Shown in pieces: positions 1-26,101 of a stretch of 26,101 nucleotides of DNA (its first letter is position 1; each line of letters begins with the position of its first letter). The translations under genes and the position numbers were made by a program. Source of the DNA: a virus; IMG/VR virus record IMGVR_UViG_3300043295_000006, positions 1 through 26,101 of that record. The stretch is one strand, 5' to 3'. The notes beneath the pieces are model-generated. The model saw only the letters and a program-made list of their open reading frames with translations. It searched no databases and had not been told where the DNA came from.

Positions 1-117
1 TGCAGCATGAAGCGTTTTATGCTTGCGAACAAACAGCATCGCTTCGGTGCATGGATGCATTTGTGCAAGCTCGTCCATCGACATCGTTACAAGTGGGTTC
101 GTTTTCATGTCGGCCAT
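1..117 (-). CDS. Second copy of Imm-5-like gene, 5' end only (cut by window edge)
   Basis: The minus-strand reading frame starting at 117 encodes the same first 39 residues (MADMKTNPLV...) as the complete gene at 137-691 and then runs off the window. Its DNA is identical to 575-691 and lies within a 127-bp direct repeat. It begins 20 nt after the stop codon of the complete copy, so the arrangement reads as a tandem gene duplication. The alternative is an assembly artefact: 127 is a common maximum k-mer size, and contigs often start on such an overlap. The rest of this copy cannot be seen, so whether it is intact is unknown. Confidence 0.5.
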   Translation of the reverse strand, partial: MADMKTNPLVTMSMDELAQMHPCTEAMLFVRKHKTLHAA

Positions 118-127
118 TCAATCAGAG
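1..127. repeat. 127-bp direct repeat, copy 1
   Basis: Bases 1-127 are identical to 575-701, an offset of 574 bp. The repeat covers about 10 nt upstream and the first 39 codons of the Imm-5-like gene. The match ends at 127/701, where the bases differ (t at 128, a at 702). It is either a recent tandem duplication or a k=127 assembly-graph overlap. Confidence 0.9.
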
Positions 128-136
128 TGGCAATAT

Positions 137-691
137 TCATAGAGATTTCCTGAAGGGGTTCCGCACCAGCCTCCGCAATTGGTTCGCCTGCCATTTGCGC
201 TCACTGTTTCTCGCGGCGGCGTTGGCGGCGTAGGCGGCGGCGTTGGCGGCGGCGTCGGCGGCGTCGACGTTGGCGGCGGCGTAGGCGGCGTTGGCGGCGG
301 CGTAGGCGGCGTTGACGGCGGCGGCGTTGACGGCGTAGGCGGCGTAGGCGTTGGCGTCGGCGGCGTTTCGGCTAGCCTCCGAGGGGTCGTTCAACCACTT
401 CAGCGCCGCCTCAATCGCCCTTCGCGGTCTCTTGTCATCCGGGCACTTCGACTCGAAGATTGGAAGCACTCGCTCCGCACACTGACAGGCGAACCTGACG
501 GCAATCGGTTTCTCCAAAAGACTTTTCCGCCGCAAGAACCATATCATCCAGTCGGCGCGTTCGCACTTCTGCCATGCAGCATGAAGCGTTTTATGCTTGC
601 GAACAAACAGCATCGCTTCGGTGCATGGATGCATTTGTGCAAGCTCGTCCATCGACATCGTTACAAGTGGGTTCGTTTTCATGTCGGCCAT
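137..691 (-). CDS. Putative immunity protein (Imm-5-like) with Ala-rich tail
   Basis: A 184-residue protein. The N-terminal half carries CERADWMIWFLRR (about residues 43-55), a motif I associate with proteins annotated as putative immunity protein (Imm-5-like). The C-terminal part (about 105-163) is a low-complexity run of Ala broken by Asn, Tyr and Asp, followed by a basic end. At the DNA level this run is a degenerate GGC/GTT/GTA triplet array at about 210-370 on the plus strand. Relatives I recall also have Ala-rich tails. The start at 691 lies 4 nt after the stop of the small upstream ORF, with no clear Shine-Dalgarno. No function is proven; similar proteins occur in phage and bacterial accessory regions. 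The start region is duplicated at 1-127. Confidence 0.7.
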   Translation of the reverse strand: MADMKTNPLVTMSMDELAQMHPCTEAMLFVRKHKTLHAAWQKCERADWMIWFLRRKSLLEKPIAVRFACQCAERVLPIFESKCPDDKRPRRAIEAALKWLNDPSEASRNAADANAYAAYAVNAAAVNAAYAAANAAYAAANVDAADAAANAAAYAANAAARNSERKWQANQLRRLVRNPFRKSL

Positions 692-701
692 TCAATCAGA
701 G
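575..701. repeat. 127-bp direct repeat, copy 2
   Basis: Identical to 1-127. It contains the start codon (689-691) and first 39 codons of the complete Imm-5-like gene. Confidence 0.9.
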
Positions 702-860
702 ATGTAGTAATCTTGCAAGAACTTTCTTCAACCGTGAATAATCCCGCTGACCTTCCAGGCCAATGACCAACTCAGGCGAAACGATTTCTGGTCCTACGGC
801 CACAGTCGCAGTAGATTCATTGCAAATACTCCAATACCGGACGCTCTTGTGGTTCGCCAT
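696..860 (-). CDS. Small hypothetical protein, 54 aa, overlapping the upstream gene
   Basis: An ATG-initiated frame starts at 860, inside the 3' end of the nuclease-like gene, and ends at 696. The product begins MANHKSVRYW and ends KKVLARLLHL. The second half (about 25-54) has a protein-like mix of charged and hydrophobic residues, including PEIVSPELVIGLEGQ. It fills the gap that would otherwise separate the flanking genes and stops 4 nt before the next start codon, as expected in this compact genome. Against it are the 44-nt overlap with the upstream gene and the lack of a good ribosome binding site. I do not recognise a family. Confidence 0.45.
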   Translation of the reverse strand: MANHKSVRYWSICNESTATVAVGPEIVSPELVIGLEGQRDYSRLKKVLARLLHL

Positions 861-1170
861 CCACCCACGCCACCAGACGCGGCTGTTTCCTGTTCATGGG
901 ATAAGTGCCGATCACGACAATTTCACCGCCGGCGTTCAACCACAATCGGTGACGGGGTTCCGTGCTGATCTTGTTGACCCGCTCACTCACATGGGTTGAA
1001 CTCGTTGCCTGCACTAGGATAAATCGGTGAGGCTTGAAGGCCAGGAAATCCCCGAAATTGAGGAAATCCCTTTTCCATGTTCTGCCGTTGTGAAAATTGT
1101 CGTACTCGACTCTCTCAACGGTGTACCCGCACAACCCCAATAGTTCGCGGGCTTTTTGGCTCGGAGTCAT
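817..1170 (-). CDS. Putative PD-(D/E)XK nuclease-like protein
   Basis: A 117-residue protein. The block FGDFLAFKPHRFILVQATSS (39-58), followed by HVSERVNKI and a later AGGEIVVIGT strand, resembles the small phage endonuclease/resolvase-like group with a degenerate PD-(D/E)XK core. Asp41 would be the metal ligand, and Gln54 takes the place of the usual E/D-X-K. This is judged by pattern only. The ATG at 1168-1170 uses the last base of the 8-bp direct repeat TGCTTTCT next to the methyltransferase element. Without that element, the start would overlap the stop of the upstream zinc-ribbon gene as ATGA, so the two were probably translationally coupled. The start is 30 nt after the methyltransferase stop. 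Confidence 0.55.
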   Translation of the reverse strand: MTPSQKARELLGLCGYTVERVEYDNFHNGRTWKRDFLNFGDFLAFKPHRFILVQATSSTHVSERVNKISTEPRHRLWLNAGGEIVVIGTYPMNRKQPRLVAWVDGEPQERPVLEYLQ

Positions 1171-1177
1171 GCTTTCT

Positions 1178-1977
1178 GGTAGTGGCCTGTTTTGGTTTTT
1201 TCACTTGAACGCCAAGACCTCCTGTGCCAAGCGTTTTGCGGCAATCTCCAGCCATCGCTCGTCCACATCGCAACCGACGAATCGTCGGCCCATCAGCTTT
1301 GCGGCCTCTGCCGTACTGCCGCCGCCCATCAGCGGGTCAACCACAAGCTCGTGCGGTTGTGTGTGCCAGCCGATAAACTTCATGGGTAATTCAATCGGCT
1401 TGGGCGTTGGATGATCATCGGCAGTGGGTTTCAGGCCTGAGATTCGCACTACGTTGCCAACGCTTGAACCGCCAAACCAGCGGCAGGCCGCGCCGGGCTT
1501 CTCCCCCACAAGGATCGTCTCGTAGTTGCGGCGATAATGCCACCCCATGCCCAATCCGCCCTTGTCCCACACGATCATCTGCTTGAAACCGAGCAATTCA
1601 TCGAGCCAAAGCGACCATCGGGCAAATTGCGGATCGGGTCCGCCGCCGCCGCCGCAGCAGCAGCAGCAGCAGCAGCCGGGCTTCAAGACTCGCCGTGATT
1701 CTGAGAACACGAACTTGACCAGCCTGCTCGCTTCCTCTTCGCCGTCGTTGGCGATTGGCCTCGCATCTTCAGGCTTGTTCTTGCGGATGCCAAGAGCGGC
1801 TTCCCAGTTGTGTATCAAATCCCCGTTGTTGTTGTTGTTGTGACCGTAAGGCGGATCGGTAAACACAAGGTCTACCGATTCATTCGCCAAGGATGGCAGA
1901 ATATCACGGCAATCAGCGTGCCAGATTTCCGCGTAATCATCTTTGTAGTACGGTTTCATTCAAAGTAGGCCACTACC
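1178..1977. mobile_element. Minimal mobile cassette 1 (inverted repeats, 8-bp TSD, methyltransferase cargo)
   Basis: An 800-bp element. The left end is GGTAGTGGCCT (1178-1188) and the right end is its inverted counterpart AAAGTAGGCCACTACC (1962-1977); the left end diverges after 11 bp. The 8-bp sequence TGCTTTCT directly abuts both ends (1170-1177 and 1978-1985), as a target-site duplication would. Removing the element and one repeat joins the two neighbours: the zinc-ribbon gene then ends ...KPKKKKA-stop, with its TGA overlapping the next ATG as ATGA, the junction style used throughout this genome. The only gene inside is the methyltransferase (1201-1959). No transposase is present, so movement would need a trans-acting enzyme. 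I do not recognise the ends as a known IS family. Confidence 0.88.
1201..1959 (-). CDS. DNA adenine/cytosine-N4 methyltransferase (DPPY type)
   Basis: A 252-residue amino-methyltransferase. The catalytic motif DPPY is at 35-38. HPTPKP is at 183-188. The cofactor-binding motif DPLMGGGST (208-216) is followed by RRFVGCDVDERW. This order (catalytic motif first, SAM motif last) is the beta class. Two homopolymers are notable: Asn41-45, and Cys96-102 followed by Gly103-107, encoded by near-pure triplets. I recall phage relatives with the same N-run and C-run, so they may be family features. It probably methylates DNA to evade restriction or to mark replication. It is the sole cargo of an 800-bp inverted-repeat element: its start is 3 nt inside the right end and its stop is 23 nt from the left end. 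There is no visible Shine-Dalgarno, so translation may depend on the insertion site. Confidence 0.9.
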   Translation of the reverse strand: MKPYYKDDYAEIWHADCRDILPSLANESVDLVFTDPPYGHNNNNNGDLIHNWEAALGIRKNKPEDARPIANDGEEEASRLVKFVFSESRRVLKPGCCCCCCCGGGGGPDPQFARWSLWLDELLGFKQMIVWDKGGLGMGWHYRRNYETILVGEKPGAACRWFGGSSVGNVVRISGLKPTADDHPTPKPIELPMKFIGWHTQPHELVVDPLMGGGSTAEAAKLMGRRFVGCDVDERWLEIAAKRLAQEVLAFK

Positions 1978-2175
1978 TGCTTTCTTCTTCTTCGGTTTCA
2001 CCAGTTTGTAGCCATCGACGATGTGGCCCCGCTCGCACATTATGTCGATGACCTCGTTATTCCCCACCTGTATCGGCACGCTCTTGTACGTGGGCGATTC
2101 AGTCCCGCATTTCCGGCAGAACCTGGTCTCGCCAGTTGGATGCACCGTGATGCCGTTCATGCGGAGGTCAGCCAT
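1960..2175 (-). CDS. Small zinc-ribbon protein
   Basis: A 71-residue protein with CRKC (about 20-23) and a later CERGH (about 48-52), a likely zinc-binding pair, and a Lys-rich C-terminus. It overlaps the end of the upstream HTH gene by 8 nt and has a GGGGGA stretch shortly before the ATG. Its last residues, GSGLL, are encoded by the inverted repeat of cassette 1 (1962-1977). The inferred pre-insertion protein ended ...KPKKKKA and its stop overlapped the ATG of the nuclease-like gene. The protein therefore tolerated insertion with only its extreme C-terminus altered. Function unknown. Confidence 0.7.
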   Translation of the reverse strand: MADLRMNGITVHPTGETRFCRKCGTESPTYKSVPIQVGNNEVIDIMCERGHIVDGYKLVKPKKKKAGSGLL

Positions 2176-2521
2176 AAATCCCCCTCGTCAATCCAGCGGG
2201 CCATTTGTAGGGTTCCACCTGTGATTCCCCAACACGGGCGTTGGCATATCGCCGGGCATGATGATTCTGGTACTGCTGTATCTCCTCGCAATGTCGGCAA
2301 ATCCATGAGCCGCCGCAGATTTTTCGTACACCGGGTTTGCCGCACTCGCACTGTTGTCCCTTCCGGTTCCGGCGTATCACCAACCCCAACGATTCAGCCT
2401 TCTCGAACATGGCGCGGAACGATCCAATCGGGTGCCCCATGCGCTTGCTGATCTCCGACCATGACAGACCTGAGTTGTAGTGCTTCACAAACAGGTTGAA
2501 GTCGATGGGGTCGCGGGTCAT
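2168..2521 (-). CDS. Helix-turn-helix plus zinc-ribbon protein
   Basis: A 117-residue protein. Residues about 8-45 (FNLFVKHYNSGLSWSEISKR, then MGHPIGSFRAMFEKAESLGL) look like a homeodomain-like helix-turn-helix. CECG and WICRHC further on could bind zinc. The start at 2521 was chosen because its ATG overlaps the upstream TGA as ATGA; an alternative ATG lies two codons earlier. A DNA-binding role, perhaps regulatory, is inferred from the fold pattern only. It sits in the chain of small genes downstream of the replication-like gene. Confidence 0.65.
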   Translation of the reverse strand: MTRDPIDFNLFVKHYNSGLSWSEISKRMGHPIGSFRAMFEKAESLGLVIRRNRKGQQCECGKPGVRKICGGSWICRHCEEIQQYQNHHARRYANARVGESQVEPYKWPAGLTRGIYG

Positions 2522-2895
2522 GTGCATGTGTTGGCTATTTCCAGTAATATGTCAGCGTGGCACGGTCTATCCAGCGGGCACCAACATGCCAGATTTTTGC
2601 CGCGCAGTTCGGCCCGCGCTGCCTCGACTGGATGGATACCAATGCGTTTGGTCCATCGACAGTGATCCTCGTACAACCAGCGTGTCCACATCTCGTTCAT
2701 TGGCCCATCGGGAATCTCCTTCGACATCCAGCACCCGTGCGCCGTGTTCCGAAACATTCGCAGGCACAAGTCTAGCCCATACCGCCGAATGTCATAATAG
2801 GGATTTCCCCACTTGCTCGGCCTGGATACGATTACCGTGTTCGATGGCAGTCTCCATCCGGTTGTTCTTTTCAGTTGAACGCGATAGGGCGTCAT
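2518..2895 (-). CDS. DUF4326 domain protein
   Basis: A 125-residue protein matching what I know of DUF4326: RVQLKRTTGWRLPSNTVIV near the N-terminus, RPSKWGNP (25-32), and the C-terminal signature LRGKNLACWCPLDRPCHAD (97-115) with its two Cys and a His. The family is widespread in phages and bacteria and its biochemical role is unknown to me. The start overlaps the upstream stop as ATGA (2892-2895), as does the downstream junction (2518-2521), so translation is probably coupled across three genes. Length and both signatures look intact. Confidence 0.85.
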   Translation of the reverse strand: MTPYRVQLKRTTGWRLPSNTVIVSRPSKWGNPYYDIRRYGLDLCLRMFRNTAHGCWMSKEIPDGPMNEMWTRWLYEDHCRWTKRIGIHPVEAARAELRGKNLACWCPLDRPCHADILLEIANTCT

Positions 2896-3173
2896 ATCCT
2901 CTGCCCTGTGAGTGCTTGGACTCTCCTGACCAACCCCATGAACTCAGCCATCGCTTCAAGTTGGCTGCTGGTCAGCCATTGTTCCCGGACATACGTTCTC
3001 TGCTCGATTCGGCAAAGTTCTCTGTACTCATCTTCCATCTTGGGGTTGATGATTTGCAGGCTTTCGTAGTTCCGTACCCAGTTGGCGAGCACCTTGAACC
3101 GTGCCTCCCGGCTCATTGCCGCGACACGCGCACAGCACTTTTCATCTTCTGGGGTGAGTTTGTAGGAGATCAT
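2892..3173 (-). CDS. Hypothetical phage protein, 93 aa
   Basis: A mostly alpha-helical, charged 93-residue protein (starts MISYKLTPED, ends ALTGQRI). No catalytic or metal motif is visible; two adjacent Cys occur near residue 13. Its ATG overlaps the stop of the replication-like gene as ATGA, and its own stop overlaps the DUF4326 start the same way. Position right after a replication gene suggests an early replication or recombination accessory role, which is inference only. Confidence 0.7.
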   Translation of the reverse strand: MISYKLTPEDEKCCARVAAMSREARFKVLANWVRNYESLQIINPKMEDEYRELCRIEQRTYVREQWLTSSQLEAMAEFMGLVRRVQALTGQRI

Positions 3174-3991
3174 TGTACCCCCGTTTGCAACCGTTTAAGC
3201 CGGTTCTGTTCTTCCAGCAGCTTGCCGTATCTCTCGCCGGCGGGGCAATCCTTTAGCTCCTTGCGTATGGCGTCAAGGCGCTGGTTGATGTCCCATGGAG
3301 AAAGAGGCTTTTCTGCGGGAACAATACCACGAATCGAGGAGACGGGACCGCCCCGTTCCTGCCAGTTGCGCTTCCAGTTCCGCAATGCCGCCTGCCAATC
3401 CTTCATGGGGTTCTTCCCCACACGCCATCCATTCGTGGTGTAGTAGTCCACCATCTTGGCGCACTCGGCAGCCGGTAGTCCAATCGTTGCTCCGTAAACG
3501 GTTGCTTCCTCAGAGGTGGGATGATCTCCGTTTCGCCCCTTAACAATCCCCCCCGAAGTAGTACCAATACCATTACCATCACCATCACCAGTTTGGTTGT
3601 CGTGTCCGACAACCGTTTGGTTTCCTTTTGGTCTATGTCTTATGTGCTTGTATCCGCGAGCCTTAAGCGCAAGGTGGCTTGCCTTGGTGAGTTGCGACCT
3701 GCGCTCTAAGAGTTGCGTGTGCTCTGCTATCAGCCAAGGGATTTCCCATCCGCCAGAGGCCACGGGCCGGAGCAGTGGTTCAAGCTCTTTCCATGCTCCC
3801 GCTGCCGTCTGTCCTTCTAGGCGCATCCATTTGGCGCGAATAGTGTGGTCTTGGGGGATAAATCCTGTTTGCTGGCTATACCAAGAACGGTCGCAGAGCC
3901 GGTGCAACGCACCCACAGCGAGGGTGCTCAAATCCAGTTGTTCGGCAGTGCGATCCTTAGGGAAGTGTCTCCAGTACGGAAAATCGGCCAT
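3170..3991 (-). CDS. Putative phage replication initiation protein
   Basis: A 273-residue protein. The N-terminal part MADFPYWRHFPKDRTAEQ to about 115 resembles the winged-helix start of phage replication organisers (DUF1376/O-protein-like), with HTQLLERRSQLTKASHLALK near 91-110. A Gly/Asn/Asp/Thr-rich linker (about 128-160) follows. The C-terminal segment YGATIGL...YYTTNGWRVGKNPMKDWQ then AALRNWKRNW (about 166-210) is a signature I associate with the C-terminus of phage replication proteins. The frame is open back to 4111, but the start at 3991 begins exactly where family resemblance begins; the extra 40 residues would be translated from the structured leader and look unnatural. A promoter (4133-4160) and a terminator-like hairpin (4001-4086) lie in front, so expression may be controlled by attenuation. 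Confidence 0.75.
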   Translation of the reverse strand: MADFPYWRHFPKDRTAEQLDLSTLAVGALHRLCDRSWYSQQTGFIPQDHTIRAKWMRLEGQTAAGAWKELEPLLRPVASGGWEIPWLIAEHTQLLERRSQLTKASHLALKARGYKHIRHRPKGNQTVVGHDNQTGDGDGNGIGTTSGGIVKGRNGDHPTSEEATVYGATIGLPAAECAKMVDYYTTNGWRVGKNPMKDWQAALRNWKRNWQERGGPVSSIRGIVPAEKPLSPWDINQRLDAIRKELKDCPAGERYGKLLEEQNRLKRLQTGVQ

Positions 3992-4000
3992 AATCCCCAC

Positions 4001-4086
4001 AAAAAGAAAAGCGGTCAACACGAGCGTCGCTGTGCCTGCGACATGGGATCGCAGCCGAGAGAAGCCCGGACAACGCCCGTGTTGAC
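4001..4086 (-). terminator. Terminator-like hairpin in the replication gene leader
   Basis: In minus-strand RNA, GTCAACACGGGCG (4086-4074) pairs with CGCTCGUGUUGAC (4026-4014) over 13 bp with one G-U. It encloses a second hairpin, CTGCGA/TCGCAG (4036-4041 with 4049-4054). Three bases after the stem comes TTTTCTTTTT (4010-4001). The G-U is an A-C mismatch in plus-strand RNA, so the structure favours the transcribed strand. A 9-nt segment upstream (4107-4115) can pair perfectly with 4039-4047 and would disrupt the inner hairpin, which fits an attenuator. Confidence 0.6.
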
Positions 4087-4132
4087 GGCGATAATTTCTG
4101 AGGTTCCCCATGTCGATGTTGCACTAAGTACG

Positions 4133-4160
4133 ATCCTACCAAGTTCTCCTATGCTGTCAA
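4133..4160 (-). promoter_or_regulatory. Sigma70-type promoter
   Basis: On the minus strand, a consensus -35 TTGACA (4160-4155), a 16-bp spacer and -10 TAGGAT (4138-4133; 4 of 6 consensus positions). Transcription would start near 4125, producing a leader of about 135 nt before the replication-like gene. The -35 overlaps the end of the interrupted reading frame that stops at 4157. Confidence 0.6.
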
Positions 4161-4390
4161 CGTAATTCTTTCTTGTGCAGCAATCCGATTATCCTTCGGA
4201 AAGTTGGGTCGTAGATTACGCTCGCTCGCCGGCGCTTGCAACGCCGGGTTATCGCCAGCCACCCATTTGTCGGAGGGCTACAAGAAATGCGCTTCCCCCT
4301 TTCGGGACTAACCCTCGAACGTAAGGCCTCGCATGGCACGTTTGCTGCACAAATTAACTGTACTGAAATAGTGGAGAGGCATCGGCAGCT

Positions 4391-4696
4391 GGTAGTGGCC
4401 TACTTTCATTTTCGGGGCAAGGAATCGAACGTGATGCGGTCTTTCCCAATCCAACGCACACGGAATCGACCGCCCTTGATTTCGACCTCTTCGCCATTTT
4501 GAAACACCGGGCCCTGGTCTGCGCGATTCGGAATAGCTTCATCCTTAGCAATTTCCATCGCCTCCGTAAGCGAGACGCTGCGGCCCTTGAGTTCCTCCAG
4601 CATTTTCTTCTGCGCGGGGTTTAGCTCCCGCATTTCTCCCGTTCTTAGGTCTTGCATTTCTTGTCCTTTCGTTTTGGTTCAAAGTAGGCCACTACC
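4391..4696. mobile_element. Minimal mobile cassette 2 (inverted repeats, 8-bp TSD, small-protein cargo)
   Basis: A 306-bp element with perfect 16-bp terminal inverted repeats: GGTAGTGGCCTACTTT (4391-4406) and AAAGTAGGCCACTACC (4681-4696). The 8-bp direct repeat CGGCAGCT abuts both ends (4383-4390 and 4697-4704). Its right end matches that of cassette 1 over 19 bp (GGTAGTGGCCTACTTTGAA on the minus strand). The only gene inside is the 83-residue protein (4406-4657), whose stop codon begins in the left repeat. The insertion splits a longer frame and separates a GGGGAGGT sequence (4705-4712) from an ATG (4380-4382). No transposase is encoded. Confidence 0.9.
4406..4657 (-). CDS. Conserved small phage protein, 83 aa (cargo of cassette 2)
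   Basis: An 83-residue protein. The C-terminal half (about 51-83: FQNGEEVEIKGGRFRVRWIG, then KDRITFDSLPRK) is a beta-rich pattern seen in many small uncharacterised phage proteins. The N-terminal half is helical and charged. AAAGGA precedes the ATG by about 6 nt, inside the element just after its right repeat, so the gene travels with its own ribosome binding site. The stop codon begins within the left inverted repeat. No function is known to me. Confidence 0.75.
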   Translation of the reverse strand: MQDLRTGEMRELNPAQKKMLEELKGRSVSLTEAMEIAKDEAIPNRADQGPVFQNGEEVEIKGGRFRVRWIGKDRITFDSLPRK

Positions 4697-4979
4697 CGGC
4701 AGCTACCTCCCCGGTTCATCAGCAGGCTTTCATCGTTGCCACGAGCCGGAGCACTGTGCCCCGCTTGAATCAGCCCGTCCCGTGTCTCGCCGCAAGGCTT
4801 CGACCTGATCTGCCGATCACTATGAGGGGCATTCCCCTTGCCCAGCCCCTTGTCCACACTGGCATACTGCACGGGATTCTTGTTGGTGTGTAGATGTGAA
4901 ATGGACTGCCGTGCCGGTGATCCCGGAGGCGCGGCAGCAGATTGAGGCCGACTGACAACCCGACCGACCTCAAACAAAT

Positions 4980-5008
4980 TGGTGAGCGGGACAGGATTTG
5001 ACACCTGC
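4980..5008 (-). other. tRNA 3'-end-like fragment
   Basis: On the minus strand this segment reads GCAGG, TGTCAAAT, CCTGT, then CCCGCTC and ACCA: a T-stem and loop, an acceptor strand, a discriminator base and CCA. The loop has one extra base compared with TTCAAAT. No matching 5' half (GAGCGGG) occurs upstream, so this is not a tRNA gene. It may be a captured tRNA end or an attachment-site core. It lies just after the point where the surrounding ORF stops resembling its family. Confidence 0.4.
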
Positions 5009-5108
5009 ATTTGACCGGCCCGAGAGATGTGGCCGTCGTCATGCTCCGGCGACCATCCCTCAACTTCAATCTGGCGTTTACGTTCTGCGGCGATCAGTTC
5101 GTTTCCAG

Positions 5109-5348
5109 TCATGGTGTCCTCGGTCGCTGAATGGTTTTGCAGAACTCAGCGTGTTTAGTTACTTGGGCGACCGTAGCCGATCCCGGCGAGACATGGAATG
5201 TGTCGATCCAAAAATCATCGTCCCAATCGCTCGGATTTCTGCCAAAGCGCCTCTCGTACTCCTCCTCTGCTTGGTCACGCAGATTGGCATATCTTTCGTG
5301 CGCATTTGAGAGTCGGTCAAGTAATTGCTGAAAACCCAAATCTGTCAT
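5109..5348 (-). CDS. Hypothetical protein, 79 aa
   Basis: A 79-residue acidic protein starting MTDLGFQQLLDRLSNAHERY and containing EEEYERRFGRNPSDWDDDFW, a helical, Trp/Asp-rich pattern. The start at 5348 is supported by AAGGAG about 8 nt upstream. Longer in-frame extensions to 5645 overlap the preceding gene in a different frame and look non-coding. Its stop overlaps the next start as ATGA. I do not recognise the family. Confidence 0.7.
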   Translation of the reverse strand: MTDLGFQQLLDRLSNAHERYANLRDQAEEEYERRFGRNPSDWDDDFWIDTFHVSPGSATVAQVTKHAEFCKTIQRPRTP

Positions 5349-5392
5349 ATCTGCTTCTCCTTGAATATGCCCTCGGAGATTGTATTCAACGC

Positions 5393-5779
5393 TCAGCCCT
5401 CCTTCCACTTGCCCGCAGCCCTGAGCACGGCTTCGGTGATTTCGGCGGGGGAACACAAGACCAGATTCCCTAACCAGTGTTCGTCCTCCTCGCCACGAGC
5501 GCAAACGATTTGAAGTTCTCTGACAAAAGCCTCCTTCGTGTGCAAAGGTAGCTTCCTCGCCACCGCTCTTGCGGCGTCGCCGTCGTGGGGGTAGTCGGGA
5601 ACCGCGCCATGACCCACAGGCTCTCCATCTGGTCGAAGCACCCACGATTCCGGGCGTGTAAAGCCCTTGATTTGGTTATCCAAATCAGGGTCGCCGGAAA
5701 ACTTCCAACCGGCAAGTTCCGCCATCGCCTGTCTTTGAGCCTGCTCGTTCACTTCCCGCTCCTTAGCCCGTACCACCAT
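5393..5779 (-). CDS. Phage ABA-sandwich-like protein
   Basis: A 128-residue protein. The order NEQAQRQAMAELAGWK at the N-terminus, then PDYPHDGDAARAVARKL, and finally CSPAEITEAVLRAAGKWKE follows the pattern of the phage ABA-sandwich domain family: a short amphipathic start, a 'Y..D...A' motif, and a C-terminal helix of the form PAEAICRAAL. The start at 5779 is chosen for GGAG 7 nt upstream; it overlaps the end of the previous gene by 17 nt. Function of the family is unknown to me. Confidence 0.65.
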   Translation of the reverse strand: MVVRAKEREVNEQAQRQAMAELAGWKFSGDPDLDNQIKGFTRPESWVLRPDGEPVGHGAVPDYPHDGDAARAVARKLPLHTKEAFVRELQIVCARGEEDEHWLGNLVLCSPAEITEAVLRAAGKWKEG

Positions 5780-6104
5780 GACGCAACTCCGTATGGTAGG
5801 CATCACAGACGCTTAGTTCTGTCGGCTTCCCCTTCCCCTCCGGCTTGGGCTGGTGAAACTGGCGGTGGGAGGCGATGAGGCCCGTCGCAAACTTTATCCA
5901 TTCGCATCGAGGAAGGCGCAGATTACAGATTTTTTCCGCCAACTCCCCATCGCTCTCCGTTGGCTCGGCAGAAAGCGAGGAAACTTTCTCCTCCACCCGT
6001 TTGCGCTCCGCGTCCATCGCGTAACGGAAGGCGGCCTCAGGATTCAGCGTACTCCGAAACACATCCCATGCTTCACCGACGATTTGGTATTGGGTCTTGC
6101 TCAT
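5763..6104 (-). CDS. Hypothetical protein, 113 aa
   Basis: A 113-residue protein, helical in the first half (VGEAWDVFRSTLNPEAAFRY) with charged segments later. A strong AGGAGG lies 7 nt before the ATG. The 18-bp leader plus start region is identical to that of the preceding gene at 6138-6521. Small accessory phage gene without a family that I recognise. Confidence 0.7.
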   Translation of the reverse strand: MSKTQYQIVGEAWDVFRSTLNPEAAFRYAMDAERKRVEEKVSSLSAEPTESDGELAEKICNLRLPRCEWIKFATGLIASHRQFHQPKPEGKGKPTELSVCDAYHTELRHGGTG

Positions 6105-6117
6105 CTGTTCTCCTCCT
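6100..6117 (-). promoter_or_regulatory. Duplicated ribosome-binding leader, copy 1
   Basis: The 18-bp sequence ctcatctgttctcctcct (plus strand) occurs here and at 6517-6534. On the minus strand it supplies AGGAGG, a 7-nt spacer and ATGAG, forming the start regions of two adjacent unrelated genes. Confidence 0.7.
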
Positions 6118-6137
6118 TGGGCGATCTAGGACTGTCA

Positions 6138-6521
6138 CTAACCGGCTATAATCTGCATGGTTTTTGAATTGAAGGGCTGCGGCCAATTACGCCATCTTGT
6201 CCAAATCACCGAATCCCATTTGTTGCATTTCATATTGGAAATCAAAATCTCGTTGCCCCTCGGATGGCTTTCGACCATTTGAAGGGTTTCGACCTTGCTG
6301 TCGGGATGGTAGTATGTCGGGCCAATTTGCTCCGGGTCACCACGGAATAACTTATCCCCCTCGACCCGGTCCTCTCGTTTCCACAACTTGAAGGCATAGG
6401 CACTGTCAGGAAAGACCACTCTCTCCGGTTTTGTGTCAGCAGGACAATCCACTTGCCACGTCTCTGCGACAAATGGACCGGGCGCAAAAAATTCAATCCA
6501 GTACGATATTCGTTTTCTCAT
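6138..6521 (-). CDS. Conserved hypothetical phage protein, 127 aa
   Basis: A 127-residue protein starting MRKRISYWIEFFAPGPFVAE, a start I have seen in small uncharacterised phage proteins. Aromatic residues and Lys/Arg are scattered throughout and no catalytic motif is evident. AGGAGG 7 nt before the ATG supports the start. The gene is bracketed by two copies of the same 18-bp leader, one its own and one belonging to the next gene. This could reflect modular gene exchange at ribosome-binding sites. Confidence 0.7.
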   Translation of the reverse strand: MRKRISYWIEFFAPGPFVAETWQVDCPADTKPERVVFPDSAYAFKLWKREDRVEGDKLFRGDPEQIGPTYYHPDSKVETLQMVESHPRGNEILISNMKCNKWDSVIWTRWRNWPQPFNSKTMQIIAG

Positions 6522-6534
6522 CTGTTCTCCTCCT
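6517..6534 (-). promoter_or_regulatory. Duplicated ribosome-binding leader, copy 2
   Basis: Identical to 6100-6117. It supplies the Shine-Dalgarno and first bases of the 127-residue gene. Confidence 0.7.
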
Positions 6535-6707
6535 CTACCGCAGTTGGCCGTTTAGCTGTCCTGTCTTGGATTTAAGCCCCGTTTTGCCATCGCAAGCCAC
6601 TTTGGGCCGTCCGGGGCACAAAGACGCCGCAAATCGAATCTGGGACTGTCAGAATGGCCTCTATTGCGCTCATCTCATCCTCCGGTTCCTACGATGGCGG
6701 CGGGGGA

Positions 6708-6983
6708 TCATTGCCAGTACATCATATCTTCAGGGCTGCGTTTGCTACAAGTGTTTTGCAGGAACTTCATACCTGCAATTTCCCATTCGTAACTCCACGA
6801 AAACCACGTATCCCCATCCGTGTGCATTAGCATCCCTCGCGTGCCCTTCGTGCTTTTGGCATCAATCTTGTGAACATCGGCCAAGTGTTTCATCATGGCC
6901 TCATGCCCGAACTCTGGATTGTCCTTGCAGTTTGGGCAAATCCACCAACTTCCAAACCGTCGCTCCTTGGGCGTTTTGCTCAT
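6708..6983 (-). CDS. Small zinc-finger-like protein, 91 aa
   Basis: A 91-residue protein with CPNC (about 16-19), then HEAMMKHLADVHKI, a spacing compatible with a C2H2-type zinc site. The rest is Trp/Met-rich (TWFSWSYEWEIAGMKF). GAGG lies close upstream of the ATG at 6983. No family recognised. The 185 nt downstream to the next gene hold only a doubtful 33-codon frame. Confidence 0.6.
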   Translation of the reverse strand: MSKTPKERRFGSWWICPNCKDNPEFGHEAMMKHLADVHKIDAKSTKGTRGMLMHTDGDTWFSWSYEWEIAGMKFLQNTCSKRSPEDMMYWQ

Positions 6984-7013
6984 TTCCTCACCCGTCCTTT
7001 CTGGCCGCCGGGG

Positions 7014-7226
7014 TCAGGACAGCTTCTTCTTGAGTTCGGCGATGCGTTGCTCGGCCCGCTTCTGTGTTGCCGCAAGCTCCCGTTCGATTGCTCGGCGCTT
7101 GCTGAGATCATTGACCACATAACGAACCGAATCAAATCCAAACCGGGCCACCAGCTTTTGAATGTATGGCAATACCCGTTTGGCAGCGTTGCGTTTCTGT
7201 TGAGTCTTTGTCGGCATTCGATTCAT
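7014..7226 (-). CDS. Hypothetical coiled-coil protein, 70 aa
   Basis: A 70-residue, very basic protein starting MNRMPTKTQQKRNAAKR. A middle segment, IQKLVARFGFDSVRYVVNDL, is followed by a charged helix or coiled coil (about 45-70, ending AELKKKLS). The start at 7226 is chosen because its ATG overlaps the stop of the short zinc-ribbon gene as ATGA; the frame also extends to 7265 without support. Possibly nucleic-acid binding given the charge; function unknown. Confidence 0.65.
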   Translation of the reverse strand: MNRMPTKTQQKRNAAKRVLPYIQKLVARFGFDSVRYVVNDLSKRRAIERELAATQKRAEQRIAELKKKLS

Positions 7227-7378
7227 GCTGGAATCCTTTCGACTTTGGGTTTCTCGTTTTGCCAAGGAGCGTCAAACCTGCGCTTGCAGCGCGGACACGA
7301 CTTTGGGGATGATTTGCGCGGAATCCAACTGTATTTGCAGTCCGGGTTTGGACACGTCCAAAGGCGCTGTGCTTTCAT
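7223..7378 (-). CDS. Short zinc-ribbon protein, 51 aa
   Basis: A 51-residue protein, MKAQRLWTCP then NPDCKYSWIPRKSSPKSCPR and CKRRFDAPW. Two cysteine pairs (C9/C14 and C28/C31) form a classic small zinc ribbon, with a conserved-looking RFDAPW after the last Cys. Its TGA overlaps the next ATG as ATGA, strong support for a real gene despite its size. There is no Shine-Dalgarno; a possible promoter just upstream would give a nearly leaderless transcript. Such ribbons are often nucleic-acid binding; the specific role is unknown. Confidence 0.75.
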   Translation of the reverse strand: MKAQRLWTCPNPDCKYSWIPRKSSPKSCPRCKRRFDAPWQNEKPKVERIPA

Positions 7379-7385
7379 GGGGCTA

Positions 7386-7415
7386 TTACTACTACGAACA
7401 GCCTGTAACTGTCAA
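7386..7415 (-). promoter_or_regulatory. Possible promoter before the zinc-ribbon gene
   Basis: A consensus -35 TTGACA (7415-7410), followed after 18-19 bp by a weak -10 (TAGTAA or AGTAAT). It is placed at the start of a gene block after a non-coding gap, which is where a promoter is expected. The -10 match is poor and the start site would lie almost at the ATG. Confidence 0.35.
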
Positions 7416-7497
7416 CAGAAATCACAACAATTCTTTCCCCCCCCGCGCAATGCCCTAATTCTATTGGGTAAACCGCAGAAGATTTCCCTACACAACC

Positions 7498-7566
7498 CCG
7501 GCACCGGCTCTAGGTGAGGAAGCCCGGAGAAGTCGAGGGGCTTGAGGCGAGACGAGCCGGTGCCGG
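7498..7566. other. Non-coding structured element with 13-bp perfect closing helix
   Basis: CCGGCACCGGCTC (7498-7510) is the exact reverse complement of 7554-7566. Inside is a second perfect stem AAGCCC/GGGCTT (7520-7525 with 7538-7543). It lies 57 nt after the last gene of the right-hand operon. Neither strand has a T-run after it, so it is not a standard intrinsic terminator. It could be a 3'-end stabiliser, a processing site or a small RNA. The design (13-bp closing helix, inner 6-bp hairpin, about 70 nt) resembles the hairpin at 4014-4086. Confidence 0.5.
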
Positions 7567-7573
7567 TCAGATA

Positions 7574-7616
7574 ACCCCAGTCTGAGGCCGCGTCGTGGCG
7601 GCGTGTCGGACGGGGA
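7574..7616 (-). other. Hairpin immediately after the late operon
   Basis: On the minus strand CCCC and GTC at one end face GAC and GGGG at the other, around an inner stem GCCGC/GCGGC with loop CACGAC. It starts about 7 nt after the stop codon of the 188-residue gene. With the element at 7498-7566 it fills most of the non-coding gap 7379-7622. Probably an operon-end structure; no T-run. Confidence 0.35.
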
Positions 7617-7622
7617 ACAGAA

Positions 7623-8189
7623 TCAGAACGTCAGCAGAACGCCAGCCTTGAAGTCGGCGACCGTCTCTTTCTCGCCAAACTTCAAATGCGCGGCCTTGTC
7701 GATGTCGGGCTGGGCCGTAGCTGCCAAGGTGATCCCCTGCAAATTCTGCAACGGGCCGAAGTGGAGCTTTTGTAACCAGCCGACATGCCATAGGGTGTTG
7801 AGTCCGCCGCCAAGACCAAGGTGATCGACTGTGGCCGTTGGGAGTTGGGAGACCGTGATTTCACCGTTTATGTTCACAACCCCATTGCTCTTGACAAGGG
7901 GAGGCGTCAACACGCTCTCGGTGACTACCGCCGTGAGCTTGCCCCTCCGCAACTGGTCAACCGTGTTCCCCAAGCCTGCTGAGGCCACGCCGTTGCTGGC
8001 GACGTACAGGTAGGTCGCGTTGAGGGCTTGACCCCATGCGCCGCTTACGGACGTAACGCCGGTCGCGCTGGTGATGACCTGCGTGATAACGGCGCTGACG
8101 GGCCGGGTTGGTACGGTGGTTGTTTGCGCCGCTACAGGCCACGCGCCCGCTGCGATCACCAACATCGTGGCGATTATGAGTCTCTTCAT
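7623..8189 (-). CDS. Exported hypothetical protein, 188 aa
   Basis: A 188-residue protein with a clear Sec signal peptide: MKR, a hydrophobic core LIIATMLVIAAGAW, and a likely cleavage site PVAA before QTT. The mature part is Thr/Val/Ala-rich and beta-like, with VNINGEITVSQLPTATVDHL and a final strand FKAGVLLTF. AAAGGAT lies 9 nt upstream of the ATG. It is the last gene of the right-hand operon. The C-terminus ending in Phe after alternating hydrophobics resembles an outer-membrane strand, but a single such strand proves nothing. Function unknown; secreted or envelope-located by inference. Confidence 0.7.
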   Translation of the reverse strand: MKRLIIATMLVIAAGAWPVAAQTTTVPTRPVSAVITQVITSATGVTSVSGAWGQALNATYLYVASNGVASAGLGNTVDQLRRGKLTAVVTESVLTPPLVKSNGVVNINGEITVSQLPTATVDHLGLGGGLNTLWHVGWLQKLHFGPLQNLQGITLAATAQPDIDKAAHLKFGEKETVADFKAGVLLTF

Positions 8190-8196
8190 GTTCGTT

Positions 8197-8424
8197 TTAT
8201 CCTTTCTCTTGGGTTTTGAGTTTCATTTCCGTACAATGTGACGGGCAACGGAAGAAATGACCAGAGCTAACGCTTGCCGCCGCCCTTCGATTCCTTGCAG
8301 CAAGTCGGCATCCAATCTTCTGACATGCCGCCAGTTTGTATCCTTCTGGAGACCTGTACAGTGATTCGACGGGGTCGCCGCATTCAGTGCACTTCATCTC
8401 GTTGTGATCGCCTTGGTTTAGCAC
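8197..8424 (-). CDS. Small Cys-rich zinc-binding protein
   Basis: A 75-residue protein with Cys and His pairs: CTEC (12-15), CQKIGC (about 34-39) and CPSHC near the C-terminus. The start is taken as GTG at 8424 because GGGAGG lies 6 nt upstream. The internal ATG nine codons later (MKCTEC) has only a distant AAGG and is the alternative. Likely a zinc-binding fold; no family recognised. Confidence 0.55.
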   Translation of the reverse strand: MLNQGDHNEMKCTECGDPVESLYRSPEGYKLAACQKIGCRLAARNRRAAASVSSGHFFRCPSHCTEMKLKTQEKG

Positions 8425-8472
8425 CTATCGCCTCCCGCCGACTCTTTACAGCCGACGCTTGGCTCTCGATGC

Positions 8473-8727
8473 CTATGGAGCAGGTGTGAAGTCGAGGTAG
8501 TAGCTCTTGTTCAACTCAAAGAGCTTCCAGACCTCTTGATTCACCGTTCCCAACTGCAAGCTGCCCGTGGGCGTACTGGCCCAGAACTGCTTGTTCTCCT
8601 CCGTGTCGTAACAGACAGGTGTAAAGTTGAGTGTTCGCACTTCGACGGGTGGAGTGCTCTTGCCATCTTTCCATCCTGAGTGCATCGTCGTCGTGTAACT
8701 GTTCAACTGGAACTTTGCTCTAACCAT
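8473..8727 (-). CDS. Conserved small phage protein, 84 aa
   Basis: An 84-residue protein starting MVRAKFQLNSYTTTMHSG. The pattern EVRTLNFTPVCYDTEENKQF, ASTPTGSLQLGTVN and FELNKSYYLDFTPA is that of a small beta-rich phage protein seen across many phages (typically ending YYVDFTPA). AAGGAGGT lies 7 nt upstream of the ATG at 8727, fixing the start; the frame extends to 8892 but the extension overlaps another gene and looks non-coding. Function unknown. Confidence 0.75.
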   Translation of the reverse strand: MVRAKFQLNSYTTTMHSGWKDGKSTPPVEVRTLNFTPVCYDTEENKQFWASTPTGSLQLGTVNQEVWKLFELNKSYYLDFTPAP

Positions 8728-8902
8728 TGCGACCACCTCCTTTCTTTTGCCAGCCGAGCCATCGGCCAGCGGTTTCGTGTACGGACTTCTGTTGTCCTGA
8801 AATGTCTGTGGGCAATAGGTCACAACTCCATGCGTCATGGCCGCGCTTCCTAAATGCCTCGCGTACAACTCCGCTGAACTCACAGGCCACAAGAACTTTC
8901 AT
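8720..8902 (-). pseudogene. Truncated phage DNA methyltransferase-like N-terminus
   Basis: A 60-residue frame. Its first 36 residues, MKVLVACEFSGVVREAFRKR then GHDAWSCDLLPTDISG, match the N-terminal Rossmann-type SAM-binding start of a phage methyltransferase-like family. I recall full-length members of about 150-200 residues with a downstream catalytic PP motif. Here the sequence becomes unrelated after LLPTDISG and stops at 8720, overlapping the start of the next gene. The ATG still overlaps the upstream stop as ATGA, so the fragment is probably still translated. No remainder is found in the other frames nearby, which suggests a deletion or recombination joint near 8790. Confidence 0.65.
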
Positions 8903-9216
8903 CCTCTTGCCAGAAATCTCCTCACCGTTTTGTGGACGCCATCCTTGTGCTTCAGGTACTCGATTGTCAAGTAGATTAAACCGGCGAGCATCCAGTAGTA
9001 CCGGGTCTTTACCCGGTTCAACACCACTTCGGTCTGCAACACGTCCAGCCGAGCGGCCACGAGCTTGTCCAGACCGTTTGTGGCGACGGTGGTAAATGCG
9101 TGGAGATCAGCCTTGGCTTCTACGGCGGCGTCATGGACGGCGGTGACGGTGGCACACCCGCCCGTTACCCAGACCAGGACGACCCAGATAACCGGAATTG
9201 TCCACCAATACTTCAT
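8899..9216 (-). CDS. Putative single-gene spanin (u-spanin-like lipoprotein)
   Basis: A 105-residue protein with an N-terminal hydrophobic signal ending in a lipobox-like VTGGC (Cys21), a periplasmic-type helical stretch rich in Ala, Val and Leu (VEAKADLHAFTTVATNGLDK), and a second hydrophobic segment near the C-terminus (YYWMLAGLIYLTIEYL, about 73-88) with a basic tail. A lipoprotein signal at one end and a transmembrane helix at the other is the layout of unimolecular spanins such as T1 gp11, which fuse inner and outer membranes at lysis. The lipobox is not canonical. It follows a two-helix holin candidate and starts with an ATGA overlap. A plain membrane lipoprotein is the alternative. Confidence 0.5.
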   Translation of the reverse strand: MKYWWTIPVIWVVLVWVTGGCATVTAVHDAAVEAKADLHAFTTVATNGLDKLVAARLDVLQTEVVLNRVKTRYYWMLAGLIYLTIEYLKHKDGVHKTVRRFLARG

Positions 9217-9353
9217 CTGAGATCAAACCTGAGAACAAACCCCATTCGGCTCAATAGCCTATGAACCCAGTTGAACCGCGGCAAATAAATCGTCACAGTT
9301 GTTGACTGACAATCACTGGTGCAAACAATGTCGCTTTTTGTGTATATGCTCAT
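9213..9353 (-). CDS. Small protein, 46 aa, between holin and spanin candidates
   Basis: A 46-residue frame, MSIYTKSDIVCTSDCQSTTV then TIYLPRFNWVHRLLSRMGFV and LRFDLR. Both junctions support it: the start overlaps the upstream stop as TGATG and the stop overlaps the next ATG as ATGA. The C-terminal half is amphipathic and basic. No family is recognised. The position inside a lysis-like block could mean a lysis accessory or regulator, which is inference. Confidence 0.6.
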   Translation of the reverse strand: MSIYTKSDIVCTSDCQSTTVTIYLPRFNWVHRLLSRMGFVLRFDLR

Positions 9354-9610
9354 CACGGCTTGTCCGTAGGAAGTGTCGCCGGTGTCGCTACGTTCGCCCC
9401 AGATGCGCTTTGGCCCTGTCCCTGTCCTTGGGCAGCCTTGAGGCCCAATAGCCCCGGTACGGCCACTACAGCGACTTTGCAAGCCGTCATCAGCCATGCC
9501 TGAGTCACCCCGACTGAGATGATTGCCCCGGCCACTACGCCGATCACAGCCAATACCACCGAGGGGTGCGTTACCAAGTCCAGCCATTCTGACCATCGCG
9601 TTGAGTTCAT
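9353..9610 (-). CDS. Putative holin (two transmembrane helices)
   Basis: An 85-residue protein with a short soluble start (MNSTRWSEWLDLVTHPS), a hydrophobic helix VVLAVIGVVAGAIISVGV (about 18-35), a short turn, a second helix WLMTACKVAVVAVPGLLGL (about 39-57), and a polar Gln/Gly/Ser/Ala/Pro tail. Size and topology fit a small phage holin. AGGAGG lies 9 nt upstream of the ATG; the longer frame to 9772 overlaps the beta-helix gene and looks non-coding. The neighbouring lipoprotein with a C-terminal helix fits a lysis block. No endolysin was found nearby, so the assignment rests on topology alone. Confidence 0.5.
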   Translation of the reverse strand: MNSTRWSEWLDLVTHPSVVLAVIGVVAGAIISVGVTQAWLMTACKVAVVAVPGLLGLKAAQGQGQGQSASGANVATPATLPTDKP

Positions 9611-9623
9611 GCTCTCATTCCTC

Positions 9624-11429
9624 CTAAAATGCTCCCTGTTTGCCGCCGCCCTGTCCCGCCGTGAGGCACGGAGACGAGTTCGACAAACTGTAGTTGTTGA
9701 GATACGCGTTCTGCATACTGCCGTGCGAAATGTCGATGAACTGCGGATTGCAGTTTGTTCCGTGTGCCTCAAACCCGTACTGCTTCATCAAAGCGAGCGT
9801 GTCCGAGTGTGCGCCGTTCGTGTCTGTCACATCGAACCAGTCTGTCAAGTTCGTAACAGACCAGTCATTGTAATCTATCGTCCAGCTTGAGAACGTGTTG
9901 GTGTTACCGATTGTGCCGAAAATGAACAAATGCGTAGAGCCGGAGTCGCTGCCGTTGGTGTCGAACTCGTAGCCGATATTGTTGAGCACCTGAATCGTGT
10001 GATTTGTGGGCCAGTAGGCCGTGATGCCGTTGTATGGGTCTCCCGCTCCGCATTGTAGTATCCCGTTATTGTGGTCAGCGATGAACGTGTTGTTGGAGAT
10101 CACAACCTGCACGGGATTTAACAGGTTGCAACTCAGCGTTGACCCGTTCTGCACGCCGTCATTGACGGTAATGAAGTTGCCGCCACCAGATGCGCCGGTT
10201 TGGATGTTGAGCAGGTTTGCGTAGATATTCGCGCTCGCGCCACCACTCAGGAATATCTGGCCCGTCGCCGCCGATGAATTGGTGGTGTGCGAATCCGAGA
10301 ACGTATTGGCGTAAATGTTAATGTTCGAGCCGAACACGCACGGACTGGCCACGTTGAGAAATATCGGGTCTTGATGATAGCCGGTGTTGGTTACGCCGTA
10401 GTATGTCCCATACGCCTGATAGTAGGCCCAGCCCATATCGTGAAGGCTGTTACTGGAAATGGCGATCCCGTCCGCTGCCGTAGCATTGGCAAAAGCGAGT
10501 ACCGTTCCCCAAAGAATGTAATCGTGGAAGTTGTTTCCCGACACCACGACGTTTGTGGCTGCCGCAAGGCCCAAGTCCACCCCATGACATACCTTTGTGA
10601 ACTCGTTGCTCACGATCTGGAAATTTGAGAGAGACGGGGCATTTCCTGCTACCGTGTGAATCCCGATGCCCGCTAGACTGCATTGGCCTATCGGATACTG
10701 ATTCTGCCACAGGCCGATACCGGTAAACAGATTGCCCGATACGACAAGGTTCGACACGTTCCCGCCAGTGTAGATGCCCCATGCGAAGCTCGCCGGAAGT
10801 CCTGTGTTGACGCAACTTCCCCCACCGGGCTGCGGGCCGGTAACAGGATAGTTGTATGCGCCTGCCGGATAGCTGGTGATGTCGATTGCCCCGCCACCAA
10901 GCGGGCCGATCTGGAATCCACGAATTGTAATGTTTTGGAGCGCGGAATAGTTCTCAAAAGCTGCAAGTGAGTTGCTACCTCCGTTGGAGCCGTTGTCCGT
11001 AATGACCGCCTTGCTTCCGTTGCCCCACATTGAGCCATCGTAGATTGTTGGTTGCGTAACGCTGATGCCATTGACCAACTGAATCCCGATGTTGGGCGTC
11101 GCCTGCTCAAGCGCAATGCCGTTCGTGCTGAGGACGTACTGCTCGCCACCGTACACATAACAGATCGACCCGGCGTTGAGCGTGTGGCCCGACCTGTTGT
11201 CGCCGGGGATATACTGCCACGGCTGATTCGTGGTGCCGGGGTTGGACTCGGAACCAACGCTCTGCCGCACGAACACGGCATTGTTGGTGCTGACGGAACC
11301 GCCTCCGCTGTTTCCGGTGCCGACTATGGTGAACAGCCCGTACACAACCGAGGTCTGACCGAAACACCGACTGGCAACGAAGACGCAAATGGCGAGATAA
11401 ATCAGCAGCGTTGTTAGGAATCGTTTCAT
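9624..11429 (-). CDS. Secreted right-handed beta-helix protein (tailspike-like)
   Basis: A 601-residue protein. A Sec signal peptide (MKRFLTTLLIYLAICVFVAS, likely cleavage after CFG before QTS) is followed by a Gly/Ser/Thr/Asn-rich chain with repeated parallel-beta-helix rungs such as NVVVSGNNFHDYI, IAISSNSLHDMG, NIYANTFSDSHT and VVISNNTFIADH. An N-terminal block (about 50-110, VRQSVGSESNPGTTNQPWQY) resembles secreted polysaccharide lyase-type proteins. The start at 11429 overlaps the upstream stop as ATGA; the 16-codon longer frame lacks support. Position next to other fibre-like genes suggests a tailspike or depolymerase, but a signal peptide on such a protein is unusual. No catalytic residues can be assigned. 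Confidence 0.7.
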   Translation of the reverse strand: MKRFLTTLLIYLAICVFVASRCFGQTSVVYGLFTIVGTGNSGGGSVSTNNAVFVRQSVGSESNPGTTNQPWQYIPGDNRSGHTLNAGSICYVYGGEQYVLSTNGIALEQATPNIGIQLVNGISVTQPTIYDGSMWGNGSKAVITDNGSNGGSNSLAAFENYSALQNITIRGFQIGPLGGGAIDITSYPAGAYNYPVTGPQPGGGSCVNTGLPASFAWGIYTGGNVSNLVVSGNLFTGIGLWQNQYPIGQCSLAGIGIHTVAGNAPSLSNFQIVSNEFTKVCHGVDLGLAAATNVVVSGNNFHDYILWGTVLAFANATAADGIAISSNSLHDMGWAYYQAYGTYYGVTNTGYHQDPIFLNVASPCVFGSNINIYANTFSDSHTTNSSAATGQIFLSGGASANIYANLLNIQTGASGGGNFITVNDGVQNGSTLSCNLLNPVQVVISNNTFIADHNNGILQCGAGDPYNGITAYWPTNHTIQVLNNIGYEFDTNGSDSGSTHLFIFGTIGNTNTFSSWTIDYNDWSVTNLTDWFDVTDTNGAHSDTLALMKQYGFEAHGTNCNPQFIDISHGSMQNAYLNNYSLSNSSPCLTAGQGGGKQGAF

Positions 11430-11830
11430 GGGATCACCTCCACTCGGAAAAACTCTCTTACTGCTGCGTTTGTCCACGAACAGGGATAACCGACTCCGTT
11501 GGTGTCCACGCAGACCTCTGTGTAAACGTCGGTAACAACTTTTCCGGCCAAGCTGTCCCGAAAAGCGAATTGCGGGATGGTGATGCTCTCGCGGTCAAAG
11601 TTTGTCTGGTCAACCCAACAACAGTATGCGTTGGTCGAGGTTTCGAGAATCACCTCGCTGCAAATCGGTACAAGGTTGGTCGGCCATTCTTCGTGGTTGG
11701 CCCAAAGCGAGACGTTGGTTGCTTGACCGGGGAAATACAGGATGTGCAGCGGCGGCAACTGCCCCTTGGCGCACTGCCACGCCAGACAGATGATGCAGGC
11801 AGCCAACAGTATGGCGTAGGCTTTGGTCAT
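11426..11830 (-). CDS. Exported hypothetical protein, 134 aa
   Basis: A 134-residue protein with a signal peptide (MTKAYAILLAACIICLAWQC, likely cleavage after AKG before QLP). The mature chain holds several Cys (ICSEV, CCWVDQ, EVCVDTNG, PCSW), which could form disulfides outside the cytoplasm. Start and stop overlap the neighbours as ATGA. No family recognised. It lies between a small membrane protein and the beta-helix protein. Confidence 0.65.
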   Translation of the reverse strand: MTKAYAILLAACIICLAWQCAKGQLPPLHILYFPGQATNVSLWANHEEWPTNLVPICSEVILETSTNAYCCWVDQTNFDRESITIPQFAFRDSLAGKVVTDVYTEVCVDTNGVGYPCSWTNAAVREFFRVEVIP

Positions 11831-12111
11831 TGGTCAGGCGACTTGTCCTTGCGCTCATTTCGCTTTTGTACGGCGGAACTTTCCCGCTGCAGATTATTCA
11901 ATTGCTCACTGATTACATCCATCTTGGCCGGGAGAATGATTATCGCATCGTGCATCGGAGCAACCATTTCTTCGAGCTTGGTCACGCGACGATCAAACCC
12001 CGTGCGGTCTGCCACGGCAAAAAAGCCGCATACGGCGCAGAGCACAACCGTAGTCCATTTCCATGTTACAGAAACCTGTCGAGATTCTTTGCCGTTGTCG
12101 TCAGCCATCAT
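11827..12111 (-). CDS. Small membrane protein with coiled coil
   Basis: A 94-residue protein. One transmembrane helix (about 17-34, WKWTTVVLCAVCGFFAVA) follows a short polar start, then a helical segment with coiled-coil character (KLEEMVAPMHDAI ... ISEQLNNLQRESSAV) and a Lys/Arg/Asp-rich end. GGAAAGGA lies directly before the first ATG; the next codon is also ATG (12108) and may be the better-spaced start. Topology is compatible with an inner-membrane spanin-like or holin-accessory protein, but that is not established. Confidence 0.6.
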   Translation of the reverse strand: MMADDNGKESRQVSVTWKWTTVVLCAVCGFFAVADRTGFDRRVTKLEEMVAPMHDAIIILPAKMDVISEQLNNLQRESSAVQKRNERKDKSPDQ

Positions 12112-12144
12112 TCCTTTCCACGCATCATTGTAGCCACGCCAGAA

Positions 12145-14865
12145 TCACCACAACGCCACCCACGGCGGCGCCACCGCGTCCGACACGGGCGCTGCGCTTC
12201 CAAAAGAGATTGTCACCGGAAAATACGGCGTCGCGGTAAACACCGCATACGTAGCCGCGCTGTTGGGGTAGTTGGTGATCGCTCCCGCCTTGGTTGCCGG
12301 GCTGACGCCAATCGACGGCGTACCCGTGTTGTTTATCAGCGCCACGAAATACAGGCCTGCCGTCAGATTTGTTGACGCCAGAAACGTCAGGCTGCCCAAC
12401 CCGTTGGCAGGCGCAGTCGACCAGCAGGCAGAATTCGTCACCGAGGTTATCAGGTTCAGATTACCCGACCCGTCATAGCGGTACAACGCGACGCCGTTGC
12501 TGCCGGGGCCGGTCGCACCGGCTACCGCGGTCTGTAACCAGGTCACACCGTTCACAGCAGAGTTCGTTGGCAGATAAATCGCCCGCGCATACAACGTCCC
12601 AACCCCAAGCGCCAGCCCGCCGTTTGCCGCCTCAAACAGCGGCCCGGTCTCTGCCAGCCACGGCCAGCCCAGCGCGTTGGCAATCGCAAGCTCGCTGTTG
12701 ACGTAGGTGTTCGTCGGTGCCGACGTTAAGAATGGCAAGCCGCCGGGGCCGGTTGCGCCCTGCGCCATGTTGACCGGGCCGGGGACGAAACCGCTGAGTG
12801 TGCCGGAGCCGCTGACGGCTATGTTTCCCCCGATGGACGAGCCGATAGTCACTGAGGATTGATAGCCGCTATTGGTGTACCATGTGACGCCGCCGTTGGT
12901 GCTGATGGCGTTGACAAAGGCCAGTGCGTTGGGTTGTAAGGCACTCTTGTTGAGGATGCCCCATTCGTTCGTGTTGTTGTAGAACACGACGAGCCACGGA
13001 TGAGCCCCAAGCGAAATAAGCGGCCCCTGCCAGACGCCGGCGAAGTATTGCGGGAAAGTATTAGCATAATTGGTGTACGTCACATTGAGTGTGCCGATGC
13101 CGAAGCCAGCCCCAACGTAGTTCGAGGACAGCGTGACCGGCGATTGGCCGTTCCAGCTTGCACCCGCTGATTGGGTGACGTTGCTAAACGCGCTCGGCCC
13201 GTTGGGGGCGTTGACGCCGTAACCGGCAGTTGGCACACTGAGACCGCCGTTAAACGTGGCGAGATTGTTGACTAACAAGTTGCCGCTGATGGAACCATTC
13301 CCGCCAATTGAGGCATTGCCCGTGAGCGTCGAATTGCCGCTCACGCTCAGGCCGTTGGCCGTCATGTTGCCCCGCAGATTCAGGTCTGGGCCGCCAAACG
13401 GGAGTCTCGCGCCGTTGACCAGATACGGCCACGATTGCAGGACGCAGTTCATCATGTTGGATGCGCCTGCGTAACTGGGGTGAACCGTATCCTGATTCAT
13501 CCCGGTGTACCACGCGCCGCTGTCGAACGTCGTGTCTACGGAGTTGCCAACGTCGATGAACCCGGACAACGGAGCCGGACAGGTGCGAATCCACTGGTTC
13601 ACTTGTACGAGAAGATTCGTGGTTCCGGCTGGCACGGGCGAAAGCGTCATCTGGTAGACCTTGGCCCCGGTGTTCGTGAGGATGCTCCACAGGGCGATGT
13701 AAGCGTTGGTGATGGCTCCCAGATTGTTGTTCCCCTGCTGGTATACGTCGTTGACGCCCGCTTCCGAGATGAACACCGTCACATTCGAGCCGAGCGTGTT
13801 GAAGAACGGGACGGAAACGCCGGTTCCCTGCTGCGTGATGTTGGTGATGTCCGAGCCAGATACCGCCGTCTGGATGAAAGGAATGCCCATGTTGGCCAGC
13901 GCCTCGGTGATGTAGCTCCGGCCATACGAGTTGTTGGTGAAACTGTTGCCCTCAGCCGCCGCAACGGAATCGCCAACGATGGCTACCGCCACGGGATTGA
14001 TCGTTGGCTTGATTGGCCACCCGATGATGGCGACGGGGCTTAATCCGACAAACAAGCCTCCGCCATTGACCGCATTTGGAGTCTCGACACAACACTGGGT
14101 TTCGTTGGATATGGCGCTTGCGTTGCCGACCAGCATCCAGCCGCCACCGCCCGGATGATTGCCCATTGGGTTGTTAGGTGTGTAGCCCACGGGAAATCCC
14201 ACGCCGTTGGGTGTCGTGATGAACCCGCGAACGCGGTAGTACGCACCGGCGGGGATGCCGACATGAATCGGGTCGCTGTTGCTGACCGCCAGCGAATTTG
14301 CCGCGAGCACAACCTGAGTCGCCCCGCCCCATGTCACCAGCGTAAAATTGTTGCTCGGATACTCCAGTGACCAAATCTCGGTCAACGCGCCGTTGGCATT
14401 TGCCAGTAACCCCGTGATTGTAATGGCTGCGTTGGCGACCTGAAATTGCAGGTTCGTAACGCCATAACCCGCCGGTGCCCATTCGTCATCAGCCACGCTC
14501 ATGTTGGTATAGCCTGCGGTGGTATAGCCGAATCCGCCAGCACCGGCGTTGGGAATCGTGCTATCGTTCCAATCTGTGCGCTGGGCAACCTGCAATGGAC
14601 GGTTTATCGCAACCAGATTATTCGTCGCCCCGGCCACGGCGGAGGCCAGCACGGGCGCGGTGGACGGTACATCCACGAAAACGGCATTGGTGCCGCCCAG
14701 CATTCCCAGAGTAAGAGTCACGTTCCCATTGGTGTTAGCGAAGGCGTTTGTAAGGGTCAGGTAGGTATAGAAGTTTGAGCCGCCCCCGCCGCCACCGTAT
14801 GTCCCGCTGGCCCAGACCTGACAGCCCAGTAGACACAATGCCAAAACTGCGATTATCTTTTTCAT
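12145..14865 (-). CDS. Tail-fibre-like protein with SGNH/GDSL hydrolase domain
   Basis: A 906-residue protein. The N-terminus (MKKIIAVLALCLLGCQVWAS) is a signal peptide, either type I (VWA before SG) or lipoprotein type (LLGC). Residues about 290-485 form an SGNH hydrolase: GDS at 298-300 (nucleophile Ser300), Gly337 in VSGSD, GVND at 370-373, and DTVH at 459-462 (Asp459, His462). This enzyme class removes acetyl or other ester groups from glycans. Residues about 497-545 show collar-type repeats (GLSVSGNSTLTGNASIGGNG) typical of trimeric phage fibres. The C-terminal 350 residues are beta-rich. The start at 14865 overlaps the upstream stop as ATGA. Likely a receptor-binding or capsule-deacetylating fibre; the signal peptide is odd for a virion protein. 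Confidence 0.8.
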   Translation of the reverse strand: MKKIIAVLALCLLGCQVWASGTYGGGGGGSNFYTYLTLTNAFANTNGNVTLTLGMLGGTNAVFVDVPSTAPVLASAVAGATNNLVAINRPLQVAQRTDWNDSTIPNAGAGGFGYTTAGYTNMSVADDEWAPAGYGVTNLQFQVANAAITITGLLANANGALTEIWSLEYPSNNFTLVTWGGATQVVLAANSLAVSNSDPIHVGIPAGAYYRVRGFITTPNGVGFPVGYTPNNPMGNHPGGGGWMLVGNASAISNETQCCVETPNAVNGGGLFVGLSPVAIIGWPIKPTINPVAVAIVGDSVAAAEGNSFTNNSYGRSYITEALANMGIPFIQTAVSGSDITNITQQGTGVSVPFFNTLGSNVTVFISEAGVNDVYQQGNNNLGAITNAYIALWSILTNTGAKVYQMTLSPVPAGTTNLLVQVNQWIRTCPAPLSGFIDVGNSVDTTFDSGAWYTGMNQDTVHPSYAGASNMMNCVLQSWPYLVNGARLPFGGPDLNLRGNMTANGLSVSGNSTLTGNASIGGNGSISGNLLVNNLATFNGGLSVPTAGYGVNAPNGPSAFSNVTQSAGASWNGQSPVTLSSNYVGAGFGIGTLNVTYTNYANTFPQYFAGVWQGPLISLGAHPWLVVFYNNTNEWGILNKSALQPNALAFVNAISTNGGVTWYTNSGYQSSVTIGSSIGGNIAVSGSGTLSGFVPGPVNMAQGATGPGGLPFLTSAPTNTYVNSELAIANALGWPWLAETGPLFEAANGGLALGVGTLYARAIYLPTNSAVNGVTWLQTAVAGATGPGSNGVALYRYDGSGNLNLITSVTNSACWSTAPANGLGSLTFLASTNLTAGLYFVALINNTGTPSIGVSPATKAGAITNYPNSAATYAVFTATPYFPVTISFGSAAPVSDAVAPPWVALW

Positions 14866-15308
14866 TGCCACGGTGCTGTAGCTCCTCTTGTTAGATAGTC
14901 CGTACCGTTTCCACCGCCGTCAACGTACCCCCACAATGGCCCGCCATAGAATCCGTTATTGTGGTCTGATCGGTAACTCTGCCCGCTACTCAAGGGGAAA
15001 TCATTAACCGTATAGGTGTAGGCGTTGGTCGTGTAACGGTTGGCCGACCCGGCTGGGTTGGTCGTGATGACGCTGGTGGCATTGCTCTCGATAATGTGAC
15101 TGTTGCCGGAGCCGATGTATCCCACGCCCCTGACGACAACGGCCCCACTACCTCCAGCATCCAGCAGTATCAGGGTGCCGCTGACGGCGATATTCGTGCC
15201 GGTCGGGTACTGATAGCTCGGAGTCTGCCCCATACAGAGGAAGGCCACTCCGTAGATCTCCACAATGATTCCGCTGATTACCAGCGTTTGCTTTAGTCTC
15301 GTTGTCAT
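14862..15308 (-). CDS. Exported or membrane-anchored hypothetical protein, 148 aa
   Basis: A 148-residue protein. The N-terminus MTTRLKQTLVISGIIVEIYG then VAFLCMG is a long hydrophobic segment that could be cleaved after CMG before QTP or act as an anchor. The mature chain is Gly/Ser/Tyr/Asn-rich and beta-like (YPTGTNIAVSGTLILLDAGG). The start at 15308 has AAGGAGAA about 8 nt upstream. The stop overlaps the ATG of the large fibre-like gene as ATGA, suggesting joint translation and perhaps a role as its partner. Confidence 0.65.
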   Translation of the reverse strand: MTTRLKQTLVISGIIVEIYGVAFLCMGQTPSYQYPTGTNIAVSGTLILLDAGGSGAVVVRGVGYIGSGNSHIIESNATSVITTNPAGSANRYTTNAYTYTVNDFPLSSGQSYRSDHNNGFYGGPLWGYVDGGGNGTDYLTRGATAPWQ

Positions 15309-15321
15309 GCTGCGGTTCTCC

Positions 15322-15717
15322 TTAGAGCGAATTGATTTTTGCATCGTACTTCGCCCAGTCAACTCCTAGTTCTGCGGCAACCATACGCTCAATCGTTGTT
15401 GCCGTAAAGTGTTCGTCTCGGTAGGGAGCCAGTGGGCTGTCGCCCGGCTCCTCGGTTTCGCTGTGCGCCCCCGCCTTCCTGTCCGCCTCAAATCTTTCAT
15501 CGAACTCAGTTACGTCCCTGTCATCCACCCCCCGACGTAGGCACAGCCAAGCCTCAACAAGCTCATGCAACGCAACACAGAACTCATAGTCAGCATTGTC
15601 CATTCGGGACACTGCAATGTCGATAGCGCCGGGTTTGATTTGCCAGTCACCCACCGTTTCATAACGATGTTTGTTGTGGGGGATGGCATGAAGCGTGATT
15701 GTCGGCATCCGGGTCAT
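15322..15717 (-). CDS. Conserved phage protein with HELVEAW motif
   Basis: A 131-residue protein. The start TITLHAIPHNKHRYETVGDW and the motif ALHELVEAWLC (about 50-60) followed by an acidic DDRDVTEFDERFE are typical of a small conserved phage family of unknown function. The His-Glu...Glu arrangement hints at metal binding, but is not the classical HEXXH. The start at 15717 overlaps the stop of the ATP-grasp gene as ATGA; an upstream in-frame ATG is unsupported. Confidence 0.75.
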   Translation of the reverse strand: MTRMPTITLHAIPHNKHRYETVGDWQIKPGAIDIAVSRMDNADYEFCVALHELVEAWLCLRRGVDDRDVTEFDERFEADRKAGAHSETEEPGDSPLAPYRDEHFTATTIERMVAAELGVDWAKYDAKINSL

Positions 15718-17027
15718 TCGATGTATCCCCACTCTTTTAACTTTCCAAGCTCCTTCTCTGCAAACTTCTGGCCAATGTCTGTCCGAAACACAGGGGCACG
15801 GACATCAATCCGTTTCATCGTCTCCACGCACTGTGCGTTGGCCTTCTCAATATCGGCATCCACGAAAGAAACCGTGCTCACCCAAGCCCAGTCATCGGCA
15901 ATCCGGTAACAGTGTTTTTTGTCATCAAACTTCACATACTCCGGCAGCGCGTGTTCGTCCCACTCGAAATCTATCGGCTGGTTCTTGAACGTGTGCGGGT
16001 CGTCGTCGTCAACCTTCTCATGGGGGAAATCGCCAGCACCAATCACCGTTCCAACGCACCAGCCGGTCTTGTACCTAACGCCTCCCTGCCTGCGATCAAT
16101 CAGGTCTGCATAGAACTCCCCAGCCGGCATGTCCAGCAGTTGTTCCTGTAACGCATGGGCCGGATACCCGAACCGTTTCGTCCACTCGTACAACCATGCT
16201 TCGTCTGGGCCGACAATCCCGCAATTTGCGTCTATATCCAGAATCACGTCAGAACAGTTCTCTTGAAGCCACGGAGTCAGCGGGTCGAGCATCATATCGA
16301 ACAGTTTCGTGTTGGTGCCGAACTGCATGACCGTACCCATCTCTCCGGTCGTAACGCCGAGGTCTTCATTGAGCATCTTTTTGAACTCTCGGTTGTACTC
16401 GAAAAAGATGTTCCCGTTTTCATCGCGCAACCAGTCGTACCCCAACCAAAACGCACCGACCGCAAACTCAATTCCGGGTGCGCCCTCTTGGAGCATAATG
16501 TTCTGCATCTCGTTGGCAAGCGGGTGTTGCTTAATCCATTCGAGTTGGGCAATCACATCCTCACCGTCATCGTCCTTGCCGACATAGGAAAATTCCTTGG
16601 GAGCGTGCCCCAACTGTTTCAGGCACCACATATCCGGGTGTTTCTTGATGTACGCTATGGCTTCATCGGCGTTCTTGACTTGGTGGAAATTCGGTATCGG
16701 CACCCCCAACGATTGCGCCAGCTTGGATTGATACACCCGGTCGCGCTCGCTTCGTTCGGTCAGTTGGTTGCCGCCGCACACTTTCCAACTATCCTTGCGA
16801 AGTCCCGAAACATCCATTTCATCATCACATATCAGGTAGGCATCGCGCCCGGCCCAAGCCAACGCATCCCGCATGTTGGTGAACTTCTGGATGCCCATGC
16901 CGTCCAGATGTTCGCGGCTATTCTTGTCCCACATGCAGTAACCAACATCTTCGCCCTCCAACGCTGAGAGCCGGTAGGCCAACGAACAGGCCATCCCCTC
17001 TTTGCCAAATAACAGGAACTTGCTCAA
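15714..17027 (-). CDS. Phosphoribosylamine-glycine ligase-like (PurD-like) ATP-grasp protein
   Basis: A 437-residue protein. The N-terminus MSKFLLFGKEGMACSLAYRL corresponds to the N-terminal domain start of GAR synthetase, where a GGREHA-type loop is replaced by GKEGMAC. The segment RDRVYQSKLAQSLGVPIPNF, then WCLKQLG, and later IMLQEGAPGIEFAVGAFW and VILDIDANCGIV fit an ATP-grasp fold. Phage copies of this kind are usually annotated as phosphoribosylamine-glycine ligase, but substrate residues are diverged, so it may ligate something else. The start is TTG, overlapping the upstream stop as TTGA. It lies between candidate internal virion genes and fibre genes, an unexpected place for purine biosynthesis. 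Confidence 0.7.
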   Translation of the reverse strand: MSKFLLFGKEGMACSLAYRLSALEGEDVGYCMWDKNSREHLDGMGIQKFTNMRDALAWAGRDAYLICDDEMDVSGLRKDSWKVCGGNQLTERSERDRVYQSKLAQSLGVPIPNFHQVKNADEAIAYIKKHPDMWCLKQLGHAPKEFSYVGKDDDGEDVIAQLEWIKQHPLANEMQNIMLQEGAPGIEFAVGAFWLGYDWLRDENGNIFFEYNREFKKMLNEDLGVTTGEMGTVMQFGTNTKLFDMMLDPLTPWLQENCSDVILDIDANCGIVGPDEAWLYEWTKRFGYPAHALQEQLLDMPAGEFYADLIDRRQGGVRYKTGWCVGTVIGAGDFPHEKVDDDDPHTFKNQPIDFEWDEHALPEYVKFDDKKHCYRIADDWAWVSTVSFVDADIEKANAQCVETMKRIDVRAPVFRTDIGQKFAEKELGKLKEWGYIE

Positions 17028-18934
17028 GGCGCACCCATCATCTTCTGTATTGGCGGCAATACTCCCTCATGCCGGCCAAGCGCATAGCCCGCGCCCATTG
17101 TCAGAAAGCCCTTTTCCCATGCAGAGATTTTCAGCAGCCGTTTCCGCTTGATGTCCAGTTGGTCAAGTATCTCACGGCCCTTGTTCACGTCAGCTCGCTT
17201 GGTGCCGAGTTGTTTCATCTTGGTCGTGAGATCGTTGATGTCTTGAGTCAATCCCTGTCGCTCGACTGCAAACTGCCGCCGTAAATCAGCCTGTTGCAAT
17301 GACAGCATCCGTTGCCGGTCAGCCGCCGTCATCTGGTTGTCGGTAATCCGTTGTTTGAGTCCCTTGAGTGCCGATTCCTGTGAGGCTTGGGCTTCTCGCA
17401 ACGCGCCGGCTTGTGGCCCGAACGGTTTGGTAATTGCCCCCTCGCCCAACCCTGGAATCCTGCCAGACCCCTGTTCGAGCCGTAGAACCATATTGGCCCT
17501 TGTGGACGGCGCTAACGGGTCGCCGGTTGCCAAATCGCGCATTACCTTGAGCGAACCGTCTATGTCATCTTCCGAAACTGGTAGTGCGCGTTTCTGTAGG
17601 AACGCTCGCGCCCTAGCCATCCTCGCGTAGTCTGGATATAGCGCGGCAGCATCCTCGTCGTACTTGGCAATAAACTTGAGTTGCAACCCCTTGAACCTGT
17701 TCCCCCAACGGTCGTACAGGCCAGCGGGTTGTGTTCCTGCTTTGACTCCCGGACTCATTGAATCGGTTATGGACTTGCTGAGATGCTTGAAGTCTTCCGC
17801 CTTGAGCATGTCGTGTGCTTCGCCGGTGTCACTTTCTGTTGGCGGTTTGGCCTCCGGCGTTCCGAAACCAGCAGGTTCTTTTACTTCTTCCGCCTCCTCA
17901 CCCAACATTGCCTTGAGCTTCTTGTAGATTGCCGAGGTTGGCGGCACATGGTCAGCATCCATCTCTTCCAGCAGGGGGCGCACAACTTCATTCTGCCATT
18001 CTGACCGGGGAATCTCCTTGCCGTTCAGCGCCCTGTTGAACACTTCATCCCATGTTGCGGACATGTTCTTGCTGATTTGCGCGACTTGATTTTTCAGATG
18101 GGGAATGTTCTTTTTGATGGCGTCATTAAGCTGTTGCTCGGCAGTCTGCACCTTGGCGTCTGTGGCAGCCCTTACGTCTGCCATCTGTTGCCTGAGTTGG
18201 TTCCTGACGTTGGCGGCCTGAATTTGGGCAGCAGTCTTTTCCTCACCCAATGTCTGTAGCTTGACGTTGGTGCCCTGAATGCCTCTCGAACGTTGCTTGA
18301 TTAGCGCGTCCTTCTGTTCTTGGATGGCTTTACCCTGCTCGTCCAGCGCACGAAGTTGGGCCTTGATGTCGGCATGACCTTCGGCGTACTGCTGGCTGGC
18401 TTCTGCCGCTTTGTAGCCGGGCCGCCAGTAGTCCGTTAGGGCTTGCCGCGCTTCTGGGGAAGTCGCCAGTTCGCCGGCTTTGGACAACACCTTGCCTCCT
18501 GCTGCGCCAATCGCCGTGTTTAGAGCCGTTGGAACCGGCCCCTGATTTTCTGCCATTGATTGTCCTGCGCCAAACGCTGCCCCCGCCATTGCGGGATTGC
18601 CCGTCAACAGTCCTGCGGTTGTTAGTGCGTTACCCGCGATCTGATTGACGCCCGCCATGCCCGGCCTGTTCGTGACCGTTACAGGCCCGCCAAGGAACTG
18701 AGGCAAATATGTCGAGGCAACTGGCGACGGTGCGAGGCCCAACTTCTGCTCAATCTGTCCCACACCAGCTATGGCTGGCCTGACTAATGCCGCCCCAAGC
18801 CGGGTCACGTTAGAAACCCCCTTTCCGACCTCCTGCATCATCGTCGCCTTCGGTTTCTCGGTGCGGTCAGTCGTGTCCTGCTCAGGTTCATCGTACACAA
18901 CCGAACCGCCTGCGTTGTCATACACTACTGCCAT
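17024..18934 (-). CDS. Putative internal virion/DNA ejection protein, coiled-coil
   Basis: A 636-residue protein starting MAVVYDNAGGSVVYDEPEQD. A Gly/Ala-rich segment (about 90-160, AGAAFGAGQSMAENQG) is followed by long charged helices with coiled-coil character (about 165-300, RALDEQGKAIQEQKDALIKQ). The middle resembles a helical domain found in phage-encoded large virion proteins, and the C-terminus ends in a hydrophobic LTMGAGYALGRHEG. Size, position after other Gln/Ala-rich proteins and helix content fit an internal core or DNA-transfer protein. It overlaps the upstream gene by 10 nt. Assignment is by context, not by a recognised domain. Confidence 0.6.
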   Translation of the reverse strand: MAVVYDNAGGSVVYDEPEQDTTDRTEKPKATMMQEVGKGVSNVTRLGAALVRPAIAGVGQIEQKLGLAPSPVASTYLPQFLGGPVTVTNRPGMAGVNQIAGNALTTAGLLTGNPAMAGAAFGAGQSMAENQGPVPTALNTAIGAAGGKVLSKAGELATSPEARQALTDYWRPGYKAAEASQQYAEGHADIKAQLRALDEQGKAIQEQKDALIKQRSRGIQGTNVKLQTLGEEKTAAQIQAANVRNQLRQQMADVRAATDAKVQTAEQQLNDAIKKNIPHLKNQVAQISKNMSATWDEVFNRALNGKEIPRSEWQNEVVRPLLEEMDADHVPPTSAIYKKLKAMLGEEAEEVKEPAGFGTPEAKPPTESDTGEAHDMLKAEDFKHLSKSITDSMSPGVKAGTQPAGLYDRWGNRFKGLQLKFIAKYDEDAAALYPDYARMARARAFLQKRALPVSEDDIDGSLKVMRDLATGDPLAPSTRANMVLRLEQGSGRIPGLGEGAITKPFGPQAGALREAQASQESALKGLKQRITDNQMTAADRQRMLSLQQADLRRQFAVERQGLTQDINDLTTKMKQLGTKRADVNKGREILDQLDIKRKRLLKISAWEKGFLTMGAGYALGRHEGVLPPIQKMMGAP

Positions 18935-20421
18935 GTGGCGGGCCTGCCTCCTACCATTATTTTGTCACCGGGCTTTATCGTCCCGTTCGCTGCCGCCGCT
19001 TTAGCCGCATCCTCAGAATCGAACCGTGGCGCACCGCCCATGGCATTCTCTTTCCCCAATATGTTGGCAAACGCCTGTTCCGTAGTCGGATAAAGTATGC
19101 CAATGCGTTTAGGCGCTTCCGGTCCGAGTGTGGTCGTTACGCTTTCCTGCGCCACGCGCAACCTCTGTTGAGCCAATCTCGCAACACTCTTTACAAACTG
19201 GTCAGCCTGATCGCGCCCAAAGAATTTCGCACCCAGCACCTTGTTAAGCGAGTTCATCTCCTGATCGGTGATTGCCGAACCAGCCAGAGCCTTGTAAGTT
19301 TCCAGTTTCACTGCAAGTTCTGGTGCGCTGAATGCCGTCACATTGGGGTCGCCTGTAAGAGTCTTGGCGGTCATGTCGAACCAGTTGGCCGGCGGTGACT
19401 GGTCGGGGTTGAGCTTGGAAATGTCAGACTTCAATTCCTGCAAATGCGACGAAAGGGTATTGAGTGAAATCACATTCTGTTGAAATTTACCGTTGGGATT
19501 CAGATAGTTCTCCCAAGCCACTTGACGACCCACGGTATATCCCCAATCCGTTTCGGGGAAGATCGCCGCTTCTGCCGCACGAATCGTATTACTATACTGC
19601 GAAAAACCAGTCACCGGAATACGACCCTCAGCCATGCCTTTCAGGTAGTTGTAGGTGTCCGGGTAATTCTGTTGCAGGAACGCCTGTTTTTCTTCCGGGG
19701 TTTTCAGGTGTGACGTGGCCGCGATTGCCAAATTAAACTCGCCGCCCTCCTGCTTGCGATAGAACGCCTCTGCACCAGCCCTGTCAGCCGGCGGCGCGGC
19801 ATCCCCCATTTGAAGAATGCGTTGAGCCACTACGTCCTGCTGTAGTGTCCCCTCCAGTTTCGACGGCGGCTGCATCATCTGACCGCCAATCGAAACGCCG
19901 CCTTGTCCGGGTGCGCCTTGTTGCGGAGAAGGGGTTCGGCCTGCCGGCGCGTTCGCTGTGGGGGAATATCCGGGTGGCATACTCGTTGACGGAGGCGGCG
20001 ACGACGGTCCCGGTGTCCAGCCCAGCAACTTCGCCTTGTCGATGGTTGCCTTGTCCTGCTCGGATTGCCATTTGATTCCAAACTGTTGCACCGCCGCTTG
20101 TCCGGTCTGATATTCCTGTGGTGACAGATATGGTTGCGCGGCCTGCAATCGAAGCGATGCGCCTGCCGGCGTGTCTGCGGAAAACACGTTCTTCAGCAAA
20201 TCCTGTTTCCGCTGTTCTTTCTCACCGGCAATCACCTGCTGCTGATACTGCTGTTCTTGGGCCTGCTTCATCATCTGCAACTGGTTGGCCTTCTGGTTCT
20301 GGGCGTTCTGCTGGATTTGGGCGATCATCTGCAACATCGCCCGTGATCGTTGGTCGGAATAGAACTCACCGACCTGTGGTCCCGCCTGTAACCCGCTGGT
20401 GAAATCCGTGCCAATAGACAT
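18925..20421 (-). CDS. Putative internal virion protein, 498 aa
   Basis: A 498-residue protein starting MSIGTDFTSGLQAGPQVGEF. A Gln/Met-rich helix (about 25-70) is followed by a Pro/Ser/Gly linker (PGPSSPPPSTSMPPGYSP) and a helical region with PTTEQAF near the C-terminus. The end GDKIMVGGRPATWQ is a short beta motif common at the C-terminus of phage structural proteins. The start at 20421 leaves a 1-nt gap to the upstream stop; a 12-codon longer frame overlaps that gene. Neighbours on both sides are similar Gln/Ala-rich proteins, so an internal core or ejection role is inferred. Confidence 0.6.
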   Translation of the reverse strand: MSIGTDFTSGLQAGPQVGEFYSDQRSRAMLQMIAQIQQNAQNQKANQLQMMKQAQEQQYQQQVIAGEKEQRKQDLLKNVFSADTPAGASLRLQAAQPYLSPQEYQTGQAAVQQFGIKWQSEQDKATIDKAKLLGWTPGPSSPPPSTSMPPGYSPTANAPAGRTPSPQQGAPGQGGVSIGGQMMQPPSKLEGTLQQDVVAQRILQMGDAAPPADRAGAEAFYRKQEGGEFNLAIAATSHLKTPEEKQAFLQQNYPDTYNYLKGMAEGRIPVTGFSQYSNTIRAAEAAIFPETDWGYTVGRQVAWENYLNPNGKFQQNVISLNTLSSHLQELKSDISKLNPDQSPPANWFDMTAKTLTGDPNVTAFSAPELAVKLETYKALAGSAITDQEMNSLNKVLGAKFFGRDQADQFVKSVARLAQQRLRVAQESVTTTLGPEAPKRIGILYPTTEQAFANILGKENAMGGAPRFDSEDAAKAAAANGTIKPGDKIMVGGRPATWQ

Positions 20422-20422
20422 G

Positions 20423-21469
20423 TTAATACCCACCCAACGACAACCCGCCGCCGCCAAAGTAGTTTGAGCCGACCGGGTTTGCGGCGTAATACTGGTTCGC
20501 TGCGGCTATCTGAGAATCGAACCCGCTACTGCTGTTTCCTCCGGCCATCTGCATACCGCTTGGGCTCGCCCCACCGGCAGACATCAACCCAATGGCCGAA
20601 TCCGTCATCGGTGCCGTCCATGCCTGCGCCATCTGTTGTTCCTGACCGTACTTGACCCCGGCAAGTGACGAAGCCAGGCTCAGGTAATCCTGTGGCGATA
20701 ATGCGCTCAGCGTGTTTCCTCCAAGTGAAGTCGCGCTTTGTGGCGAGTATGTTGACCCGAACAGGTTGGGTACTGTCGGTTGCAGATAGTTGTTAAGATA
20801 ATTCTGCATCTGGGCTTCCTGGGTGTTGGCCTGTTGCAGGTTCAGTCCGGTCAACTGGTCGGCGGCGTTCTGTGCGCCTAGCGGAGAGCTTCCCAGGCCC
20901 ATTGCCGCCTGGTTGCCCATGAACTGCTGGTTGTAGTATGCCGTCTGGGCCGGTGTCAGCCCTTGGAATCCACCGGGCCCGATGTTGGCTCCCAGCGTAT
21001 TTCCCAATGCCGTCTGGTTCTGATAGAACTGTGGCGCGAGTTGTTGCTGGGCGCCAAGTATGGCTTGTCCAGCCGGTAACCCGTACTGCTGTTGCATCGC
21101 CACGGCGCCCGCAGCCGACCCGGCATTCTGTGCGTTGGCGATCTGCTGAAGCTGCGGTATTGAGGTCTGGAGGTTCTTCAAGAACTGGCTCTCGTACCCA
21201 AGCTGTGACGTGTCAGAAATCTTGGTTTGGAGATTGTTGATTTGGTCCTGGATTTTGCCTTGTTGCTTGGCGTTGGTTGTCTGAGCCAGCTTGTTCTGAA
21301 GGTTCTGCAACTGGATTTGTTGTTCAGGGCTGTAGCCGTAATAGGGTTGAGTGGCTTCGTTGCCTACGCCTCCCGCGGTAGGCGGGCCGGGTGTCAGCAT
21401 CGAACTGAACAGGTCGCCAAACCCGGTTACGCCGCCACCGGCCGAACCCGCAATGTATTTGTAGCCCAT
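20423..21469 (-). CDS. Gln/Ala/Gly-rich virion protein, 348 aa
   Basis: A 348-residue, strongly Gln-, Ala-, Asn- and Gly-rich protein (SPEQQIQLQNLQNKLAQTTN, QYGLPAGQAILGAQQQLAPQ) with Gly-rich ends. Low complexity and helix content resemble small ejection or scaffolding-type proteins of podovirus-like phages. The start overlaps the stop of the sulfotransferase-like gene by one base (TAATG). No catalytic motif. Function inferred from composition and neighbours. Confidence 0.6.
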   Translation of the reverse strand: MGYKYIAGSAGGGVTGFGDLFSSMLTPGPPTAGGVGNEATQPYYGYSPEQQIQLQNLQNKLAQTTNAKQQGKIQDQINNLQTKISDTSQLGYESQFLKNLQTSIPQLQQIANAQNAGSAAGAVAMQQQYGLPAGQAILGAQQQLAPQFYQNQTALGNTLGANIGPGGFQGLTPAQTAYYNQQFMGNQAAMGLGSSPLGAQNAADQLTGLNLQQANTQEAQMQNYLNNYLQPTVPNLFGSTYSPQSATSLGGNTLSALSPQDYLSLASSLAGVKYGQEQQMAQAWTAPMTDSAIGLMSAGGASPSGMQMAGGNSSSGFDSQIAAANQYYAANPVGSNYFGGGGLSLGGY

Positions 21470-22404
21470 TATGGTTCCTTCGGGATTTCACCGTCCATGG
21501 TGTCATCCTCAATGCGCTTTTTATCGTTCAAATCTTTCAGGCGAGTGCTGTACTTGTCGCGCAACTCGCGGCCACCGAGAATGTAGGCCACCGTCAACGC
21601 GGGGTCGGTGTAAACCCGGTAGGCGTGGCGATTGTCGCCGGTCTGATTGGCGTAATGCCAAGCCGCGATGCAGTTGGACAACACCGGCACCAGCAGTTGC
21701 GCGTGTGCCCGGTAAAAGGCGTTGAACGGCCATTTCAGGAGCATATCCTGAAACATGTCATCGGCCATCTGAAGGTCCACGGGGTCGCCGTCAACGATGT
21801 GGTCCCAAGTCAGCCATACGCTTGCGGCTTGGTTAAGCCACTCGAAGGCATCGGTGTGTGGCCCGCACATCTCGCGCAGGAGGTCGTTGTATTGCCGGTC
21901 AAGCTCGGTCGATGGCGTGTCGTATCGTTTCGCATACAACCGTTTCATGTTCGGGTTCATCAGCCCAAAGGCGCGTTCCTCCAAGGTGGTCACGCGCATC
22001 TGGCTGAGTATGTGGAATCGGTCGGCATCCCAGTAAAGGCCGGGACAACACAGTTCCCAAATGAGTCGAGCGGTTGGTTCCTCGAATTGTTTCTTCGCCG
22101 GGATGTAAAGCCGGTTGTTCCCATCCGATGAACCACCGCCATCTTCGCCGCAAATCTCAATCCATTTGGCACCCGGGAACGCCTCCCGAAGCGGTTTCTC
22201 ATACTCCCGAACCAACGGCCCGCAATCGCCCACAAACGCCCGCTGTTGGGCTTTCAGGTGCGCTATGGTCGCATCTACGCCGCCCTTCTCGCGGGCAAGC
22301 TCGTGGAAGCACACGGTTTGGTGGTCGGTAAGCAGGTTGGCAAGCCAAGTGGTGCCCGATCGGGGGGGTCCGGTTATGAAAAAGTATTTGGTGTGCTCGC
22401 TCAT
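21469..22404 (-). CDS. Sulfotransferase-like P-loop protein fused to a phage domain
   Basis: A 311-residue protein. FFITGPPRSGTTWLANLL (8-25) is the 5'-phosphosulfate-binding loop of PAPS-dependent sulfotransferases. The first 110 residues fit that fold. The remainder (about 125-300: FHILSQMRVTTLEERAFGLM, LLVPVLSNCIAAWHYANQTG, AYRVYTDPALTVAYILGGRE) does not look like a sulfotransferase and resembles uncharacterised phage proteins encoded near internal virion genes. It appears to be a fusion, perhaps coupling glycan or protein sulfation, or merely nucleotide binding, to a virion component. The start overlaps the upstream stop as ATGA. A separate 3'-phosphate-binding motif is not obvious, so activity is uncertain. 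Confidence 0.65.
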   Translation of the reverse strand: MSEHTKYFFITGPPRSGTTWLANLLTDHQTVCFHELAREKGGVDATIAHLKAQQRAFVGDCGPLVREYEKPLREAFPGAKWIEICGEDGGGSSDGNNRLYIPAKKQFEEPTARLIWELCCPGLYWDADRFHILSQMRVTTLEERAFGLMNPNMKRLYAKRYDTPSTELDRQYNDLLREMCGPHTDAFEWLNQAASVWLTWDHIVDGDPVDLQMADDMFQDMLLKWPFNAFYRAHAQLLVPVLSNCIAAWHYANQTGDNRHAYRVYTDPALTVAYILGGRELRDKYSTRLKDLNDKKRIEDDTMDGEIPKEP

Positions 22405-22952
22405 GTCGTATAGACCACCACGGAGACATAATTAGCGTCTGATCCCGCTCCGTACTGTCCCTGCATCGTAAATACCTGTATCTGCGAAGTAGAATTGGCA
22501 CTGCCCGGACTGGCGTTCCACAAGCAGGCGCCACCTCCAGCGGTTGCCCCGTTTGTCCCCCCGCCCACACCGGCAAATCCCGCATCAACCGCTATGCCAC
22601 ACGGCCAGGCCGGTATTGCCGATGAGAACACGATGTTGAACAGGCCCGTTATGCCAGAGATAGGCCGCAACCACGGCACACAGGCAACAGCGTGGACAAA
22701 CACGAGCTTTCCTTCTCTGTCAATCGGCGGCAGTGCGATACCGACAAGACCCCACTCCGGCGACTTGACCGGGTAGGCAATCGTCGCCAGCGTCACAATC
22801 TGGTTGTACCGATTCTCGATGATGACTCCGGCGGCGTCCAAGTTCTCGATTGTTGCCGGGTCAAACAACCGGCACGAATCGAACTCGCGCTCGTAGTCGC
22901 CGCAGTTGCGATGAAAGAACCGTGCAATCTCGTTGGCGTGAAGACTCGTCAT
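22401..22952 (-). CDS. Hypothetical structural protein, 183 aa
   Basis: A 183-residue protein starting MTSLHANEIARFFHRNCGDY. The N-terminal half is mixed alpha/beta with several Cys; the C-terminal half is Gly/Ala-rich and ends in beta-like strands (YVSVVVYTT). The start at 22952 overlaps the upstream stop as ATGA; earlier in-frame ATGs (22973, 22961) are unsupported. Position between the beta-helix and sulfotransferase-like genes suggests a virion role. No family recognised. Confidence 0.65.
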   Translation of the reverse strand: MTSLHANEIARFFHRNCGDYEREFDSCRLFDPATIENLDAAGVIIENRYNQIVTLATIAYPVKSPEWGLVGIALPPIDREGKLVFVHAVACVPWLRPISGITGLFNIVFSSAIPAWPCGIAVDAGFAGVGGGTNGATAGGGACLWNASPGSANSTSQIQVFTMQGQYGAGSDANYVSVVVYTT

Positions 22953-24205
22953 TGCGTCCATGTGATTCTCCAAGCCGGACTGTTCGTGGTGTTATCGTTG
23001 ACGGTGATCTCGTACAGTGCGCCCTTGGTGTCGCCAATGCCAAAGAACGTCATCGGCACAACCGAGTCACCATAGGCGCTGAACCGGGATGGGTTGGTAA
23101 ACTGGAATGGATGCGCGAAGTATCCCAAGAAATTATTCGCAATCCAGTTGAAGTTGGTTGTGTAACTCAGCGCCACACCAGTCGCGTTTGAGTCGGCGGG
23201 AACAAGCGTGTTGTCGATAAACGTCAGAAAACTGTTGTTGCCCCCCACAAAGATGCAGTAGTTGGTGTTGGCTCCCGCAACCAGCCAGTTTCGCACCACC
23301 TTGATTCGACTCAGCGTGCCTCCTGTTGCGCCCATAATCAGAGCGCCCCCGTTGGTGCCAGTCTGGTCAACTACATTGTCGTGGATGTAAACCTCTAATC
23401 CGTCCGTCAACGAAATCCCCGCCCCGTTGCCGGCGGAAGCGAAGTCTTTGTTGTCGCTAATCTCAGTCCCTTCAACCTGCATTGTCCCTTTTTTGAACAG
23501 GATTCCGGTGTTGGCCCCCAGAATGTAGTTGTGATCTATCCACGAGTTCCGGCCATCGTTGGTGCAGTTAATGGCGGTCGAACAACTAACGAACGTGTTG
23601 TCCTTGATTTTGAAGTTCTCACCAGACCATGTAATGCCGTTCGGGAACGAGGTAAAATAACAGTCATGCACGTTCACGCCGGGGTTCGGGTCTGACGATT
23701 GTTCTGTGAGTACCAGCGCGTTTGCAGCCAGTCCGGTCGGATTCTGAAATTGCAGGTTGGCGATCTCGACATCATCGCCGGTAACGACAATAACCGCGTT
23801 CATGTTCGTGCCGGCAATCAAAGACGCTCCCGGCCCCTGACCTATGATTCGCAAATTGGAATACGTTCCTGCCGTTGGCGGAATGTAAATCGGTTCGTTG
23901 ATGAGATAGAACGAATACGGCTTGAGCACGACCACCTGCCCGCCAAACGAGCCGCCCCCGGCATTGGCGGCGTTGATCGCCGCCTGTATTGCCGGAGCAT
24001 CATCATTGGTGCCCGACCCGGTTGCGCCGAAATCCCAAACATTGAAAACCCCCAATGCGGTCTGCGCGACATTCGATGCGCTCCCGGAGAACCTGCCGGT
24101 ATTCATCCAAACCTGTACGCTGCGTTGTACCCAGTTGGTTTGTGGCGTCCACTGGGCGAATACGGGAGTCGTCAACAGCAGCAAAATCAGAAGTCGTTTT
24201 GTCAT
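22949..24205 (-). CDS. Pectate-lyase-fold tailspike-like protein with signal peptide
   Basis: A 418-residue protein. The signal peptide MTKRLLILLLLTTPVFA is followed by QWT. Residues about 53-82 (VFNVWDFGATGSGTNDDAPA then IQAAINAA) are the hallmark N-terminal block of the pectate-lyase superfamily domain. Repeated beta-helix rungs follow (VEIANLQFQNPTG, FKIKDNTFVSCSTAINC, VYIHDNVVDQTG). The start at 24205 overlaps the upstream stop as ATGA; a six-codon longer frame lacks support. It probably binds or degrades a surface glycan, as a tailspike or secreted lyase. The catalytic site cannot be assigned from sequence alone. Confidence 0.8.
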   Translation of the reverse strand: MTKRLLILLLLTTPVFAQWTPQTNWVQRSVQVWMNTGRFSGSASNVAQTALGVFNVWDFGATGSGTNDDAPAIQAAINAANAGGGSFGGQVVVLKPYSFYLINEPIYIPPTAGTYSNLRIIGQGPGASLIAGTNMNAVIVVTGDDVEIANLQFQNPTGLAANALVLTEQSSDPNPGVNVHDCYFTSFPNGITWSGENFKIKDNTFVSCSTAINCTNDGRNSWIDHNYILGANTGILFKKGTMQVEGTEISDNKDFASAGNGAGISLTDGLEVYIHDNVVDQTGTNGGALIMGATGGTLSRIKVVRNWLVAGANTNYCIFVGGNNSFLTFIDNTLVPADSNATGVALSYTTNFNWIANNFLGYFAHPFQFTNPSRFSAYGDSVVPMTFFGIGDTKGALYEITVNDNTTNSPAWRITWTQ

Positions 24206-24543
24206 AGCGGTGTTATCACCCATGAACCATTGTTGTCTATCGTGAGCTTGAACTGTTTCCCGTTTGGCGCGGGCAGGATAAGCTGATTCCCGGCCTGCGC
24301 TTCGTTGGCTGCATTGGTGCTGCCCGGTTGGATAAGTGCCCGCAACGCCGGCCCGCTGGCGGGCGCGTTCCCCGGAATCGTTTGGAAGGTTTCACCAGTC
24401 GCAATGACATTGGCAGCAATCTCACCGACGCCGCTGCCAACGCCGGTAATGGAGGCGTTCTCCACCAGATTGTTAAACTGTAGGGCATTGACGTTGGTTT
24501 GGTTCGTCGTGAGCGGGCTGTTTACTGTGAGTTGGGCTGACAT
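24202..24543 (-). CDS. Hypothetical structural protein, 113 aa
   Basis: A 113-residue, Asn/Ala/Thr-rich protein starting MSAQLTVNSPLTTNQTNVNA and ending with two strands (QFKLTIDNNGSWVITPL). No signal peptide. It starts 6 nt after the beta-propeller-like gene and its stop overlaps the beta-helix start as ATGA. Composition fits a small virion or tail accessory protein; no family recognised. Confidence 0.65.
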   Translation of the reverse strand: MSAQLTVNSPLTTNQTNVNALQFNNLVENASITGVGSGVGEIAANVIATGETFQTIPGNAPASGPALRALIQPGSTNAANEAQAGNQLILPAPNGKQFKLTIDNNGSWVITPL

Positions 24544-24549
24544 TAGATT

Positions 24550-26101
24550 TTACTCCCAAGCCACGCTTCCGGCGGCTACGGTTTCCGGCTCAACGGCTGT
24601 TGCCGTCTTGTTAAGATTCGGTATCGGTGAGTTCAGGTCTTGCCAGCGCACCGGAACGGCTGCGCTCTGTAGTTGCCACCCAAGAATTGACGGCAGCGCC
24701 GTCGAGGTAATCTGTATCTCGGCGTCCTTGTACCGTTTCAAGTCGCCATTAAGCCCGTCGAAATGAAGGTCGAACAAGGCGGCAAGCTCTATGAGTCCGG
24801 GCAGGTTCACCGGCAGGTTCACCGGCAAGTTGACCCCCGTGCTTGGTGTATATGTTCCTACCGTCTCGCTGCTGCCATCATCAAAGTTCATCTGTACCGT
24901 GATGGAACCGTCATGGTCGGTATCCAACATTATCCCAAGCCGCAACCCCTCTTTCTCGTTCAATGGCATTCCGTGATCTACCCGCTTGGAAATCTCAGTG
25001 TATCGTTCCCCATTGTCCTGATAAAACGCCTGTCGAATTGGGCCGTAGAATGCGGTGTTTTCATAAACCCCATTCAGGAAATCCGGGGCCGCAAACAACA
25101 AAGCCGGAGGATTGCCGTTCAATGACCCCACACAGGCGCATGTTGCCGCCATGTTTGTGTATCCGCCGACGTATCCAGCCGGGGTGAAGGCCGAATCCAT
25201 AAAAGTCCAGCCCTGTGCAATGTTCTGTTTCGGCACCTTGGTTTGATATGCCGCAACCATGTTTGGCGTCTGGCTGCCATTGGTGCAACAGAACCACAAG
25301 AGTTCGTCATTCCACAAAATACAGAAATTGTTGTCCAGAAACGCCGGCGATAGACTGGCAACGAAACCCGGTATGTTCATCGAGAACGGCAGGCTCGGCG
25401 TTACGAGCCTGTCCAGCGCCGTGAACGCATCTGTCCGCAGTCCTTCCAGCGTGCCGAAGACAATCTCTGCATTCTGGTCAAATCCCATTCGGCAAACGGT
25501 CCGGGGAGAACACAGGTTGATGTGATCGAAAAACGGCTGTGTGTTTAGCTGATAGCTTGATGGTGTTCCGCTTGAGACATCGCACAAGTGTATGCTCCCC
25601 TGGCCGCCGTTGACGCCGTACTTGAAAAGAATGAGAAGCCCGTCTCGGTACGGGAACACCCGCCGGAGATTGCCGCCGTCGCCAATCGACACGTTGATGG
25701 CGGCGTTCTGTATCGTGGTTGGAGCGTTTATGAGGCTGAACCACATATTGTCGCCGCCAACATAGAACATCTGGTTCATAAACCATGTCATGTCCTCCAA
25801 CCCAATGATTGGATTGCCGCTTACGTCTGTTAGCGCGATTGCCGCCAGCGTCTTCCCGTCTGTGGCGAACAGGTTGCCGGCGGTGTCGATTATGTAAACA
25901 AGCGACGATGCGCTGAATGGACTGCCGGCGTAGTTGCCGCCCTGCACCAACACACAATACCCGCTGGTGTTAGGCGAAGCGCCGGTAATCTGGGTAAAGG
26001 CAAATCCGTCCGTCAGAAACACTCCCGGCCCGGTGAGCGTACCCGGACTATAAGCACACGTAGCAAGCAGGTATTCCGTATTGTTAAGCGTGAACGGGAT
26101 C
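24550..26101 (-). CDS. Beta-propeller-like tail/head-completion protein (5' end missing)
   Basis: At least 516 residues; the frame is open to the window edge, so the N-terminus is missing (an in-frame GTG at 26022 is not a convincing start). Repeating units of about 40-60 residues with aromatic strands (VYIIDTAGNLFATDG, MTWFMNQMFYVGGDNMWFSL, YRDGLLILFKYG, LWNDELLWFCCTNG) suggest a beta-propeller like those in podovirus tail-nozzle and P22 gp10-type DNA-stabilisation proteins. VPKQNIAQGWTFMD is a typical late strand of such proteins. Near the C-terminus, NLP-type tandem units occur (24800-24835). The first gene of the visible operon; the role is inferred from fold pattern. Confidence 0.6.
   Translation of the reverse strand, partial: IPFTLNNTEYLLATCAYSPGTLTGPGVFLTDGFAFTQITGASPNTSGYCVLVQGGNYAGSPFSASSLVYIIDTAGNLFATDGKTLAAIALTDVSGNPIIGLEDMTWFMNQMFYVGGDNMWFSLINAPTTIQNAAINVSIGDGGNLRRVFPYRDGLLILFKYGVNGGQGSIHLCDVSSGTPSSYQLNTQPFFDHINLCSPRTVCRMGFDQNAEIVFGTLEGLRTDAFTALDRLVTPSLPFSMNIPGFVASLSPAFLDNNFCILWNDELLWFCCTNGSQTPNMVAAYQTKVPKQNIAQGWTFMDSAFTPAGYVGGYTNMAATCACVGSLNGNPPALLFAAPDFLNGVYENTAFYGPIRQAFYQDNGERYTEISKRVDHGMPLNEKEGLRLGIMLDTDHDGSITVQMNFDDGSSETVGTYTPSTGVNLPVNLPVNLPGLIELAALFDLHFDGLNGDLKRYKDAEIQITSTALPSILGWQLQSAAVPVRWQDLNSPIPNLNKTATAVEPETVAAGSVAWE
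24800..24835. repeat. 12-bp tandem repeat (VNLP x3)
   Basis: ggcaggttcacc occurs twice (24800-24811 and 24812-24823) and is followed by a third copy with two substitutions (24824-24835). It encodes VNLP repeats in the beta-propeller-like protein, probably a slippage-prone hinge. Confidence 0.85.

Follow-up and report, generated by a model that had tools for sequence, protein, structure and literature searches.

A single phage gene between IS1-type ends: a probable trans-mobilised cassette in a virus genome

Introduction

Insertion-sequence ends may enclose a gene other than that of a transposase. According to the account in PMC1196294 (citing Chen et al. 1999), the mobile insertion cassette MIC231 of Bacillus cereus carries a non-transposase gene between insertion-sequence ends and is activated in trans by the IS231 transposase. 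The two cassettes described here lie in a virus record of 26,101 nucleotides (hereafter the window, meaning the whole stretch analysed). With MIC231, as presented in that account (PMC1196294), they share insertion-sequence ends around a non-transposase gene, the lack of a transposase of their own and a mobility thought to be supplied in trans. They differ in having IS1-type rather than IS231 ends, 8-bp duplications and phage-type cargo inside phage genomes, and further in their very small size (306 bp for the smaller), in a cargo that starts at the end's inner edge and in being present several per phage genome.

Miniature inverted-repeat elements (MITEs), generally described as non-coding (review PMC10969869), are likewise short and non-autonomous, with insertion-sequence ends and duplications, whereas in the window cassettes an intact gene takes up almost the full length. 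The smaller of the two (element 2) was rejected as a MITE on this ground: it is filled by its 83-codon gene, for which a homologue exists. Integron gene cassettes also carry one promoterless-looking gene per mobile unit, which joins a transcription unit; unlike them, the window cassettes have inverted terminal repeats and 8-bp duplications in place of attC sites and site-specific integration, and are scattered rather than arrayed. Element 2 was rejected as an integron cassette on the basis of the inverted repeats at both ends and the 8-bp duplication. Mobile insertion cassettes are already known, while phage genes as their cargo in phage genomes look new: we found no description of such cassettes in a literature search, weak evidence since most subscription papers lay outside it.

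Results

Structure of element 2 and its insertion site

A preliminary description of the locus had reported a single 83-residue gene between perfect 16-bp inverted repeats, with CGGCAGCT adjoining both of them, and these coordinates proved exact on re-check (Table 1). The ends of element 2 are the only perfect inverted repeat of at least 16 bp found in the window, and the 83-codon ORF occupies most of the element. Read inward, the end in front of the cargo is GGTAGTGGCCTACTTTGA, with a TAG at nt 3–5 and a TGA at nt 16–18; the cargo ATG begins at nt 40, preceded by an AAAGGA motif, and its stop lies 15 nt short of the outer end. No relative of the transposase (described below) was found in the 26.1-kb window, which is the whole virus record.

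Table 1. Coordinates of the two elements and neighbouring features in the window
Feature	Position	Strand	Evidence or remark
Gene downstream of element 1	817..1170	-	own ATG retained
Element 1 target duplication TGCTTTCT, left copy	1170..1177	.	window sequence
Element 1, sister cassette, 800 bp, methyltransferase cargo	1178..1977	-	ends GGTAGTGGCCTGTTTT / GGTAGTGGCCTACTTT, 14/16 match
Element 1 cargo, N6/N4 DNA methyltransferase, 252 aa	1201..1959	-	PF01555 E=5e-26; phrog_67 E=5e-51
Gene upstream of element 1	1960..2175	-	native C-terminus KKKKA retained, GSGLL added by end
Element 1 target duplication TGCTTTCT, right copy	1978..1985	.	window sequence
Element 2 target duplication CGGCAGCT, left copy	4383..4390	.	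window sequence
Element 2, non-autonomous cassette, 306 bp	4391..4696	- (cargo strand)	perfect 16-bp inverted ends and 8-bp duplication
Element 2 inverted end GGTAGTGGCCTACTTT, behind cargo	4391..4406	+	window sequence
Element 2 cargo gene, 83 aa, no known domain	4406..4657	-	ORF, domain and homologue searches
ORF upstream of element 2, 155 codons, start of the claimed 213-codon frame, doubtful gene	4645..5112	-	ORF list, codon usage
Element 2 inverted end AAAGTAGGCCACTACC, in front of cargo	4681..4696	-	window sequence
Element 2 target duplication CGGCAGCT, right copy	4697..4704	.	window sequence

The 83-residue protein matched no known family in Pfam, PHROGs or NCBIfam, nor any PDB sequence, and its AlphaFold model, built from a two-sequence input, is of low confidence (mean pLDDT 68.8, pTM 0.36). 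The single homologue found, with 52% identity, is a plain phage gene without cassette ends in a 197-kb viral contig (L360), which fits the capture of a phage gene in the case of element 2. It had been asked whether homologues of this protein are flanked by the same repeats; this sole relative is not. Homologues of other cargo genes do have such ends.

The same description held that deletion of the element together with one 8-mer restores a reading frame. The arithmetic is right, as removal of 306 + 8 bp leaves a 642-nt open frame (213 codons plus stop) running from 5112 to 4157. The gene itself is not supported: codon-usage scores per 30-codon block are 3.9, -4.0, -0.8, -3.8, -3.0, -10.0, -6.3 and -2.6, negative after about codon 30, and on this basis a real 213-codon gene broken by element 2 was rejected. 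The frame is probably not a gene, and the sequence that received element 2 is probably non-coding or decayed; the argument from the reading frame is unfit as evidence for the element. RNA family and tRNA searches returned nothing credible at the insertion site, and no empty site was found for element 2 itself.

Element 1 as an operon-compatible insertion

Both elements had been described as having the same repeats. This holds for the right end of element 1, which is identical to the element 2 end, and only at 14 of 16 positions for its left end. The methyltransferase ATG is nt 19 of the element, with no gap after the TGA of the end, and the upstream gene now reads KKKKAGSGLL before its stop. 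In the empty site, the ATG of the downstream gene and the native stop of the gene before it share bases (ATGA). With stop codons in the repeat and a cargo ATG close behind, insertion at a gene end is compatible with an operon, and element 1 displays exactly this arrangement. The first 39 residues of the methyltransferase (69% identity) and the whole end-to-start junction are common to a cassette remnant in another record (G002, described below). The downstream gene gave no relative in the viral collection from which an empty site for element 1 could be read.

Two further features of this region were observed. The methyltransferase contains in-frame triplet runs (~1650-1680 and ~1826-1842) coding for CCCCCCCC-GGGGG and NNNNN, the latter directly after the DPPYGH motif, and these runs are possibly variable in length. 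A 138-bp direct repeat, 96% identical between window positions 1-138 and 575-712, brackets a GGCGGC/GGCGTT/GGCGTA triplet tract in a 184-codon minus-strand ORF (137-691).

A family of elements with 8-bp duplications

Collection searches yielded 64 distinct paired elements with ends GGTAGTGnnnnnnTTTGAAA, nearly all in viral contigs. They came from pattern scans of the viral collection, one scan of a genome collection and loci found through their transposase (in viral contigs, plasmids and a phage); an end pattern with 14 specified bases gave mostly chance matches, and longer patterns were used instead. Among the 130 end pairs that agree at 15 or more of 20 bases, 59 have flanking 8-bp sequences identical at all eight positions; a control comparison offset by 12 bp gave none in 130. 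The duplications show a weak bias, approximately to S-A-A-A-T-T-T-S.

These counts exclude chance at the level of the family. That element 2 is merely an accidental inverted repeat beside an accidental 8-bp match, for which nothing speaks except the short length of the repeat, is refuted by 59/130 against 0/130 and is vanishingly improbable given that one 26-kb record holds two elements and that a large family elsewhere shows perfect duplications. The earlier proposal that two such elements with their duplications define a family is borne out, 8-bp duplications recurring beside such ends at dozens of further loci.

The uninterrupted locus, which had been suggested as a check, was found for another member of the family and for neither element of the window. 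The cultured Brevundimonas phage vB_BpoS-Gurke (ON529850.1) carries a 6,654-bp member (L171:483-7136) with the duplication CGAGTGTG. This IS1-type element includes passenger genes, lies immediately after the DNA polymerase gene and has zero genes annotated over its span. Its sister phage Kikimora, with flanks ~98% identical, has the uninterrupted site with one CGAGTGTG.

Two records are unusually rich in ends: G001 (L356, 24500-40847) has 11 in a 40.8-kb record and G002 (L357, 25500-37500) has seven. Some of their end pairs lack matching duplications, and both records hold short decayed transposase N-termini. We read the unmatched pairs as recombination between elements after insertion. They are also what recombination between ends would leave if the ends were simply short conserved boundaries flanking exchangeable genes, as proposed for some phage mosaics, with no transposition involved; this interpretation is contradicted by the perfect and mostly different 8-bp duplications of 59/130 pairs and by the exact empty site, and, with unrelated flanks around shared cassettes (see below), we consider it very improbable.

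In bacterial genomes the exact ends are scarce. The GGCC pattern occurs in 17 stretches in 257 Gb, against ~11 that we estimate by chance, although these include true end pairs in two loci (L127 and L137); the GGSCTAC pattern was found in 2/396 genomes from the phylum to which the Acidobacteria genome belongs and in 0/388 from that of the Akkermansiaceae genome. With matches this few and near chance level, bacterial genomes were rejected as the main home of these exact ends. One bacterial contig of an Acidobacteria MAG holds a MITE-like 38-bp unit consisting of just two abutting ends (L137:1652-1689) with CTAAGGTC on both sides, and no such unit was found among the viral contigs.

Transposase-bearing relatives and their affinity to IS1

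An IS1-type (PF03400) transposase or a fragment of it is present in 36/64 elements and absent from 28/64. The family transposase is a single ORF of ~280 aa. Three tested transposases exceed the gathering score of DDE_Tnp_IS1 (33.6-35.3 vs 24.1), whereas with NCBIfam IS1, their best model, 5/5 stay under the cut-off (51-65 vs 100 bits), which marks them as a divergent IS1-type clade. Target duplications of the IS1 family measure about 8-10 bp, a range that includes the 8 bp found here in the 59/130 pairs and at the exact empty site. The GGTAGTG present in nearly all ends of the family has the form GGnnnTG, which is described for IS1-family ends (PMC6807381).

Single-ORF elements with passenger genes (L143, L144, L146, L042, L008 and that of Gurke) combine a PF03400 transposase, GGnnnTG ends and 8-bp duplications. 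Transposase-bearing elements are long (median 2.65 kb, maximum 6.65 kb) because of their varied passenger genes. The window elements have the same end type and 8-bp duplications as these autonomous relatives but encode no transposase. End type tracks transposase phylogeny: among 16 transposases placed in a tree, those of elements whose GGTAGTG is followed by GGCTAC or GCCTGA group together in a single clade with support of 95/95, and the window elements have ends of this clade's type. By end type and supported clade, their ends match those of identifiable autonomous elements. The exact GGCCTACTTTGA end was seen only without a transposase: no transposase element carrying it was found, the nearest ends being GGGCTACTTTGA and GGCCTGATTTGA.

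Many elements (L008, L042, L144, L170, L206, L234, L276) encode near one end a small basic protein in which a GGxKGG or LGGWPKGKKRGKRK-like motif is sometimes accompanied by a CxxC segment. Annotated as "histone H1" within the L170 element, this recurring protein is perhaps a transposon accessory protein.

One-gene cassettes and their cargo

The window elements belong to a transposase-less, one-gene subset with ends G[C/G]CTACTTTGA. Its cargo comprises three PAPS-reductase-like genes, a C5 methyltransferase, the N6/N4 methyltransferase of the window, the phrog_11619 methyltransferase family (two cassettes), phrog_12600, an HNH-like gene (judged by eye, with no Pfam match) and unknowns. A search of 14 cassette-bearing records detected no transposase gene. 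All of these records may be fragments, so that a transposase may lie elsewhere in the same phage; two of the 14 contain decayed transposase stubs of 31 residues.

The same cassette recurs at unrelated sites in two cases, L323 and L300 (93% aa identity) and L055 and L356 (74% aa identity); in both pairs, similarity begins at the first base of the repeat and the flanks are unrelated. Two cargo families are therefore each found between these ends in two cassettes, contrary to the possibility, raised beforehand, that cargo homologues never have them. Homologues of two other cargo genes (E15 and E17), checked in two cultured phages, are without ends. The picture suggested by these comparisons is of captured ordinary phage genes.

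Could the cassettes instead be the decay products of larger elements, in which an IS1-type element with passengers lost its transposase by internal deletion and kept one passenger, rather than a recurring form? Autonomous relatives do carry passenger genes, and several transposase-less elements elsewhere keep remnants or recurring accessory genes of autonomous ones. Clean cassettes, both window elements included, hold only a phage-type gene, with accessory and transposase remnants absent; the same cassettes appear repeatedly at unrelated sites, and the start geometry is the same across unrelated cargo families. Decay is for these reasons an unlikely origin.

Stop and start codons of the ends

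Read inward, the ends carry TAG at nt 3-5 in 119/128 cases and TGA at nt 16-18 in 112/128. Of 16 cassettes in which the cargo ATG was placed, 11 have it at nt 19-22 and the other five at nt 28-40. In L323, L326, L327, L337, L377, L349 and L314, cargo genes unrelated to one another have a common start position, nt 19-22, behind the end's inner edge. Where an upstream gene reads into a cassette, a few residues, often GSGLL, can be appended before it stops; in the five cassettes whose upstream gene is fairly clear, the native codons lost number 0 (element 1), 3 (E06), 7 (E11), 8 (G012) and 13 (E26). The longest frame across the empty site of 56 elements has a median of 405 nt, compared with 846 nt at random positions (p=6e-12, only indicative, as random positions within one locus are not independent). 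Insertions avoid gene bodies.

Discussion

Both window elements consist of insertion-sequence ends around a non-transposase gene, which is one mark of a mobile insertion cassette. Judging from its sequence and that of its relatives, element 2 is very probably one phage gene between IS1-type ends that is mobilised in trans, by a DDE transposase of the IS1 type whose gene lies elsewhere. This reading is supported by the ends, the duplications, the 64 relatives, the empty site, the recurring cassettes, the transposase clade and the stop/start geometry, and we also count in its favour the lack of a transposase in 14 cassette records, the 38-bp two-end unit and the avoidance of gene bodies.

Mechanistically, an IS1-type transposase would act in trans on the cassettes, supplied by a host element or by a co-resident phage or prophage. 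Insertions at gene ends would mostly survive because the end supplies stops (TAG at nt 3-5, TGA at nt 16-18) with the cargo start nearby. The cargo would then enter a phage operon without breaking it, its start lying within reach of putative coupled translation.

A broader scheme may be put forward tentatively, and we hold it to be possible rather than likely: a phage gene-cassette economy, in which a trans-acting IS1-type transposase would spread single phage genes, the end would serve as a translational adaptor, entry at operon junctions would be harmless, and capture would attach a start codon to the end at its inner edge. The cargo moving between unrelated phage genomes in such an economy would often be DNA-modification genes (methyltransferases) and PAPS-reductase-like proteins.

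The elements are overlooked by annotation, as over the Gurke element, and can be recognised by their 18-bp signature; in the cultured pair Gurke and Kikimora, activity of the family can be sought straight away. Single accessory genes make up the mosaic of phage genomes, and their precise arrival is usually ascribed to illegitimate or homologous recombination plus selection. For the long-standing question of how one gene comes to lie exactly between two others, these cassettes offer a concrete, testable route by transposition.
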